Shown here piece after piece: positions 1 to 64,000 of a stretch of 64,000 nucleotides of DNA. Position 1 is the stretch's first letter. Each line of letters opens with the position of its first letter. The DNA comes from Alkalidesulfovibrio alkalitolerans DSM 16529 (GTDB taxonomy: Bacteria; Desulfobacterota; Desulfovibrionia; Desulfovibrionales; Desulfovibrionaceae): the NCBI RefSeq assembly GCF_000422245.1, contig NZ_ATHI01000030.1, positions 62,001-126,000 on the forward strand, written 5' to 3'. Made by a program: the position numbers and the translations under genes. The notes under the pieces were generated by a model. It did not search any database, was not told the origin of the DNA, and saw only the letters and a list, made by a program, of their open reading frames with translations.

Positions 1-474
1 CTCGCCTCGGAAGGCCTGCCGGTCACCGGCGTCAGCGAAGTGACGGGCTTTCCCGAGATCATGAACGGCCGCGTCAAGACCCTGCACCCGCACATCCATG
101 GGGGCATCCTGGCGGACAAGGACAACCCGGAACATCTGGCCGTTCTTGCCGAACTCGGCATCGCGCCGTTCGACCTCATCTGCGTCAACCTCTACGATTT
201 CGCCGACGCCGCCAGGCGCGAACTCGAACTCAAGCAGGCCGTGGAACAGATCGACGTGGGCGGTCCGACCATGCTCAGGGCCTCGGCCAAGAACTTTCAT
301 TCCGTGCTTGTGGTTCCCGATCCCGCGTTCTATAAGCGGATCATGGAGGAGCTTTCCGAAAACGGCATGAAGGTGGGGCTGGGGCTTCGCCGCGAGATGG
401 CCGCCGAGACATTCCGCCGCATCAGCCGCTACGACGCCTTGATCGCGGATTACCTGTTCCAGCACGAGGTGTAG
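1..474 (+). CDS. purH: IMP cyclohydrolase (PurH N-terminal domain), 5'-truncated
   Basis: The reading frame is open from base 1, so the start lies outside the window; 157 residues are visible. The peptide has the MGS-like IMP cyclohydrolase signature: VSEVTGFPEIMNGRVKTLHP, then HGGILA, then VGGPTMLRASAKN. This domain closes FAICAR to IMP, the last step of purine synthesis. The protein ends after the cyclohydrolase domain (about 200 residues in the family), with no AICAR transformylase domain following. It is therefore the stand-alone form rather than the bifunctional PurH of E. coli. The stop is only 3 bases before the apparent hflX start, so the two genes are probably co-transcribed and translationally coupled. 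Confidence 0.93.
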   Translation, partial: LASEGLPVTGVSEVTGFPEIMNGRVKTLHPHIHGGILADKDNPEHLAVLAELGIAPFDLICVNLYDFADAARRELELKQAVEQIDVGGPTMLRASAKNFHSVLVVPDPAFYKRIMEELSENGMKVGLGLRREMAAETFRRISRYDALIADYLFQHEV

Positions 475-477
475 GCC

Positions 478-2151
478 ATAGCCGACAAAGTCCTTGGTCA
501 TACCGACGGGCTCAAGCCCAGTCAGATAAAGGCCCTGCAACGTCTTTACGGTCGCAGGCTGCCCGCAGTGGGCGGTCTTTCGCCCGATCAGGCCCGCGAG
601 CTCGCCGTGCTCTCGCACGGCATGGGCCGCCAGATCGGTCTGCTTGTGGACCGTCAGGGCAGGCCCAGAATGGTCATTGTGGGCCAGGCCTCCTCCATCA
701 TGATCCCGGAGTTGGGCCGTGTGCGCGCCACGGGCGGCCGTCTGCGCGGCCTGCGTCTGGTGCACACCCACCTGGGGCCAGACGGCCTTTCCGAGGAAGA
801 CCTGATGGACATGGTCTTTCTGCGCCTGGACTCGGTGCAGGTGTTGACCGTGAGTCCGGACGGCGCGCCGCTTCAGGTGCAGCACGCGCACCTTCTGCCC
901 GGCGGCGGAGGCAAGGGCTACGACGTGGGCCCGCTGGTGCGCTTCGACCGGGAGACCACGGATTTCGCGGCCATGGCCCAGGCCCTGGAGGACGAACTCG
1001 CCCGGGGCGACGCGGCCCGCGCGGCCCCCGGAGCAGCGCGGGGCGTGGGCCGTGAGGGCAGGGCGCTTTTGGTGCACGTTTCAAGTGACTCCCGGACACA
1101 GCAGGAGGCGAGTCTGCGCGAGCTCACGGCCCTTTCCGAGACGGCCGGGCTTACCGTGGCCGCCACGCTCACGCAGCGGGTGCACGAGGTCAATCCGCGC
1201 ACCATCCTGGGCAAGGGCAAGCTGGCCGAACTCGAGGTGCTGGCCCTGCAATCCGGGGCAGACCTCATCGTCTTCGACTGCGAGCTGACCCCGGCGCAGC
1301 TTCGGAACATCGGCGAGGCCACGGAGCGCAAGGTCGTCGACCGCAGCCAGCTGATCCTGGACATCTTCGCCCAGCACGCCAAAAGCAGCGCAGGCAAGCT
1401 TCAAGTGGAGCTGGCCCAGATGCAGTATCGCCTGCCGCACCTCGTGGGGCGTGGCGAGGCATTGTCGCGTTTGATGGGTGGCATCGGAGGCCGGGGGCCG
1501 GGCGAGACCAAGCTCGAAATCGACCGTCGCCGCGTGCGCGAGCGCATCACCCGGCTCAAGCGCGAGCTTGCCGAGTTGCGGAAGCGGCGCGGCCTGCGGC
1601 GCACGCGACGGGCCAAGGCCGAGGTGCCCGTGGTGGCCCTGGTGGGCTACACCAACGCGGGCAAGTCAACGCTTTTGAACACCCTCACCAAGGCGGCGGT
1701 ACTGGCCGAGGACAAACTCTTCGCGACCTTGGACCCCACTTCGCGGCGCATCCGTTTCCCGCGCGAGCGCGAGATCATCATGACCGACACCGTGGGCTTC
1801 ATTCGCAGCCTGCCCAAGCAGTTGCAGGAGGCCTTTCGGGCCACGCTCGAAGAGCTCGAATCGGCCGACCTGCTGGTCCACGTGGCCGATACCGGGCATC
1901 CCGAGGCCTTCGAGCAGATCGAGGCTGTGGAATCGATCTTGCACGACATGGAGCTCGACCACCTGCCGCGCATCCTGGCGCTCAACAAGTGGGACGCCCT
2001 CGACGAAGACGCGCGCCGCGACATGCGGCTCGCCTTCCCGCAGGCCGTGCCCATCTCGGCCCGCGACCGCGAGAGCCTGGAGCCGCTCGTGCGGACCATC
2101 CTGGACATGCTCGCCATGGGCCAGCCCATCGAGACCGTAACCATCAGCTAG
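478..2151 (+). CDS. hflX: GTPase HflX, apparent AUA start
   Basis: Ribosome-associated GTPase that splits or rescues stalled ribosomes. G motifs are clear: GYTNAGKST (G1), DTVGF (G3) and NKWD (G4). Before them is the HflX glycine-rich segment [16 protein letters not shown], followed by a basic coiled coil. The N-terminal region carries the extended form known from Clostridia and Desulfobacterota ([17 protein letters not shown]). The first ATG/GTG-type start in frame is GTG 568. However, family-like sequence ([19 protein letters not shown]) is encoded upstream of it, beginning at about 511. The only plausible initiator between the purH stop and that segment is ATA 478, placed 6 bases after a good Shine-Dalgarno (GAGGTG, 466-471). 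The product would be 557 residues. Confidence 0.9.
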
Positions 2152-2303
2152 ACGGCGAGGCGTGCCCGTTGGGGCGTTTTTCGTCCCGGAGCCAGTCGCG
2201 TTTCAAAAGGGAAATGCGCGTGCGAGGTGTTGAGGGAGAAGCCGGAAAGGAAATCCGGCCTCCCGGCGTCATCCGGACGAGCTGGAAAAATGCGCGGGGC
2301 TGC

Positions 2304-2930
2304 TTACTCGACCTCGGGTTCGTCGGGCTCGTCAGAGTCGCCTTTCTTGCGCCGCCAGGGGTTCTCCTGGCCGCGCGCCAGCCGCTCGATGTTATCCCGG
2401 TGCTTCCAGTACAAGAAGAGCATAGCCACGAGCGCCGCAGGCACGAAGGCCACATTGCCGCCCAGGAGCAGCAGCACCGGCAGGGCCGCGCCGAACATCA
2501 GCGCGCCGAGCGAAACGAAGCCCGAGAGCACGATGACCGCGATGCAAAGCGCCACGGACAGGACCGTGGTCAGAGGGGCGAGGGCCAGAAACCCCCCGAT
2601 GGTCGTGGCGAAACCCTTGCCGCCGCGCCCCGAGAGGAAGCACGAATACATGTGGCCGAGCACCGCCGCCAGCGCGCAAAGCGAGAGATAGAGCCAGCCG
2701 TCGTTGAAGGTCGTGGCCACCCAGACGCAGAAGAAGCCCTTGAGCAGATCCAGGGCCAGGACCGCGACGCCGTAGCGCGCGCCGCACAGCCGCGCCACGT
2801 TGGTCGCGCCGATGTTGCGCGAACCGTGCTCGCGCGGATCGAGACCGCAGACCGCGCGGGTGATGAAGACCCCGAAGGGCACGGAGCACAGCACGTAGGT
2901 GATGATCAGCCAGGCCAGATTGAGAATCAT
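2304..2930 (-). CDS. plsY: Acyl-phosphate:glycerol-3-phosphate acyltransferase PlsY
   Basis: Integral membrane enzyme that acylates glycerol-3-phosphate from acyl-phosphate, the first step of phospholipid synthesis. The 208-residue protein has the family landmarks: SVPFGVFITR near the N-terminus, then GSRNIGATNVAR and LDLLKGFF, then SGRGGKGFATTIGG in the middle, and about five hydrophobic segments. The start ATG at 2930 follows an AAGGA sequence and matches the usual family start. A longer open frame upstream would add an arginine- and proline-rich non-family extension, which I reject. The C-terminus is an acidic and basic tail (RRKKGDSDEPDEPEVE). It is convergent with hflX and divergent from the CULT-domain gene. 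Confidence 0.94.
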   Translation of the reverse strand: MILNLAWLIITYVLCSVPFGVFITRAVCGLDPREHGSRNIGATNVARLCGARYGVAVLALDLLKGFFCVWVATTFNDGWLYLSLCALAAVLGHMYSCFLSGRGGKGFATTIGGFLALAPLTTVLSVALCIAVIVLSGFVSLGALMFGAALPVLLLLGGNVAFVPAALVAMLFLYWKHRDNIERLARGQENPWRRKKGDSDEPDEPEVE

Positions 2931-3152
2931 GGTCGTTCCTTCGCGAGGGGCGTCGGGCCGTTGCCCGCGCCGCATCCTGACGCAAAAGCCCGCGCCCCGC
3001 AAGCCTGGGGTGCGCGTTGCGTTCGGATGCGGGCGCGCCCCGTGGCCGGGCCGTTTGCAGCGCCGTCTGGATGTGGCATAGATGGAGCCATGGGACATGG
3101 GCCGCATACGCCATACCCGGAGCTTTGGGCGCGGTCGCGCGTGCAAGGGGCG

Positions 3153-3584
3153 ATGGCAGTGGGGATTTCGCCGACTGTGGGTTTGGCCGGGCCTCTTCGG
3201 CTCCTGCGCGAGGCCCCGACGCTGCCCGGCGCGCCCGTGCTCGGCGACGAAGAACGCCCAGTGCGCGAGGGCGAGGAGCGGCTGATCCGCTGCGCCGCCT
3301 GCGGCCTGGGGTTGGCGCAGGTCACGGCGCGCGTCCAGATCGGCGGACGCCACGCCCACGTCTTCGCCAATCCGGCCGGGCTGGTCTTCGAGATCGGCTG
3401 TTTCAGGGGCGTGTTCGGGGCGCGTGGCGAGGGACCGTTCATGGCCGAGTTCTCATGGTTTCCCGGCCACTCCTGGCAGGTGGCCATCTGCCGCTCCTGC
3501 GAGGCACATCTGGGCTGGCGCTTCTCCTCGCTCGAAGGCTTCCGCTTCTGGGGGCTGATCCTGTCCCGCTTGGCCGAATATTGA
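3153..3584 (+). CDS. Cereblon-type CULT-domain protein (thalidomide-binding fold)
   Basis: A 143-residue protein consisting of a short leader and one CULT domain, the ligand-binding domain of cereblon, also known as a single-domain bacterial protein in Magnetospirillum (MsCI4). Zinc ligands are CAAC (C47, C50) and CRSC (C113, C116). The aromatic cage residues are W102, W108 and W122, in FSWFPGHSW and HLGWRF. Their spacing of 6 and 14 equals that of human cereblon W380/W386/W400, and the second Cys pair falls 5 and 8 residues after the middle Trp, as in cereblon. HVFANPAG and the C-terminal FWGLILSRLAE also match the bacterial members. The natural ligand in bacteria is not established. The start is uncertain: ATG 3090, ATG 3153 and GTG 3159 are all possible, the last with AAGGGG 8 bases upstream. 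Confidence 0.85.
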   Translation: MAVGISPTVGLAGPLRLLREAPTLPGAPVLGDEERPVREGEERLIRCAACGLGLAQVTARVQIGGRHAHVFANPAGLVFEIGCFRGVFGARGEGPFMAEFSWFPGHSWQVAICRSCEAHLGWRFSSLEGFRFWGLILSRLAEY

Positions 3585-3594
3585 GCTTGGGCCG

Positions 3595-5640
3595 CTACTC
3601 GGCCAGGGCCTCGGTCACGCGGATTTCGTTGCTCAAGGGATCGACCTTGCCGAAAACAAGGGAGAAGCGCTGGCCCGCCACGAACTTGTCGCCGCAAAGA
3701 TTCTTTGGCGCGCGCACGAATATCTGCAGATCGGGCAGGGCGAAGTTCACGAGTTGGCCGCAGTCTTCCACGGCCACGGCGGGCCAAAGCCGTTTGGGGT
3801 GCTGCTTGATGTGCGTGAGCTTCCAGTAGCGCGGCCGGTAGCGCTGCACCTGGGCGGCCGCGTCGAGTCTGGCGCTCAGGCGCGGCAGTTTGGCCGAAAG
3901 CTCCTCCGCGTCGAAACGCGGCGTGCCCGTGGTCAGGAACGAGAGCACCTGGGCCGCGTTGACGAGGTCCGGATAGCGCCTGAGCGGCGAGGTCACTGGC
4001 GCATAGACGGCAAGCCCGAGCGCGCGGTGCGGCTTGGCCTCGACTTCGAGCAGCGCGGGGCCCATCTGCTTCACGGCCCGAAAGATGTCCACCGGGTCTT
4101 CCCACACGCCCGCGAACTCGCGCGGCAAGGCCACGTCCTGGGTGCGGTGCAAGAGCGCGATGTCCTTCTCCTGGGCCCACAAGGCGCAGGCCTCGTTGGC
4201 CAGAATCATGAACTCGCTGACCAGAAGCTGTGCCTTGGGAGCGCCTCGCCCCTCCTCGACGTGAACTTCGGTCTTCTCCGGATACCCCGTGAGCGTGATC
4301 GAGGGGTCGGGCCGCTCGATGATCACCGCGCCGCGCTCGATACGCCGCTCGCGCAACGCCAGCGCCAGGGAATGGGCCAGGGCCATGCGGCCCTCGGGTT
4401 CGTCCTCGATGGACTGCTCGGCCGCCTCGTAGGTCGCGTTTTCGGCCACGCGCACCGGCGCGAAACGAAACTCCTTGGCGAGCACCGCGCCGTGCTCGGA
4501 GAGCAGGAACTCGGCCACCAGGGCCGGGCGGGTCTGCCCGGCGCGGAGCGAAAAGACGTCCGTGGCCAGGGCCGTAGGCAGCATGTTGCTCGCGCCCTCG
4601 GGCAGATAGATGCTCGTGGCCCGGTCGCGCACGGCCTTGTCCAGATCGCCGCCGAACTCCCAGCCCAGGGCCGGACAGGCCAGGGCCACGGAAAGGGCGA
4701 TGCCGCCCGGCGCGCGGCGGATGATAAAGGCGTCGTCGATGTCGCGCGTGGAGGCCGAATCGATGCTCACGAAGGTCGTGTCCTCTGGCGCTGGCTCCGG
4801 CAGTTCGGCCACCGCCTGGGTGAGCCGTCGGACGTCCTCCGCGAAAGGCGCGGCCCAGTCGTCGCCTGGGTCGTAGTCCGCCTGATCGAAATGGAAGTTG
4901 TAGTGCGGCGGAACAATCCCCCACCGCGTGGCCAAAAGCAGCGGAAGGTGGGCGATCTCTGGCAGGCCCTTGCGCAGTTCGCGCCACACGGCCTCGCTGT
5001 CCGGGTCCTCGGGGTTGCCGATGCGGGCCAGAAGAACCTCGCGCAGCCGCTGGGCAAGCCCTTCGTCTTCCATGGTCGGTGGCGTCTGCCCCGGCGGCAG
5101 GTTGAAGAGCGTCTTGACGAAATCGCGTCCGGCCGTGGCGATGCGCTCCACCATGTGCTGCCGCTCAGCCTCCTCTAGGCGGCGGGCCACGTCCTCGGCT
5201 GAGAGCACATGGAAGAGCGGCGGCTGGAACTTGAAGTGGGTCTTTTGCTCGATGAGCGCCCGGCCTACGGCGGCCACCATGTCCACGGACGGTTCCTGAC
5301 CAAGCAACTCGGCGAACCACCCGGCCGGAGCCGAGGCCACCTCGCCCTGGGCAAGCTCCCACAGTTCCTGGGTGTCTATCGACCGGGCCAAGCGCGCGCG
5401 TTCGTCCACGTGACGCTTGAGCGTCTCCTCCATGGCATTTCGGCCGGAAAGGCCCTCTTGGGCCGGGCCGGACCAGGGCAGGAGCCGCGCGGCGGGCACG
5501 GCCGTCTCGCGGCCTGTCTGGGTGAAGACCCGAAGCCGCCCGGATTTCTCCTCGATCACGATGCCCGTGACGGGCTGATTGCCCTGCATGAATTCGACGA
5601 CGCATCCGGGGCTCGGATGCTGGATGAGGCCCAAAACCAT
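3595..5640 (-). CDS. RNB-domain exoribonuclease (RNase II family)
   Basis: A 681-residue protein of the RNase II/RNase R superfamily, 3'-to-5' exoribonucleases. The N-terminal 60 residues form a small beta-rich domain (PGCVVEFMQGNQPVTGIVIE). A helical region follows, then the RNB catalytic domain at about 290-590. Its metal-binding aspartate cluster is visible as SIDSASTRDIDDAF. YPRRAP-type core segments are represented by SPLRRYPDLVNA. The C-terminal OB-fold region is short, as in the bacterial RNB proteins that lack the S1 and Lys-rich tail of RNase R. It lies at the 3' end of the minus-strand run, 86 bases after the DUF4911 gene. The exact substrate cannot be told from sequence. Confidence 0.9.
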   Translation of the reverse strand: MVLGLIQHPSPGCVVEFMQGNQPVTGIVIEEKSGRLRVFTQTGRETAVPAARLLPWSGPAQEGLSGRNAMEETLKRHVDERARLARSIDTQELWELAQGEVASAPAGWFAELLGQEPSVDMVAAVGRALIEQKTHFKFQPPLFHVLSAEDVARRLEEAERQHMVERIATAGRDFVKTLFNLPPGQTPPTMEDEGLAQRLREVLLARIGNPEDPDSEAVWRELRKGLPEIAHLPLLLATRWGIVPPHYNFHFDQADYDPGDDWAAPFAEDVRRLTQAVAELPEPAPEDTTFVSIDSASTRDIDDAFIIRRAPGGIALSVALACPALGWEFGGDLDKAVRDRATSIYLPEGASNMLPTALATDVFSLRAGQTRPALVAEFLLSEHGAVLAKEFRFAPVRVAENATYEAAEQSIEDEPEGRMALAHSLALALRERRIERGAVIIERPDPSITLTGYPEKTEVHVEEGRGAPKAQLLVSEFMILANEACALWAQEKDIALLHRTQDVALPREFAGVWEDPVDIFRAVKQMGPALLEVEAKPHRALGLAVYAPVTSPLRRYPDLVNAAQVLSFLTTGTPRFDAEELSAKLPRLSARLDAAAQVQRYRPRYWKLTHIKQHPKRLWPAVAVEDCGQLVNFALPDLQIFVRAPKNLCGDKFVAGQRFSLVFGKVDPLSNEIRVTEALAE

Positions 5641-5726
5641 GAAACCACCTTTACCGCGCGGCGCGCGAGCCTTTCTCTTTACGCCGGGCGGGGGCGCTTG
5701 TCATCCCCCGAGCGAAGGGACGGCTG

Positions 5727-6002
5727 TCAAGACGAGGAGAGGCGCGGCTCGACCACGCAAAGGGGGATTTCCGTGGCGATCTGGGCGAGGGCGGCGCGGA
5801 CCTCGGCCTCCCTGTCCGGCGGAAAGACGACCTTCAGGGCCGCGCGGTGCGGATCGAGCACGGTGAACAGGGCCAGATTGTCGCGCGCTTCGAGCAGGAA
5901 GCGGAAACGCGCGATGTCGGCCTTGGCGAGCAGCACGTAGAGCCTGCCCGAGCGCGCGGGCGGCGGCGGGGCCTTTGGGATGCGGGGGGCGCGTCTGCTC
6001 AT
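5727..6002 (-). CDS. DUF4911 domain-containing small protein
   Basis: A 91-residue protein with a proline- and arginine-rich N-terminus (RIPKAPPPPARSGRLYVLLA). A compact alpha/beta domain follows, with RFRFLLEARDNLALFTVLDP and VVFPPDREAEVRAALAQI, typical of DUF4911. No function is known for the family. ATG 6002 is chosen because it overlaps the stop of the upstream M24 peptidase gene by 4 bases (ATGA), showing translational coupling. The longer open frame upstream overlaps the peptidase coding sequence and is not credible. Confidence 0.78.
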   Translation of the reverse strand: MSRRAPRIPKAPPPPARSGRLYVLLAKADIARFRFLLEARDNLALFTVLDPHRAALKVVFPPDREAEVRAALAQIATEIPLCVVEPRLSSS

Positions 6003-7072
6003 AGCCGCTCGATGCCGTCGGCTGTGACCAGGATCATGTATTCCCAGCGCACGCCGCCCCACTCGGGATAGTACAGGCCCGGCTCCACGGTCACGATCAT
6101 GCCGGGTTCGAGAACGTCCGCCGAGTTGGGGCCCAGACTCGGGGACTCGTGCGTCTCCAGGCCGATGCCGTGGCCCAGCGAATGGGTGAAGAAGCGCTCC
6201 TGGCCGTAGCGCTCGAAGAGGCCGCGCGCTGCGAGATAGGCCTCACGCACGGGCAGGCCGGGGCGCATCACGGCCAGGGCCGCCTCCTGGGCCTCGCGCA
6301 CCATGTCCAGCACGTGGCGGAAGCGGTCCGAGGGAGTCTTGCCCACCCAGAAGGTCCGGGTCTGGTCCGAGCAGTAGTCGTCGAGGCGGCAGCCCATGTC
6401 CACGAGCACGAGCCCTTCCTCGGGCACCTTGGTGCTCCCTGGAACGGCGTGGGGCAGGGCGGCGTTTTCGTTCACGCCGACGATGGTGGCGAAGGAAAGC
6501 TCCGAGGCTCCGTTGGAGCGGAAGTATTTCTCCAGTTCCCAGGCGACCTGGGCCTCGTCGCGGCCAGGCACGAGCATGTCCGGCGCGGCCGCGAAGGCGG
6601 CGTGGGTCAGGGCGCACGAGCGTCGCATGGCCGCTATCTCGTGCTCGTCCTTGATGCGGCGCATGTGCTCCACCAGGCCGCCCGAGGGCGCAAGCGAGAG
6701 CCCGCCCGCCTCGAACTCGCTCCAGGACTTGTGCGAGAGCCCGTCCGACTCGAAGCCCACGGCTGCGTAGCCCAGACCCGTGATGAACTGGGCGATGTCC
6801 TTGGACTTGGGCGCGCGGTAGATGTGGATGAGGGTCTCGTCCCAGATGCGCTTGGCCGCGTCCTCGTAGCGCGCGTCCGTGAGCAGCCGGTCCTTGCCGT
6901 CCCGCGTCAGGAGCAGGTAGCCCGCGGATTCGTTGCACTGCGGGTCGTGCAGTTCGAAGCCCGAGAGATAAAAGCGGTTGGCCGCGTGGCAGACGAGAAG
7001 GGCGTCGAGCCCGGCGGCCGCGAGCGCGGCCCGGGCGGTGTCGCGGCGTCGTGCGTGGATGTCTTGGTTCAT
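5999..7072 (-). CDS. Xaa-Pro aminopeptidase family (M24) metallopeptidase
   Basis: A 357-residue cytoplasmic peptidase that removes an N-terminal residue ahead of proline. The N-terminal creatinase-like domain (about 1-125) begins with NQDIHARRRDTARAALAAAG and LLVCHAANRFYLSGFEL. The C-terminal pita-bread domain carries all dimetal ligands in order: DMGCRLDDYCSDQTR (two Asp), HSLGHGIGLETHESP (His), TVEPGLYYPEWGG (Glu) and RWEYMILV (Glu). The ATG at 7072 overlaps the stop of the upstream FAD-oxidoreductase gene by 4 bases (ATGA), and its own stop overlaps the DUF4911 start in the same way. The three genes therefore form a coupled set. Confidence 0.92.
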   Translation of the reverse strand: MNQDIHARRRDTARAALAAAGLDALLVCHAANRFYLSGFELHDPQCNESAGYLLLTRDGKDRLLTDARYEDAAKRIWDETLIHIYRAPKSKDIAQFITGLGYAAVGFESDGLSHKSWSEFEAGGLSLAPSGGLVEHMRRIKDEHEIAAMRRSCALTHAAFAAAPDMLVPGRDEAQVAWELEKYFRSNGASELSFATIVGVNENAALPHAVPGSTKVPEEGLVLVDMGCRLDDYCSDQTRTFWVGKTPSDRFRHVLDMVREAQEAALAVMRPGLPVREAYLAARGLFERYGQERFFTHSLGHGIGLETHESPSLGPNSADVLEPGMIVTVEPGLYYPEWGGVRWEYMILVTADGIERL

Positions 7073-8418
7073 GCGCCGTAGGTGGTTTCGGGTTTGCCGA
7101 GGAGCATGCGCTCGGCCCATTCCACGCCCTGCATCACCGAGTGGTCCATGTTGCCGACCTCGTATTTCCAGCCGCCGAAACGGCCGCGCGAGAAGACGGC
7201 GTGGCTGGCGAGCCAGGGCTGGATCACGGCCAGGGCCGCGTCGCGGCCCAGCGTTGGCACGGGATAGCCGTGCTCCACGTCCATCTGCCAGGCGGTGACG
7301 GCCTTTTCAGCCTCGCCGGGCCGCATGAGCGTGGTGTTCACGAGGCCCTGCACGGTATGCTTCATGACGGCGGCTTTGTCCACAGGCTTGTGGGGCGAGG
7401 ACGAGACCTCGGCCATGAAGCCCATCTGCTCGCCGGGCCTGGCCACGTTGTTCGGCGAGTAGTTGTGGAAGTTCGTGACCCGGTAGAAGGGGCAGTCCGC
7501 CTCGGGGAAGTACATCCAGCAGGTGGGGTCGGGCCGAAGGCCCGCCACACCCACGCCGCAGACGTGCACGGAGTTGTGGGCCAGCGACTTCGCGGCCTCG
7601 CGTACGGCGTTTGGGGCCTCGCTCAGGACGTCCGTCACCATGAGGTCGAGGGGCATGGTCGAGAGCAGCGTTTCGTACTCGATGACCTCGCCTGATTGCG
7701 TGGTCGCGCGTCGTTTTTCCGCGTCCAGGCGCGCGAGCCCGTCGCCGTAGCGCACGCGGTCCCCAAGGCGGGCGGCCAGGCGGCGGAAAATCTCGCCCGT
7801 GCCGCCGTGAAGCGGGAAGTGGAAGGTGTTGTTGGGCCCCCAGGCCACGTCGTCGCGCGCCAGGATGATGTTCTTCAGTACCTGCTCCAGGCCCACCACG
7901 CTCACGCGTTCGCCGATCCAGCGGAAATCCATGAGTTCGGGCGGGGTGGCCCAGACCTTGAAGTTGTAGGGGGCCATGAAGAGCCGCGCGATGCCCTTGC
8001 CGAAGACGACCTCGAACCACTCGCGGAAATTCGCGGGCGTGATCTCGGGGCGTCGTCCGGGCAGCAGCTCGCGCACGCACTCCCAGCGCTCCTCGGGCGG
8101 CAGGTGGCGGATGTTGTTCTGGAAGGGGTAAGGCACCCAGCCCCCGGCGATGCGCACCCGCGAGACGCGCTGGTGCGTCAGCACGTCGTCGCCGAGCAGG
8201 TCGGCGAGCAGGGCGTCGAAATAGGGGTAGTGGGAGAAGAGGACGTGGCCGCCCACGTCCCAGGTGAAGCCGTTCGCATCCGTGAAGCTGGCCGAAAGGC
8301 CGCCCGCGTACGCCTCGCGTTCGAGCACCAGAAAGGAGTTCTCGCCGAGCTCCATGAGCCGGTTGGCCGCCCCGAGCCCTGTGGGACCCGCTCCGCAAAT
8401 GAGATATTTGACCGTCAC
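7069..8418 (-). CDS. FAD-dependent amine-oxidase-type oxidoreductase, UDP-galactopyranose-mutase-like
   Basis: A 449-residue flavoprotein. The N-terminus is a Rossmann dinucleotide site (KYLICGAGPTGLGAANRL) followed by the adenine-ribose acidic end (VLEREAYAGGLS). The segment VGGHVLFSHYPYFDALLADLL resembles that of UDP-galactopyranose mutase and protoporphyrinogen-oxidase relatives found in surface-polysaccharide loci. The start is GTG 8418, with GGGAGG 6 bases upstream; the longer frame would include the palindromic repeat. Its position downstream of two glycosyltransferases and an O-antigen ligase suggests sugar-nucleotide or envelope chemistry, but the substrate is inferred, and a role in isoprenoid or porphyrin oxidation remains possible. 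Confidence 0.75.
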   Translation of the reverse strand: MTVKYLICGAGPTGLGAANRLMELGENSFLVLEREAYAGGLSASFTDANGFTWDVGGHVLFSHYPYFDALLADLLGDDVLTHQRVSRVRIAGGWVPYPFQNNIRHLPPEERWECVRELLPGRRPEITPANFREWFEVVFGKGIARLFMAPYNFKVWATPPELMDFRWIGERVSVVGLEQVLKNIILARDDVAWGPNNTFHFPLHGGTGEIFRRLAARLGDRVRYGDGLARLDAEKRRATTQSGEVIEYETLLSTMPLDLMVTDVLSEAPNAVREAAKSLAHNSVHVCGVGVAGLRPDPTCWMYFPEADCPFYRVTNFHNYSPNNVARPGEQMGFMAEVSSSPHKPVDKAAVMKHTVQGLVNTTLMRPGEAEKAVTAWQMDVEHGYPVPTLGRDAALAVIQPWLASHAVFSRGRFGGWKYEVGNMDHSVMQGVEWAERMLLGKPETTYGA

Positions 8419-8477
8419 GCGCGCCTCCCTGCGGCAGGATTGTTCATCGGGTGAACGAAAGCACGATGCGTGCCAAC

Positions 8478-8604
8478 GCAGGCCGTCCCAAAGGCCCCGT
8501 CTGCGGCGTTGCGGCGAACAGTTCAAACCCTCGCGTAGGTGGAGCTACGCGTCGGTCTTGAACTGTTCTTGTGCCTTGCATCTGGAGCCTTTTGAACGGC
8601 CTGC
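8478..8604. repeat. Dispersed palindromic repeat, copy 1
   Basis: An imperfect 127-bp palindrome lies between the glycosyltransferase and FAD-oxidoreductase genes. The ends read GCAGGCCGTCCCAAAGG and CCTTTTGAACGGCCTGC. Inside are the shared blocks CTGCGGCGTTGC and TTGTGCCTTGCATCTGG seen in the copies near 24.3 kb and 36.5 kb. The centre (CGCGTAGGTGGAGCTACGCG) forms the hairpin tip. Just after it, at 8618-8637, is a second fragment of the terminal sequence (CCAACAGTCCCAAAGGCGCG). Confidence 0.75.
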
Positions 8605-8637
8605 GAAATCGGGCTGGCCAACAGTCCCAAAGGCGCG

Positions 8638-9735
8638 TCAGTCGGCGGAAAAGCCCCGGCGGGCCAGAAGCTCGCGGTACAGGGCCTCGACCTCATCGAC
8701 CTTGCGCTCGATGGTGAAGGTCGCGGAGAGCTCGCGCGAGGCGGCCGCGAAGCGTGCGCGGGCCTCGTGGTCGCGTTCCAGGCGCAACAGTCCTTCGGCC
8801 AGAGCGGAAGCATCGCCCGGCGGAACCAGGATGCCACGGCCTTCGATCAGTTCGGGGATGCCGCCCACGGCCGTGGAGAGCACGGGCAGGCCCGCGAGGC
8901 AGGCTTCGAGCAGGGTGTTGGGCAGGGATTCGGAGAGCGAGGAGATGACGAAGGCGTCGAAGACGCCCAGGTAGTCGGCCACGTGCGGCGTGCGCGGGAT
9001 GAAGGCGAAGAGGTCGGCCACGTTCAGCTCGCGCGCCAGCGGTCCCCACTTGGCGGGGTTCGTGCCCACGAGCACCAGGCGGGCGGACAAGCCCTTTGTC
9101 TTGGCCAGTGCCGCCGCGCGCACGAGTTGCTCCACGCCCTTGACCGGCTTGTCGCCGGTGATGGAGCCGATCACGAGCGCGTCTGGAGCGATGCCGAGTT
9201 CCGCGCGCACGGCCAAAGGCTCGCGGCCCGCGCGCACGCGGCCCTCGGGCACGCCGTTGTAGATCACGCGCAGCTTGGCGCGGGGCGCGCCGATGCGCGC
9301 CAGAACGTCGGCGCAGGCGCGCGAGTTGACGCTCACCGCGTCCACGCCGGGCGACCACCAAGGCAGGGGATTGCCCGGCCGGTAGCACACGCCCCGGTTC
9401 AGGACCACCACGGCCCGCCGCTTGGCCAGCCGCCAGCGAAGCCCCCACCACGAGGCCAGCTTGCAAGCCTTGTTGTGGAAGGCGTGGAGCACGAAGGGGG
9501 TGTCGTGCGCGGGCAAAAGCTGTTCCACGGCCGCCCGCCAGCAGCCGCGCTTCGCGGGCAGGGCCACGGCCCTGAAGGCGGCCTCGCCGCCCGCCTCTTG
9601 GTCGGGCAGCGACGATACGGCGGGCGTGAGCAGGAAGGTCTCGTGGCCGCGTCCGGCCAGCCCCTGCGCCAGGTAGAGGGCTTGGCGCGAGCCGCCCGAG
9701 AGGCTCTCCGAGGATGTCAGGTAGATGACGCGCAC
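8638..9735 (-). CDS. Glycosyltransferase family 4 (GT-B fold)
   Basis: A 365-residue GT-B glycosyltransferase. The N-terminal domain opens with RVIYLTSSESLSGGSRQALYLA and carries the glycine-rich acceptor loop. The C-terminal nucleotide-sugar domain has VIGSITGDKPVKG, LVLVGTNPAKWG and the family-4 E-x7-E motif in SLSESLPNTLLEACLAGLPVL followed by GGIPELI. The start is GTG 9735, 3 bases after the stop of the PAP2 phosphatase gene. It belongs to the envelope polysaccharide run that starts at larB. The sugar donor and acceptor cannot be read from sequence. Confidence 0.9.
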   Translation of the reverse strand: MRVIYLTSSESLSGGSRQALYLAQGLAGRGHETFLLTPAVSSLPDQEAGGEAAFRAVALPAKRGCWRAAVEQLLPAHDTPFVLHAFHNKACKLASWWGLRWRLAKRRAVVVLNRGVCYRPGNPLPWWSPGVDAVSVNSRACADVLARIGAPRAKLRVIYNGVPEGRVRAGREPLAVRAELGIAPDALVIGSITGDKPVKGVEQLVRAAALAKTKGLSARLVLVGTNPAKWGPLARELNVADLFAFIPRTPHVADYLGVFDAFVISSLSESLPNTLLEACLAGLPVLSTAVGGIPELIEGRGILVPPGDASALAEGLLRLERDHEARARFAAASRELSATFTIERKVDEVEALYRELLARRGFSAD

Positions 9736-9738
9736 GGC

Positions 9739-10386
9739 CTACGCGCTCCGGGAAAAGAGGCGCGACCAGCGGACGTCGGCCAGCACTGCGGCGAAAATTC
9801 CGGCCATGGAGCCGAACAGCCAACCGAAGAAGACGTCCGAAGGGCTGTGCCAGGAGAGGTAGATGCGCGAAAAGGCAATCAGCCCGACGAAGACGCCCAG
9901 GGCGAGGCTTACGGCCGCGTGGGGCCAGGCCAGGGCCAAGGCCGTGCCCGTGCCGGTGCTCTCGGCCGTGTGGCCCGAGGGCAGGGAGTGGTGCGAGGCG
10001 TCCAGGGTCATGGGCCGGAACAGGCGGTCCGAGGCGTCGGGGCGCGGGGAGCCCAGGGCAATCTTGGTCACCCGCACCAGGAAGAATGAAATGAATATCT
10101 GCAACGCCGCGAAAGTCAGCCAGTAGCGCACGCGGTGCTTCTCGCCCTTCTTCCAGGCGCGAAAAAGGCACAGCGCGGCCAGGGTGTAGAGCACGGGGTT
10201 GCCCCAGTCGGAGAAGGCCCGCATCAGGGTTTTGGCCCACTGGTTCTCGTCGCGGTGGACGCGAAATGCCCAATCCGCGGCCGTGGCGTCCTCGAACAGG
10301 AGCCAGATCGCGGCCAGCATGGCCAGCAGCGGCAGGGAGCACAAAAGCCAGCGGCCCAAGATGGCCCGAAAGGAAAGCGTGGTCAT
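9739..10386 (-). CDS. PAP2-family membrane phosphatase
   Basis: A 215-residue integral membrane protein with about five or six hydrophobic segments. All three phosphatidic-acid-phosphatase motifs are present: KIALGSPRP (K-x6-RP), SLPSGHTAES (PSGH) and SRIYLSWHSPSD (SR-x5-H-x3-D). Family members remove phosphate from lipid phosphates, including undecaprenyl diphosphate and lipid A. Lying between an O-antigen ligase and glycosyltransferases, it probably recycles or trims a lipid carrier or lipid A. The start ATG overlaps the stop of the O-antigen ligase gene by 4 bases (ATGA). Confidence 0.92.
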   Translation of the reverse strand: MTTLSFRAILGRWLLCSLPLLAMLAAIWLLFEDATAADWAFRVHRDENQWAKTLMRAFSDWGNPVLYTLAALCLFRAWKKGEKHRVRYWLTFAALQIFISFFLVRVTKIALGSPRPDASDRLFRPMTLDASHHSLPSGHTAESTGTGTALALAWPHAAVSLALGVFVGLIAFSRIYLSWHSPSDVFFGWLFGSMAGIFAAVLADVRWSRLFSRSA

Positions 10387-11630
10387 GGAGTACCGTCCTC
10401 TTCACGCAGAAGGCGGGCGCAGGCCAGGCCCAACCCCTGCACGGACATGGCCAGGCCGAGCCACCAGGTGCGGAAGAATTCGTGCGCCGTGGCGGCAGTG
10501 AGAAGATAGCCCGCATAGGCCGAGACCATGGCCAGGGCGATCAGGCCGTGCGGCGTGTAGCGGCCTCGCCGCCGCCACAGCGGCGGCAGCATGTAGGCCA
10601 GCGTACCAAACAGGAAGGCCACGGCCACAGTGAAGCCCACGATGCCGGTGTCGGCCAGGAATTGCAGGTAGATGTTGTGGGGATGCGGCATGGCCGTGAA
10701 GGGAAATTCGATGCCCAGGGAGGTGTAGGCCGCGTGGTAGGTGTTCAGCCCCGCGCCGAAGACCGGGTAGGCTTTGAAGACTTCGATGGCCGCACCCCAG
10801 ATGGTCCAGCGCTGGTCGGCGGCGATCACTGCGGGATCGAAGCGCCCCAGCCCGTTCGCAAGCAGGAAAAACACGACCAGGGCGGCCACGCCGAGCAGCG
10901 TTCGCGGACCGAAACGCAGCACGCCGAAGACGGTGATGACCAGGACGAAGCCCAGCCAGCCCGAACGGGTGTGGCTGAAGACGAGCAGGAACAAGGCGGG
11001 CGCGGCCACGAGCAGGCTTGTAACGATGCGCCGGGACATGGGCCAGCGCGCGGGCAAAAGAGCGGGCAGGGCCAGGATCGCGGGCGTGGCCAACGACATC
11101 AGGTTGCCGACGCGCGGCGTATGCATGGTGCCAGTGAGCCGATGGGTTTGCAGAAAGCCAACATCGCTGGGATTGAAGGCGTGGTTGAAAACGTACTGGT
11201 AGACCCCGGCCACCCCCTGGGCGCAGGCCATCGCGGCCATGCAGCCCACCATCCAGGAGATGTGCCGCCAGGTGCGGGCCGTCTCCAGGGCCGCCAGCCC
11301 CAGGAAGAGGGTGGCGTGCAGGGACGAAGTCAGGGCGTAGCGGCTGAGGGACGGATGCATGGAATGCAGGGTTTTGAAGAGGATCACCGCCAGAAAGGCC
11401 GCGAAGACGGCGCGCAATGGGAAGCGTGCGAGCACCGAGCCGCGCCAGTCCAGGATGTAGTACAGGGCCAGCCCCACGGTGGCCGTGCTGCCGCCGATCT
11501 CGCGAAACGAGATACCGAAAGGGTGCAGCAGCAGGTAGAAGCAAAGCCCCAGACGAGCGATGTCCAGGAACAACTCTGCCCATTCCCGGCGGGATGTCGG
11601 CGGGGTGATGACGGTGTTTTTCAAGTTCAT
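10383..11630 (-). CDS. O-antigen ligase family (WaaL/Wzy-type) membrane protein
   Basis: A 415-residue polytopic membrane protein with ten or more hydrophobic segments and one large periplasmic loop. The Wzy_C/WaaL signature is visible: FSHTRSGWLGF, then PVFGAGLNTYHAAY and FTAMPHPHNIYLQFLADTGIVG, where the H-x-H-N-x-x-L pattern is typical. It would transfer or polymerise lipid-linked O-antigen. The start is ATG 11630; a much longer open frame upstream is a shadow of the neighbouring glycosyltransferase gene. It is 14 bases after that gene and overlaps the PAP2 start by 4 bases. Ligase and polymerase cannot be separated by sequence alone. Confidence 0.88.
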   Translation of the reverse strand: MNLKNTVITPPTSRREWAELFLDIARLGLCFYLLLHPFGISFREIGGSTATVGLALYYILDWRGSVLARFPLRAVFAAFLAVILFKTLHSMHPSLSRYALTSSLHATLFLGLAALETARTWRHISWMVGCMAAMACAQGVAGVYQYVFNHAFNPSDVGFLQTHRLTGTMHTPRVGNLMSLATPAILALPALLPARWPMSRRIVTSLLVAAPALFLLVFSHTRSGWLGFVLVITVFGVLRFGPRTLLGVAALVVFFLLANGLGRFDPAVIAADQRWTIWGAAIEVFKAYPVFGAGLNTYHAAYTSLGIEFPFTAMPHPHNIYLQFLADTGIVGFTVAVAFLFGTLAYMLPPLWRRRGRYTPHGLIALAMVSAYAGYLLTAATAHEFFRTWWLGLAMSVQGLGLACARLLREEDGTP

Positions 11631-11644
11631 CGACGTCCTGTTTC

Positions 11645-12748
11645 TCAGGGCTTTGGCTTGTGCGCCGACTGCCCGGCAAGCTGCGAAAGCCAGTCGGCCA
11701 GGCGCTTGCTCTGCGTCTTGAGATCGAAATTCTCCCGGCAGGCCCGCCAGGCGGCCAGACGATGCTTGGCGAATTTTTCGGGGTCGCATGTCAGGGCCTG
11801 GCGCAATGGCTCGCGCAGGTCGTCGCCGCGAAGCGAGTCGCCTTGTTTGGGATCGGCCAGGAACGGGGCCAGGGCAGTCGGCCAGACCTCGCGCAATCCG
11901 CCTACGTCGCGGGCCACGGGCAAAAGACCGAACGCCATGGCTTCGAGCAGGGTGTTGGGCAGCCCCTCGGAGCGCGAAGGCAGCACGAAGACGTCGGCCC
12001 GTTCCAGAAAGGCCCGGACATTGGACTGAAAACCGTGAAAGGTCAATCTGTCGTCGATTCCGAGCGAGCGCCCTAACTCGCGCAAAGCGTGTTCGGACGA
12101 GCCCTCGCCCACGACGTCCAGGCGATAGTCCAGCCCCTCGCCCGCGAGCGCGGCCAGGGCGTGCAGAAGGTCGGCGTGCCCTTTGTCCGGATTGAGTTGC
12201 GAGGTGACGACCAGACGGCGCGGCCCGTCGTGGTCGCGCGGTGCGGGCGGCGCGGCCGCGCACTCCTTGCCCGTGCGGATGACCGTGATCTCCTCGGGCG
12301 CGAGGAAGGATACCTCGGCGAGCATGCCGTTCTTGATGAACTCGCAGGGCGAGAGCAGGCGGGGCCTGACGAAACGGTGCGTGAGGCGCACCTTGAGCGT
12401 GTCGCGCATGTCGCGCGGCAGGCCCACGCGGTGCACCACGGGCAGTCCGGCCAGACGCGCGGCCACGCCTGCGGTGCGCAGGTCCTTGCCCACGTTGCAA
12501 ACCACGACCTGGACGCCGTGCATTTTGAAGTGGTGCAGGAAAAAGGCGATCATGAGCGGCGAGTAGTCAAGGCCGAAGCGCCTCGCCGAGACGTTCAGGC
12601 CGCGCGCGGCCGAAGCGTCGGCGAACGTGCCTTCGCGGCAGACGATGGAGACGCCGTGCCCCATGGCTTGAAGGCGTGCGGCCGCGTCCAGGGTCCAGGT
12701 CTTGACACCGCCCCAGCGCCGCGTGGAGTTGACGAAGCAGACGTTCAC
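11645..12748 (-). CDS. Glycosyltransferase family 4
   Basis: A 367-residue GT-B glycosyltransferase. The N-terminal domain starts NVCFVNSTRRWGGVKTWTLD, with a GG acceptor loop. The C-terminal domain has VVTSQLNPDKGHADLL, LDVVGEGSSEHAL and the family-4 donor-site motif SRSEGLPNTLLEAMAFGLLPV followed by DVGGLREVW. The start is GTG 12748, which overlaps the larB stop (GTGA). The ATG at 12856 lies inside larB and is rejected. Presumably it adds a sugar to a lipopolysaccharide core or O-unit. Confidence 0.9.
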   Translation of the reverse strand: MNVCFVNSTRRWGGVKTWTLDAAARLQAMGHGVSIVCREGTFADASAARGLNVSARRFGLDYSPLMIAFFLHHFKMHGVQVVVCNVGKDLRTAGVAARLAGLPVVHRVGLPRDMRDTLKVRLTHRFVRPRLLSPCEFIKNGMLAEVSFLAPEEITVIRTGKECAAAPPAPRDHDGPRRLVVTSQLNPDKGHADLLHALAALAGEGLDYRLDVVGEGSSEHALRELGRSLGIDDRLTFHGFQSNVRAFLERADVFVLPSRSEGLPNTLLEAMAFGLLPVARDVGGLREVWPTALAPFLADPKQGDSLRGDDLREPLRQALTCDPEKFAKHRLAAWRACRENFDLKTQSKRLADWLSQLAGQSAHKPKP

Positions 12749-13545
12749 GCGCGTTCGTCCGGGGCAGGAGTGGAGAGCGCCGCGAGCAGCTTGGCGGCCA
12801 GCGCGGCCGCGCCGTAGCCGTTGTCGATATTGACCACGCAAAGGCCCGGCGCGCACGAGTTGAGCATGGTCAAGAGCGCGGCCAGGCCGGAAAGGCCGGT
12901 GCCGTAGCCCACCGAGGTGGGCACCGCGATCACTGGCTTGCCGAACATGCCCGCCAGAACGCTCGGCAGCGCGCCCTCCATGCCCGCGACCGCGACGTGC
13001 AACCGCGCGACAGAGAGGGCTTCCACACCCTGAAGCAGCCGGTGCAGCCCGGCCACGCCCACGTCGGCCAGGAATCCGGCCGAGAGGCCGAAGAAGCGCG
13101 CCGCACCCAGCGCCTCCATGGCCACGGGCAGATCCGCCGCCCCGGCCGAGACGATCATCACCTCGCCCGAGGCGGGCCAGGGCTCGGCCAGTTCCAGGGA
13201 GCGGCCCAGGGAAAAGAGGCGCGGCCGCTCCCAGTACTCGCCTTCCGGGAAGGTCGTCAGCAGCTTCTCACCCTGCGCGGGATCAAGCCGCGTGACCAGC
13301 GCTGGCTGGCCAGCGTCGCGCAACCCGCCCACGGCCGCGACCAGTTGCCGGTCGTCCTTGCCCTGGCCGAAAACGACTTCGGGCTGGCCGGTGCGCGCCG
13401 CACGGGATGTGTCCAAACAGATGCCTTCGGCGAGTCGGGCGTAGGGGGCGAAGCGGCAGCCCTTGAGCGCGTCGTGGGCGGTTTGCGCGTCCATGCGGCC
13501 CGAGGAGACGTCGTCGAGGATCGCGCGCAGGCGGGTGTCGTCCAT
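12745..13545 (-). CDS. larB: LarB-type nickel-pincer cofactor biosynthesis protein (PurE-like)
   Basis: A 266-residue protein whose C-terminal two thirds resemble PurE AIR carboxylase: VMIVSAGAADLPVAMEA, DVGVAGLHRLL, AVAGMEGALPSVLAGMFGKPVIAVPTSVGYG and NIDNGYGAA. In the family, LarB carboxylates and hydrolyses nicotinic acid adenine dinucleotide to start synthesis of the nickel-pincer nucleotide of lactate racemase and related enzymes. The N-terminal DALKGCRFAPYARLAEG is also typical. ATG 13545 is chosen over an upstream in-frame ATG with a non-family extension. larC and larE are not in the window. The GTGA overlap joins it to polysaccharide genes with no obvious functional link. Confidence 0.85.
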   Translation of the reverse strand: MDDTRLRAILDDVSSGRMDAQTAHDALKGCRFAPYARLAEGICLDTSRAARTGQPEVVFGQGKDDRQLVAAVGGLRDAGQPALVTRLDPAQGEKLLTTFPEGEYWERPRLFSLGRSLELAEPWPASGEVMIVSAGAADLPVAMEALGAARFFGLSAGFLADVGVAGLHRLLQGVEALSVARLHVAVAGMEGALPSVLAGMFGKPVIAVPTSVGYGTGLSGLAALLTMLNSCAPGLCVVNIDNGYGAAALAAKLLAALSTPAPDERA

Positions 13546-13754
13546 GGCAGGGAAGCTATATCCGCCACCGACGCAGGTCAACCGGGGAATCTTGCCCCGC
13601 AGCGCGTGCCCGGAGGCGGTCCGGGCATTGTCCTGACGGGCAAATGTCTGTATGGATTGTCGGCGATGACCTCAAGACGCATGCGGAACCACGAGAGGCC
13701 GGTGGACATCATGATCGCTTCCGTACGCCCCGGGAACAGACCGAGGAACGCCGG

Positions 13755-15245
<1,491 letters not shown>

Positions 15246-15327
15246 GGCCCCACGCGCAAAGGCCAAGGCAGAATCCCCGCCCATACGGCAGAGCTTCAAG
15301 GAATTTTTTCGCATCCAAGGAGGATAC

Positions 15328-16518
15328 ATGAGTCTGCTTTCGTCCCAGGTCGCGGAATACATCGGCAAGTCGTCGTGGATCCGCAAGATGTTCGAGGAAG
15401 GCGCGAAGCTCAAGGCCGAGCACGGCACGGACAAGGTCTGCGATTTTTCGCTGGGCAACCCTGACCTGCCGCCTCCCATGGCCGTGAAGACGGCCCTGTG
15501 CGAGATCGCCGAGACCATCGACCAGCCCTTCAGCGTGGGCTACATGCACAACGCCGGGTATCCGGCCGTGCGCGCCAAGCTCGCGGCCGAGGTGGCGCGC
15601 GAGCAACAGTGCCCCGTGAACGCGCAGGACGTGATCATCACCTGCGGCGCGGCCGGAGGCATCAACGCCTTTTTCCGCGCTGTGCTCGAACCCGGCGACG
15701 AAGTGCTCGCGCCCTCGCCGTTCTTCGTGGAGTACGGCTTCTATACCCAGAATTTCGGCGGCGTGTTCGTCACCGCGCCCGCCAAGGATCTGACATTCGA
15801 TCTCGACCTCGACGCCCTGGCGCGGGCCATCACCCCGAAGACCCGGGTGGTGCTCGTCAATTCGCCCAACAACCCCACGGGCGCGGTCTATCCGCGCGCG
15901 GACCTCGAAGCGCTGGCCAGCCTCCTGGCCGAGAAGTCGGCCGAGCACGGCCGTCCCATCTTCCTTCTGGCTGACGAGCCTTACCGGTTCCTGGTCTACG
16001 AGGGCGTGGACGTGCCCCCCGTGCTGCCGCTGTATCCCTACTCCGTGGTGGTCAGCTCCTTCTCCAAGAACCTCTCCCTGGCGGGCGAGCGCATCGGCTA
16101 TCTGGCCGTGAACCCGGCCATGCCCGAAAAAGAAGTCCTGCTCGGCGGGCTGACGCTGACCAACCGCATTCTGGGTTTCGTGAACGCCCCGGCCCTGGCC
16201 CAGCAGGTGCTGGAGAAGGCCCTGGGCTACGGCGTGGACGCCTCGATCTACGCTTCGCGCCGCGCGGCCATGGCCGAGGTGCTGCGCGAGACGGGCTACA
16301 CCTTCCAGATGCCCAAGGGCGCGTTCTACTTTTTCCCGCAGGCCCCCGGCGGCGACGACGTGGCTTTTTGCCGGGTCCTGGCGGAGAATCTTGTCCTGGC
16401 CGTGCCCGGCTCGGGCTTCGGCCGTCCCGGCTACTTCCGTCTGGCGTTTTGCGTGGGCGAGGAAGTCATCCGGCGCAGCCGCGAGGGTTTCGCCAAGGCG
16501 CGCGCCGCCTTCGCCTAG
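15328..16518 (+). CDS. PLP-dependent class I/II aminotransferase
   Basis: A 396-residue aminotransferase of fold type I. Visible landmarks are FSLGNPDLPPP near the N-terminus, GAAGGINAFFRAVLEPGDEV (cofactor phosphate region), NSPNNPTGAVYP, DEPYRF, and the PLP lysine in SSFSKNLSLAGERIGY. The C-terminal GFGRPGYFRLAFCV holds the arginine that binds the substrate carboxylate. The start ATG is preceded by a strong AAGGAGG. It follows the sigma-54 activator after 82 bases and ends before an intrinsic terminator. The amino-acid substrate is not predictable; aspartate/aromatic types are closest. Confidence 0.9.
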   Translation: MSLLSSQVAEYIGKSSWIRKMFEEGAKLKAEHGTDKVCDFSLGNPDLPPPMAVKTALCEIAETIDQPFSVGYMHNAGYPAVRAKLAAEVAREQQCPVNAQDVIITCGAAGGINAFFRAVLEPGDEVLAPSPFFVEYGFYTQNFGGVFVTAPAKDLTFDLDLDALARAITPKTRVVLVNSPNNPTGAVYPRADLEALASLLAEKSAEHGRPIFLLADEPYRFLVYEGVDVPPVLPLYPYSVVVSSFSKNLSLAGERIGYLAVNPAMPEKEVLLGGLTLTNRILGFVNAPALAQQVLEKALGYGVDASIYASRRAAMAEVLRETGYTFQMPKGAFYFFPQAPGGDDVAFCRVLAENLVLAVPGSGFGRPGYFRLAFCVGEEVIRRSREGFAKARAAFA

Positions 16519-16545
16519 CCTGCTCTCTCGGCATTCGCAGCAGAA

Positions 16546-16587
16546 AAACGCCCGCCCCGGAAACCGGAGCGGGCGTTTCGTATTTTT
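16546..16587 (+). terminator. Intrinsic terminator after the aminotransferase gene
   Basis: A hairpin with arms AAACGCCCGCCCCGG and CCGGAGCGGGCGTTT (one mismatch) and loop AAA, followed by TCGTATTTTT. It closes the plus-strand aminotransferase unit, and its A/T flanks could also act on the convergent RND operon. Confidence 0.85.
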
Positions 16588-16628
16588 GCGGCAACGCCGC
16601 CGCAGAGGGGCTTTGGGGACAGTCTGCT
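16583..16628. repeat. Partial copy of the dispersed palindromic repeat
   Basis: The sequence TTGCGGCAACGCCGCCGCAG, followed by GGGGCTTTGGGGACAGTCTGC, corresponds to one arm of the palindromic element seen whole at 36504-36629 (in reverse orientation). The other arm is missing. It sits between the terminator and the 3' end of the convergent RND permease gene. Confidence 0.6.
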
Positions 16629-19600
16629 ACACGCCGTTTTCGGCGCTTCGGGGTTTCTCCATGCCGATGAGAAAAGCCAGCAGGCAGGGGATGACGAAGA
16701 CCGTGAAGATGGTGGACACGGCCAGGCCGCCCAGCACGACCGCTCCCAGGCCCCGGTACAGCTCGGAGCCGGGGCCGGGGGCCACGGCCAGGGGCAGCAT
16801 GCCGAAGATGGAGGTCGTGGTGGACATGTAGATGGGGCGAAGCCTGGTGCGCGTGGCGTCGATGATGGCCTCGATGCCCTGCATGCCGTTGTAGCGCACG
16901 TTGTTCACGGACTGGTAGACGATGAGGATGGCGTTGTTGACCACCGCGCCCACGAGGATGATAAAGCCGAGCATGGTCACCACGTCCAGGGGCTGGGGCG
17001 AGACGAGGAGGTTCTGCAGCTTGAGCATCGCGAAGCCGCCCGCCGCGGCCAGCGGCACGGTGAAGAGGATGATGAGCGGGTAGATGAAGTTTCCGAACAG
17101 GGCGCTCATGAGCAGATAGGTGATGGCCAGGGCCAGGAGGAAGTTGTCCTGCAAGGCCAGACGGGTGGCGGTGAGCTTGTCCGCCGCGCCGGACATGGAG
17201 ACGTCGATTCCCCGGAGCAGCCCCATGCCGCGCACGGCCGGGACGATTTGTTCGTCTATGATGTCCATGGCCTGCTGCAGAGGGATGGTTTCGGGCGGAG
17301 ATATCTCCAGGGTGATGGTCCTGCGTCGCTCGAAGTGGCGGATCTGGGTGATGCCATAGGTGCGCGTGAGCTGCGCGAGGCTCGACACGGGAACCACCTG
17401 GCCGCCGGGCGTGGCGATGAGGGCCGAGTGGATATCCTCCGGAGTGCGGTGCTCGCCGCGCTGGCCCATGAGCACTAGGTCGATGGTCTTTTCGCCGGGC
17501 TCCTTGAATTCGCCCACCTTGCGGCCGTCCATGAGCACGTCCACGGCGCGGCCGAGTTCCACGGCGCTCATGTTTGCCGCCCGCACCCGGTCGCGGTTCG
17601 GGGTGAGCACTATCTCGGGGTAGAGCATTTCGAGCGAGGGCACGGGGCGGATCTGTGCGCCCGGAATGGCCTGGGAGACCTGGCCGAAGCTTGCACCCGC
17701 CGCGGCCACCAGGGTATCGATGTCTGGCCCCGAGAAGTCCAGGGAGATGGTTCGTCCCTGGCTGATGTTGGTCTGGAAGATGCCTGCCTGAAGGCTGATG
17801 CCGAAAACGCCTGGAATGGAGTTGACCCACGCGCGCAGTTTCGGGAGCAGTTCCCCGGCGCGCTGTTCCTCGGTGCTGATGGCGCCCAGGATGTTGAATT
17901 GGTCGCCCGAGACGAAGAACATGTTCTGGATGCCGGGCAGCCCGTCCACTTCCTTGCGCATGTGGGGCTCGGCCTGGGCGAAGATGCTCTCGCCCATGGC
18001 GAAGCGTTCCTCGTACGAAAGGCCCGGAGGCGGCACGAGGATGGAAAGGATGAGGTTTCTGTTGCCCTGGGGGAGGTACTCCATCTTGGGGAAGAAGGCC
18101 CAGGTCAGGAGCACGGCGAGTCCTGTGAGACCCACGATGGTCACCAGACGCGAGGTGACGCTCCGGATGCATATCTCCACCAGGGAGGTGAGGAATTCAC
18201 CGACGCGACGACCGAACCTTCCGATGAGCGACCGCTCCGCCGCTGACGGATCCTTGGGTTTGGCGCGCTTGTAGAACTGGGAAGCGAGCATGGGGATGAC
18301 CAGCACCGAGACGAAGAGCGAAAGCGAGATGGCGCAGGTCACGGCGATGGCGATGTCCTTGAAGAGCTGTCCCGCCTCTTCCTGGATGAAAACCACGGGC
18401 AGGAACACGGCCACGGTGGTCGCCGCGGAGGCGAAGACCGCCCCCCAGACCTCGCGCGCGCCGTCGTAGGCGGCGCTGAAGGCGTTTTTGCCCATGCTTC
18501 TGTGGCGGTCGATGTTTTCCAGAACCACGATGGCGCTGTCCACGAGCATGCCCACCGCAAAGGAGATGCCCGCCATGCTGACCACGTTCAGGTTGCGTCC
18601 GAAGGCGGAGAGAAAGATGAAGCAGCCGATGACCGAGATGGGAATCGCCACGCCGACGATGGTCGTCGACGAGATGCTGCGCAGGAAGACGAGAAGCACC
18701 AAGGCCGCCAGCACGCCGCCGATGAGGATGTTCTGGCGCACGAGGTCGATGGCGCCCGTGATGTAGGGGCGCTGGTCGTAGGTCCAGTCGAGGTAGACGC
18801 CGTTGTCCTTGAGGCGTCCCTCGTTCATTTCCCGGACCACGACCTCCACGGCGTCAGTCATGTCCAGGATGTTGGCTCCGGGCTCGGGCTTGACGCCGAT
18901 GGCGATGCCGGGGGCGCCGTTGTGGAGCATGGCCGTGTCCTTGCGCTTGTAGCCGAACTCGACTTCGGCGACGTCGCCCACGGTCACGCGGGTCTGGCCG
19001 GTGGAGACGATGACTACTTCGCGGATATCTTCGGGCGAGGCGAACTCGCCCACGGAGCGGATGCGGTAGGCGCGGCGTCCCACGTCCATGATGCCCGCGG
19101 CCACGTTGGCGTTCTCGCCCGAGAGCACGGCGCTCACGTCGGCGATGGTCAGGCCATGCGCGGCCAGACGCAGCGGATCGACGATCACATGCATCTCGCG
19201 GTCGGTGCCGCCGCCGATGAAGAGGTCGGCCACGCCGGGAACGCGTTCGATGTACTGGCGCACCTCGTTTTCGAGATAGGTGCGGTAGGTGGCGATGTCG
19301 CGCGTGTTTTCCGGCAGGGGCTTGAGCACCATCCAGATGACGGGCGAGGTGTTCGCTCCCGTGGCCACGATGACCGGCCGCTCGGCTGTTTCCGGGTAGC
19401 TCGGCACTTCGTTCAGCTTGTTGGAGACGCGCAACAGCGCGTCGTCCACGCCCACGCCGATCTCGAAGGTCAGGGTGATGTTGCCCTGCGAGTTGAAGGC
19501 CTCGCTGGTCATTTCGCGAAGCCCTGGAATGCCCTTGAGGACCTTTTCCTGTTCCTCGATGATGTCGCGTTCGACTTCGTAAGGAGTCGCGCCGGGCCAC

Positions 19601-19749
19601 ATGGTGGTCACGGTGATCTCGGGCTCCGTGACGTCCGGCGAAAGCTGGTAGGGCAGCCCCGCGAGACCGATGAGGCCGAACATGACCACGCTGATCACGC
19701 CCACGAGGACGGTGACGGGATTGTTTATGGCGAAACGAATGGCGTCCAT
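16627..19749 (-). CDS. RND efflux transporter permease (AcrB/HAE1-type)
   Basis: A 1040-residue inner-membrane pump of the resistance-nodulation-division family, full length. The N-terminus FAINNPVTVLVGVISVVMFG is the first transmembrane helix, followed by the first periplasmic porter domain (VTTMWPGATPYEVERDI). The proton-relay region in TM4 reads AVGMLVDSAIVVLENIDRHRS, keeping the first Asp but with Ser where AcrB has a second Asp. The duplicated second half ends in a 12-helix arrangement (LVGAVVNNAILIVYQ). It is 18 bases downstream of its periplasmic adaptor gene. Together with the divergent TolC-like gene this makes a complete tripartite exporter. Substrates are unknown. Confidence 0.95.
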   Translation of the reverse strand: MDAIRFAINNPVTVLVGVISVVMFGLIGLAGLPYQLSPDVTEPEITVTTMWPGATPYEVERDIIEEQEKVLKGIPGLREMTSEAFNSQGNITLTFEIGVGVDDALLRVSNKLNEVPSYPETAERPVIVATGANTSPVIWMVLKPLPENTRDIATYRTYLENEVRQYIERVPGVADLFIGGGTDREMHVIVDPLRLAAHGLTIADVSAVLSGENANVAAGIMDVGRRAYRIRSVGEFASPEDIREVVIVSTGQTRVTVGDVAEVEFGYKRKDTAMLHNGAPGIAIGVKPEPGANILDMTDAVEVVVREMNEGRLKDNGVYLDWTYDQRPYITGAIDLVRQNILIGGVLAALVLLVFLRSISSTTIVGVAIPISVIGCFIFLSAFGRNLNVVSMAGISFAVGMLVDSAIVVLENIDRHRSMGKNAFSAAYDGAREVWGAVFASAATTVAVFLPVVFIQEEAGQLFKDIAIAVTCAISLSLFVSVLVIPMLASQFYKRAKPKDPSAAERSLIGRFGRRVGEFLTSLVEICIRSVTSRLVTIVGLTGLAVLLTWAFFPKMEYLPQGNRNLILSILVPPPGLSYEERFAMGESIFAQAEPHMRKEVDGLPGIQNMFFVSGDQFNILGAISTEEQRAGELLPKLRAWVNSIPGVFGISLQAGIFQTNISQGRTISLDFSGPDIDTLVAAAGASFGQVSQAIPGAQIRPVPSLEMLYPEIVLTPNRDRVRAANMSAVELGRAVDVLMDGRKVGEFKEPGEKTIDLVLMGQRGEHRTPEDIHSALIATPGGQVVPVSSLAQLTRTYGITQIRHFERRRTITLEISPPETIPLQQAMDIIDEQIVPAVRGMGLLRGIDVSMSGAADKLTATRLALQDNFLLALAITYLLMSALFGNFIYPLIILFTVPLAAAGGFAMLKLQNLLVSPQPLDVVTMLGFIILVGAVVNNAILIVYQSVNNVRYNGMQGIEAIIDATRTRLRPIYMSTTTSIFGMLPLAVAPGPGSELYRGLGAVVLGGLAVSTIFTVFVIPCLLAFLIGMEKPRSAENGV

Positions 19750-19767
19750 GATGTTTCCGCAACCCGG

Positions 19768-20898
19768 CTAAGGGTTCTCCACCACGAGGGGCTGGCCCGG
19801 GCGCAGACGCTCGTTGCCCTTGACGACGACCATCTCGCCTTCTTCGAGGCCGTTCGCCTGGATGCCCGCGTCGAAGCCCGAGTAGCCGAGCACAACGACG
19901 GGAACCATGGCGGCCACGCCGTCGCGGGCAACCCACACGGCGGGAGAGCCGCCAACTGCGAGAACTGCGTCGCGGTGCACGATCAGCCCCTTTTGGGAAG
20001 GACCGGTCGGCAGGTTCACGCGGGCTTCCATGCCTTGAGCCAGGAATCCTGGATTTTTGACCGTGGCGCGCACGGGAAAAGTGCGCATGGCCACGTTGCC
20101 CGAAGGGACGAGGCGGAAGCGCGCGGGTTCGAGCATGCGACCGGCGACCTCGACATGCACCGATGAGTCGTTCGGCAGATGCGCCAGAACATGCTGTGGC
20201 ACGTCGACCACCACGTCCATGACATCGTCGCGGCCGATTTCGGCCACGGTCTGGCCCTGGTTCAACCATTCGCCCCGGTTCACGGAGCGCGAGAGCACCA
20301 CGCCGTCGAACGGCGCGGTGACGCGAGCCCGCTCGATGCGCAGGGCGAGTTGCTTGACTGTGGCCTCAAGCGAGGTCACGCGCTGTTCGAGCCCCATGCG
20401 TTCGAAACGCTTGGCGTCGAACTCCTGTTCGGCCACGGCGCCGGTGGCGAACAGTTTCGCCAGGCGCTCGTCCTCGCGTCGGGCGAGATCCAGGTTGTGG
20501 CGAGCCTGGGCGAGCAGGGCTTCCTGGGCGCGCAACTCCTGGGCCAGGACGTCCGTGTCCAGCGAGACGAGAACTTGGCCCCGGCGCACGCGGTCGCCCG
20601 TGGCGAAGGTGTAGGACGTCACAAGCCCTGAGGTTTCCGTCGCCACGGCGGCCATTTCATTGAAGTAGACCGTGCCCACGAACTGGGCCGTGGGAGCTGT
20701 CTCTCCACTGCGGACGGGGGCGGTCACCACCTTGGCGGGTGGCATTTGCTGCTGGGCCGCCGCCGTCGCCGCGGTCAGGAGTAGCCAGGCCGAGGCGAGC
20801 AGGGACAGCCAAGCGATGTGGCGAGTGAGCCGCCAAGCCTGGTTCCGGGGAGCGTGCGCGGTCGTGGGGAGGATTTCGTGTCTGTGCATCTGCGTCAT
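19768..20898 (-). CDS. RND efflux periplasmic adaptor (MFP family)
   Basis: A 376-residue periplasmic adaptor. An N-terminal hydrophobic signal segment (IAWLSLLASAWLLLTAATAAAQQ) leads into the beta-barrel and lipoyl halves (SYTFATGDRVRRGQVLVSLD and VTAPFDGVVLSRSVNRGEW). These are split by a coiled-coil hairpin (EALLAQARHNLDLARREDERLAKLF). I start at ATG 20898; ATG 20889 is an alternative. A TetR-type palindrome lies 4 bases upstream of ATG 20898, over the likely promoter or ribosome-binding region. It is the first gene of the pump operon. Confidence 0.92.
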   Translation of the reverse strand: MTQMHRHEILPTTAHAPRNQAWRLTRHIAWLSLLASAWLLLTAATAAAQQQMPPAKVVTAPVRSGETAPTAQFVGTVYFNEMAAVATETSGLVTSYTFATGDRVRRGQVLVSLDTDVLAQELRAQEALLAQARHNLDLARREDERLAKLFATGAVAEQEFDAKRFERMGLEQRVTSLEATVKQLALRIERARVTAPFDGVVLSRSVNRGEWLNQGQTVAEIGRDDVMDVVVDVPQHVLAHLPNDSSVHVEVAGRMLEPARFRLVPSGNVAMRTFPVRATVKNPGFLAQGMEARVNLPTGPSQKGLIVHRDAVLAVGGSPAVWVARDGVAAMVPVVVLGYSGFDAGIQANGLEEGEMVVVKGNERLRPGQPLVVENP

Positions 20899-20902
20899 TT
20901 TT

Positions 20903-20918
20903 TTAAACACCTGTTTAA
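20903..20918. promoter_or_regulatory. TetR-type operator, adaptor side
   Basis: The palindrome TTAAACACCTGTTTAA has perfect 7-base arms around a 2-base centre. The same core AAACA-NN-TGTTT recurs at 21211-21224 in front of tolC. This arm-spacer pattern is typical of TetR/AcrR-family sites. The cognate regulator is not in this window. Confidence 0.6.
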
Positions 20919-21210
20919 TGGACCAAAACGGTATAGCCAGCTTTTCGGCGCTGGTCAACACTGTTCATGATATTCGCGTGAACATAAAATTCTCGCACAA
21001 AGCTTGCAACGCGTATGGGCGGTTCGCAGGCTTGCCGTCGTCGACCGTCGAAAGACGTTTTCCGGCGCTTGGTCGATCCGCTTTGGCATTGCACGAATGT
21101 TGCCGCCAGCTTTTTTCCGCCGTACCTCCCCCGGCCGTGCCCAGCAGCCGGGAAAGCGCTTGGGCGCGTGGCGGGGAAACACGGCGGGTGGGACTTTCGG
21201 GGCGGCGCGC

Positions 21211-21224
21211 TAAACAAGTGTTTA
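21211..21224. promoter_or_regulatory. TetR-type operator, tolC side
   Basis: The palindrome TAAACAAGTGTTTA has 6-base arms and a 2-base centre, matching the operator at 20903-20918. It lies 99 bases upstream of the tolC start, suggesting joint repression of both arms of the divergent efflux locus. Confidence 0.55.
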
Positions 21225-21323
21225 TTTTTCTCTCCGGGTTTGGTAGGAGACGTTCCGATACGCTTGCAAAGCCTCGCGGCCCCTTCGTCCGAGGCAGCGA
21301 CACTTACCGAGGGATAAAGACTC

Positions 21324-22742
21324 ATGATGAAGCGAAGCTTGGCCATGCTCGGCACGATGATTTTCCTGGCCTCACTTCTTGCCGCGCCCTCCTGGGCGCA
21401 GGACGACTCGGTCGCGACGGGCACGCCCGTCGCGGAAGAGGGCGGCGAGACGACACAGCCCGTGCTCGATCCCGAAGACCCCATTGCCTCGATGACCGGC
21501 CCAGTCGACCTCGGAGAGGCCGTGCGGCGGGGACTGACCTACAATCCCCAGATCGAGGCCGCGCGCTTCCAGCTTTCGGGCAGCGAATACGGCAGGCGCT
21601 CGCAGCTTGGCGCCTTCGGTCCGACCATGACCGCAGGCTACGGCTACGAGCGGCTTGACCGCGAACCGTCCACGGCCGGCCGCGTCACCGGTTCCCGTGA
21701 TCGCTGGGCCTTTAGCCTGAACGTGACCCAGCCGATCTTCAGGGGCTTCGAGCTTCTTTCGCGTTATCAGCGGGCCAAAATCGCCAAGGAGCAGGCCGAG
21801 GCCCAACTGTCTAACGCCGAGTTGACTCTTGTGCGCACCATCCAGACGACATTCCTTGATCTGTTGAAAGGCCGCATGGACGTCAAATCGGCCGAGGACG
21901 CCGTGGCCCGCCTCACATCGCAGCTTCAGGTCACGCAGGCGTTCTTCGACGTGGGGCTCAGGCCCAAGCTCGACGTTTTGCAGGCCGAAGTGGATCTGGC
22001 CACCGCCGAGCAGACGCTCCTGGTCGCCAAAAACGAGGTGGCCACCCAGACCGCCCGTCTGAACACTCTGATCGGCCTGCCCCTCGAATACCCCACTGAG
22101 TACGTCGGCGAGTTGGACTACCTGCCCTTCATGCGCAGCCTGGACGACTGCCTCGCCACCGCCTACCGCCAGCGGCCCGACCTGCAGATCGGCCGCAAGA
22201 GCGTGGAGATCGCGCAGCAGGACGCCAAGATCACGGCTAGCGACTTCTACCCCGACGTGGACGCCACCTACAAATACTCGCAAAGCGGCGACAGCCCCGA
22301 ACTCAGGGGCAACCCCCGCAACCGCACGGGCTACTCGTCGTGGTCGGTGGGCGCGCAGGCCTCGTGGACTTTCTTCGAGTGGGGCAAGACCTACAACGCC
22401 TACCAGGCGTCCAAAGAGAACGTCGCCAAGATCGAGGCCGAACTGGCCAACACCCGCCTGGACGCCTCCTTCGAGGTCAAGCAGAATTTGCTCGACCTAC
22501 AGGAGGCCGCGGACCGCATCGGCGTGGCCCGCAAGTCCGTGGAGGCGGCGCAAGAAGGCTACCGCATGGCCGTGGCCCGCTATCAAGCCCAGGTCGGCAC
22601 CAACACCGACGTGCTGGACGCCCAGTCACGTCTGACCGACGCTGAAACGCAGCTTTCCAGTGCCCTGGCCGATTACCAGAAGGCACTGGCGCGGCTTTAT
22701 GTTTCCATGGGCGTGCGCAACATTTCGTTGGCCACGGAATAG
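21324..22742 (+). CDS. TolC-family outer-membrane efflux protein
   Basis: A 472-residue outer-membrane factor. The N-terminal signal peptide (SLAMLGTMIFLASLLAAPSWAQ) is followed by about 50 residues rich in Thr, Glu and Pro, then two repeats of the TolC fold. The first has DLGEAVRRGLTYNPQIEAARFQL and AQLSNAELTLVRTIQTTFLDLL; the second has YRQRPDLQIGRKSVEIAQQD and ANTRLDASFEVKQNLLDLQEA. Conserved YQAQVGTNTDVLDAQ and LADYQKALARLYVSMG close it. It provides the outer-membrane channel for the divergent RND pump. A terminator follows the stop by about 35 bases. Confidence 0.94.
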   Translation: MMKRSLAMLGTMIFLASLLAAPSWAQDDSVATGTPVAEEGGETTQPVLDPEDPIASMTGPVDLGEAVRRGLTYNPQIEAARFQLSGSEYGRRSQLGAFGPTMTAGYGYERLDREPSTAGRVTGSRDRWAFSLNVTQPIFRGFELLSRYQRAKIAKEQAEAQLSNAELTLVRTIQTTFLDLLKGRMDVKSAEDAVARLTSQLQVTQAFFDVGLRPKLDVLQAEVDLATAEQTLLVAKNEVATQTARLNTLIGLPLEYPTEYVGELDYLPFMRSLDDCLATAYRQRPDLQIGRKSVEIAQQDAKITASDFYPDVDATYKYSQSGDSPELRGNPRNRTGYSSWSVGAQASWTFFEWGKTYNAYQASKENVAKIEAELANTRLDASFEVKQNLLDLQEAADRIGVARKSVEAAQEGYRMAVARYQAQVGTNTDVLDAQSRLTDAETQLSSALADYQKALARLYVSMGVRNISLATE

Positions 22743-22776
22743 GCTTTTGCGGCGTATACCACGTCGCCGTCACCAT

Positions 22777-22815
22777 GAAAAAAGCCGGACGGTCTTTCGA
22801 CCGCCCGGCTTTTTT
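22777..22815. terminator. Bidirectional intrinsic terminator between tolC and HU genes
   Basis: Arms of AAAAAAGCCGG plus CGGTC pair with GACCG plus CGGCTTTTTT around a short loop. The A-run on one side and T-run on the other mean it can stop transcription from tolC (plus) and from the HU gene (minus), which converge here. Confidence 0.85.
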
Positions 22816-22852
22816 ATGCCTGACCGTGGTCCGCGTCTTGCGGCGAGGTGAG

Positions 22853-23140
22853 CTACGCGTTCAGCGACTCGTCCAGGCCTTTGGCCACGGAGAACTTGAC
22901 CGTGCGCTTGGCGGGGATGGTGATGGTCGCGCCGGTCTGGGGGTTGCGGCCGGTGCGGCCGGCGCGCTGCTTGACAGTGAAGGTGCCGACGCCGGGAAGA
23001 CGAACGCCTTCGCCGCCCTCGACTCCCTTGGCCAGGACGGCGCAAAAGGCGTCAAACGCCCTTTCCGCATCGGCCTTGGTCTTGAAGACGTCGGGCTGGG
23101 CGTTCTTGAGTTCCTCGACAAACTGGGCCTTGCTGAACAT
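22853..23140 (-). CDS. HU-family DNA-binding protein
   Basis: A 95-residue nucleoid protein of the HU/IHF family. The N-terminal helices (FSKAQFVEELKNAQPDVFKTKADAERAF) are followed by the beta-arm signature GVGTFTVKQRAGRTGRNPQTG and ATITIPAKRTVKFSVAKGL. The conserved arm proline appears in RNPQTG. The start ATG 23140 has AAGGAGG about 7 bases upstream; the longer frame is rejected. It is a single gene convergent with tolC. Confidence 0.94.
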   Translation of the reverse strand: MFSKAQFVEELKNAQPDVFKTKADAERAFDAFCAVLAKGVEGGEGVRLPGVGTFTVKQRAGRTGRNPQTGATITIPAKRTVKFSVAKGLDESLNA

Positions 23141-23373
23141 AAAACTACCTCCTTGGCGTGACGCGCGGATAGTGCGGGGGGATTCAGAATTAACTGGCCG
23201 CAGGCCGCAAGCGTATATGTATGCGCTTTTGCCGTGCGCGTCTTCGCTTGTCAAACGAATTTCCCGTGAAACCGCGCAGGGCGTCGATTCTATCGCCCTG
23301 CGGCGCGTTGCGCGGCCGCCGTGCTTGCCCGGGCGAGGGAAAAAACGTAAGCTTTTAATGTGTAGGGAGAGCA

Positions 23374-24114
23374 ATGACCGTCAGCCGCGAAAAACACGTC
23401 CGTGTCCTGCTGCTCGCCGAGCAAGGGGAGGCGAAGGAAGCTTATCGTGCCGCGCTTGCGGTCGCCGGTGCGGAGCACGACGCGGTGGAGGACCTGCCGA
23501 GCCTTCGCGCTCGCCTGCGCGAGAGCGCCTACCACGGACTGCTCGTGGATGTCCCCACGCTCATCAAGGCTCCGGCGGGCGAGAAACGGCTCGTGCACGA
23601 GGTGCTCGAAAGCTACCCGGTACTCCGGCTGCGGCATGATCCCCACGACGGCAGGATTCACGGCCTGTATTATGGCCAGCCCGCGCAAAGCGGGAACATC
23701 GTGGCCGACTTCGTGCACCTCGAAGCCGCCGTGTTCAGCCCGCGCATCCTGCGCGTCCAGCCGCGTGGAGACCTCGTCTTCAACGTACTCGTCTCGCGCG
23801 CCGAGACGTTCGCCGAGGACCAAGCCGAACGCTCGGTGACCGTCAATGTCTCCCAGGGGGGATGCTTCCTGTGCTCCTTCGCGGAATTCGCGGACAGGCA
23901 GCGCCTGTGGCTGCGCATCCGGGAGTTCGCCGACCAGACGCCTATCGCCGCCCAGGTGCGCTGGCGTGTGGCCTGGGGTGCGGGCATGGAGGCGCCCGGC
24001 GTGGGGGTCTCCTTCACCGAAATGACCGAATCGCAGCGTCAGGAGCTGGACGGCTGGCTCACCGGCGACCGTGTGTCGAAATCACTGACCTACAGCATCG
24101 AGCGAGCGCCATGA
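23374..24114 (+). CDS. PilZ-domain protein (putative c-di-GMP receptor)
   Basis: A 246-residue protein. Residues 1-110 form an alpha/beta region resembling a receiver-like fold (VRVLLLAEQGEAKEAYRAAL) without clear catalytic residues. The C-terminal half is a PilZ domain, with a basic patch (VSRAETFAEDQAER) leading into SVTVNVSQGGCFL, the N/D-x-S-x-x-G motif, and GVGVSFTEM near the end. The usual N-terminal R-x-x-x-R is not obvious, so c-di-GMP binding is likely but not certain. The start ATG has GGGAG upstream. Its stop overlaps the start of the next small gene by 4 bases. Confidence 0.8.
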   Translation: MTVSREKHVRVLLLAEQGEAKEAYRAALAVAGAEHDAVEDLPSLRARLRESAYHGLLVDVPTLIKAPAGEKRLVHEVLESYPVLRLRHDPHDGRIHGLYYGQPAQSGNIVADFVHLEAAVFSPRILRVQPRGDLVFNVLVSRAETFAEDQAERSVTVNVSQGGCFLCSFAEFADRQRLWLRIREFADQTPIAAQVRWRVAWGAGMEAPGVGVSFTEMTESQRQELDGWLTGDRVSKSLTYSIERAP

Positions 24115-24287
24115 ATAAAAAGGACATCACCGACTACTTGGCCCGGGGCATCCTCATCGGGGGCTCCCTGGGGGTTGTCGCCGGATTGCTTTTCACGACC
24201 CTGGAGAGGGGCCTTTTCCTGGGCATGCTCTGCGGGGCATTTGCAGGGGCGACCCTGTACACCCGAAGCCTGAAGAAGAAAAAGTAG
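24111..24287 (+). CDS. Small two-helix membrane protein
   Basis: A 58-residue protein starting in an ATGA overlap with the PilZ gene. It has two hydrophobic segments (GILIGGSLGVVAGLLFTTL and GLFLGMLCGAFAGATLYT) and a short basic tail (RSLKKKK). The glycine-rich pattern resembles small helical-hairpin membrane proteins. I do not recognise a named family. The coupling to a PilZ protein suggests the two act together. Confidence 0.7.
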   Translation: MNKKDITDYLARGILIGGSLGVVAGLLFTTLERGLFLGMLCGAFAGATLYTRSLKKKK

Positions 24288-24295
24288 CCCGGATT

Positions 24296-24420
24296 CAGGC
24301 TGCCGAAAAAATCCCATCTGCTGCTTTGCTGTGAAAAGTGCACGTCCTCGCGCATGACAACTGCGCGTCTGCCTTGAGCTTTTCTCGCGCTTTGCATCTG
24401 AGTCTTTTGGAGCAGCCTGG
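24296..24420. repeat. Dispersed palindromic repeat, copy 2
   Basis: A 125-bp imperfect palindrome between convergent genes. It starts CAGGCTGCCGAAAAAATCCC and ends TTTTGGAGCAGCCTGG. Internal blocks (CCATCTGCTGCTTTGCTGTG and CGCGCTTTGCATCTGAG) are diverged versions of those in the copy at 36504-36629. The centre GCGCATGACAACTGCGCG can form the hairpin tip. Confidence 0.7.
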
Positions 24421-24481
24421 AAAAGGGTTTTGTCAACAAGCTCGATTTCTTCGGTCCGCCTGACTGGCGGGAACGGCAAAG

Positions 24482-24517
24482 GGCCGTGGATCGCATGGTC
24501 CACGGCCTCCGCTTTTT
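24482..24517. terminator. Hairpin terminator between convergent genes
   Basis: Arms GGCCGTGGA and TCCACGGCC around TCGCATGG are followed on the plus strand by TCCGCTTTTT. It lies just beyond the 3' end of the minus-strand heme-protein gene and downstream of the small membrane protein gene. Confidence 0.6.
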
Positions 24518-24553
24518 GCTCCATGCGAGGCGGCCCGATGGGGCCGCGCCGCG

Positions 24554-25831
24554 CTAGTTCGTCGCGCTGGCGTCGATCTCCTGCCAGGAGACAGGCTCGG
24601 CCGTGAACAGATCGACCGTGGCCGTGGGGACCTTGGTCCAGTCGGCCTTCGCGACGTCGCTCACGCGCGCGGCCTCAATCATCGAGCCGCTGCCCGCCTT
24701 GCCCAGGCTCGCGGGCAGGGCCACGAGGTGGCTCATGCCGCTGCCGTTGCCGTCGTGCAAGGCCATTCCGAGCGTGTAGACGCGGCCCGCGTCGAGTCCC
24801 TTGAACGAAACGTCGTTTTTCGAACCGGTATCCAGAGCGCGGATCATGGTCACGGTCCAGGTCATGGTTGCCTCGTCGAAGGCCCGCTCGGCGCGGATGT
24901 CGTGCTGATCGCCCGCATGGTCGAAGAGCACGGGACGCGGGATGATGCCGCCTGCCAGGGCCTCGGCCGCGATGCGGGCCTTTTCCTCATCGGAGAGGGA
25001 AGCCACGTGCAGGGCGTTGGCCTTCTCGCCCGTGGCGATGAGGGCGTGCTGCCGCTCGCCGCGCGCCATGGCCTCGATGGAGTGCGCATTGGCCAACTCG
25101 GCCACCGGGGCGGCCTTGGCCAGGCCATTGTCGTCCACCAGGAAATAGTGGCCGGAGTTTTTCTGCGGATCGAAGACGAATTCGGGCAAGGTCACGTCCT
25201 TGCTCTCGAACGTGAAGGCCACGGCAAAGGGCTGGTCCTCGCGCAGGCGATCGCCCTTGTCGCGCAGCAGGGTCGTGGGCGAGCCCGCGTCGTCGTCCCG
25301 GCGGCGGCCTTGGGCGTCGCTGTTCAGATCGTGGGCGCGCACCCAGGTGTCCTCGGCGTAGCCCATGGGGCCGGAGCGTCCGCCGCGCCAGTGCCACATG
25401 TCGAGCATCCTGCCCTGCCCCTCGCCCTTGAGCACATAGTGCCGTGTGTCGCCGCGTCCGGCGTTGCCCGGCATGCCGTTGAGATCGGTGTGGCAGGTTA
25501 CCCAGCAACCATGATTGGCAAAGCCCTGCACGGGATCGTCGATGTCCTCGACCATGAAGGAGATGCGGTCCTCGTTGACTCGGGCGGGGCGCTCCCAGGA
25601 GCCTTTGGCAGCGTCGTAGCTGCGCAGGTCGTGCAGAAGTCCGGGATAGCCCTTGTCGGTTTTCCAGGAAAATCGCAGGGCGATGGTCGCGTCGTCGTAC
25701 GCGGCCTGCACGGCGAGGGGCGTCGCGGGGCCGTCGGGGGGATAGGCGGCGGCAGGTCCCGCGGCCAGCAGAAGGCACAGGACGGGAAGGATGAGGCGGA
25801 CAGCGTGAAGCCTGTGAGCGGCAATTCGCAT
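24554..25831 (-). CDS. Ethylbenzene-dehydrogenase-related heme-binding protein, exported
   Basis: A 425-residue protein with a clear signal peptide (HRLHAVRLILPVLCLLLAAGPAAA). Two beta-sandwich DOMON-like heme domains follow, of the ethylbenzene dehydrogenase gamma-subunit type. The first holds DDATIALRFSWKTDKGYPG and HGCWVTCHTDLNGMPG; the second holds ERAFDEATMTWTVTMIRALDTG. C-W-V-T-C-H is a CX3CH pattern, one residue longer than the usual c-type heme site, so covalent heme is possible but unproven. Related proteins serve as periplasmic electron carriers. ATG 25831 is chosen because AAGGAG lies 9 bases upstream. It is a single gene with no redox partner next to it. Confidence 0.82.
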   Translation of the reverse strand: MRIAAHRLHAVRLILPVLCLLLAAGPAAAYPPDGPATPLAVQAAYDDATIALRFSWKTDKGYPGLLHDLRSYDAAKGSWERPARVNEDRISFMVEDIDDPVQGFANHGCWVTCHTDLNGMPGNAGRGDTRHYVLKGEGQGRMLDMWHWRGGRSGPMGYAEDTWVRAHDLNSDAQGRRRDDDAGSPTTLLRDKGDRLREDQPFAVAFTFESKDVTLPEFVFDPQKNSGHYFLVDDNGLAKAAPVAELANAHSIEAMARGERQHALIATGEKANALHVASLSDEEKARIAAEALAGGIIPRPVLFDHAGDQHDIRAERAFDEATMTWTVTMIRALDTGSKNDVSFKGLDAGRVYTLGMALHDGNGSGMSHLVALPASLGKAGSGSMIEAARVSDVAKADWTKVPTATVDLFTAEPVSWQEIDASATN

Positions 25832-26108
25832 GTGGTCGTGCTCCTTGAATGACAAGTGGTGGTGAACGAACAGTCGGGAGTTGGTAAATGAAAAAGACTT
25901 TCAGTGTCAATATCAAGAACGGTGTTTATTTGCGCCCATCCGGGCCTAAGGCAGGATGGGGAGTGAACGAGGAGGTATGCAAGACGGGCTTGAGCTGAAC
26001 GAAAACAAGGACCGGCGGCGCGCAAGGACAATGTCGCGCGGCAGGGCGCTTGCACGGCCCTGGGTCTTGGGCTACGGTTGCACCCCTCATCCTTTCGCGG
26101 AGGTGCGC

Positions 26109-27296
26109 ATGGGCGCCATTCCAGTTCCCAAGGGTTTCCGCTTCGCGGCCACGGCCGCCGAATTCAAGAAGAAAGACAAGCTCGATCTGGCTTTGATCGT
26201 GGCCGACGAACCCGCGGCCGCCGCGGGCGTCTTCACCACCAACCTTTTCAAGGCCGCGCCGGTCCTGCAGTGCATCGAAACGCTCGAGGTGCTGCCGCGC
26301 GTGCGCGCCATCGTGGCCAACTCCGGCCAGGCCAACGCCTGTACAGGGGAGGAAGGGCTGGTCAATTGCCGCCTGACCCTGGAGATGGTCGCGGGGCTCC
26401 TCGACTGCCAGATGGTCGAGGTGCTGCCCGCCTCCACGGGCGTCATCGGCCAGCACCTGAAGCTCGACAAGTGGCGCGCGGCCGTGCCCGCCCTGGGCGA
26501 GAGCCTGGGCAAGGCCGGGCCCATCGACTTCGCCAAGGCCATCATGACAACGGACAAGTTCCCCAAGATCGCCTGGCGCAGGCTGGACGTGGACGGCCGC
26601 GAGGTGCGGCTGATGGGCATGGCCAAGGGCGCGGGCATGATCAGCCCGAACATGGCCACCATGCTCGGCTTCGTGCTCACGGACGCGGCGGTCGATCCCG
26701 CCTGGTGGCGCGAGATCCTGCAAAAGGCCGTGGACGAGAGCTTCAACCGCATCACCGTGGACGGCGATACCTCGACCAACGACTGCGTGCTCGCCCTGGC
26801 GGGCGGCGCCAGCGGCGTCACGGTCGATTGCGAATGTGGCCAGGAGTTCGCGGCCGCGCTTTCGGACCTCTGCCAGTCGCTGGCCTACATGATCGTCGAG
26901 GACGCCGAGGGCGGCACCAAGGTCCTGCGCATCACCGTGGTCGGCGCGGCGGACAACCGCCAGGCCGAGGACGCGGCCAGGGCCGTGGGCAATTCGCCCC
27001 TGGTCAAGACGGCCATGTTCGGCAAGGACGCCAACTGGGGCCGCATCGTGGCCGCCTTGGGCCGCAGCGGCGCGCAGTTCGACCCGGACAAGGTCAGCGT
27101 GGCCATCGGCGGGGTGACCATCTTCGACCGCGGCCGTCCCGTGGCTGGCGACATGGACGCCATCCTCGCGCCTCTGATGCGCAAGCAGGACGTGAGCCTG
27201 AACGTCTCGCTCGGCCAGGGGCCGGGCGAATACGTGCTCTTGGCTTCGGACCTGACGCACGAATACATCTCCATCAATGCAGACTACAGGACATAA
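26109..27296 (+). CDS. argJ: Glutamate/ornithine N-acetyltransferase ArgJ
   Basis: A 395-residue self-cleaving enzyme that transfers acetyl from N-acetylornithine to glutamate in the cyclic arginine pathway. The autocleavage site is intact in SPNMATMLGFVLTDA, with Thr184 as the new N-terminal nucleophile. VANSGQANACTG, GDTSTNDCVLALAGG and GKDANWGRI are also family signatures. Start ATG 26109 has GGAGGTG just upstream; the longer frame back to 25956 lacks family sequence. It is followed after 5 bases by the HD hydrolase gene and then by a LysE-type exporter, a run that may form one operon. Confidence 0.96.
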   Translation: MGAIPVPKGFRFAATAAEFKKKDKLDLALIVADEPAAAAGVFTTNLFKAAPVLQCIETLEVLPRVRAIVANSGQANACTGEEGLVNCRLTLEMVAGLLDCQMVEVLPASTGVIGQHLKLDKWRAAVPALGESLGKAGPIDFAKAIMTTDKFPKIAWRRLDVDGREVRLMGMAKGAGMISPNMATMLGFVLTDAAVDPAWWREILQKAVDESFNRITVDGDTSTNDCVLALAGGASGVTVDCECGQEFAAALSDLCQSLAYMIVEDAEGGTKVLRITVVGAADNRQAEDAARAVGNSPLVKTAMFGKDANWGRIVAALGRSGAQFDPDKVSVAIGGVTIFDRGRPVAGDMDAILAPLMRKQDVSLNVSLGQGPGEYVLLASDLTHEYISINADYRT

Positions 27297-27301
27297 TCCC
27301 C

Positions 27302-27979
27302 ATGACCCGAACCTTCACCTGCAACGCCACGCAGAACCTCGGCGGCCGCGACAGGCTCTCGCGCCTGGCGGACTTCCTCTTCGAGGCGGGCATGCTCCGC
27401 AAGACCCCGCGCTCGGGCTATCAGTTCCTGGGCACGGGGCAGGAAAACGTGGCCGAGCATTCCTTTCGTACCGCCGTGGTGGGCTTCGTCCTGGCCGAAA
27501 TGGCCGGGGCGAGCGCCGAACGCACGGTCATGCTCTGTCTTTTCCACGATCTGCACGAGGCGCGCACCGGCGACTTCAACTACGTCAACCGCATGTATAA
27601 TTCCTCGCGCCGCACCGACGCCTTGCGCGACGCCCTGGCCGGAACCGGGCTGGCCGAGCGCATCCTGCCGCTGTGGGAGGAGCTTGAGGTCGTGGAGAGC
27701 CTCGAAGCCAGGCTTGCGCAGGACGCGGACCAGATCGACCTGATTCTGAACCTGAAGGAACAACTCGACCTGGGCAACACCTACGCGGGCAAATGGCTGG
27801 CCTGCGCGCTCGAACGCCTGCGCACCCCCGAGGGCCGCGAACTGGCCGCGCGGATCGCCCAGACCGACCACACGGACTGGTGGTTCAAGGGCCCGGACCG
27901 CTCCTGGTGGGAGAACAAGAACGGCCGCAAGAAGGCGGCCGACCCGGCCTTGGGAGAAAGAGGAAAGGACGAGCCGTGA
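27302..27979 (+). CDS. HD-domain hydrolase (YfbR/HDDC2-type)
   Basis: A 225-residue metal-dependent phosphohydrolase. The HD-domain ligands are in order: ENVAEHSFRTA (His), LFHDLHEARTGD (His-Asp plus Asp) and LAQDADQIDL (Asp). This layout matches 5'-deoxynucleotidases and HDDC2-like proteins that act on nucleoside monophosphates. The C-terminus is Trp-rich and charged (DHTDWWFKGPDRSWW). Its stop overlaps the GTG start of the LysE gene. Confidence 0.88.
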   Translation: MTRTFTCNATQNLGGRDRLSRLADFLFEAGMLRKTPRSGYQFLGTGQENVAEHSFRTAVVGFVLAEMAGASAERTVMLCLFHDLHEARTGDFNYVNRMYNSSRRTDALRDALAGTGLAERILPLWEELEVVESLEARLAQDADQIDLILNLKEQLDLGNTYAGKWLACALERLRTPEGRELAARIAQTDHTDWWFKGPDRSWWENKNGRKKAADPALGERGKDEP

Positions 27980-28599
27980 GCCTCGACCTCTATCTGGCCT
28001 TCGTCCTGACCTCGGCCGTGGTGCTGGCCATTCCGGGACCGACCATTCTCTACGTCACGGGCTGCGCGCTCAGCCACGGCAGGCGCTCCATCTGGGCAAC
28101 CGCGCCCGGCGTGGCCCTGGGCGACCTCTTGGCCATGAGTTGCGCGCTACTCGGCATGGGCGCGCTGCTCACGGCTTCGGCCGAACTCTTCACTCTGCTC
28201 AAGTGGGGCGGCGCGGCCTACCTGATCTGGCTGGGCCTGAAAAGCTGGCAGGCCTCCCCGGCTGCCCCGGCCACCCGCGCCTGCACGCCGCGCCAAAGCC
28301 GGACACTCTTCGCCCAGGCCTTCGTCATCACCGCGCTCAACCCCAAGAGCATCGCCTTCTTCGTGGCCTTTCTGCCCCAGTTCGTGCGCCACGGAGAACC
28401 ACTCGGGCCGCAGTTCGCGCTCCTCGTGCCGACTTTCGTGGTCCTGGCCGTGGTCAACGCCACGCTCTACGGCCTGCTGGCCGGAGCCGTGCGCGAGCGC
28501 GCCCGCGATCCGCGAACCATGCGCGCCCTGAACCGCGTCGGCGGCGGGGCCCTGATCGGCGCTGGCCTCATGACCGCGCTCATGCGGCGACCCGCCTGA
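27976..28599 (+). CDS. LysE/RhtB-family amino-acid exporter
   Basis: A 207-residue membrane protein with five to six transmembrane helices. The family start is clear: YLAFVLTSAVVLAIPGPTILYVTGCALSHGRR, with the PGP motif, then KWGGAAYLIWLGLKSW and ITALNPKSIAFFVAFLPQFV. It starts at GTG 27976 inside the stop of the HD gene (GTGA). Co-transcription with argJ raises the idea that it exports an arginine-pathway amino acid, but that is inference. Confidence 0.9.
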   Translation: MSLDLYLAFVLTSAVVLAIPGPTILYVTGCALSHGRRSIWATAPGVALGDLLAMSCALLGMGALLTASAELFTLLKWGGAAYLIWLGLKSWQASPAAPATRACTPRQSRTLFAQAFVITALNPKSIAFFVAFLPQFVRHGEPLGPQFALLVPTFVVLAVVNATLYGLLAGAVRERARDPRTMRALNRVGGGALIGAGLMTALMRRPA

Positions 28600-28929
28600 C
28601 GATCAGCGTGGCTCGCGCGAGACGGGGCCGGGCGGGAGCTCGCCCGCCATTGCCGTTTCCCGCGCGGTTCATTTTTTTCGGACCGTGATGAACGGAAAAC
28701 CCGACCATTTTGATTGACTACACAATCATTTTGAGACAAAGGAGCCGGGGGCTTCGCTCGCGATGGCGCGGCGGGGCCGAAGGCCACTATTGCCCGGAGC
28801 CCAAAGCGTGTTAGAGTTCATGCTTCGGGTCCTCTGCATGCCCCGTTTTGCCGATGCGTGGCGCGTGGCCCCGGGAGCGCAGGTTTTCCTGCGCTTCATT
28901 CCCGACATTATTACCGTTTCGGGGGAATC
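28600..28929 (+). promoter_or_regulatory. Intergenic region with possible promoter
   Basis: A 330-bp gap before the large membrane-protein gene. A TTGCCC at 28790 and TAGAGT at 28812 are separated by 16 bases and could be -35/-10 boxes. The stretch at about 28700-28740 is locally A/T-rich (TTTTGATTGACTACACAATC). I see no gene or structured RNA. Confidence 0.3.
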
Positions 28930-30468
28930 ATGGACGTCGTCATCGAGCAGATCGCGCATCTGCAGATTCTCAACCAGTTCTGGCTGTCGCTGTTCCTTCT
29001 CGTCCCGATGGTCCTCATCGCCAGGACCGTGGTCGCGGGAACGCGCTACTCGCCCATCCTGATCATCGTCATCTTCGGCCTGGGCATGGGCTACGTGCTG
29101 GTCAAGAGCGGCGTTTCCAGCCCCGGCCTGCCGGAATTCTCGCTCATCGACCTCATCAGCCGCACCACGGTCATCGCGCTTACGGTCTCCTTCTTCGTGG
29201 GCGGCCAGGAGTTGCGCAAGATCCTGGGCGGCATCGAATTGGAGCCAGACGACATGGTCGTACCCTCCACCGAGGAAGTGGTCATGGGCACGGGCCGCAC
29301 CCAGATGGTCTTCATCATCCGCTCCTTCTTCCTGCTGCTGGGGCTTGAGGCCGTTTACCGTCTCACCGTGGGCATCGGTGGCGGCGACCTCGCCCGCTAC
29401 TATCCGGTGGTGGCCTACATCGGCATCGTGGCCGCGATCATCCTTATCGATTACAAGGCCACAGTGGCCAACAAGCGTCTCTACATCAAGAAGGGGCTGG
29501 TCGAGATGGTCGGCATCCTACTCGTGCTCTTCCTCTCCTACCAGATCGCCGTGGCGATCAGGCCCCTCATCGGGCTGCCGCAGATATTCTTCGCTATGAT
29601 CCTCTCCGCAGGGCTCGGCGCGTTGTGCTACAAGTGGTGCTTCGGCCCCACCATCCGCGCACTGCTCTTCGCGGGCATCCCCGTGGTTCTGGCGGGTAAC
29701 TTCATGATCGGCGGCTCGCGTATCGATGAGGCTTTCGCCATCACCGGAATGAACGCGGTCCTGGCTTACGGCTTCTTCGGCCAGATGTTTTGGATGTTCG
29801 GCGGCATCGCCCTGCTCATGTATTTCGGCCGCACGGCCAACTCCAGGAACCTCGCGCCGGGCATGGCGGGTGCTCTCTCCCACTCGGGCCTCACCGGCGC
29901 CTGCACGGCCGGAGACCTCGGCCCCACGGCGGCCTACCGCGCGCCGATCATGATCAACGTGCCGTTCTTCGGCCATATCTTTGTCTTTTCGGTGCTGGCC
30001 ATGAGCGCGGAGATGGGAACACTCATGTTCTGGCCGTCGCTGGCCATCGTGGCCGCAGGCGTGGTGCTCACGGTGATATCCATGCGAACCCTGCGCCGCG
30101 CTGGCGGCAAGGACGCGGCCGAGGTCAAGGGGCTTATGCAGTTCTCCTTTGGCTGGCAGCTCTGCGCCGTCTTCGGCGGCTTTTTGATGCTAAGCCTCGG
30201 CGGCATGTCGCTCGAAAACTCAGCCATGGCCATCTCCTCGGGCATCTCACACTTCGGCCTTTTCGCCGCCACACAGGGCGGCATGTTCGGAGCCGAGGCC
30301 GCGCTGCTCATTCCTTTCATCTTCTCCATGCCCTTCCTGGTCCACCCGCTGGTCTTCTTCATGTTCGGCCGGGCCATGGAGCAAAACGGCGAGATGCCGC
30401 GCCTGCCAGCCTACATTCTGGGCACGCTCGGCGCCCTGGGCGTGGCCTACGCGATCATAGTCGCCTAG
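28930..30468 (+). CDS. Large polytopic membrane protein of unknown function
   Basis: A 512-residue protein with about 12-13 hydrophobic segments and almost no soluble domains. A Gly/Thr-rich re-entrant-looking stretch (GALSHSGLTGACTAGDLGPTAAY) in the middle is reminiscent of ion-coupled transporters. I do not recognise the family with confidence; a secondary transporter distantly like sodium-coupled carriers is possible. ATG 28930 has a GGGGGAA Shine-Dalgarno-like stretch. It is a single-gene unit with its own terminator. Confidence 0.7.
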   Translation: MDVVIEQIAHLQILNQFWLSLFLLVPMVLIARTVVAGTRYSPILIIVIFGLGMGYVLVKSGVSSPGLPEFSLIDLISRTTVIALTVSFFVGGQELRKILGGIELEPDDMVVPSTEEVVMGTGRTQMVFIIRSFFLLLGLEAVYRLTVGIGGGDLARYYPVVAYIGIVAAIILIDYKATVANKRLYIKKGLVEMVGILLVLFLSYQIAVAIRPLIGLPQIFFAMILSAGLGALCYKWCFGPTIRALLFAGIPVVLAGNFMIGGSRIDEAFAITGMNAVLAYGFFGQMFWMFGGIALLMYFGRTANSRNLAPGMAGALSHSGLTGACTAGDLGPTAAYRAPIMINVPFFGHIFVFSVLAMSAEMGTLMFWPSLAIVAAGVVLTVISMRTLRRAGGKDAAEVKGLMQFSFGWQLCAVFGGFLMLSLGGMSLENSAMAISSGISHFGLFAATQGGMFGAEAALLIPFIFSMPFLVHPLVFFMFGRAMEQNGEMPRLPAYILGTLGALGVAYAIIVA

Positions 30469-30489
30469 CAGTCCGCCGAGAAGCGTTTA

Positions 30490-30525
30490 AACGCCGCGCC
30501 TCCAGGCTTGGAGGCGCGGCGTTTT
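30490..30525 (+). terminator. Strong intrinsic terminator
   Basis: Arms AACGCCGCGCCTCCA and TGGAGGCGCGGCGTT pair without mismatch around the loop GGCT, followed by a TTTTT run. It lies 21 bases after the membrane-protein stop. Confidence 0.93.
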
Positions 30526-30535
30526 TCGTTTGTCC

Positions 30536-30880
30536 ATTCGTGGACGGTTTCGGGACGCAGCGTAGTGCCGTCACGATGAATTGAAAGACTTTCTGGGATA
30601 CAGAAACGGGGATAAATATCCTCACACGTATTTTTCGTTTTTCTTGTTGCCAAAATAAAAAACAGTGGTATGCATTGAAGCAATGCCGTTTGGTGGCGAT
30701 CAAGAATTCTTGACGAATTTTATATCGCAACGGGCGGAAATTTGAATCAGGTAAATGGCATCATGAAAGAAAGAAAAATTAAAACAGCCATTCGCTACGG
30801 GCGCGCCATGTCGTGCGCTCGTCTTGAGGCTGGCATTTTTGGGGCAGACATGTAGCCGTTGCATACGCGCCGCATGTCGT
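30536..30880. other. A/T-rich intergenic region
   Basis: About 345 bp upstream of the DksA-like gene, markedly A/T-rich between about 30600 and 30800. TTGCCA near 30648 followed after 16 bases by TATGCA resembles -35/-10 boxes. The palindrome CAAGAATTCTTG at 30701-30712 is perfect and could bind a regulator. The segment 30800-30880 returns to high GC and leads into the hairpin at 30881. No coding frame here looks real. Confidence 0.4.
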
Positions 30881-30916
30881 GCCCCGCCTCCGTGTCATGG
30901 AGAGCGGGGCTTTTTT
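30881..30916 (+). terminator. Intrinsic terminator in the leader of the DksA-like gene
   Basis: GCCCCGC plus CTCC pair with GGAG plus GCGGGGC (one bulged A), followed by TTTTTT. It ends only 24 bases before the start codon and just before the ribosome-binding site. It must therefore end an upstream small transcript or act as an attenuator of the DksA-like gene. Confidence 0.75.
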
Positions 30917-30940
30917 ATTGCATCAAGGAGGAAGAGAGAG

Positions 30941-31267
30941 ATGACCAGAGAAGAACTGCATTCCGTCGAGCAGGAGATCGAACGGGAAATCGAGGAGATC
31001 GGCCAGTCCATGGACCGCTGGCGGGAGTTCCATGCGGACGAACGCGAGGATCCGGAGGATTTCGTGCGCGAGTACCATGCCAGCCATGGGTGGCTCAGGC
31101 GCATGAACGACAGGCTGCTGGAGCTTCAGGTGGCCTTGCGGCGTATTCGCGAAGGCGGCTACGGCGTGTGCGAGGAGTGCGGCGAGGACATCGCCGTGCA
31201 GCGGCTGCGCGCCGCCCCGGCGGCACGGTATTGCATCGCCTGCGCCCGTGCGGCCGAAGGTGTGTGA
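30941..31267 (+). CDS. DksA/TraR-family C4 zinc-finger protein
   Basis: A 108-residue protein. The N-terminal two thirds is a charged coiled coil (SVEQEIEREIEEIGQSMDRW). The C-terminal zinc finger reads GVCEECGEDI followed by YCIACA, giving four cysteines, as in DksA. It lacks the length of E. coli DksA (151) and resembles short TraR/DksA2-like proteins that enter the RNA polymerase secondary channel. It starts at ATG 30941 with AAGGAGG upstream, and it converges on the response-regulator gene 8 bases away. Confidence 0.88.
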   Translation: MTREELHSVEQEIEREIEEIGQSMDRWREFHADEREDPEDFVREYHASHGWLRRMNDRLLELQVALRRIREGGYGVCEECGEDIAVQRLRAAPAARYCIACARAAEGV

Positions 31268-31275
31268 GCGTGGCG

Positions 31276-31953
31276 CTATTCGGGCGCGGAATCGAGGTCG
31301 ATGAGGCCAAGCCGCGCGGCGTAGCGTACGAGGCCCGCCAGGTTCGAGAGGCCGAGCTTCTGCATCAGGTTGGCGCGGTGGTTCTCCACGGTCTTGCGGG
31401 TGATGAACAGCCGCGAGGCGATGTCCGTGGTCGAGTGGCCTTCGGCCAAAAGGCGCAGGATCTGCTGCTCGCGCTGGGTCAGCGAGCCATAGGCGGCGTC
31501 GCTGGCCTGGGCCCGGCGGGCCGAGTATTCGCTGAGCTTCATCAGCACCTTTGGGGCCAGGGAACTGTCCAGATACTGCTCGCCGCGCGCTGCCGCGTCC
31601 AGGGCCTGGGCCAGGCGTTGGGCCGAGGACTCCTTGACCACGTAGCCGCAGGCCCCGGCCTTGAAGCTCTCGGCGATGAGGTCGATGCGGGCGTGCATGC
31701 TGACCACGACCACGCGCGGCGCCCGCTCGCGCGCGGTCAGTTCGCGGATGACATCGAGCCCGCCCGCGTCGGGCAGCGAAATGTCCACGAGCGCAATGTC
31801 GGGCGAGAGTTCGGCCGCGAGCCTGAGTCCGTCGGCGGCTGTTCCGGCCTCTCCGACGACCACGTTGCGGGCGTCCTGGCCGATGATGGCCTTCAGTCCC
31901 TCGCGCATCAGCGGGTGGTCGTCGATGATGAGAATGCGCCTTTTTGCGCTCAT
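31276..31953 (-). CDS. NarL/FixJ-type response regulator
   Basis: A 225-residue regulator. The receiver domain (about 1-120) has the acidic pair in ILIIDDHPLMREG, the phospho-acceptor Asp in IALVDISLPDAGG, and the Lys in CGYVVKESSAQRL. The C-terminal LuxR-type helix-turn-helix reads SLTQREQQILRLLAEGHSTTDIASRLFITRKTVENHRANLMQKL. The start overlaps the stop of the histidine-kinase gene (ATGA), so the two are translated together. Targets are unknown. Confidence 0.94.
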   Translation of the reverse strand: MSAKRRILIIDDHPLMREGLKAIIGQDARNVVVGEAGTAADGLRLAAELSPDIALVDISLPDAGGLDVIRELTARERAPRVVVVSMHARIDLIAESFKAGACGYVVKESSAQRLAQALDAAARGEQYLDSSLAPKVLMKLSEYSARRAQASDAAYGSLTQREQQILRLLAEGHSTTDIASRLFITRKTVENHRANLMQKLGLSNLAGLVRYAARLGLIDLDSAPE

Positions 31954-33104
31954 GGAGTCCCCGCTAGCGGCGCTTCGGCCACGATGCGCGTTCCCGCGCC
32001 CGGCTTGGAACGGATGGTCAGGCGTCCGCCCAGCAGTCGGGCGCGCTCGCGCATGCTCCAGAGTCCCATGCGTTTTTCAGCCAGGGCCTGCCCCTGACGG
32101 ATGTCCGGGTCGAAGCCCGCGCCGTCGTCCTCCACGCGAAGGATGATATCCGGGTAGGAGGCGATGAGCTTGACCGTCACGAGCTTCGCGCCGGAGTGTC
32201 TGCGCGCGTTGGCCAGGGCCTCTTGAAGGATGCGGTAGAGGTTGATGTGCGTCTCGAAGGAGGTGCGCACGCCCTGCATGCCATCCGCGAAAAAGGCCAC
32301 CTCGATGCCGTGGCGCGCGGAAAATCCCTCGCAGAGCCGAAACGCCGTCTCGGCGAGACCGAGTTGGTCCAGCGCGGGCGGCAGAAGATCGTAGGAAAGA
32401 TCGCGCAAGCTGGCGATGGCCCCGCCCAGGCGCGCGGAGAGGTCGCGGGCCTGACCCGCGGCCTGCTCGCCAGATTTCTCCATCAGATCTGGCAGCGCCT
32501 CAAGCCCCATGCGCAGCATGGAGAGTTCTTGGGCCACGTTGTCGTGCAGTTCGCGCGCGATGCGTTGGCGCTCGGTTTCCTGGGCCTTGATAAGCTCGCG
32601 CGAGAGTTCGTGCAGCCGTTCCTCGGCTTGGCGCGAGGCGATGATCCGGGCCAAATGCTCGGCCACGGCGTCGAGGAGTACGCGTTCCTCGCGCAGGAAT
32701 GGCCCTTCGTCGCAGGCGGGACGTTCCTCGCGATACCCCACGTCGATGCGGCCGATGCGTTCGCCGTCCACGACCACGGGGCTCGATTGGCGGCTGACCG
32801 GGCGGCGGAAGCCCGGCGTGGCGAAGGTGCGGCCGCCCACGACCACGCGGGCGCAGGCCACCTCGGGGTGCTGCCAAGCGCGGGCCACGATTTCGGCCAC
32901 GCCCGAGAGCACCTCGTCCAGGGAGAGGTCGCGGCGCTGCGAGAGCCGCGTGATGGCGTACAGGCAGTCCAGCTCCTTGACCCGCTCGCGCAGGGCGGCC
33001 AGGGCCTTCTCGTGTTCGTGCGCCAGCCGCTCCTGAGGCAGGGCGGGAGCGGGTTCGGGAAATGCGGAGGGAGAGGGGGCCATGCGTTCGCCGTCGCCTT
33101 TCAT
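31950..33104 (-). CDS. GAF-containing NarX/LiaS-type histidine kinase
   Basis: A 384-residue sensor kinase with no transmembrane segment, so probably cytoplasmic. A short coiled coil (HEKALAALRERVKELDCLYAITRL) leads to a GAF-like sensory domain (about 50-185). A HisKA_3 helix follows with the phospho-acceptor His in RQRIARELHDNVAQEL, then the ATPase domain with EALANARRHSGA (N box) and VEDDGAGFDPD. The start is ATG 33104, with ATG 33083 as an alternative. It is the upstream gene of the pair. The ligand sensed is unknown. Confidence 0.92.
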   Translation of the reverse strand: MKGDGERMAPSPSAFPEPAPALPQERLAHEHEKALAALRERVKELDCLYAITRLSQRRDLSLDEVLSGVAEIVARAWQHPEVACARVVVGGRTFATPGFRRPVSRQSSPVVVDGERIGRIDVGYREERPACDEGPFLREERVLLDAVAEHLARIIASRQAEERLHELSRELIKAQETERQRIARELHDNVAQELSMLRMGLEALPDLMEKSGEQAAGQARDLSARLGGAIASLRDLSYDLLPPALDQLGLAETAFRLCEGFSARHGIEVAFFADGMQGVRTSFETHINLYRILQEALANARRHSGAKLVTVKLIASYPDIILRVEDDGAGFDPDIRQGQALAEKRMGLWSMRERARLLGGRLTIRSKPGAGTRIVAEAPLAGTP

Positions 33105-33206
33105 TTGCCGGATACTACCCCCTCGCGCCTCGTCTGTCAGCCCATGCCGCAGGTTCGGGAAGACGCTGGCGGGGCTGCCGCCGTCGTGAATCGGCCAGGG
33201 TGAAAG

Positions 33207-33234
33207 GCGGGGCCGTCCACGCGAACGGCCCCGC
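33207..33234 (-). terminator. Hairpin terminator of the FMN-protein gene
   Basis: Arms GCGGGGCCGT and ACGGCCCCGC around CCACGCGA. The hairpin lies 14 bases after the minus-strand stop of the glutamate-synthase-like gene. The T-run is weak (CCTTTCA on the minus strand), so termination may be partial. Confidence 0.55.
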
Positions 33235-33247
33235 TCTTCATGTTTCG

Positions 33248-34888
33248 TTAGGCGGAGATGATGCGCCGGGCGAGTTCGTCCTGCGCGTCGGTGATGAAGG
33301 GAACGCCAGTTTCGCGCTCGGTCTCGCGGTTGGCCGAGGCGATGTCCTCGCGCGTGATGTTTTGCACCGAGAATTTGCGTGCGCCGGCCAGGAGTTGCTG
33401 CAGGCCCGCGCCCAGCTTGTCCATGAGTGTCCAGATGGCCACCGCGCCGTAGGGCACTTCGCGCATGGCCTCGGGGCCGATCTTGCGCTTGAGGTCGTGG
33501 TATCCGGCGAAGATCTTGTCGGGCGTCTCGCCGATGTCGCGCACGGACTTGGGCAGGGTGTCCCTGTTGCCGCTGACCCAGGCGCGGCGCTCGGGGTGCA
33601 GCGCACCCTCGATGTTCGAGCCGAGGAAACCGGGAATCATGATCGAGCGGCCCATGCAGACGAGCTTGGTGAAGGGCGCGCCCAGGGCCAGGGCCTTGAA
33701 TATCTGGTCCTCGCGGGCCAGGCCGCCGGCGAAGGACAGGTCCACGACCTTCTTGCCCTTGGAGGCCAGAAGGGCCGCGTATTCGCGCGCCTTGGCGTGC
33801 AGGAGGATGGAGGGCACGCCCCAGGTCTCCATCATGTTCCAGGGGCTCATGCCGGTGCCGCCGCCCGCGCCGTCGATGGTCAAGAGGTCGAGGTTGGCGT
33901 CGGAGGCGAAACGGATGGCCATGGCCAGCGCCTCCATGCCGTAGGCTCCGGTCTTGAGCGAGATGCGCTTGAAGCCCAGACTGCGCAGGTAGTCCACGGC
34001 CTGCATGAAGTTTTCGCGAACCTGCTCCACGCTGGAGAGGTCGGTGTAGCCCAGGCGGCTGTGGCGGGCGAAGGCCGTGAGCGAGCCGCTCTCGAAGGCG
34101 TCCTTGACTTCGGGGCGCTCGGGATCGGGATCCACGAGGTAGCCGCGGCGCTTGAGGAACAGCGCGTAATCCAGGCTCGTGACCTTGATCTCGCCGCCGA
34201 TGTTTTTCGCGCCCTGGCCCCACTTCAGCTCGATGACCACATCATCACCGTGCTTTTGCAGGACGTATTCGGCCACGCCGTTGCGTGTGTCCTCGACGTT
34301 GAGCTGTACGATGATTGCGCCGTAACCGTCGTAGTAGCGCTTGTAGATGGCGATACGGCGATCGAGCTCGGGGGCTGAGCCGGTCTTGCCGTCGGCCAGT
34401 TCGGCGGTGCGGTCCACGCCGACCACGTTCTCGCCGATGACAATGGGAATGCCCGAGAGGGCGCAGCCCACGGCGAAGGAATCCCAGTACTTGGCGGCGA
34501 TGAAGGTCGAGCCGAGCGCGCCGGTCATCAGGGGCATGCGCACCGGCGTCTTTTGCGCCGCGCCGAACTGGGTCTCCAGGGAGACGTTGGTGAACAGGCA
34601 ATCGTCGGGGTTGGTGGTCCGGTCGGGGGCCACGCCCGCCGCGCCGTAGGCGAAGCCCTGCACACGCAGGGAGTTGTAGGACACGCCGACGTGCTCGGTG
34701 TTGCCGCTGCCCGCCGTGATCAGACCGAAGTCGCGGGGATAAAGCACGCTGCGTCCCTTGAGGCTCGATAGCCAGGTCTCGCACTTTCCGGCGCAGTCGG
34801 CGCGACACAGGGTGCACAGGCCGGATTCACAGGCAGTGCCGCGATTGGTGGTCCCCAGGACGTCGTTGCTTTTGGGATAGGCGCTCAT
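33248..34888 (-). CDS. Stand-alone FMN-binding glutamate-synthase-type protein
   Basis: A 546-residue protein equivalent to the central FMN domain of the glutamate synthase large subunit, without the amidotransferase and C-terminal domains. Core landmarks are FKRISLKTGAYGMEALAMAI and LLTIDGAGGGTGMSPWNMMETWGVP (FMN-phosphate binding). An N-terminal Cys-rich segment (CESGLCTLCRADCAGKC) precedes it and could hold an iron-sulfur cluster. Such proteins are common in archaea and anaerobes and are annotated as glutamate-synthase-related; their reaction is not settled. Start ATG 34888 has GAGGAG 4 bases upstream. No small subunit is adjacent. Confidence 0.85.
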   Translation of the reverse strand: MSAYPKSNDVLGTTNRGTACESGLCTLCRADCAGKCETWLSSLKGRSVLYPRDFGLITAGSGNTEHVGVSYNSLRVQGFAYGAAGVAPDRTTNPDDCLFTNVSLETQFGAAQKTPVRMPLMTGALGSTFIAAKYWDSFAVGCALSGIPIVIGENVVGVDRTAELADGKTGSAPELDRRIAIYKRYYDGYGAIIVQLNVEDTRNGVAEYVLQKHGDDVVIELKWGQGAKNIGGEIKVTSLDYALFLKRRGYLVDPDPERPEVKDAFESGSLTAFARHSRLGYTDLSSVEQVRENFMQAVDYLRSLGFKRISLKTGAYGMEALAMAIRFASDANLDLLTIDGAGGGTGMSPWNMMETWGVPSILLHAKAREYAALLASKGKKVVDLSFAGGLAREDQIFKALALGAPFTKLVCMGRSIMIPGFLGSNIEGALHPERRAWVSGNRDTLPKSVRDIGETPDKIFAGYHDLKRKIGPEAMREVPYGAVAIWTLMDKLGAGLQQLLAGARKFSVQNITREDIASANRETERETGVPFITDAQDELARRIISA

Positions 34889-35157
34889 GTTTCTCCTCTT
34901 TGGGCGATCGTTGCGGTCTGGCCGTGGCGGGCGCATGCCTGGCGGGAAAGCGCGGCGCCGCAGCGGCGCGGACCATAACACGGTCAGTCGCCCGTTCGTC
35001 GATAGGGAGGCGGAGGAGAAAGCCGGGAGATTTGTCCCGGAAAACCGGGATAATGTCCCGATCGAAAGTGGGGGGCTGTCCGATTGAGGAAAGCCGTGCA
35101 TGGCGTATGCATTTAGGTGGGCCGCTCTTTGCGGGATGCGGCTTCACGAGGCGAATC

Positions 35158-35676
35158 ATGGCGGAATCGATAATCATGCCTAAAGCCCGGACAGGGGCTT
35201 GGACCACGGAAGTTGATGAAACCCGTTGTCAGGGACAGACCGTTTCCTCTCGAGTGGTTGCGCGCATGCTCGCGGCCACGGGAACGGCGCGCCATGACGC
35301 CGGAGCGCCATCCGATTTCAGGCTGCATATGCTGGACGAGGGGCGCTATCGGGCCGACCTGCGTCCGCCGCGAGAGAATGCCTTGTCCGAGGATATTTAC
35401 GCCGACGACGACGGCGGGGCCGTGCTCCATGCCCGCCAATATGAGGACCATCTCGTGGCCGTTGCGCACGGCGAGTGGAACGAGTCGGCCTGTTTCAATT
35501 TGGCCGACTGCCTCGTGCGGGCACTCGATGCCGGATGCAGGACATTCATCCTGGACCTGGGTTGTCCGGGCGCTCTGCCTCCCGGCGCACGGGCCGTGGT
35601 CGAAAGCCTTTCCCGCTGCCTGGCCCGCGAGGGGCTCTCGGCCGACATCCGCCTTTGTCCTTCGGACGCCACCTGA
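35158..35676 (+). CDS. Hypothetical protein with a STAS-like C-terminal half
   Basis: A 172-residue protein. The C-terminal 90 residues have the alternating pattern of a STAS (anti-anti-sigma) domain: HLVAVAHGEWNESACFNLADCLVRALDAGCRTFILDLGCPG followed by ARAVVESLSRCL. The usual phospho-acceptor Ser after the D-L segment is not clear, so this is a weak match. The N-terminal 70 residues are unrecognised. Start ATG 35158 has CGAGG 7 bases upstream. The 5' flank has repeated CCGGGA/TCCCGG blocks at about 35020-35060. No partner kinase is adjacent. Confidence 0.55.
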   Translation: MAESIIMPKARTGAWTTEVDETRCQGQTVSSRVVARMLAATGTARHDAGAPSDFRLHMLDEGRYRADLRPPRENALSEDIYADDDGGAVLHARQYEDHLVAVAHGEWNESACFNLADCLVRALDAGCRTFILDLGCPGALPPGARAVVESLSRCLAREGLSADIRLCPSDAT

Positions 35677-35846
35677 GCGGGTCGGTTCTGCGCGAGTTTT
35701 CCATCACGGCTGGACCTCGATGCCCCGAGCGGGTATATGGATCGTGTAAAAGGAAGGCGCGCCGCCGGACGTTTCTCGCGATCCCGGTTCGGCGGCCTTA
35801 ACGCGACAGCCAGGCGGGATTCCCGCCGCGAGAAAGGAGGACTTCC

Positions 35847-36326
35847 ATGCGCGTAGCCGTCATCTCCGATACCCACCTCGACGAACCCACGCCCTGGTTC
35901 AGGCGCGTCTTTGATGAGCACCTGGCCAAGGCCGACGCCATCATCCATTGCGGCGACATCTCCGGCGACGGCATGGTGCGCTTCCTCGAAGCCTCGCATC
36001 CCAACGTCCATATGGTCTGCGGCAACATGTGCACGGGCTCGGCGCGCAGGCATCTGGCCCCGCGCATCGCGGTGACCTTCGAGGGCTTCCGAGTTGGCGC
36101 CTCGCACGGCACCTGCTCGCAGGGCTCCTCGGCGGAATACGTGCTGCGCGAGTTCGGGCCGGATTTCGAGGTGATCTGCTACGGCCACACGCACGTCTTC
36201 GACTGGCGCAAGATCGACGGCAGGTGGGTGCTCAACCCGGGGGCGCTGCAAGAAGGTGAGGGCAGCTTCGCCTACCTCGACCTCGTGCCCGGCGAGGAGC
36301 CCAAGGCCGTGCAAGTCCGCGTTTAG
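35847..36326 (+). CDS. YfcE/MJ0936-type metallophosphoesterase
   Basis: A 159-residue phosphodiesterase. Metal-site motifs are VISDTHLDE (D-x-H), HCGDISGD (GD), VCGNMCTG (GN), GASHGT (His) and CYGHTHV (GH-x-H). The usual GN-x-D aspartate is replaced in GNMCTG, which may alter activity. Start ATG 35847 has a strong AAAGGAGG upstream. The stop codon's last base is the first base of a long palindromic element. Confidence 0.9.
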   Translation: MRVAVISDTHLDEPTPWFRRVFDEHLAKADAIIHCGDISGDGMVRFLEASHPNVHMVCGNMCTGSARRHLAPRIAVTFEGFRVGASHGTCSQGSSAEYVLREFGPDFEVICYGHTHVFDWRKIDGRWVLNPGALQEGEGSFAYLDLVPGEEPKAVQVRV

Positions 36327-36501
36327 AACCTGTTTCAAAACTCCCCCCTGCTGCGACCGGCTGCGGGAAGCGATGGCGGCGCCGGGAAGAGAAAAATGTC
36401 CTCGACGTGGCGCTGCCACGCCTCCGGGTATTTTCCCCTCCCCGGCTTGCCTTCGCTTCTCTCGCGCGGTCTCGCAACGGGGTTACTTTTGAAACTGGTT
36501 C
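36326..36501. repeat. Long imperfect palindrome, second family
   Basis: A 176-bp imperfect palindrome with ends GAACCTGTTTCAAAA and TTTTGAAACTGGTTC. Its inner arms pair over a long stretch: GAAGCGATGGCGGCGCCGGG opposite CCGGCTTGCCTTCGCTTC. The central tip is CGTGGCGCTGCCACG. The sequence differs from the other dispersed repeat. It abuts the stop codon of the phosphoesterase gene on one side and the next repeat on the other. Confidence 0.75.
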
Positions 36502-36503
36502 TA

Positions 36504-36629
36504 GCAGACTGTCCCAAAAACGCCATCTGCGGCGTTGCCGCGAAAAGCGCCGGACCCTCGTGTATCAGAAATACACGTCGGCCCCGGCGTTTTCTTGCGC
36601 CTTGCATCTGGCGCTTTTGAACAGTCTGC
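36504..36629. repeat. Dispersed palindromic repeat, copy 3 (best preserved)
   Basis: A 126-bp imperfect palindrome with ends GCAGACTGTCCCAAAAACGC and GCGCTTTTGAACAGTCTGC. The left arm CCATCTGCGGCGTTGCCGCG pairs with the right arm CGCCTTGCATCTGG region, and the centre CGTGTATCAGAAATACACG is a perfect 7-bp stem hairpin. It lies between convergent genes. Confidence 0.8.
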
Positions 36630-36653
36630 AAAGTGAGGTTCTTCAAAGGCCTG

Positions 36654-37577
36654 TTAGGAAGGAGGGTGGATGCGGCGCAACGCCCGAAGCCCGCTCAAGG
36701 TATATAGGACGATGCCCGCCCAGATGCAGCCAAAAGTCACGGCGTGGGCAGAGGTGAAGGGCTCGCCGTAGACGAAGACGCCCAGCGAGAAGAAGCAGGT
36801 CGGCGCGATGTACTGGAACAGGCCGAGCGTGGTCAGCCGCATGCGTCTGGCCGCGCCAGCGAACCATAGAAGCGGCAGCGCCGTGACAACTCCGGCCCCG
36901 GCCAGGAGCAGCGTGGTCGCGGTCCCGGCATGGCCGAACGCGCCGAGGCCCGCATACTCGGCCCAGATGAGATAGACGAGCGCGGGCAGGGTCACTCCCA
37001 AAGTCTCCCAGAAGAGCCCGGGGATGGGCTTGACCTGCACCTTCTTGCGTAAAAGGCCGTAGGAACCGAAGGTCAGGGCCAGGCTCAGGGCGATCCAGGG
37101 AAAGCGGCCATAGGCGAAAACGAGGTTGGCCACGCCCACGGCCGCCAGCCCTACGGCGGCCATTTGCAGGCCGCGCAGCCGTTCGCGCAGCACGACCATG
37201 CCCAGCGTGGCGTTGACCAGCGGCGTGAGATAGTAGCCCAGGCTCGATTCGAGCACGTGGTCGTTGTTCACTGCCCAGATGTAGATCAGCCAGTTGACCG
37301 AGACGAGGCAACTCCCGACCAAGAGGAGGATGGCCGTCCTGCCTTGGCGCACGGCCGCAAGAGTCTCGCTCCAGCGGCCCGTCAGGGTCAGCACCAGCCC
37401 CGTGAAGCCAGCCGACCAGACGATGCGATGGCACAGGATCTGTGTCGCGGGCACTTCGCCAAGCGCCTTCCAGTAGATGGGCAGAAGTCCCCAGGAGAGG
37501 AACGCGGCCACGGCCAGGATGCGGCCGAGCCGTTGTTCGGAAGGGGAGAGGTCGTCTGCGGGCGCGGCGGGCTGCAT
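36654..37577 (-). CDS. rarD: RarD-type EamA (DMT) transporter
   Basis: A 307-residue membrane protein with ten predicted helices in two EamA halves. The family opening GRILAVAAFLSWGLLPIYWKAL, then LCHRIVWSAGF and NWLIYIWAVNNDHVLESSLGYYLTPL, closely match RarD (chloramphenicol-sensitive protein). The second half has YIAPTCFFSLGVFVYGEPF. The transported solute is unknown. The gene is convergent with the phosphoesterase gene, and two palindromic elements separate them. Confidence 0.93.
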   Translation of the reverse strand: MQPAAPADDLSPSEQRLGRILAVAAFLSWGLLPIYWKALGEVPATQILCHRIVWSAGFTGLVLTLTGRWSETLAAVRQGRTAILLLVGSCLVSVNWLIYIWAVNNDHVLESSLGYYLTPLVNATLGMVVLRERLRGLQMAAVGLAAVGVANLVFAYGRFPWIALSLALTFGSYGLLRKKVQVKPIPGLFWETLGVTLPALVYLIWAEYAGLGAFGHAGTATTLLLAGAGVVTALPLLWFAGAARRMRLTTLGLFQYIAPTCFFSLGVFVYGEPFTSAHAVTFGCIWAGIVLYTLSGLRALRRIHPPS

Positions 37578-37662
37578 GCTGTGGCCTTGCGTGGTTTGCC
37601 GGGAAAGGGAAGCAGTCTCTACGCCCGAGGGGCTGTGGAGTCAAGGTTGCTCACTGGGTGCG

Positions 37663-37699
37663 AAAAAAGCCCGCGCGCATGACGAATGCGCGCGGGCTT
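37663..37699 (-). terminator. Intrinsic terminator of the aroA-like/acn/ppiD operon
   Basis: Arms AAGCCCGCGCGCAT and ATGCGCGCGGGCTT are perfect around GACGA. On the minus strand the hairpin is followed by TTTTTT, so it terminates transcription coming from ppiD. Confidence 0.92.
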
Positions 37700-37758
37700 G
37701 CGATCTGTGTGGTCGGGTGCGCTCCGGCTCCCGTCCGGGGGCAAGGGGCGCTGTATGG

Positions 37759-39651
37759 CTACTGCAGGATGCTGCGGTCGGTTATCTCGACTTTGGCCTC
37801 CGCACGGAGCTGGTCGATGACGGCCCGCAGCATCTCATCCAGCTTACGTTGTTCGAGTGTCTCCAGGAAGAACCCCTTCTGACTCTCCCAATCCGCTTCC
37901 GAAGGGGCGATGAGCTCCACGCGGCGGGCGATGAGCGCGCCAGCGGCCACGGCAACGGGTTCGCCCAGCCAGGATTCGCCTGGGGCCGTGAACACGGCCT
38001 CGGCGAGCATTTCGTTGCTGCCCAGACCAGGGATCTGGCCTTGCCGAGTGAAAGGTTCGGTGATCCTGGCGCGTGTCGCGAGGCTGGCAGGAAGTTCTCC
38101 GCCAGCGGCCGCGATGTCGGCAAGGGCCGTTCTCGCGGTCTCGGCCGCCTTCTCGGCCGCCTTGCGCCGAGTGACCTCGGCGACGATGGTGGCGCGAACT
38201 TCCTCGAAGGGACGGATGGAGGCCGGACGGTCCAGGGTCTTTTCGGCCAGCGCGAAGCCATCCGCGATCTGCAGCGGAGTCAGCGTGGCGCCCCCCTGGG
38301 GCAGGGCGAAGACGGCGGCCGTGTCACGGTCGGAAAGGGGCAGCTCCAGGGGACCTTGATCGCGGGAGAAAGGCTCGGTTTCGCGCAGCGGCAGGCCGAG
38401 TTGGTCGGCCACGGTCGCGAGCTTCTCGCCCGAGGCCAAGCGGGCCAGAGCCTCGTCCAGGAGATCGGGGATGCGGGCCTCGGCCTTGTCCTCGGCGAGT
38501 TGGCGCGCGATCTCGTCGCGCACCTCTTCAAAGGCAGGGATACCCGCCTCGCGCTTCTCCTCGATCATTATCAGGTGGTAGCCGAACCGGGTGCGCACGG
38601 GTTCGGAGACCACGCCCGGAGCGAGAGAGAAGGCGGCCTTTTCGAAGGGCTCGACCATGGCGCCGCGGCCGAACCAGCCCAGGTCACCGCCCCCGGGGGC
38701 GCTCGGGCACTGGGAGGAGCGCTGGGCCGTGGCGGCGAAGTCGTCCAGGTTTTTGATGCGCGCCCTTAAGTCGGTGATCTTCTTCAGCACCGCAGCTTCT
38801 TCCTCGGCGCTCGCATTCGCGTCCAAGGTCAAGAGGATGTGCCGGGCGCGGACCATCTCCTCCTGACCGAACCGCTCGGGGGCGGCGTCGTAGAAGGCGC
38901 GGGCCTCCTCGGTACTCACCTGGTCGGGCTTGGCTAGACTTTCGGGAGTGAACTCGACGTAGGCGATGGCGGCCACGGCGGGCGTGGCGAAGGCCGCTTC
39001 GTTCTCCGTGTAGAAGGCCTGAGCTTCCTCGTCCGTGACCTCGATGCCCTCGCGCTCGGCATCGGCCGGGAAGAGCACGTATTCCGCCCTGGCCTGCTCG
39101 CGGGCGAAGGTGAACATGTCTTTGGCCTCGCTCTCGGTGACCACGGCCGCGCCCGCAACGTGGCGCACGAAGTTTTGGGCCACGAGGCTTTGGCGCACGG
39201 ACTCCTCGAACTGTGAGGGGGTCATGTGCTGGCCGAGCAGCAGGCGGTTATAGACATCTTTGTTGAAGCGCCCTGTCTCGTCGTGGAAGGCGGTGATGGA
39301 GAAGATGGCGTCGCGGACTTGGGCGTCGGAGACGACGATCCCCGCCTTGGCGGCGGCGCGCTCCATGAGCCGCTGATCCACGAGTTGTTCGAGGACCTGA
39401 CGGCGGAAGTCGATCTGGCCGAGAACCTCGGAGCTGACTTCGCCGAACTGCATGCGGATGCGCTCCAGTTCCTGGTCGTGGCGCTCCTTGTACTGCCCCA
39501 CGGTGATGGGCATGTCGTCCACGTAAGCCACGACCGACGTTCTGGTCTCGTTGAAGGAGCCCACGCCCCAGAAAACGAAGACCAGAATGATGAGGGCGAA
39601 GATGATCTTGACGCCCCAGCCTTGGGCGTTTCTCCGGATGAATTCGAGCAT
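37759..39651 (-). CDS. PpiD/SurA-like periplasmic peptidyl-prolyl isomerase
   Basis: A 630-residue membrane-anchored foldase. One N-terminal transmembrane helix (VKIIFALIILVFVFWGVGSF) is followed by a SurA-N-like chaperone domain. A parvulin domain lies at about 255-370 (MVRARHILLTLDANASAEEE through GGGDLGWFGRGAMVEPFEKAAFSL and RFGYHLIMIEEK). A second, degenerate parvulin-like region follows. The layout and length match PpiD, which helps outer-membrane proteins leave the Sec translocon. It is the last gene of its operon, 7 bases after aconitase. Confidence 0.92.
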   Translation of the reverse strand: MLEFIRRNAQGWGVKIIFALIILVFVFWGVGSFNETRTSVVAYVDDMPITVGQYKERHDQELERIRMQFGEVSSEVLGQIDFRRQVLEQLVDQRLMERAAAKAGIVVSDAQVRDAIFSITAFHDETGRFNKDVYNRLLLGQHMTPSQFEESVRQSLVAQNFVRHVAGAAVVTESEAKDMFTFAREQARAEYVLFPADAEREGIEVTDEEAQAFYTENEAAFATPAVAAIAYVEFTPESLAKPDQVSTEEARAFYDAAPERFGQEEMVRARHILLTLDANASAEEEAAVLKKITDLRARIKNLDDFAATAQRSSQCPSAPGGGDLGWFGRGAMVEPFEKAAFSLAPGVVSEPVRTRFGYHLIMIEEKREAGIPAFEEVRDEIARQLAEDKAEARIPDLLDEALARLASGEKLATVADQLGLPLRETEPFSRDQGPLELPLSDRDTAAVFALPQGGATLTPLQIADGFALAEKTLDRPASIRPFEEVRATIVAEVTRRKAAEKAAETARTALADIAAAGGELPASLATRARITEPFTRQGQIPGLGSNEMLAEAVFTAPGESWLGEPVAVAAGALIARRVELIAPSEADWESQKGFFLETLEQRKLDEMLRAVIDQLRAEAKVEITDRSILQ

Positions 39652-39658
39652 GGTGCTG

Positions 39659-41581
39659 TTAGCCTCGCTTGTTCTTGACGAAGTTCAAAAGTCCGCCGGC
39701 ACGCACGATGTCGAGCTCGGCGGGCGACAGGTCGTTGGTCAGCGGGATGCGCGTTCCCGAGGCGGTGACGGCCTCGACGATGCCTGTGGGGGTGACCTCG
39801 GTGGCCGGGATCGTCAATTCCTCCCCCAGCGCGAGTTTGTCGTAATCTTCCGCGTTGACGAAAAAGAGCGGCAGGATGCCGAAGTTGACGAGGTTGGCGC
39901 GGTGGATGCGGGCCAGCGACTTGACGACCACCGCCTTCACGCCGAGATGTCGAGGACCGAGCGCTGCGTGCTCGCGGCTCGACCCTTGGCCGTAGTTCTC
40001 GCCACCCACGATGATGCCCTGTCCCTCGGCCCGGATGCGCGCGACGAATTCCTCGTCCACGCGGCCGAAGACGTGGTTGGAGATGGCCGGGATGTTGGAG
40101 CGCAGCGCCGTGATCTCGGCCCCGGCGGGCAGGATGTGGTCGGTGGTGATGTTGTCCTCGACCTTGAGTAGGATTTTGGCCGTGATGCTGTCAGGCAGCG
40201 GGTCGAAATCCTCCAGGGCCACGATGTTGGGGCCGCGCATGACCGCGACCTGGGAGCCGTCTTCGGGCGGAAAGATGAACATATCCCGGATGGAGGGCGC
40301 TTCGGCCGGGAGCTCGGGCTTTTGCGGCGCGTCGCCCCAGGTGGCGGGGTCGGTGAATTCGCCGCGCAGCGCGGCCATGGCCGCGGTCTGGGGGCTGACG
40401 AGATAGACCTTGGCGTCCTTGGTGCCGGAGCGGCCCTCGAAGTTGCGGTTGTAGGTGCGAGCCGAGACGCCGCCCGAGACCGGGGAGCCCCCCATGCCGA
40501 TGCACGGACCGCAGGTGCACTCCAGGACGCGCGCGCCCGAGTCGAGCAGGGCTTCGACCAGTCCCTCGCGGGCAAGCATCTTCATGACCTGCTTGGAACC
40601 GGGAGAGATGAAGGTATCCGTGTCCGTGGCGACCTTTTTGCCCTTGAGCATGAGGGCCGCGGTCTTCAGGTCGAGGTAGGAGGAGTTGGTGCACGAGCCG
40701 ATGCAGACCTGATCGACCTTCAACCCGGCGATCTCGCGCACGGACACCCGCTTGTCGGGCATGTGCGGCGCGGCGGCCAGGGGCTCGAGCTTCGAGAGGT
40801 CGATGACCACCTCCTCGTCGTAGCTCGCGCCCTCGTCGGGCAGAAGCTCCGCGAAGTCATCGGGCCTGCCCATGGCATGCAGGAACTCGCGCGTGCGGTC
40901 GTCCGAGGGGAAGATCGAGGTCGTGGCCCCGAGCTCCGCGCCCATGTTGGTAATGACAGCGCGCTCGGGCACCGAGAGCGTGGCCGCGCCGGGCCCGGCA
41001 TACTCGAAGACCCGCCCCACGCCGCCCTTCACGGTCAGTTCGCCGAGCAGGTGCAGGATGATGTCCTTGGCCGAGGCGAAGCCCGTGAGCGCGCCCGTGA
41101 GCACCACCCGGACCACTTTGGGACAGGGGATGACGTACGCCTCGCCCGCCATGGCCAGGGCCACAGAGAGGCCGCCCGCGCCCATGGCCAAGCTGCCCAC
41201 GCCGCCCGCGGTGGGAGTGTGGGAGTCGGAGCCGATGAGTGTCGCGCCGGGCTTGGCGAAGTTCTCCAGGTGCAATTGGTGGCAGATGCCCAGTCCCGGA
41301 GGCGAGAAGACCACACCGTGACGCGCGGCCACGGTGCGCAGGTAGCGGTGGTCGTCGGGGTTGCGAAAGCCCATCTGCAACGTGTTGTGGTCCACATAGG
41401 AGACCGAGAGATCGGTCTTGACGCGGGGCACTCCCATGGCCTCAAACTGGAGGTAGGCCATGGTGCCGGTGGCGTCCTGGGTCAGGGTCTGGTCGATACG
41501 CAGCCCGATTTCGGAGCCGGGAACGAGGTCGCCGGTCACGAGATGGGCGGCGAGGATCTTTTGGGTGATGCTCTGGGCCAT
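39659..41581 (-). CDS. Aconitate hydratase
   Basis: A 640-residue enzyme that interconverts citrate and isocitrate through a 4Fe-4S cluster. Cluster cysteines are seen in CIGSCTNSSYLDL and CTCGPCIGMGGSP. Substrate and domain markers include IGSDSHTPTAGGVGSLAMGAGG, TTDHILPAGAEITALRSNIPAIS and GQGSSREHAALGPRHLG. The length fits the shorter aconitase type of delta-proteobacteria rather than the 890-residue AcnA. In sulfate reducers with an incomplete citric-acid cycle it supplies 2-oxoglutarate for glutamate. Start ATG 41581 has AGGAG upstream. Confidence 0.95.
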   Translation of the reverse strand: MAQSITQKILAAHLVTGDLVPGSEIGLRIDQTLTQDATGTMAYLQFEAMGVPRVKTDLSVSYVDHNTLQMGFRNPDDHRYLRTVAARHGVVFSPPGLGICHQLHLENFAKPGATLIGSDSHTPTAGGVGSLAMGAGGLSVALAMAGEAYVIPCPKVVRVVLTGALTGFASAKDIILHLLGELTVKGGVGRVFEYAGPGAATLSVPERAVITNMGAELGATTSIFPSDDRTREFLHAMGRPDDFAELLPDEGASYDEEVVIDLSKLEPLAAAPHMPDKRVSVREIAGLKVDQVCIGSCTNSSYLDLKTAALMLKGKKVATDTDTFISPGSKQVMKMLAREGLVEALLDSGARVLECTCGPCIGMGGSPVSGGVSARTYNRNFEGRSGTKDAKVYLVSPQTAAMAALRGEFTDPATWGDAPQKPELPAEAPSIRDMFIFPPEDGSQVAVMRGPNIVALEDFDPLPDSITAKILLKVEDNITTDHILPAGAEITALRSNIPAISNHVFGRVDEEFVARIRAEGQGIIVGGENYGQGSSREHAALGPRHLGVKAVVVKSLARIHRANLVNFGILPLFFVNAEDYDKLALGEELTIPATEVTPTGIVEAVTASGTRIPLTNDLSPAELDIVRAGGLLNFVKNKRG

Positions 41582-41594
41582 CCGAAGGTGTCTC

Positions 41595-41909
41595 CTAAAA
41601 GGGGAAGCCCCTGTCGAGGTTGGGCGGAAGGTTTTCGACGATGCCGAGTTCGAGACGCCGTATCCTGGCCGTGCAGAACTGGATTTCGGTTTCGAGACGC
41701 ATCTTTTCGTGCCGCGCCTCGTGCAGTTCGCGGGCGAAGAATATGCCGCGCGCAGGGTCCTCGGCATCCATGAGACGCCGAATTTCGCCCTCTTGGGCTG
41801 TCTTTTGGGCCGCGAAATCCGCCATCACGGCTTTGAGGGCCGCGATGGCGGCCGCGGAGTCGTTCGCCTCAGCGGATTTTGATGCGTCGATTGCGTGCGG
41901 GTTCGTCAT
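41595..41909 (-). CDS. Small charged coiled-coil protein
   Basis: A 104-residue protein, mostly one helix with heptad character (IAALKAVMADFAAQKTAQEGEIRRLM, then ELHEARHEKMRLETEIQFCTARIRRLEL). No named family is recognised. It overlaps the 3' end of the EPSP-synthase-like gene by 41 bases and lies 13 bases before aconitase, so it belongs to the same operon. Confidence 0.65.
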   Translation of the reverse strand: MTNPHAIDASKSAEANDSAAAIAALKAVMADFAAQKTAQEGEIRRLMDAEDPARGIFFARELHEARHEKMRLETEIQFCTARIRRLELGIVENLPPNLDRGFPF

Positions 41910-43557
41910 CGGGTTTTTCCTTGCGGGCGAAAAGGCTGTCCGTAAGGGTGGGAAACCTGTTGAAGATATTGAAAAATCCTGGCCAGAGCGTGGAGGCCGC
42001 GCCTGGGTTGGCCAGGGCCTGCGGGGCCTTGGACAGTGAGAGCGCGGCCACGGCCAGGGCATATCCCGCATCGGGAACGTGGACGGCCTGCGGGTCGCCG
42101 AAACCGGGTTCGATATCCAGGGCTTCGCCGAGGTCGGTGAACGATTTGCCGCAGGCCGTGAGCACCTGGCGTGCTTCGTCGCCGTCGCGGCCCGCCGGAA
42201 GCTCGAGCCGCGCTCCGCGCGGGGCGGCGGCGGCCAGGGCCGCGGCCAGGGGAACGAGCGCCCCATATTCAGGAGCGAAGACCGGCGATTCGGGCCAGGG
42301 CGCGTCGCGCGTCGCGAGCCGCCCCCCCTTGACCTCGATGGTCAAACCTGCGGCCTCGAGCAGCTTGAAGGCTGAGGCTGCAAGTGGGGAGTCGGCATCG
42401 GGCATGCCAATGAGCGTCGTCTCTCCCGCGCGAAAGCGCGGCAGGGCTAAAAGCAGCGAGCCAAGGACAGGATCGGCGGGCAACTGGGGCCGCGCGGGTA
42501 CCTTTGGGGTGTCGGGACGCACCGTGGCTCGGCCCGGTTCGAGCCGGACCTCCACCCCGCACTGGGCCAGCACGGGCGCGGCCTCGACCACGCCGCGCGC
42601 GGCGGCGGACTCGGGAGCGAAAGTCATGGACAGGCCCGCCTCGAAGCGCCAGCCGAAGAGCAGGAGGCTTGCGGCCAGATCCTCGGGGCAGTCGGTGGGC
42701 AGGGCGATCTCGCGCGGCGGCTGGTCGCCGGACTCCAGACGCACGGGCAGGCCGGGCGCGCGGCGGTCGATGGGCGCGAGTCGGGCGTTGAGCATGGGCA
42801 GCAGCCGGGCGTAGGGTCCCACGTCGAGGAGCTTCAGTTCCGGGCCGCCGGAAAAGCGACAGTTGGCCTGGGAGGTCAGGGCCAGGGCCAGAAGGAGCGC
42901 GAAGACCGGCTCGAACGACCCCACGAAGGGCGAGGCCCCGTCAAGGCCCAGTGCGCTTTCTGCTCGGACGGCGAATTCAGAGCCTTCCCAGGAGAGCTTG
43001 CCGCCGACCTGATTCATGGCCTTGGCGAACTCGATGAGCGGGTCGGCGGCCACGACCGGGCTCACGGCGCACTCCGCGCCCGTGACCGAGGCCAAGGCCA
43101 GGAAGTACATGGCTTTGCGCGAGGAGGCCGGGGCCTCCACGGCGATCTGCAGCCTGCCCGAAGCGGGCGTCAGGAAGAATGCCTGTTCGCGGGCCTCGGG
43201 GCCGGTGGCGGCGTCGTAGGCCAGGGCGTTCAGGGCGATGAAAACCTGCTTGGCCAAACGGTCGGAGAACCCGGCCTCGCGCAGGTGCGAGGCCCATACG
43301 CCCCACAATGCCTTTTCCTGCGGGGCCGAGGCCACGGGCTGGCCCTTGGCGCGGCGGGCTTGGGCCTCGCGGGCCAGGCGGCGGGTGCGGCCCACGAGTT
43401 GCCTGAGCAGCTTGGCGTCGATGTCTTCGAGGCTTTGTTCGGGCCGGGAGCGGCTGCCGGAGGAGTCGGCGGCGCGGTCGTCCGCGCGGCCGGATTTGTG
43501 ATCGTCGCGGCGGGCGGCCTGGGGCGGCCTGCCGGGCATGGTGCGTTCTTTTGTCAT
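41869..43557 (-). CDS. Chorismate-mutase-like / degenerate EPSP-synthase-like fusion
   Basis: A 562-residue protein. After a charged tail, residues about 35-75 resemble the first helix of AroQ chorismate mutase (SLEDIDAKLLRQLVGRTRRLAREAQ). The rest follows the two-domain EPSP-synthase fold (APASSRKAMYFLALASVTGA, DPLIEFAKAMNQVGGKLSW, then PDADSPLAASAFKLLEAAG). Key catalytic motifs are missing or changed: no G-N-A-G-T, and the R-P pair of the shikimate site is not seen. It is probably not a standard AroA. The start is uncertain (43557, 43539 and 43614 are possible). It heads the operon with aconitase and PpiD. Confidence 0.6.
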   Translation of the reverse strand: MTKERTMPGRPPQAARRDDHKSGRADDRAADSSGSRSRPEQSLEDIDAKLLRQLVGRTRRLAREAQARRAKGQPVASAPQEKALWGVWASHLREAGFSDRLAKQVFIALNALAYDAATGPEAREQAFFLTPASGRLQIAVEAPASSRKAMYFLALASVTGAECAVSPVVAADPLIEFAKAMNQVGGKLSWEGSEFAVRAESALGLDGASPFVGSFEPVFALLLALALTSQANCRFSGGPELKLLDVGPYARLLPMLNARLAPIDRRAPGLPVRLESGDQPPREIALPTDCPEDLAASLLLFGWRFEAGLSMTFAPESAAARGVVEAAPVLAQCGVEVRLEPGRATVRPDTPKVPARPQLPADPVLGSLLLALPRFRAGETTLIGMPDADSPLAASAFKLLEAAGLTIEVKGGRLATRDAPWPESPVFAPEYGALVPLAAALAAAAPRGARLELPAGRDGDEARQVLTACGKSFTDLGEALDIEPGFGDPQAVHVPDAGYALAVAALSLSKAPQALANPGAASTLWPGFFNIFNRFPTLTDSLFARKEKPDDEPARNRRIKIR

Positions 43558-44176
43558 CGGGGGTTGTGCCGTGTCCTTGTTTTGAACCCGTTTCCATACG
43601 CCGAACATCATCAAGAGGCAAGGGAAACCCGCGCCGTCCGGCCGGAGCGTGATCGCATTGCGTCACGCGCCAGCCGCCGCGACGGCTCGAACGCGAAGGA
43701 AGCGGGTGTTGAGGCCGCCTCGAGACCGCTTGCGTATTTGATCACATGGCCCGGGTGCGCCGTGTGTTCCCCAGGCACGGGCCTTTCCGCGAACTAGGCG
43801 TGCGTCCGGGCGAAATGGGCGCGCGCGGCAAGGGTTGCGCGGCGGCGCCTGGGAGATTTGGCTATCATCCTGGGATCTAATGAGAAGTCTGGAGGCCTCC
43901 ATCCTCGTTTCAGGTGGAGCGCGCAGGTTGACCCGAAATACGTTGAAAGTTCGGAATGTTACAAAATGCAAAAAGCGGGTTGACATTTTGTTGTTTTTTT
44001 CACAAGAAGGAGGCCAGTTTGGTCGACGATCCGGCCGTCCGACCAGCCTGCGCCCGCCCATCCTCCGACGACCGTCATTCTCGGCGTAACCGGATGGGAA
44101 AATGCAAGCGGGACAGGCGCGAGGCGGTCCGGTGAAGCGGTACGCTGCAAAAAACCTTATTTGAAAGGAGATGGTC
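43558..44176 (+). promoter_or_regulatory. Divergent upstream region of sat
   Basis: About 620 bp between the EPSP-synthase-like gene and sat. The first 350 bp are GC-rich with no credible gene. From about 43920 it becomes A/T-rich; TTGACA at 43980-43985 is a good -35 box, though no clear -10 follows. A Rex-like site overlaps this point. The leader between about 44010 and sat would be about 165 bases, with several short G/C stems but no riboswitch I recognise. Confidence 0.5.
43988..44005. promoter_or_regulatory. Rex-like operator before sat
   Basis: TTGTTGTTTTTTTCACAA against the Rex consensus TTGTGAA-N4-TTCACAA: the right half is perfect (7/7) and the left half matches 4/7. It starts 2 bases after the TTGACA box. 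In Desulfovibrio vulgaris, Rex, a redox sensor of NADH/NAD+, is known to repress sat, so the position makes sense. Confidence 0.45.
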
Positions 44177-45442
44177 ATGTCGAGACTTGTTCCTCCCCAC
44201 GGTGGCAAAGGCCTTGTCGAATGCCTGCTGAAGGGTGCCGAGCTTCAGGCCGCGCTGAAGAAGGCCGAAGGCCTGAAGAAGGTCGTGATTTCCGACCGCG
44301 TCAAGGGCGACTGCATCATGCTGGGCATCGGCGGCTTCTCGCCCCTGAACGGCTTCATGGGCAAGGCCGACTGGAAGAGCGTCTGCGAAAAGATGACGCT
44401 GACCAACGGCACCTTCTGGCCCGTTCCCGTGGTCTGCGACACCAACGAGGCCGTCAAGGCCGGTGAAGAAGTCGCGCTGGTCGGCGCCAAGGGCACCATC
44501 TACGCGATCATGAAGGTCGAGGAAGTCTACGAGCTCACCGAGGCCGAGAAGAAGTGGGAATGTGAGATGGTCTTCAAGGGCAACGGCGACGACTCCCAGA
44601 AGTTCTGGGACGTGGCGCTGGATGACCACCCCGGCGTGCAGATGGTCATGAAGCAGGGCAAGTACAACATCGCCGGTCCGGTGCAGGTCCTCTCCGAGGG
44701 CGACTACCGCAAGGACTTCCCCGGTGTGTACAAGACCCCCGCCGAGATCCGCGCCGAGATGGACGCCAAGGGCTGGGCCAAGGTCGCCGCGCTGCAGCTG
44801 CGCAACCCCATGCACCGCTCGCACGAGTACCTGGCCAAGATCGCCGTCGAAGTGTGCGACGGCGTGGTCATTCACTCCCTGATCGGCAACCTGAAGCCCG
44901 GCGACATCCCGGCCGACGTGCGCGTCAAGTGCATCCAGAAGCTGATCGACCTGTACTTCGTGCCCGCCAACGTGATCAACGCTGGCTACCCCCTCGACAT
45001 GCGCTACGCCGGCCCCCGCGAGGCGCTGCTGCACGCCACTTTCCGTCAGAACTACGGCATCAACAACCTGCTGGTCGGCCGTGACCACGCTGGCGTGGGC
45101 GACTTCTACACCCTCTTCGAGGCCCAGGAGATCTTCGATAAGATCCCGGTCAGCGCCGACCCGGCCAAGAATCTGCTCTGCCAGCCGATGAAGATCGACT
45201 GGACCTTCTACTGCTACAAGTGCGACGGCATGGCCTCCATGCGCACCTGCCCGCACACCAAGGAAGACCGCGTCATCCTGTCCGGCACCAAGCTGCGCAA
45301 GGCCCTGTCCGAGGGCGAGCCCGTCGCCGACCACTTCGGCCGCGATGAGGTCCTGGACATCCTGCGCGAGTACTACGCGGGCCTGACCGAGAAGGTCGAG
45401 GTCAAGATGCAGAAGGCCGCCGCCGGCACGGCCATGAAGTAA
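44177..45442 (+). CDS. sat: Dissimilatory sulfate adenylyltransferase (ATP sulfurylase)
   Basis: A 421-residue enzyme that activates sulfate with ATP to APS and pyrophosphate, the entry step of sulfate respiration. Catalytic motifs are [13 protein letters not shown] (Q-x-R-N-P and H-x-x-H) and [12 protein letters not shown]. The zinc-ligand region [17 protein letters not shown] is typical of the dissimilatory form. I choose ATG 44177, 6 bases after AAAGGAG; an ATG at 44171 would sit on the ribosome-binding site. It has its own terminator, with aprBA starting 660 bases downstream, so sat is probably a separate transcription unit. Confidence 0.97.
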
Positions 45443-45470
45443 GTTCCGGACTGGAACGAGATGATTGTGA

Positions 45471-45507
45471 AAAGGGGTGCGTCCGTCAGGGCGCACCCCT
45501 TTTTGCT
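45471..45507 (+). terminator. Intrinsic terminator of sat
   Basis: Arms AAAGGGGTGCG and CGCACCCCTTT pair around TCCGTCAGGG, followed by a T-run. It lies about 30 bases after the sat stop. Confidence 0.92.
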
Positions 45508-45830
45508 GTTTTTGGCGCCCTACTTCCGGCCTATAGATTATTTGCATCATGCTGTTTTGAATGTAAAAATTTTTTCACACCCGAGCTTGTGAAAAAGAAG
45601 CCACATCGGGTCCCAAAATCCTTGCCTTTTGTCTGTGCTCAGCGTATTTTCCGGACTGCCCTATGAGATAGTGCGCAATGGCGCACAGTTCGGCCCGCCA
45701 GTGGCAGGGCTTCGGCCTCGGGGTTTTGTGGTGATCCGGAGGTTGTGGCCGACACTTCGCTTGTCGAAGGCGGGAGGCGTCCCGAGGGGCGCAGGCGGGC
45801 GGGCGCGAGGCCTGTATCCAGGCCGGGGGC
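45508..45830. other. Intergenic region between sat and the apr promoter
   Basis: About 320 bp with no credible gene. It holds a 9-8-9 inverted repeat at 45571-45596 and a small hairpin GTGCGC-AATG-GCGCAC at 45671-45686. The second half is GC-rich. Small open frames here have no ribosome-binding site or recognisable product. Confidence 0.5.
45571..45596. promoter_or_regulatory. TTTTTCACA/TGTGAAAAA inverted repeat
   Basis: Perfect 9-base arms (TTTTTCACA and TGTGAAAAA) with an 8-base spacer (CCCGAGCT). The A/T-rich arms suggest a protein-binding site rather than a terminator. The half-sites resemble those of Rex or CRP/FNR-type sites but are everted, so the binding protein is unclear. Confidence 0.4.
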
Positions 45831-45882
45831 TTGTAACTAATTTCACTTTCCGCTTGACGCCCCTCCGGCACATTGTTAAAAC
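45831..45882 (+). promoter_or_regulatory. Candidate aprBA promoter with a weak Rex-like site
   Basis: TTGACG (45854-45859) and TAAAAC (45877-45882) are separated by 17 bases, a reasonable sigma-70 promoter. Just upstream, TTGTAACTAATTTCACTT (45831-45848) matches 10 of 14 fixed Rex-consensus bases. Transcription from here gives a leader of about 215 bases before aprB. Confidence 0.45.
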
Positions 45883-46016
45883 AGGCACAAGCTCATTGGC
45901 TGAAACGGAAACCGCTCACGTAAGGATGCAACGCATGGCCCGTCACGGACTCCAGGATTCGAGCGATCATGGTCGCGGAGGATGTTCAGATCGGGCGCGG
46001 GGTGCGAGGCAAGAGG

Positions 46017-46051
46017 GCAGGGGGCCGACGTTTTCGGCGGCCCTGCTTTTT
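46017..46051 (+). terminator. Intrinsic terminator inside the aprB leader
   Basis: GCAGGG plus GCCGA pair with TCGGC plus CCCTGC around CGTTT, with a 1x2 internal loop, followed by TTTTT. It lies between the candidate apr promoter and aprB, 54 bases before the start codon. It either ends a small RNA of about 160 bases or attenuates aprBA. Confidence 0.75.
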
Positions 46052-46104
46052 CTTATAGCGGCAATCGGAAACCCTTAAAATCCATTTGGTTAGGAGGTTG
46101 CGTT

Positions 46105-46611
46105 ATGCCCACCTATGTTGACCCGAGCAAGTGCGATGGCTGCAAGGGCGGTGAGAAGACCGCCTGCATGTACATCTGCCCGAACGACCTGATGATTCTC
46201 GATCCCGAGGAGATGAAGGCGTTCAACCAGGAGCCCGAGGCGTGCTGGGAGTGCTACTCCTGCGTGAAGATCTGCCCGCAGGGCGCCATCGGCGCTCGTC
46301 CCTACGGCGACTTCGCGCCCATGGGCGGCACCTCGATCCCGATGCGCGGCGCTGAAGACATCATGTGGACCGTTAAGTTCCGCAATGGCAACGTCAAGCG
46401 CTTCAAGTTCCCCATCCGCACCACCCCCGAGGGTTCGATCAAGCCCTACGACGGCAAGCCCGAGCCGGGCGACATCGACAGCGAACTGCTCTTCACCGAG
46501 ACCTCGCTGCCGACGCCCAAGGAAGTCCTGAACAAGAAGTTCGAGGTCACCGACGTCGACGCCACCCAGTGCTGGTTCGACCTTCCCTGCGAAGGCGGAA
46601 ACCGCGCCTAG
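46105..46611 (+). CDS. aprB: Adenylylsulfate reductase beta subunit
   Basis: A 168-residue iron-sulfur subunit of APS reductase. The N-terminal ferredoxin domain holds two 4Fe-4S clusters: CDGCKGGEKTACMYICP and CWECYSCVKICPQGAI. The C-terminal part (PTPKEVLNKKFEVTDVDATQCWFDLPCEGG) is the tail that wraps around AprA in known structures. It passes electrons to the AprA flavin. Start ATG 46105 follows TTAGGAGG. aprA begins 70 bases downstream with its own Shine-Dalgarno sequence. Confidence 0.98.
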   Translation: MPTYVDPSKCDGCKGGEKTACMYICPNDLMILDPEEMKAFNQEPEACWECYSCVKICPQGAIGARPYGDFAPMGGTSIPMRGAEDIMWTVKFRNGNVKRFKFPIRTTPEGSIKPYDGKPEPGDIDSELLFTETSLPTPKEVLNKKFEVTDVDATQCWFDLPCEGGNRA

Positions 46612-46681
46612 GGCAGTTTGGCTGATCACGGGTTTGGATCACAGGAAAAACTGAAGCAGACTGACAGATAGGAGACACATC

Positions 46682-48685
46682 ATGCCCAAGATTCCTGTCA
46701 AGATTGCTCCCCAGGGCGTGCCCGTTGGGGATCCGGAAATCATCGAGAAGGACGTTGACATCCTCATGGTTGGTGGCGGCATGGGCACCTGCGGCGCGGC
46801 TTTCGAAGCCGTCCGCTGGGCCGACAAGTACGCCCCCGACCTGAAGATCATGCTGGTCGACAAGGCCTCTCTGGAGCGCTCCGGCGCGGTTGCCCAGGGC
46901 CTGTCGGCCATCAACACCTACCTCGGCAAGAACGCCCCCGACGACTACGTCCGCATGGTCCGCACCGACCTGATGGGCCTCGTGCGCGAAGACCTGATCT
47001 ACGATCTCGGTCGTCACGTCGACGACTCCGTGCACCTCTTCGAGGAATGGGGCCTGCCCTGCTGGATCAAGGAAGGCGACCACAACCTCGACGGCAGCCA
47101 GGCCGTGAAGAAGGGCAAGTCTCTGCGCAACGGCGACGAGCCCGTCCGCTCCGGCCGTTGGCAGATCATGATCAACGGTGAGTCCTACAAGTGCATCGTG
47201 GCCGAGGCCGCGAAGAACGCCCTGGGCCAGGACCGTTACATGGAGCGTGTCTTCATCGTGAAGCTGCTCCTGGACGCCAACCAGCCCAACCGCATCGCGG
47301 GCGCCGTCGGCTTCTCCACCCGCGAGAACAAAGTGTACGTCTTCAAGGCCAACACCATCCTGGTGGCCTGCGGCGGCGCGGTGAACGTGTACCGTCCCCG
47401 CTCCACCGGTGAAGGCATGGGCCGCGCCTGGTATCCCGTCTGGAACGCCGGTTCGACCTACACCATGTGTGCCGAGGTCGGCGCCGAGATGACCATGATG
47501 GAAAACCGCTTCGTGCCCGCCCGCTTCAAGGACGGTTACGGCCCGGTCGGCGCTTGGTTCCTGCTCTTCAAAGCCAAGGCCACCAACTACAAGGGCGAGG
47601 ACTACTGCGCCACCAACCGCGCCATGCTCAAGCCCTACGAGGAGCGCGGCTACGCCCAGGGTCACATCATCCCCACCTGCCTGCGCAACCACATGATGCT
47701 GCGTGAAATGCGCGAAGGTCGCGGCCCCATCTTCATGGACACCGCCACCGCGCTGCAGACCACCTTCGCCAAGCTGACCCCCGAGCAGCAGAAGCACCTC
47801 GAGTCCGAGGCTTGGGAAGACTTCCTCGACATGTGCGTCGGCCAGGCCAACCTGTGGGCCTGCATGAACATCGAGCCCGAGAAGTCCGGCTCCGAGATCA
47901 TGCCCACCGAGCCGTACCTGCTCGGCTCCCACTCCGGCTGCTGCGGCATCTGGGTCTCCGGTCCGGACGAGTCCTGGGTTCCCGAGGACTACAAGGTCAA
48001 GGCCGACGACGGCAAGGTTTACAACCGTATGACCACGGTCAACGGCCTGTTCACCTGCGCTGACGGCGTTGGCGCCTCGGGCCACAAGTTCTCCTCCGGT
48101 TCGCACGCCGAGGGTCGTATCTGCGGCAAGCAGATGGTCCGCTGGTGCCTGAACCACAAGGACTACAAGCCCGCGCTGAAGAAGTCCGCGGCCGAACTGG
48201 CCAAGGAAATCTACGCTCCGGTCGAGAACTACAAGGCTGGCGTCGCCGCCTCCACCGACCCGATCGTGAACCCGAACTACATCACTCCCAAGAACTTCAT
48301 GATGCGCCTCATCAAGTGCTCGGACGAGTACGGCGGCGGCGTCGGCACCCTGTACGTGACCTCCGCCTCCCTGCTGGAGCACGGCTTCAAGCTTCTCGAC
48401 ATGCTCGAGGAAGACTCCAAGAAGCTGGCCGCCCGTGACCTGCACGAACTGATGCGCTGCTGGGAGCAGTTCCACCGCCTCTGGACCGTGCGCCTGCACA
48501 TGCAGCACATCCACTTCCGTCAAGAGTCCCGTTACCCCGGCTTCTTCTACCGCGGTGACTTCATGGGCCTGGACGACTCCAAGTGGAAGTGCTTCGTCAA
48601 CTCCAAGTACGACCCCGAGAAGGGCGAGACCAAGCTCTTCAAGAAGCCGTACTGGCAGGTCATCCCGAACCCGATGCATCCGTAA
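46682..48685 (+). CDS. aprA: Adenylylsulfate reductase alpha subunit
   Basis: A 667-residue FAD enzyme that reduces APS to sulfite and AMP, in the fumarate-reductase fold. The FAD-binding site is DILMVGGGMGTCGAAFEA, followed by DKASLERSGAVAQGLSAINTYLG. Further family segments are VFKANTILVACGGAVNVYRP, SHSGCCGIWVSGPDES and CADGVGASGHKFSSGSHAEGR. The length equals that of Desulfovibrio and Archaeoglobus enzymes. Codon use is strongly biased to C-ending codons, as expected for a highly expressed gene. A strong terminator follows, separating it from qmoA. Confidence 0.98.
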   Translation: MPKIPVKIAPQGVPVGDPEIIEKDVDILMVGGGMGTCGAAFEAVRWADKYAPDLKIMLVDKASLERSGAVAQGLSAINTYLGKNAPDDYVRMVRTDLMGLVREDLIYDLGRHVDDSVHLFEEWGLPCWIKEGDHNLDGSQAVKKGKSLRNGDEPVRSGRWQIMINGESYKCIVAEAAKNALGQDRYMERVFIVKLLLDANQPNRIAGAVGFSTRENKVYVFKANTILVACGGAVNVYRPRSTGEGMGRAWYPVWNAGSTYTMCAEVGAEMTMMENRFVPARFKDGYGPVGAWFLLFKAKATNYKGEDYCATNRAMLKPYEERGYAQGHIIPTCLRNHMMLREMREGRGPIFMDTATALQTTFAKLTPEQQKHLESEAWEDFLDMCVGQANLWACMNIEPEKSGSEIMPTEPYLLGSHSGCCGIWVSGPDESWVPEDYKVKADDGKVYNRMTTVNGLFTCADGVGASGHKFSSGSHAEGRICGKQMVRWCLNHKDYKPALKKSAAELAKEIYAPVENYKAGVAASTDPIVNPNYITPKNFMMRLIKCSDEYGGGVGTLYVTSASLLEHGFKLLDMLEEDSKKLAARDLHELMRCWEQFHRLWTVRLHMQHIHFRQESRYPGFFYRGDFMGLDDSKWKCFVNSKYDPEKGETKLFKKPYWQVIPNPMHP

Positions 48686-48694
48686 GGGTTCTCT

Positions 48695-48727
48695 GGGGGG
48701 CCGCGGGCGACCCGCGGCCCCCTTTTT
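48695..48727 (+). terminator. Strong terminator of aprBA
   Basis: Arms GGGGGCCGCGGG and CCCGCGGCCCCC pair perfectly around CGA, followed by TTTTT, 10 bases after the aprA stop. Confidence 0.95.
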
Positions 48728-48842
48728 CCGTTAGGGGGGCGTTGCTCTCGCTTTGTGGTCTGAGTAAAAGCCGCGATCAAGGCTTGCGGTTTTTTTTCAG
48801 GCCATACGAGCTAGCCCGAAATATGTTGAGGGAGGAGTGCAC

Positions 48843-50078
48843 ATGGCGAACACAAGCATCCTGGTTGTCGGAGGCGGATTCAGCGGTCTCACGGCCGCGC
48901 TCGAAGCCGCTGAAGTCGGCCACGAGGTCTTCATCGTCGAGAAGAGTCCCTTCTTGGGAGGCCGCGTGGCGCAGCTGAACAAGTATTTTCCCAAGCTGTG
49001 CCCCCCTTCCTGTGGTCTCGAAATCCAGTTCCAGAGGGTGAAGAGCAACCCCCTGGTCAAGGTCTTCACTCTGGCCGAGGTCGTCTCGGTGTCTGGCAAG
49101 GCCGGTAACTACGAGGTCACGATCAAGCTCACGCCGCGTCATGTGAAGCCCGGCAACTACGATTTCAGCGAGGAGGCCAGGGCCCTGTCCAAAGACGTGC
49201 CGAGCGAGTTCGAACTCGGCATGGGCACGCGCAAGGCGCTGCACCTGGACATGCCCTTCGCTTATCCGGCGCGCTGGACGCTCGACAAGGGGGCGCTGAC
49301 CGAGGCCGAGGCCAAAAAGCTGGCCGAGAACCCGGTCGTGGACCTTGACGAGAAGGAGAAGACCATCACTCTGAGCGTCGGAGCCATCGTCTACGCCACG
49401 GGTTGGAAGCCCTATGACGTGACAAAACTCTCGAATCTCGGGGCGGGCATGGTCCCCAACGTGGTTTCGAACATGCAGTTCGAGCGTCTGAGCGCGCCGT
49501 GCGGCCCCACCAACGGCAAAATCGTCCGGCCGACGGACGGCGCGGCGCCCAAGCGCATCGCCTTCGTGCAGTGTGCCGGATCGCGCGACGAGAACCACCT
49601 GAACTACTGCTCGTACATCTGCTGCATGGCCTCGCTCAAGCAGGCCGCCTACATCCGCGAGCAGTACCCCGAGGCCAGCGTGGTCATCTACTACATCGAC
49701 CTGCGCACGCCCGGCCGCTACGACACGTTCAAGGACCGCATCCTGGCCGATCCCAAGATCAAGCCGGTCAAGGGCAAGGTGGCCAAGATCGAGGCCTCGG
49801 GCCAGAACGTGAAGGTCACCGTGGAAGACGCCGTCACCGGCATCAAGGGCGAGGACGTCTTCGATCTGGTGGTGCTGGCCACGGGCATGCAGCCCTCGCT
49901 GTCCGGCGAGCGTCTGCCCGCCGGCATTCAGGTTGACGCCGACGGTTTCCTCGTCGGCGGCGAGGACAAGGGCATTTTCGCCGCAGGCTGCGCCAAGCTG
50001 CCCCTGGACGTCATGAAGTCGGCCCAGTCCGCTACCGGCGCGGCGCTCCAAGCGATTCAAACGGTGAAGGGGAGGTAA
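48843..50078 (+). CDS. qmoA: Quinone-interacting oxidoreductase subunit QmoA
   Basis: A 411-residue soluble flavoprotein related to HdrA. The FAD site is SILVVGGGFSGLTAALEAAE followed by VEKSPFLGGRVAQL. The cysteine cluster in CPPSCGLEIQFQRV and the segment CAGSRDENHLNYCSYICCMASLKQA are HdrA-type. It belongs to the membrane complex that links the menaquinone pool to AprBA. The start is ATG 48843, 7 bases after AGGAGG. It is followed by qmoB after 6 bases. A separate promoter is expected because a terminator precedes it; the A/T-rich 48775-48830 stretch is the likely place. Confidence 0.97.
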   Translation: MANTSILVVGGGFSGLTAALEAAEVGHEVFIVEKSPFLGGRVAQLNKYFPKLCPPSCGLEIQFQRVKSNPLVKVFTLAEVVSVSGKAGNYEVTIKLTPRHVKPGNYDFSEEARALSKDVPSEFELGMGTRKALHLDMPFAYPARWTLDKGALTEAEAKKLAENPVVDLDEKEKTITLSVGAIVYATGWKPYDVTKLSNLGAGMVPNVVSNMQFERLSAPCGPTNGKIVRPTDGAAPKRIAFVQCAGSRDENHLNYCSYICCMASLKQAAYIREQYPEASVVIYYIDLRTPGRYDTFKDRILADPKIKPVKGKVAKIEASGQNVKVTVEDAVTGIKGEDVFDLVVLATGMQPSLSGERLPAGIQVDADGFLVGGEDKGIFAAGCAKLPLDVMKSAQSATGAALQAIQTVKGR

Positions 50079-50084
50079 GCTGAC

Positions 50085-52355
50085 ATGGCCGAGAAGATCG
50101 GTGTCTACATAGACGAATCCTGCCTGGGCCCGGTGCTTGATGCCGGGCAACTGGCCGAGTTCGTGAAGGGTCGCTTCTCCAAGGAAGTCTCCTTGGTGCG
50201 GACCCACCCTCGCCTGAACTCCGAGGACGGCCGGGCGCTCATCCAGGCCGATATCGACGAAGGCGCGCTCGGCGCTGTCTGTATCGTCTCGACGTCGCCC
50301 CGCTACGATTCCGACATCTTCACCTTCACGGGCGACGTGTTGGTGGAGCGCGTCAACTTCCGCGAGTTCGTGGCCAAGGGCTACAAGAATCCCGACGGAA
50401 CCACGCTCAAGGCCGGCGACGCGCTGACCGACGAGCTTCGGCTGCTGGCCGAGGACTATCTCAAGATGGGCGTGCTCAAACTGACCAAGATGACCGCTCC
50501 CACCCCCGAGATCCCCGACGGCGTCCGCACCGTCCTGGTGCTCGGCGGCGGCTGGACCGGCCTCAACGCGGCCTTGGCCGCGGCCACGGCCGGCTATGAC
50601 GTCGTCCTGGTCGAGAAGGAATCCCAGCTCGGCGGCAAGGCGCTCAACCTCTTCAAGTCCTTCCCGCTCGCCGCGCCCTGGACACAGACCGAGGACACGG
50701 GCATCGACAAGCTCGTGCAGGCCGTGCAGTCCAACGCCAAGATCAGCGTGAAGCTCGGCGTCACCCTGGAGAAGCTCGACGGCGCGCCCGGTCTGTACAC
50801 CGCCACGGTGGGCGGCGAGGATATCCCCGTCGGCTCCGTGGTCCTGGCCACCGGCTGGGAGCCGCAGAAGACCGAGTATCTTGCGCCGCTTGGCTACGGC
50901 AAGTTCAAGAACGTGGTCACCACGGCCGAGTTCGAGAAACTGGCCAAGAAGGGCCTCACTGCCAAGCGCGTGGCCTTCATCGCCGACGTTTCGGTGTGCA
51001 TCGAGGAGGGCCTGAAGGCCGAGGCCGCCAAGGCCGAAGCCGAAGCCGCCGCCGCTGCCGAGGCCGAGGGCAAGGAGAAGCAAGAGGGCGCTGAAGAGGT
51101 CTTCGTCTTCAAGAATCTCGAATCCTGCCGCCACCTTGCGTTCAGCTCCGAGCTCAATTCGCTCGTGGCCCTCAAGCAGGCCGGATACGTGGCCGACAGC
51201 GCGTCCGACGCCATCGGCTTCGTCTTCTACGACCACATGATGGTTCCCGGCATCAACGAGCGCTACTACAAGGCCGCCCAGGACAAGCCCGGCGTGATGC
51301 TCACCAAGGGCTTCATCTCCGGCATCCGCGAGGAAGGGGCAAAGCTCGTCCTGCTGGCCCGCGACACGCTGCTTGGCGAGACCATCGAGATCGACGTGGA
51401 CATGATCGTCCTGCCCACGGGCATCGTGCCCACCACGGCGCACGGTCCGGTGATGAACTTCACCTACCGCCAGGGCCCGGCCTTTCCCGACCTCGAACTC
51501 TTCAGCGGTTTCGCGGACTCCAACTACATCTGCTTCCCCTACGAGACGAGGCGCACCGGCGTGTACGCCGCGGGCTGCGTGCGGCAGCCCATGAGCATGG
51601 CCATGGCGCGCGACGATGCCCAGGGGGCTGTGCTCAAGGCCATCCAGTGCATCAGCTCGCTCAACCGGGGCGTGTCCGTGCACCCGCGTTCGGGCGACGC
51701 CTCCTACCCCAAGTTCAACTTCACGCGGTGCACGCAGTGCAAGCGCTGCACCGAGGAATGCCCCTTCGGCGCGCTGGACGACGATCCCAAGGGCACGCCG
51801 ATGCCCAACCCCACGCGTTGCCGTCGTTGCGGCACCTGCATGGGCGCTTGCCCCGAGCGCGTCATCAGTTTTGACAACTACAACGTCGACATGATCGGCA
51901 CCATGATCAAGGCCGTCGAGGTTCCGCCCAAAATCAACGAGGGCGGCCCGCGCGCGATCATCCTGGCCTGCGAGAACGACGCCTATCCGGCCATCGACAT
52001 CGCGGCCATGCGCGGCCATCCGTGGAGCCCCTACGTGCGCATCATTCCGGTCCGTTGCCTGGGATCGGTGAACACCATCTGGATCGCCGATGCCATGTCC
52101 AAGGGCACGGACGGCGTGCTGCTCCTCGGCTGCAAGTACGGCGAGGACTACCAGTGCCACTTCGTCAAGGGTTCCGAGCTGTGCAGCCGCCGCATGGTCA
52201 ACGTCGCCGAGTCGCTGAATCGTCTCGGTGTCGAGCCGGAGCGCGTGCTGCAGAAGCAGGTGGCCATCGATGAGTACGACCAGGTGCCGCACATCATCGA
52301 TGATTTCATGAACTACATCCTGAAGCTCGGCCCCAACCCGTTCAAGGGATACTAG
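50085..52355 (+). CDS. qmoB: Quinone-interacting oxidoreductase subunit QmoB
   Basis: A 756-residue HdrA-like flavoprotein fused to an MvhD-like domain. A short N-terminal domain leads to the FAD site (VLVLGGGWTGLNAALAAATAG, VEKESQLGGKA). Two 4Fe-4S motifs lie near residue 550-595 (CTQCKRCTEECPFGAL and CRRCGTCMGACPERVI). The C-terminal MvhD-type region has IIPVRCLGSVNTIWIADAM and LLLGCKYGEDYQCHFVKGSE. Residues about 306-335 form an Ala/Glu/Lys-rich insertion (KAEAAKAEAEAAAAAEAEGK) in the flavin part. The adjacent qmoC starts 21 bases downstream. Confidence 0.97.
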   Translation: MAEKIGVYIDESCLGPVLDAGQLAEFVKGRFSKEVSLVRTHPRLNSEDGRALIQADIDEGALGAVCIVSTSPRYDSDIFTFTGDVLVERVNFREFVAKGYKNPDGTTLKAGDALTDELRLLAEDYLKMGVLKLTKMTAPTPEIPDGVRTVLVLGGGWTGLNAALAAATAGYDVVLVEKESQLGGKALNLFKSFPLAAPWTQTEDTGIDKLVQAVQSNAKISVKLGVTLEKLDGAPGLYTATVGGEDIPVGSVVLATGWEPQKTEYLAPLGYGKFKNVVTTAEFEKLAKKGLTAKRVAFIADVSVCIEEGLKAEAAKAEAEAAAAAEAEGKEKQEGAEEVFVFKNLESCRHLAFSSELNSLVALKQAGYVADSASDAIGFVFYDHMMVPGINERYYKAAQDKPGVMLTKGFISGIREEGAKLVLLARDTLLGETIEIDVDMIVLPTGIVPTTAHGPVMNFTYRQGPAFPDLELFSGFADSNYICFPYETRRTGVYAAGCVRQPMSMAMARDDAQGAVLKAIQCISSLNRGVSVHPRSGDASYPKFNFTRCTQCKRCTEECPFGALDDDPKGTPMPNPTRCRRCGTCMGACPERVISFDNYNVDMIGTMIKAVEVPPKINEGGPRAIILACENDAYPAIDIAAMRGHPWSPYVRIIPVRCLGSVNTIWIADAMSKGTDGVLLLGCKYGEDYQCHFVKGSELCSRRMVNVAESLNRLGVEPERVLQKQVAIDEYDQVPHIIDDFMNYILKLGPNPFKGY

Positions 52356-52376
52356 GCCATAAGGGAGGACGAATTC

Positions 52377-53657
52377 ATGTCGAACCCGGTCCGCATCCAA
52401 CCCGACCTGCAGTTCGTCAAGGACCTGCAGCAGGTGGGGGGCGACACGCTCAAGCGCTGCTATCAGTGCGCTACGTGCTCGGTCGCCTGTCCCATCTCGC
52501 CCGCCGTGAATCCCTATCCCCGAAAGGAGATGATCTGGGCGCAGTGGGGTCTGAAGGACAAACTCGTCAACGACATCGACATCTGGCTGTGCCACAACTG
52601 CGGCACCTGCTCGGATCTGTGCCCGCGCGGCGCCAAGCCTGGCGATCTTCTGGCCGCGCTACGCAACATGGCCTACCGCAAGGTGGCTGAACCCACGATC
52701 ATCGGTGAGTGGATGAGCAAGCCCAAGCACCTGCCGTTGCTCATCGCCATCCCGGCGATCATTTGGCTGGTCGTGTGGATCATCCGCGCGGGCATGCTCG
52801 GGAGCTTCTTCCCCATGTTCGAGCCTGCGGCCGACGGACACGGCTGGCAAGTGGTGGCTGAAGGCGGCAAGGTGATCTACGGCGGTCTCTTCCCCGGCGA
52901 TTTCACCATCGACCCGATCTTCATGGCCACTTTCTTCGCCATGGTTTTCGTCTTCTACCGAAGCGTGAAGAAGCTCATCACTTCCTTCGACGTGCCCAAG
53001 ACGTTCGTGCTTTCGGGCGAGAAGAATCCATCCATGTTCGAGGCGTTCAAGGCGACCATCGCCTGCGAAATCGCCACCCACACCAAGTGGAAGAAATGCG
53101 GCGATGATACCGAAGCCGACAAGCAGAAGTTCATGGGGCACTTCACCCTGTTCTATGCCTTCATCGCCCTGATGATCGTCACCGGCACCATCGCTGCCAC
53201 CCACTGGGGCAGCAATTTCCTGCGCTGGTTCACGGGTCTTGAGCTAGGCATCCTGAAGTTCTTCGGCCATACACCGCTGAACCTGTGGAACCCGCTCAAG
53301 CTCCTGGCCATCTTTGGCGCGGTGCTTTTCGTCTACGGACTGGCCAAGCTGACCGCCCGTCGCATGCGCCAGGACACCTCCAAGCACGGCTCCTCTTGGT
53401 ACGATTGGTATCTGTTGGGCATCATCTGGGTCGTCGGCCTGTCCGGCATCTTCTGCATGCTGCTCAGGCTCGCCAACACGCCCACCCTGGCCTATCCCAT
53501 GTACTTCGTGCATCTGGTCTCGGTGTGGATGCTCTTCGCCTATCTGCCCTGGTCCAAGCTTGGGCATTTGGTATATAGGACCGCGGCCCTGACGTACGCC
53601 CGTCACGTCGGCCGTATCCCCATGGAAACCAAAGAGGAAAAGACTTTTGTCCTCTAA
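52377..53657 (+). CDS. qmoC: Quinone-interacting oxidoreductase membrane subunit QmoC
   Basis: A 426-residue subunit. The N-terminal HdrC-like domain has two 4Fe-4S motifs (CYQCATCSVACP and CHNCGTCSDLCPRGAK). The C-terminal two thirds is a cytochrome-b membrane domain with about six helices and candidate heme histidines (for example GHFTLFYAFIALMIVTG and YFVHLVSVWMLFAYLPWSKLGHL). It is the quinol-oxidising anchor of the complex. The start follows AAGGGAGGA. The qmoD-like gene starts 27 bases downstream. Confidence 0.97.
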   Translation: MSNPVRIQPDLQFVKDLQQVGGDTLKRCYQCATCSVACPISPAVNPYPRKEMIWAQWGLKDKLVNDIDIWLCHNCGTCSDLCPRGAKPGDLLAALRNMAYRKVAEPTIIGEWMSKPKHLPLLIAIPAIIWLVVWIIRAGMLGSFFPMFEPAADGHGWQVVAEGGKVIYGGLFPGDFTIDPIFMATFFAMVFVFYRSVKKLITSFDVPKTFVLSGEKNPSMFEAFKATIACEIATHTKWKKCGDDTEADKQKFMGHFTLFYAFIALMIVTGTIAATHWGSNFLRWFTGLELGILKFFGHTPLNLWNPLKLLAIFGAVLFVYGLAKLTARRMRQDTSKHGSSWYDWYLLGIIWVVGLSGIFCMLLRLANTPTLAYPMYFVHLVSVWMLFAYLPWSKLGHLVYRTAALTYARHVGRIPMETKEEKTFVL

Positions 53658-53684
53658 GTGATTGAAGACAAGGGAGGATCTATC

Positions 53685-54380
53685 ATGGCTGAAGCGCGCA
53701 AGACTTTCCCGATGAGCACCTTCGCCGCCTACATCAAGGGTGTGGGCAAGGAAGGCCAGAAGCAGAACATCACTGAACTGCTCGCATTCATGACCGGCTC
53801 CGACGTCGATGCCGAGGCAGAGCCCTTCGCCGCCGCCCTGGCCAAGGCCTGGATTTACGAGCAGCATCCCGAACTGGCCAAAATGGCTGGCGGCCAAGTG
53901 CAGGCCCTTGGCGACACCGTATCCGTGCTCGAACTGCCCGAGGGCGTGAAGACCGAAGTGGCCGCGATTTTCGCGAAGCTTGGCGAATACCGCAAGACCA
54001 TCGCGGATCAGAAGGGCAAGATCGCCGACCTGGAAAAGAAGCTGGCCGAGACCGAGGGCAAGCTTTCCGAGACCAGCAAGGCCATGGCCGACTTCAAGGG
54101 CAAGTACGAGGCTCTTGAGGCGTCGGGCAAGGGGGCCGGTGAGAAGGTCATCATCGCCGCCGAGGAGAAAGTCACGGCCCTCAACGCCCAGTTGGGCGAT
54201 CTGGCCGCCGAGATCGAGAAGGCCAAGACCGGCATCATCGCCATCCTGAAGGCCGCTCCCGCCGCGGGAGGCGTCGCTGCCGCCGATGCGCCCGCTGGCG
54301 CCGGCGCTCCGGAAGTGGGTGGCGAGCCAGAGGCAGATTTTGGCTTCGGTTCCGACCCCTTCGCGGACAGCAAGTGGTAG
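53685..54380 (+). CDS. QmoD-like protein with long coiled coil
   Basis: A 231-residue protein in the position of qmoD, the promoter-distal gene needed for sulfate growth in D. vulgaris. The N-terminal 95 residues form a helical domain (KTFPMSTFAAYIKGVGKEGQ, MTGSDVDAEAEPFAAALAKAWIYEQHPEL). The middle is a strong coiled coil (GKIADLEKKLAETEGKLSETSK, then VTALNAQLGDLAAEIEKAK). The C-terminus is Ala/Gly-rich and acidic (EADFGFGSDPFADSKW). Start ATG 53685 has AAGGGAGGA upstream. I assign it by context and do not recognise the fold. It ends the operon. Confidence 0.7.
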   Translation: MAEARKTFPMSTFAAYIKGVGKEGQKQNITELLAFMTGSDVDAEAEPFAAALAKAWIYEQHPELAKMAGGQVQALGDTVSVLELPEGVKTEVAAIFAKLGEYRKTIADQKGKIADLEKKLAETEGKLSETSKAMADFKGKYEALEASGKGAGEKVIIAAEEKVTALNAQLGDLAAEIEKAKTGIIAILKAAPAAGGVAAADAPAGAGAPEVGGEPEADFGFGSDPFADSKW

Positions 54381-54406
54381 TCCCGCATTGACGGATTTGT
54401 CATCCC

Positions 54407-54440
54407 AAACCCGGTCGACTTCGCGTCGGCCGGGTTTTTT
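54407..54440 (+). terminator. Terminator of the qmo operon
   Basis: Arms AAACCCGGTCGAC and GTCGGCCGGGTTT around TTCGC, with one mismatch, followed by TTTTGC. It lies 26 bases after the qmoD-like stop. Confidence 0.9.
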
Positions 54441-54623
54441 GCTTTCGTCGCTCCGCGAAGCTTGTTCGGGCGCAAACCCGGCGCGCTCGCGCGAAGCGAA
54501 CATTCTTCTGTTTGCGCGCAAGGGGCCCGGCGACACGGTCTGGACGGGGTGTCTTTGCTGACAATTGTGTCAAATCCATGCGCTTGATTTCGTTCATCGT
54601 TTCGTTGTAAGCAATCCGCCACT

Positions 54624-55379
<756 letters not shown>

Positions 55380-55403
55380 ACTCAACCGTTGGAGGGTGAT
55401 GGA

Positions 55404-56534
55404 ATGAACAGGAATGTGGTGCGGATTCTCGTGGTCGCGATGGCGCTCGTGCTTGCCAGCGGCCCGGCCCTTGCGGCCAAGCTCAAGATCGGCAGCCTTT
55501 CTCCGCTGACCGGCCCCTATGCTGCGGACGGCAACGACATCGCCAACGGCGTGCGCGCGGCCATCGCGGCCATCGAGAAGGAAGGCGGCATCCCCGGGTT
55601 CGACGGCATCGAACTGATGGCCGAGGACAGCGCCTGCGATCCCAAGCAGGCTGTGGCCGCCGCCAACAAGCTTCTTTCCGCCAAGGTTGCGGGCGTGATC
55701 GGCGCGTACTGCTCCAGCGCCACCATCCCGGCTTCCGACGTCCTCTCCGAGGACGACATCCCCATGCTGACCCCGGCCTCGACCAACGAAAAGGTCACCG
55801 AGCGCGGTCTCAAGCACATGTATCGCGTCTGCGGCCGTGACGATGACCAGAGTGTGGTCGCCGTGCAGTTCATGACCGACTACCTCAAGGGTAAGAGCGT
55901 CTACATCGTGGACGACAAGACCACCTACTCCCAGGGGCTGGCCGACAACGTCAAGAAGCTGGCCGCCGAAAAGGGCCTCAAGGTCATCGCCCACGACCAC
56001 GTGAACCAGGGCGACCGCGACTTCTCGGCCGTGCTGACCAAGATCAAGGCCGCCAACCCCGACGTCTTCTACATGAGCCTGCAAAACTCCTCCTCGGGCG
56101 CCCTGATGCTCATCCAGGCCCGCCGTATGGGCATCAACGCCGCGATCATCGGCCAGGATGCCGTGTACCACCCGCAGCTCATGGAGATCGCCAAGGCCGA
56201 CGCCGAGGGCGTGTTCCTGACCTTCGGCTTCATCGACGAGTCCACCGAGGCCTACCAGAAATTCCTCGCGGCCTACGCCCCCTACGGCACACCCGGCGCG
56301 TACTCCGGCTACGCCTACGACTCCGCCACCGTGCTGCTCAAGGCCATCAAGGACGCGGGCAGCACCAAGCCCGACGACATCCGCGCTGCGATCATGAAGA
56401 TGGACTTCCAGGGCGCCTCCAAGCACATCAAGTTCATGGAGAACGGCGACTCCGGCTCCAACTACATCATCCGCATGGTCAAGGACGGCCAGTTCGTGAA
56501 CTACTGGAATCCGGCCACCGGCCAGACCTACTAG
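55404..56534 (+). CDS. livK: Periplasmic branched-chain amino-acid binding protein
   Basis: A 376-residue exported protein. The signal peptide (VVRILVVAMALVLASGPALAA) precedes a type-I periplasmic-binding fold starting KLKIGSLSPLTGPYAADGNDIANGVRAAI. The LivJ/K ligand region GVIGAYCSSATIPASDVLSEDDIPMLTPASTN and YVYIVDD-type segment KSVYIVDDKTTYSQGLADNV follow. The start is ATG 55404 after GGAGG. A hairpin follows the stop, as expected for a binding-protein gene made in excess of its transporter. Confidence 0.93.
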   Translation: MNRNVVRILVVAMALVLASGPALAAKLKIGSLSPLTGPYAADGNDIANGVRAAIAAIEKEGGIPGFDGIELMAEDSACDPKQAVAAANKLLSAKVAGVIGAYCSSATIPASDVLSEDDIPMLTPASTNEKVTERGLKHMYRVCGRDDDQSVVAVQFMTDYLKGKSVYIVDDKTTYSQGLADNVKKLAAEKGLKVIAHDHVNQGDRDFSAVLTKIKAANPDVFYMSLQNSSSGALMLIQARRMGINAAIIGQDAVYHPQLMEIAKADAEGVFLTFGFIDESTEAYQKFLAAYAPYGTPGAYSGYAYDSATVLLKAIKDAGSTKPDDIRAAIMKMDFQGASKHIKFMENGDSGSNYIIRMVKDGQFVNYWNPATGQTY

Positions 56535-56543
56535 TTGCATTAT

Positions 56544-56574
56544 GGGAGGGCTCCGTGACGGGGCCCTCCGTTTT
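56544..56574 (+). terminator. Hairpin after livK, probable partial terminator
   Basis: GGGAGGGCTCC pairs with GGGGCCCTCC around GTGAC, followed by GTTTTG. The short T-run suggests partial termination and mRNA 3'-end protection, allowing more LivK than permease. Confidence 0.65.
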
Positions 56575-56648
56575 GTCCGGAACATGTGGCGCTGTCCTGC
56601 AGGGCCGCATCCCCGCCGCGCTGGGCGCGACAAACCGAGCGAGCAGAC

Positions 56649-57566
56649 ATGGACTTTTTTCTCCAACAGTTCCTGAACGGCCTGACCCTGGGCGGTCTGT
56701 ACGCGCTCATCGCGCTCGGCTACACCATGGTCTACGGCATCATCCAGCTCATCAACTTCGCCCATGGCGAATTTTTCGCCGCCGGCGGCTACATGGGCGT
56801 GATCCTGCTCTCGTGGATGGCATCGCAGGGCATGATCCAGAGCAATCCCTGGTTGTGCATGGGCATCGCCCTGTTCCTGACCATGGGATATTGCGCGCTT
56901 CTGGCTATGGCCGTGGAAAAAGTGGCCTACAAGCCTCTTCGTCATTCGAGCCGTCTGGCCGTGCTGCTCTCGGCCCTTGGCATGTCCATCTTTCTGCAAA
57001 ACGGCCTGATGCTCACCCAGGGCGTGTACGACAAGGCCTACCCCACGGAGCTCGTGTCCGGGCAGGTCGCGTTCGGTGAACTTCAGGTCTCGCTCATGCA
57101 GGTCGTGATCCTGTGCACCACGGGACTGTTGCTCATGGCCCTGAACACGCTGGTCTTCAAGACCAACATCGGCAAGGCCATGCGCGCCACGGCGCAGGAC
57201 AAGACCATGTCCGCGCTGGTCGGCATCAACCCCAACAGGATCATCTCCATGACTTTCGCCATCGGCGCCGGGCTGGCCGCCGCGGCGGGAATCCTGGTGG
57301 GCTTCAGCTACGGCTCGGTGCGCTACGACATGGGCTTCGTGCCGGGCATTAAGGCCTTCGCGGCCGCCGTGCTCGGGGGCATCGGCAACATTTCCGGGGC
57401 CATGATCGGGGGGCTGATCATCGGCATGGTCGAGGTCATGGCGGCGGCCTACATCCGGGGCGGGACGGAATACAAGGACGTCTTCGCATTCATCATTCTG
57501 ATCTCGGTGCTCTATTTCATGCCCACCGGCATCATGGGGGAGAACGTCGATGACACCCGCGTCTAA
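56649..57566 (+). CDS. livH: Branched-chain amino-acid ABC permease LivH
   Basis: A 305-residue permease with about eight helices. The family opening FLQQFLNGLTLGGLYALIALGYTMVYGIIQLINFAHGEF is typical, and GKAMRATAQDKTMSALVGINPNRII is the ATPase-coupling (EAA-like) loop. Start ATG 56649; the upstream in-frame ATG at 56586 lacks family sequence. Its 3' end overlaps livM by 17 bases. Confidence 0.93.
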   Translation: MDFFLQQFLNGLTLGGLYALIALGYTMVYGIIQLINFAHGEFFAAGGYMGVILLSWMASQGMIQSNPWLCMGIALFLTMGYCALLAMAVEKVAYKPLRHSSRLAVLLSALGMSIFLQNGLMLTQGVYDKAYPTELVSGQVAFGELQVSLMQVVILCTTGLLLMALNTLVFKTNIGKAMRATAQDKTMSALVGINPNRIISMTFAIGAGLAAAAGILVGFSYGSVRYDMGFVPGIKAFAAAVLGGIGNISGAMIGGLIIGMVEVMAAAYIRGGTEYKDVFAFIILISVLYFMPTGIMGENVDDTRV

Positions 57567-58788
57567 CTCCCCCTTCCGCAGGGCATGGTTCATCCTGGCC
57601 CTGGCCCTGGCCTGGCTCTTCGTCCTGCTCTGGCCGCTTCTGGGCATCCGGTCGGACGGCTCCTTCACCTTCGCCGAGACCTTCGCGGTCTGGAGCAAGG
57701 TCGCGCTGGCCGGTCTTGCGATCCTCGCCATCTGGAAGCTTCGCCACGTCGGGGCGTTCGATTTCCTGCAAAAACCCGTGGCCGTGGCCCGTCAGGCCGT
57801 GGACACCGGCTACAACGCACTGCCCAAATGGGTCTGGCTGGGCCTGCTCGGGGCCTTTGCCCTGACCTTTCCCATGTACACCGAGCGCTATGCCCAAGAC
57901 GTGGCCGTGCTCGTGCTAGTCTACGTCTGCCTGGGGCTCGGCCTGAACGTGGTCGTTGGGTTGTGCGGCCTTCTGGATCTGGGCTACATCGCCTTTTACG
58001 GCGTGGGTGCCTACACCTATGCGCTGCTGTCCATCCACTACTCCATGCCGTTTTGGGTCTGCCTGCCCATCGCGGCGGTACTGGCCTCGATTTCTGGCTG
58101 CATCATCGGCTTTCCCACGCTGCGTATGCGTGGCGACTATCTGGCCATCGTGACGCTCGGCTTCGGCGAGATCGTGCGCATCATCCTCAATAACTGGATG
58201 AGCCTGACTAACGGTCCCAACGGCCTTTTGGGCATCAAGTCGCCCGGCGTGTATGTGCCAACCTTCGTTGACGGAAGCCTGACCTTCGAACACCTGTGGC
58301 TGCGCAACCTCCATCTCATCTATTACGTCATCCTCGGCTTGGCGGTATTCACGATCATCGCCGTGAACCGTCTCAACTATTCGCGCATCGGTCGGGCCTG
58401 GGAGGCCGTGCGTGAGGATGAGACCGCAGCCGAGGTGATGGGCGTGAACACCTTCCTCATCAAGCTCCTGGCCTACGCCACAGGCGCGGCCTTCGGCGGT
58501 CTGGCCGGAGCCTTCTTCGCCGCGCGCATGCGTTTCGTCTCGCCCGAGTCCTTCACCTTCATGGAGTCGATCATGGTCCTGGCCATGGTCGTGCTCGGCG
58601 GGCTTGGCAGTATTCCCGGCATCATCCTCGGCGCCATGGCGCTCATTGTGCTGCCCGAAGTCTTCAGAGGCTTCGAGTTGTACCGAATGCTCGCCTTCGG
58701 CGGAGCCATGACCCTGATGATGGTCGTGCGTCCGGCCGGACTCATTCCGGCCAAGCGCATGGGCAAACGCGGCGAGGAGGCGGACTAG
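57550..58788 (+). CDS. livM: Branched-chain amino-acid ABC permease LivM
   Basis: A 412-residue permease with about ten helices, longer than LivH because of an N-terminal region of about 110 residues (RRAWFILALALAWLFVLLWPL and following). The LivM core is clear: GLGLNVVVGLCGLLDLGYIAFYGVGAYTYALL and GFPTLRMRGDYLAIVTLGFGEIVRIILNN. The coupling loop is GRAWEAVREDETAAEVMGVN. It overlaps livH and is followed by livF after 2 bases, showing tight translational coupling. Confidence 0.94.
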   Translation: MTPASNSPFRRAWFILALALAWLFVLLWPLLGIRSDGSFTFAETFAVWSKVALAGLAILAIWKLRHVGAFDFLQKPVAVARQAVDTGYNALPKWVWLGLLGAFALTFPMYTERYAQDVAVLVLVYVCLGLGLNVVVGLCGLLDLGYIAFYGVGAYTYALLSIHYSMPFWVCLPIAAVLASISGCIIGFPTLRMRGDYLAIVTLGFGEIVRIILNNWMSLTNGPNGLLGIKSPGVYVPTFVDGSLTFEHLWLRNLHLIYYVILGLAVFTIIAVNRLNYSRIGRAWEAVREDETAAEVMGVNTFLIKLLAYATGAAFGGLAGAFFAARMRFVSPESFTFMESIMVLAMVVLGGLGSIPGIILGAMALIVLPEVFRGFELYRMLAFGGAMTLMMVVRPAGLIPAKRMGKRGEEAD

Positions 58789-58790
58789 TC

Positions 58791-59510
58791 ATGGCCGAAC
58801 CCATCCTCGAACTGGAAAACGTCACGGCCCACTACGGCCGCATCCAAGCCCTCAAGGGGATCTCGCTGCGAATATTCCCTGGCGAGATCGTGACCATCAT
58901 CGGCGCCAACGGCGCGGGCAAAAGCACCACGCTGATGACCATCTGCGGCGTGCTCAAGGCGAGTTCGGGAGACGTACGCTACCAGGGCGCGAGCATTCGC
59001 AACCTGACTTCGGACCGTCTGCCATCCATGGGGCTTTGCCAGGTTCCGGAGGGGCGGCGCATCTTCCCCCGTCTGACCGTGGCCGAGAATCTGGACATGG
59101 GCTCCTTCTTCCGCAAGGACAAGGAGAACATCCGCCGCGACAAGGACATGGTCTTCGAACTTTTTCCGGTTCTCAAGGAGCGCCGCCGCCAGGCCGGGGG
59201 CACGCTTTCCGGTGGCGAACAGCAGATGCTGGCCATCGGCAGGGCGCTCATGGGCCGCCCCAGGCTGCTTCTGCTCGATGAGCCCTCGCTTGGTCTCGCT
59301 CCGCTGATCGTCAAGCAGATCTTCGAAATCATCCGGCGCATCAACGAGGAGAACCAGACGACCATCCTGCTCGTGGAGCAAAACGCCAATCTCGCCCTGC
59401 AATTGGCCACGCGTGGCTACGTCATGGAGACGGGGCATGTGGTTATGGAGGACGACGCCCGCTCACTCCTTGGCAATCCGGATATCCGCAAGGCCTATCT
59501 GGGCGAATGA
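58791..59510 (+). CDS. livF: Branched-chain amino-acid ABC transporter ATPase LivF
   Basis: A 239-residue ABC ATPase. Walker A GANGAGKST, the LivF-type QVPEGRRIFPRLTV, the signature LSGGEQQMLAIGRALMG, Walker B LLLLDEPSLGLAPL and the switch His/Gln region ILLVEQNANLAL. It pairs with LivG. It is the last gene of the transporter operon. Confidence 0.95.
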   Translation: MAEPILELENVTAHYGRIQALKGISLRIFPGEIVTIIGANGAGKSTTLMTICGVLKASSGDVRYQGASIRNLTSDRLPSMGLCQVPEGRRIFPRLTVAENLDMGSFFRKDKENIRRDKDMVFELFPVLKERRRQAGGTLSGGEQQMLAIGRALMGRPRLLLLDEPSLGLAPLIVKQIFEIIRRINEENQTTILLVEQNANLALQLATRGYVMETGHVVMEDDARSLLGNPDIRKAYLGE

Positions 59511-59709
59511 TCCCTCCTGCGAAGTCGGTGCGCGCGGGCTTGCCCGGATGTCGTTTCGCCGTCGAAGTAGGGCGAATGGGTATTTCATGATTTCGTGGAT
59601 TGGGGTAGGGTTCGCCTACCCAGGCCGAGATTCGACTACAGGTCCGTGATCGCCACGGACGTTTCAGGGGGTGTATCCGTGTTTCTCGGCGTATGACCAG
59701 GGAGCGTTC

Positions 59710-60648
59710 ATGGCTGGCCTTATAAATCCCGCGAAAGAGATCAAAACGCGCATTGGCAAGGCCAAGATCTATTTGAACAAGCGGCAGGCCGTGCGTTGCA
59801 TGGCCGAACTGCTCGGCGCGGTAAAGATTCACATCGCCTGCCAGAAAAAACTCGTCGGCGCGGAAAAGATCGAGATCGAGTACACTCTCGACGAACTCAT
59901 GAGCGGGCTTTCCGCCCTGCCGGAACTACAGCCTTATCTGCCCGAGCCGTTGTCCTACAAGCGTGGCTGCGAGCGGGCCGCCTTCGGTCGGATGATCGAG
60001 GTCCTCAAGCGCATCAGCAAGGATCTGGAAAACGGCGGAGCGGAGGAGGATCCCGAGGAGGTCGAGGCCCGCCGCAAACGTAATGCGCTTCTCGACCGCA
60101 TGGAGGAATTCCTCCTCAAGGGCGATCAGATGATGGTCGCAGCCTGCATCAAGAAGCTCGTGGACGAGAGCGGCGGCGACTCTTACGTGCTCATGGACGT
60201 GGCCGAACGTTACTATCGCGCCCATGACTGGCGCTCTGTGCTGCAGTACGCGCTCGAAGCCATCCGCAAGAATCCCAAGGAGATGCGGGCCTACAAGCTG
60301 GCCATCAACGCTCACCGGTTCCTCTCCGAATACGACGAGGCGCTCGGGCTCTACAAAAAGGCCATCTCGGTCTTCGGCCATCACCCCAATATCTACGTCA
60401 ACTTGGCCAAGCTCTACCAGGAGTGGGGCAAGCTCAAGCCCGCTTTTGATGCCGCGCGTATGACGCTCAGGCTCGATCCCGACAATGATGAAGCCCAGCA
60501 ACTCGCCGTGACTCTGGCAAGGAGCCTCGGCGTGCCCTGGCCGGGGGCGGGAACGGCCACGGTCGCGCCTGCAGGCGCTGCGGCGCAATCCGACGACGCG
60601 GAGAACGGCGCGCCTGCCACCGGTACTGCTTCGGCGCCCTCCGTCTGA
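59710..60648 (+). CDS. Tetratricopeptide-repeat protein
   Basis: A 312-residue protein without signal peptide. An N-terminal helical domain (INPAKEIKTRIGKAKIYLNKRQAVRCMAELLGAV) is followed by TPR helices at about 135-265 (SYVLMDVAERYYRAHDWRSVLQYALEAIRKNPKEMRAYKLAI, LGLYKKAISVFGHHPNIYVNLAKLYQEWGKLKPAFDAAR, LRLDPDNDEAQQ). The tail is Ala/Thr/Pro-rich. The start is ATG 59710 with GGGAG 6 bases upstream. A scaffold or regulatory role is likely; no partner is evident. Confidence 0.75.
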   Translation: MAGLINPAKEIKTRIGKAKIYLNKRQAVRCMAELLGAVKIHIACQKKLVGAEKIEIEYTLDELMSGLSALPELQPYLPEPLSYKRGCERAAFGRMIEVLKRISKDLENGGAEEDPEEVEARRKRNALLDRMEEFLLKGDQMMVAACIKKLVDESGGDSYVLMDVAERYYRAHDWRSVLQYALEAIRKNPKEMRAYKLAINAHRFLSEYDEALGLYKKAISVFGHHPNIYVNLAKLYQEWGKLKPAFDAARMTLRLDPDNDEAQQLAVTLARSLGVPWPGAGTATVAPAGAAAQSDDAENGAPATGTASAPSV

Positions 60649-60718
60649 TCTATCTTTCACCGGGATTTTTGTGCGGGCGCCGACAGGCGCCCCACTTCCG
60701 CCCAGGCTTGACGCCGTG

Positions 60719-61078
60719 TCAGGCCATGAAAGCGGCGATGCGCTCGACGACCACGTCCAGGAGACGCTCCACCTCGTTTTTCAGGCGCATGGCCTCGGCC
60801 TTGTTCCGCTCGCGGCAGGCCATCTCCAATTCCAGGGCGAGTTCCATGAGCGCCGAGGCATTAAGGGTGCCGCACATGCCTTTGAGGGAGTGCGCGGCTT
60901 TGGACGCCTTGATGAAGTCGCCCTCGTCCAGGGCGTTGGATATTGTGGCAAGACGCGTGGGGCCGTCCTCCAGGAACAGTCCATATATCTCGCGCAGGAA
61001 CTCCACTTCCCCATCCAGTCTGTCGAGGGATTTGGCAGTGTCGAGGATGAGTTCGTCGGAGAGGCTTTCGATATTCAT
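60719..61078 (-). CDS. Stand-alone Hpt (histidine phosphotransfer) protein
   Basis: A 119-residue helical protein. The phospho-acceptor His lies in KAAHSLKGMCGTLNA, the Hpt consensus, inside a four-helix-bundle pattern (FLREIYGLFLEDGPTRLATI before it, ELALELEMACRERNKAEAMRLKNEVERLL after it). It would relay phosphoryl groups between receivers in a phosphorelay. ATG 61078 is chosen because the longer frame adds non-family residues. No hybrid kinase is near; it is convergent with the TPR gene. Confidence 0.88.
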   Translation of the reverse strand: MNIESLSDELILDTAKSLDRLDGEVEFLREIYGLFLEDGPTRLATISNALDEGDFIKASKAAHSLKGMCGTLNASALMELALELEMACRERNKAEAMRLKNEVERLLDVVVERIAAFMA

Positions 61079-61295
61079 TGGCCGGCCCGTTGTGTTTCCA
61101 TTGCGCATTGAGCTTCAGTTGTTATGTCATTATTCGTCATCCACGAATTCGTCAATGCGCATGCTTTGATCTGGCTGCGCCGAGGTGGTCCGGCGGGTGG
61201 ACCTGTTTTGACGGCGCATCCGCGATGGTGTAGCCAAGCGAAACGTTTACCTGCGGCCGGCTGCCCGGCCGCATCTCTTGCCCGGAGGCTCCTTC

Positions 61296-63185
61296 GTGAT
61301 CCGCATCCAACCCCGCTGTGAGACCGGTTCGCGCCGCATCGCGTTTCATCGTGTTCTGGCGGCATTTCTATGTCTGCTGTTTTTGTGGCCTGCGGGCCTC
61401 GTCGCCCAAAGCACGGCCATGGACCCGCGCGAGGAGGGGGGATTGCGCTCCGGCAAGGCCACGACCTTCGAAGAGATGCTGCACCGGCACCGCTTGCAGC
61501 GGCTCAAGGAGCATGCGCTATTGACCTCCGAGCGCGCCTGGAAGGCCCGCGAGGACCACTTCGCGGCCCGGCTTTCCGGCATGAGCCTGCGCGAGAAGGT
61601 GGGGCAGGTCTTCATGGTCACCTTTCCGGGCGACGTCTACACGGGCGACGTGGCCGATCTGGTCGAGAACTGGAAGGTCGGCGGCGTCATGCTGTACGGG
61701 GCGGCAGGCAACGTGGGCTCGCCGCGGCAGGTCAAGCGGCTGACCGACGCTTTGCGAGATCACGCCCTGGTCGGCGGCAAGCCCCTGCCGCTGTTCATTT
61801 CCGTGGACCAGGAGGGCGGCCCGGTGGCCAGACTCCGGGACGGCTTCACGGTCTTTCCCTCGGCCATGTCCATCGCGGCCACCGGCTCCCCGGAGAACGC
61901 GGCCCTGGCCGCTCGGCTCACGGCCCGCGAGCTTCTGGCCGTGGGCGTGAACGTCAATTTCGCTCCGGTGGCCGACGTCAACACCAACCCGGACAATCCC
62001 ATCATCGGACTTCGCTCCTACGGCTCCTCTCCGTATCTGGTCGCGGCCTTCGTGCGCGCGGCCGTGCGCGCCTATGGCGAGATGGGGCTTTTGGCCACGG
62101 CCAAGCATTTTCCCGGCCACGGCGAGGCGGACATCGATTCGCACCTCGACCTCCCCGTGCTCGACGTGGACCGCGACCGGCTGGCGAACATCGAGCTTCC
62201 ACCGTTTTTCGCGGCGGAGCAGCAGGGCGTTCCCATGATCATGACGGCGCACATCGCCCTGCCTAAATTGCATCCCGAAAGCCCGGACCTGCCCGCCACG
62301 CTTTCGCACCGTGTGCTCACCGGGCTTTTGCGCGAGCAGATGGAGTTTCCCGGGCTGATCGTCACGGACTCCATGTTCATGGGGGCCATCATGCAGCGTT
62401 ACGGCGTGGAGGAGGCCGCCCTCACGGCCTTCGAGGCGGGCGCGGACATCCTGCTCTACGGCGCGGACCTCTATGCGCGCGGCGGCGACGGCGACACCGT
62501 GGCCCTGCAGAAGCAGGCCATGGAGGCGCTCTATCAGGCCGTGCGCTCGGGCCGCATTCCGGCAAAGCGGCTCGACGAATCCGTGGAGCGCATCCTGCGC
62601 GCCAAGGCGCGCATCGCGCCGGGGCTGCACATCCCCGAGGACGACCGCTACGCGCTCATCGCGGCGGGCGACGTCTCGGCCGTGGTCACGGCCGAGCGCA
62701 TGGCCGCCGAGGGCGTGACCATCGTGCGCCACCAAGACTTCTTTCCGCTTCCCGAGGACGGCGCATTGGTGGTGGTCTACCCGCGTGAGCTTTCGGCCCT
62801 GGCCGACGCCTTTCGCGTGCGGCTGCCCTGGGCGCGGCTCGTGCCCGTGGAGCGCGATCCCGGCGAGGAGGACGTGGTCCGGGCCGTGAACGCGGCCAAA
62901 AACGCGGTCAGGGTCGTGGCCGTGGTCACGGATTGCCGCAAGTTTTCCGGCCAGGAACGGCTCGTGCGCGCCCTTGGCGAGCGCGCGGCCGTGGTCGCGG
63001 CCGGGTTGCCCTACGATCTCGCGCTGTTCCCGTCCGCGCCGTTGCTCGTGGCCACCTACGGGCCGCACCCGGGCGCGCTCGCGGTCCTGCCGCGCCTGCT
63101 CGAAGGCGAATTCAAGCCACGGGGCACGCTGCCCGTGGAGTTGCCTGGTCTTGGCGGCATCGGTTTTTCCGACTCCTTACCCTAG
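61296..63185 (+). CDS. Exported glycoside hydrolase family 3 protein (beta-N-acetylhexosaminidase-like)
   Basis: A 629-residue protein. A signal peptide-like segment (VLAAFLCLLFLWPAGLVAQ) is followed by the GH3 catalytic barrel. Motifs are ISVDQEGGPVARLRDG, NVNFAPVADVNTNPDNPIIGLRSYG, the KHFPGHG plus DSH loop that carries the catalytic His in NagZ enzymes, and TDSMFMG with the nucleophile Asp. A C-terminal second domain (about 420-625) is present, as in long GH3 members. Export suggests turnover of peptidoglycan or envelope sugars from outside. The start is GTG 61296, 7 bases after GGAGG. Confidence 0.9.
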   Translation: MIRIQPRCETGSRRIAFHRVLAAFLCLLFLWPAGLVAQSTAMDPREEGGLRSGKATTFEEMLHRHRLQRLKEHALLTSERAWKAREDHFAARLSGMSLREKVGQVFMVTFPGDVYTGDVADLVENWKVGGVMLYGAAGNVGSPRQVKRLTDALRDHALVGGKPLPLFISVDQEGGPVARLRDGFTVFPSAMSIAATGSPENAALAARLTARELLAVGVNVNFAPVADVNTNPDNPIIGLRSYGSSPYLVAAFVRAAVRAYGEMGLLATAKHFPGHGEADIDSHLDLPVLDVDRDRLANIELPPFFAAEQQGVPMIMTAHIALPKLHPESPDLPATLSHRVLTGLLREQMEFPGLIVTDSMFMGAIMQRYGVEEAALTAFEAGADILLYGADLYARGGDGDTVALQKQAMEALYQAVRSGRIPAKRLDESVERILRAKARIAPGLHIPEDDRYALIAAGDVSAVVTAERMAAEGVTIVRHQDFFPLPEDGALVVVYPRELSALADAFRVRLPWARLVPVERDPGEEDVVRAVNAAKNAVRVVAVVTDCRKFSGQERLVRALGERAAVVAAGLPYDLALFPSAPLLVATYGPHPGALAVLPRLLEGEFKPRGTLPVELPGLGGIGFSDSLP

Positions 63186-63197
63186 AGCGGAGGTTTC

Positions 63198-63683
63198 ATG
63201 ATCAGCGAACTGTCGCAAAGCGCCATGCGCGTTCAGGAATATCTCGCCGCGCGGGGCCATGCCCTGCGCGTGGTCGAACTTGCCGATTCGACCCGCACCG
63301 CGGCGGACGCGGCCAAGGCCATTGGCTGCGAGGTCGCGCAGATCGTCAAGTCGCTCGTCTTCCGGGCCAAGGATTCCGGCCGTCCCGTGCTGGTCGTGGC
63401 CAGCGGCGTAAACAGGGTGGACGAGGCCAAGGTGGCGGCCCTCCTTGGTGAACCAGTGGGCAAGGCGGACGCGGCCTTCGTGCGCGAGTGCACCGGCTTC
63501 GCCATCGGCGGGGTGCCGCCCGTGGGCCACGCCGAGCAGATCGTGACCATCATGGACGAGGATTTGCAACAATACGTCGAAATATGGGCCGCTGCAGGCA
63601 CACCGCACGCTGTTTTCAGGCTCACGCCCGACATCCTGCGGGAACTGGCCGAGCCCATCGTGGCGCGGATCGCCCAGGACTGA
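63198..63683 (+). CDS. YbaK/ProX-type aminoacyl-tRNA deacylase
   Basis: A 161-residue protein of the YbaK/EbsC family, which hydrolyses mischarged tRNA such as Cys-tRNAPro or Ala-tRNAPro. Landmarks are AAKAIGCEVAQIVKSLVFRAKDSGRPVLVVASGVNRVDEAKVAALLG and GFAIGGVPPVGHAEQIVTIMDEDL, with the G-x-P-P-x-G-H motif. It starts 12 bases after the GH3 gene with GAGCGGAGG upstream, so it may be in the same unit. Confidence 0.9.
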   Translation: MISELSQSAMRVQEYLAARGHALRVVELADSTRTAADAAKAIGCEVAQIVKSLVFRAKDSGRPVLVVASGVNRVDEAKVAALLGEPVGKADAAFVRECTGFAIGGVPPVGHAEQIVTIMDEDLQQYVEIWAAAGTPHAVFRLTPDILRELAEPIVARIAQD

Positions 63684-63774
63684 CCCTCTTTTCGTCGCCA
63701 AAGCGCTTCGGGAAGTTGGATAAAGGCGTGTCACGGGTCCATGAGTCGTTTGCGAGGGCTCCCGGCGTGACCCG

Positions 63775-64000
63775 TCAGGGCGCGTGGTTTGCGCTGGCCT
63801 TGCGGGCGGCGAACTCCCGGCGCAGGCGGGCCATGACGTGGTCGTAGCCGCCTGGTCTGTGCGGCAGGGCGCAGCCCGAGCAATCCTTCACGCCCGTGGG
63901 CGTCAAGCGCGGCGAGCCGCCGCAGTCTTCGAGAAAATAGAGCGGACAAAAGCAAAACAGGCAGTTGAACTCCTCGGGCCGTTCGCAGGCGTGGCAGGGG
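63775..64000 (-). CDS. Cysteine-rich small-domain protein, 5' end outside window
   Basis: The frame is open from the window edge to a TGA at 63775-63777; 74 codons are visible and there is no start in the window. The peptide is packed with paired cysteines: PCHACERPEEFNCLFCFCPL, then EDCGG and DCSGCALPH. This matches the small Cys-rich domain (Pfam Cys_rich_small type), a presumed zinc- or cluster-binding module found in anaerobes and near cobalamin genes. It ends HDHVMARLRRE-like (YDHVMARLRREFAARK). It converges on the YbaK gene. Confidence 0.75.
   Translation of the reverse strand, partial: PCHACERPEEFNCLFCFCPLYFLEDCGGSPRLTPTGVKDCSGCALPHRPGGYDHVMARLRREFAARKASANHAP

What the first reader, a model, noticed from the sequence alone, without database searches (positions are those of the whole stretch)
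3153..3584. Bacterial cereblon-type CULT protein with intact Trp cage and zinc site
All three cage tryptophans (W102, W108, W122) and four zinc cysteines (C47, C50, C113, C116) keep the exact spacing of human cereblon and the Magnetospirillum protein. No ubiquitin machinery is present in bacteria, so the natural ligand and role, in a sulfate reducer next to plsY and an RNase, are open. In eukaryotes the site reads cyclic-imide degrons, so sensing of damaged protein C-termini or a uracil-like metabolite is a reasonable idea.
Basis: partly seen in the sequence, partly recalled or inferred. Interest (0 to 1): 0.7.

Follow-up and report, generated by a model that had tools for sequence, protein, structure and literature searches.

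The report
Bacterial relative of thalidomide's target
A relative of sulfate-reducing bacteria carries a small, genuine version of the drug-binding part of human cereblon; the family was already known, but its members share a tail motif, and some have a sister copy with a rebuilt pocket, which makes the unknown bacterial job testable.

Summary
The finding is real. Window 3153-3584 (+) encodes a single-domain CULT protein: 40% identity to the solved Magnetospirillum protein MsCI4 in the structure alignment, AlphaFold core block pLDDT 91-98, all three cage Trp and four zinc Cys present. Bacterial CULT proteins were described in 2015, mainly from delta-proteobacteria, so it is a new member of a known kind. 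The plsY/RNase neighbourhood is shared by the one congener only (1 of 100 loci) and explains nothing. 101 of 199 genomes of the order have a match. Two things go beyond the finding. (1) Many canonical copies carry a hydrophobic-hydrophobic-[R/K] motif (RLLR here) in an otherwise variable N-terminal tail, mostly 23-28 residues before the core; on tails not used to find it, 33 of 52 had it (shuffles 6.8, maximum 16). (2) All 9 sampled genomes of one genus, Solidesulfovibrio by contig match, carry a second CULT type with the first cage Trp and the binding-hairpin Asn replaced. Best explanation: a non-catalytic reader of cyclic-imide ends on damaged proteins, the motif serving as dock or latch. 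The domain is shown; ligand, partner and role are inferred. No Lon linkage, heat-shock promoter signal or confident docking of the tail was found.

The parts
3153..3584 (+). CULT gene, 143 aa (P0001); alternative in-frame ATG start at 3090
3192..3209 (+). N-terminal tail motif PLRLLR (residues 14-19), 24 residues before the core
   Evidence: motif found without supervision in 79 non-redundant tails, tested on 52 tails not used to find it
3210..3281 (+). variable linker (residues 20-43), predicted disordered, length nearly constant in relatives that have the motif
   Evidence: low pLDDT; distances
3282..3581 (+). CULT beta-tent core, residues 44-143
   Evidence: block pLDDT 91-98 from residue 41 on; Foldseek to MsCI4 5amh E 5.2e-11, rmsd 1.4 over 102 columns
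3291..3302 (+). zinc Cys pair C47-C50
   Evidence: invariant columns in A1
3369..3374 (+). N73-P74 of the binding hairpin (human N351-P352)
   Evidence: NP in 160 of 160 distinct canonical copies aligned
3456..3458 (+). cage W102 (human W380, MsCI4 W79)
3474..3476 (+). cage W108 (human W386, MsCI4 W85)
3489..3500 (+). zinc Cys pair C113-C116
3516..3524 (+). cage W122 and fourth aromatic F124 (human W400, F402; Tyr in MsCI4)
2304..2930 (-). plsY (glycerol-3-phosphate acyltransferase), divergent neighbour; not part of the system
   Evidence: PF02660 1.9e-46
3595..5640 (-). RNB-domain ribonuclease, convergent neighbour; not part of the system
   Evidence: PF00773 1.1e-57

Best explanation
A stand-alone, non-catalytic ligand reader. 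The zinc pins the beta-tent fold; the W102/W108/W122/F124 cage with N73-P74 and F79 holds a flat cyclic imide (glutarimide or aspartimide type). Most likely natural ligand: the cyclic imide that forms at the C-terminus of aged or cleaved proteins at Asn or Gln, a mark whose formation PCMT1, a PIMT-type methyltransferase, promotes in human lysates. Without ubiquitin the domain would act as a recognition adaptor or sequestering factor, the N-terminal hydrophobic-hydrophobic-Arg motif either docking on a partner (an AAA+ protease is the obvious candidate) or folding back over the ligand site, somewhat as the N-terminal belt of human cereblon does. Shown here: domain, fold, cage, their conservation, the motif and its spacing, the lack of a conserved neighbour. 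Inferred: the ligand class, from MsCI4 and human cereblon. Guessed: partner and outcome.
For: Fold and pocket like MsCI4, which binds thalidomide, uracil and uridine (PMC4287342 sections 7 and 9; PDB titles). Zinc and cage residues intact in the canonical copies of 96 of 98 genomes found without requiring the Trps; N-P in 160 of 160 distinct copies. C-terminal cyclic imides are reported as natural cereblon degrons and PCMT1 promotes them (PMC12794332 passages; PMC11974815 passages). A PCMT-family match exists in 199 of 199 genomes of the order, so the mark could form there; this does not discriminate. Tail motif in 33 of 52 held-out tails against 6.8 (sd 2.3, maximum 16) in 1000 shuffles; 28 of those 33 lie 21-29 residues before the core against 19% of hits in shuffles. 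In human cereblon, belt residues Y59 and L60 bury into a pocket formed by LON domain, sensor loop and CULT domain (PMC12767645 passages).
Against: No protease partner found: the genome's two Lon proteins match none of the predicted ORFs around the 80 named-organism loci (no positive control, other proteases not tested), and no neighbour is kept across orders. No sigma-32-like promoter excess (0 of 108 upstream regions, null 0.6). 98 of 199 genomes of the order have no match, odd for a general damage pathway. PF01135 is broad: it also rang in all 14 control genomes, and some genomes of the order have only weak matches. 19 of 52 held-out tails lack the motif at the threshold used. AlphaFold leaves the tail undocked even with motif-aligned input (block pLDDT 46-59). 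The residue important for closure of human cereblon, H378, is Phe (159) or Tyr (1) in 160 distinct canonical copies, so the human latch cannot be copied unchanged. MsCI4 also binds uridine, so a small-molecule ligand remains open.
Confidence: 0.45

Rival explanations
1. Sensor or buffer of a free small molecule with a uracil-like or imide ring (uridine, dihydrouracil, hydantoin, succinimide type), not of proteins.
For: MsCI4 binds uracil and uridine (PMC4287342 section 9) and is crystallised with deoxyuridine (PDB title 4v31). The cage is of the same kind. No Lon linkage.
Against: Of the 20 neighbour proteins typed with Pfam none is a hydantoinase, pyrimidine-salvage enzyme or transcription factor with a DNA-binding domain; a cytidylate-kinase-like cluster (7 loci, one representative typed) is the nearest thing, in one clade. 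Many clusters were not typed. The protein has no DNA-binding or catalytic domain to report a signal.
Confidence: 0.3
2. Enzyme acting on cyclic imides (for example opening the ring), the cage being the substrate pocket.
For: MsrB and GFA share the beta-tent fold (PMC4287342 passages; that they are enzymes is recalled). Some MsCI4 crystals hold hydrolysis products (titles 6r0s, 6r0v).
Against: The only metal site is the four-Cys zinc, which the MsCI4 authors take as structural; glutarimide drugs hydrolyse on their own under moderate conditions (start of abstract of PMC10641816 seen in the listing).
Confidence: 0.07
3. The tail motif has nothing to do with ligand reading; it is a plain targeting or oligomerisation signal.
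For: AlphaFold gives the tail low confidence and no secondary structure. MsCI4 has only about 20 residues before its first zinc Cys region, too few for the motif at this distance, yet binds ligands.
Against: The mostly fixed distance to the core is unusual for a free targeting signal.
Confidence: 0.25

Closest known systems
MsCI4 (MGR_0879), bacterial CULT protein of Magnetospirillum gryphiswaldense; prokaryotic group I of Lupas et al. 2015 (PMC4287342)
   Same: single-domain CULT, same fold, ungapped from C47 to W122, same kind of pocket
   Different: this one has the human-like Phe (F124) at the fourth cage place (MsCI4 Y101) and a longer tail with the LLR motif
Human cereblon thalidomide-binding domain
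   Same: fold (9odr rmsd 1.4 over 104 columns, 28% identity), three Trp, zinc Cys, N-P of the sensor loop, Phe as at F402 (human residue numbers partly recalled, partly)
   Different: no LON domain or DDB1-binding region; H378 is F100; H353 is A75 here, though His in 82 of 160 distinct canonical bacterial copies; about two residues shorter between first CxxC and cage (recalled)
Yippee / Mis18 (PF03226)
   Same: related beta-tent zinc fold (PMC4287342)
   Different: Pfam score 13.5 under the cut-off 26.6; predicted Yippee cage residues differ (passage)

Membership tests
CULT domain, bacterial single-domain group | two CxxC motifs for structural zinc | tested here: met
   C47/C50, C113/C116
CULT domain, bacterial single-domain group | three Trp forming the cage, spacing as in MsCI4 | tested here: met
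   W102, W108, W122; ungapped against 4v2y
CULT domain, bacterial single-domain group | beta-tent fold of solved CULT domains | tested here: met
   Foldseek to 5amh E 5.2e-11, TM 0.90 by target length
CULT domain, bacterial single-domain group | protein consists of CULT alone | tested here: met
   143 aa; besides the core only a tail of about 43 residues with low pLDDT
CULT domain, bacterial single-domain group | binds thalidomide, glutarimide or uridine | not testable with these tools
   needs protein; pocket residues N73 P74 F79 F100 S101 W102 W108 W122 F124 present
Cereblon (E3 substrate receptor) | LON domain fused N-terminally | tested here: not met
   the genome's two LON_substr_bdg matches lie on other contigs in open frames of 848-850 codons, as for Lon proteases
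Cereblon (E3 substrate receptor) | H378 closure residue | tested here: not met
   F100; F in 159 and Y in 1 of 160 distinct canonical copies
Cereblon (E3 substrate receptor) | DDB1 binding | not tested
   no partner was sought
Yippee-Mis18 (PF03226) | curated Pfam cut-off | tested here: not met
   13.5 bits against 26.6
Bacterial proteolysis adaptor (works-like hypothesis) | genetic linkage to a protease | tested here: inconclusive
   no Lon match among ORFs around 80 loci, no positive control; other proteases not searched
Bacterial proteolysis adaptor (works-like hypothesis) | short tethering motif on a flexible tail | tested here: inconclusive
   a recurring tail motif exists; its partner is unknown

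The most novel reading that the evidence does not exclude
Bacteria run a ubiquitin-free C-degron pathway: CULT proteins read spontaneous or PIMT-made C-terminal cyclic imides and hand the damaged proteins to a protease through the N-terminal LLR-type motif, or lock the ligand with it; the belt-and-CULT logic of cereblon would then predate ubiquitin. In Solidesulfovibrio a duplicated 'beta' CULT lost W102 and the hairpin Asn and reads a different mark under purifying selection.
Probability: 0.2. Interest if true: 0.85.

Novelty: new member of a known kind. Interest (0 to 1): 0.5.

Why it matters
Cereblon is a widely used handle for drugs that destroy chosen proteins, yet what its pocket does in bacteria is unknown. 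A gene found in about half of the sampled genomes of one order, with a nearly invariant pocket, suggests that the pocket's job does not need ubiquitin. The tail motif and the pocket-changed sister copies give concrete mutants to test. Practical side: 55 of 160 distinct canonical bacterial copies combine a human-like His at H353 with Phe at F402, natural stand-ins for the human drug site.

Tried and rejected
Neighbourhood as clue: clustering of predicted ORFs from 80 named-organism loci (flanks up to 10 kb where the contig allowed) and from 20 sister loci plus the window gave only clade-level synteny. The widest clusters (one representative each typed) were a histidine kinase/response regulator (13 loci, 7 within 3 kb), CobA-HemD (12 loci, 11 within 3 kb) and RmuC (8 loci); rejected as general partners. 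In one search the window ORF clustered with G116 lies in another frame over plsY; one search replaced that by direct searches with PlsY, RNB and HflX.

PCMT co-occurrence: 199 of 199 genomes positive, so no discrimination. Lon linkage, and sigma-32, sigma-54, sigma-70, CtsR and CIRCE patterns upstream: nothing above shuffles. Promoter and terminator scan of 2900-3650: none. Viral contigs: 40 pattern matches, none confirmed. C-terminal Asn on neighbour proteins, prompted by human cereblon substrates: no pattern by eye. Yippee in the own genome: no match, but the control rang nowhere, so uninformative. AlphaFold on motif-aligned input to see the tail dock: not docked with confidence.

Biases to know. 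L031-L110 were fetched with a pattern that already demands W102 and W108, so cage conservation is quoted from the whole-protein search. Of its 101 positive genomes, 100 were fetched (not G052, a partial match); G094 and G101 have only beta copies, leaving 98. My extraction required a C..C for the first zinc pair and so dropped two copies, L171 (C50 replaced by Tyr) and L175 (in-frame stop at the W102 codon); they are the 2 exceptions of 98. The first recount used a wrong spacing in its pattern and returned zero; one search is the corrected count. The 160 'distinct canonical' and 15 'distinct beta' copies mix both sources and exclude those two. The regular expression was written after looking at the tails and is not used as evidence. 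Start codons for alignment A2 and for the upstream regions were picked with a bonus for the motif; the motif statistics use a start-independent stretch of up to 55 residues instead. In one search the observed set got 150 starting points and each shuffled set 60. One search used 69 held-out tails at score above 6 (38 hits, null 7.3%) but included contigs already in training and two beta copies; one search removed these and used score above 5, a threshold chosen. The held-out tails come from the same order as part of the training set. dN/dS values are simple pairwise counts; L069_1 was compared as a truncated copy.

Full report
Observation. Window 3153-3584 on the plus strand reads as a 143-residue protein. 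An in-frame ATG at 3090 is possible too. phmmer against PDB sequences gives MsCI4, the Magnetospirillum CULT protein, at 80.8 bits and E 1.2e-21 over residues 43-142, and human cereblon at 42.0-46.6 bits over residues 70-140. AlphaFold2 with 72 sequences gives block pLDDT of 91-98 for residues 41-143 and 52-59 for the first 40. Foldseek puts MsCI4 structures first (5amh, E 5.2e-11, 40% identity, rmsd 1.4) and human cereblon CULT domains after them (9odr, rmsd 1.4, 28%). W102, W108, W122, C47, C50, C113 and C116 are present. The fourth cage aromatic is Phe as in human F402, where MsCI4 has Tyr. The claim of exact human spacing holds for the Trps and the second Cys pair; the first CxxC is about two residues nearer to the cage than in human (recalled).

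What is already known. Bacterial proteins that consist only of a CULT domain, mainly from delta-proteobacteria, were described in 2015 (PMC4287342: abstract, two sections and passages seen), with MsCI4 solved and binding thalidomide and uridine. So this is a new member of a known kind. Six literature searches on bacterial CULT proteins listed no paper whose title or shown abstract reports a cellular function for a bacterial CULT protein, the tail motif, or the changed paralogs below. One search held nothing; one search listed 15 of 2,607; subscription journals are mostly not held.

Distribution and context. 101 of 199 genomes of the window's order have a match, 22 of 43 genera. A scan of named genomes found 228 relatives, the best 80 kept, mostly with Desulfobacterota names, besides records titled Proteobacteria or Deltaproteobacteria, a few Gammaproteobacteria and one Magnetococcales. 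Viral contigs gave none. The window's family contains Solidesulfovibrio, because contig G103:C266 of the same family has the length of ALAO01000266.1, Solidesulfovibrio magneticus. The window gene sits between plsY (divergent) and an RNB ribonuclease (convergent), so it is probably transcribed alone (inference). Direct searches find plsY, the RNase and HflX around CULT in the congener G116 (L113, 77, 67 and 76% identity) and in none of the other 99 loci, except a distant plsY match (36%) about 9 kb away in L102. Across the 80 named loci neighbours are kept only within clades: CobA-HemD on the same strand directly upstream in 11 loci with Desulfobulbaceae or Desulfocapsaceae names or unresolved titles (gap to the matched stretch -4 to 101 bases in 10, 380 in one), PanB and an M23 peptidase in the Desulfonatronospira/Desulfonatronovibrio loci, RmuC in 8 Desulfobacterales-type loci (one representative of each typed), an ADP-ribosylglycohydrolase in 4, a spore-photoproduct-lyase-like protein in 3, a FIST protein in two Gammaproteobacteria-type loci. 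The gene behaves as an orphan.

Pocket. Among canonical copies from 98 genomes found by whole-protein search, those of 96 keep all three Trp and all four Cys with one and the same spacing (97 loci, one genome held twice); the exceptions are L171 (C50 to Tyr) and L175 (an in-frame stop at the W102 codon). In 160 distinct canonical copies from both sources N73-P74 is invariant, position 75 (human H353) is His in 82, position 124 is Phe in 94 and Tyr in 66, position 100 (human H378) is Phe in 159 and Tyr in 1, and C83 is Cys in 157. H378 is important for ligand-induced closure of human cereblon (PMC12767645, passages); the bacterial proteins lack that residue.

Tail motif. The tail is too variable to align, but an unsupervised motif search on 79 non-redundant tails found [L/C/F][L/F][R/K] preceded by loosely chosen residues, log-likelihood gain 183 against 83.6 (sd 6.3, maximum 98.5) in 25 shuffled sets. 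In this protein it is PLRLLR, residues 14-19. On 52 further non-redundant tails not used to find it, 33 score above 5 against 6.8 (sd 2.3, maximum 16) in 1000 shuffles, and 28 of the 33 lie 21-29 residues before the core against 19% of hits in shuffles. The other 19 of 52 miss the threshold. A mostly fixed linker length with changing letters suggests a geometric need: a latch onto the same domain, or a partner that touches both. AlphaFold with a motif-aligned set of 50 sequences leaves it undocked (block pLDDT 59 with the motif, 46-50 for the linker), which speaks against a stable apo latch but does not exclude a ligand-induced one. In human cereblon the N-terminal belt is disordered without ligand, and its Y59 and L60 bury into the closed interface (PMC12767645, passages). 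The likeness to that belt is my inference.

A second CULT type. In genus g7 (Solidesulfovibrio) all 9 of 9 sampled genomes carry one or two copies of a second type. 15 distinct beta copies have L, G, K, Q or H in place of W102, N73 replaced in all and P74 in 14, Gln in place of F79, and His (12) or Tyr (3) at 124, while W108, W122 and the zinc Cys stay (the first Cys pair was required by the extraction). Seven of the nine genomes have the canonical copy in tandem with it; for G094 and G101 only the beta type was found. In a quick tree of 102 rows and 105 columns the beta copies form one group with SH-aLRT 100. They do not look like decaying genes: among S. magneticus-like genomes pairwise dN/dS is 0.02-0.08 for beta (five pairs) against 0.18-0.29 for canonical copies (four pairs); two more distant beta pairs give 0.31 and 0.56, the matching canonical pair 0.41. 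They still match MsCI4 (E 9.1e-18 to 4v2y for L011_1). A pocket rebuilt under purifying selection is best read as a new ligand.

Function. The likeliest reading is a ligand reader for cyclic imides. For mammals, C-terminal cyclic imides are reported as the natural cereblon degron, and PCMT1 promotes their formation (PMC12794332 and PMC11974815, passages). A PCMT-family match is in 199 of 199 genomes of the order, but the family model is broad and rang in all 14 control genomes, so this says little. What happens after reading is open: no Lon match near the loci and no heat-shock promoter signal. I put 0.45 on the cyclic-imide reader model as stated, 0.3 on a small-molecule ligand such as a uracil-like metabolite, and 0.2 on the bold case of a ubiquitin-free C-degron pathway.

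Noticed in passing
L011, L012, L015, L042, L069, L087, L134, L149, L164, L167, L202, L203: Second CULT type in genus g7 (Solidesulfovibrio): W102, N73 and F79 replaced, zinc Cys and W108/W122 kept, low dN/dS in close pairs; only CULT type found in G094 and G101.
   Followed up: partly
L049, L054, L059, L065, L066, L076, L095, L097, L107, L108, L110: CULT follows a CobA-HemD (uroporphyrinogen methyltransferase/synthase) fusion gene on the same strand in a Desulfobulbaceae/Desulfocapsaceae-type clade (L059 typed, others by cluster); the heme enzyme UROD is a reported human cereblon substrate, probably coincidence.
   Followed up: partly
L175 (G173): CULT copy with an in-frame TAG at the codon of cage Trp W102, the rest of the domain readable after it; decay or draft-sequence error.
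   Followed up: no
L171 (G155): CULT copy with the second zinc Cys (C50) replaced by Tyr but the cage Trps intact.
   Followed up: no
L084 and L091, upstream gene: FIST-domain protein directly upstream of CULT in two Gammaproteobacteria-type loci, same strand, 12-15 bases from the matched stretch (L091 typed by Pfam, L084 by cluster).
   Followed up: no
window 3399-3401 (C83) and relatives: A fifth Cys, C83 in a G-C-F motif, is nearly invariant in bacterial CULT proteins (157 of 160 distinct canonical copies) though not one of the zinc ligands; role unknown.
   Followed up: no
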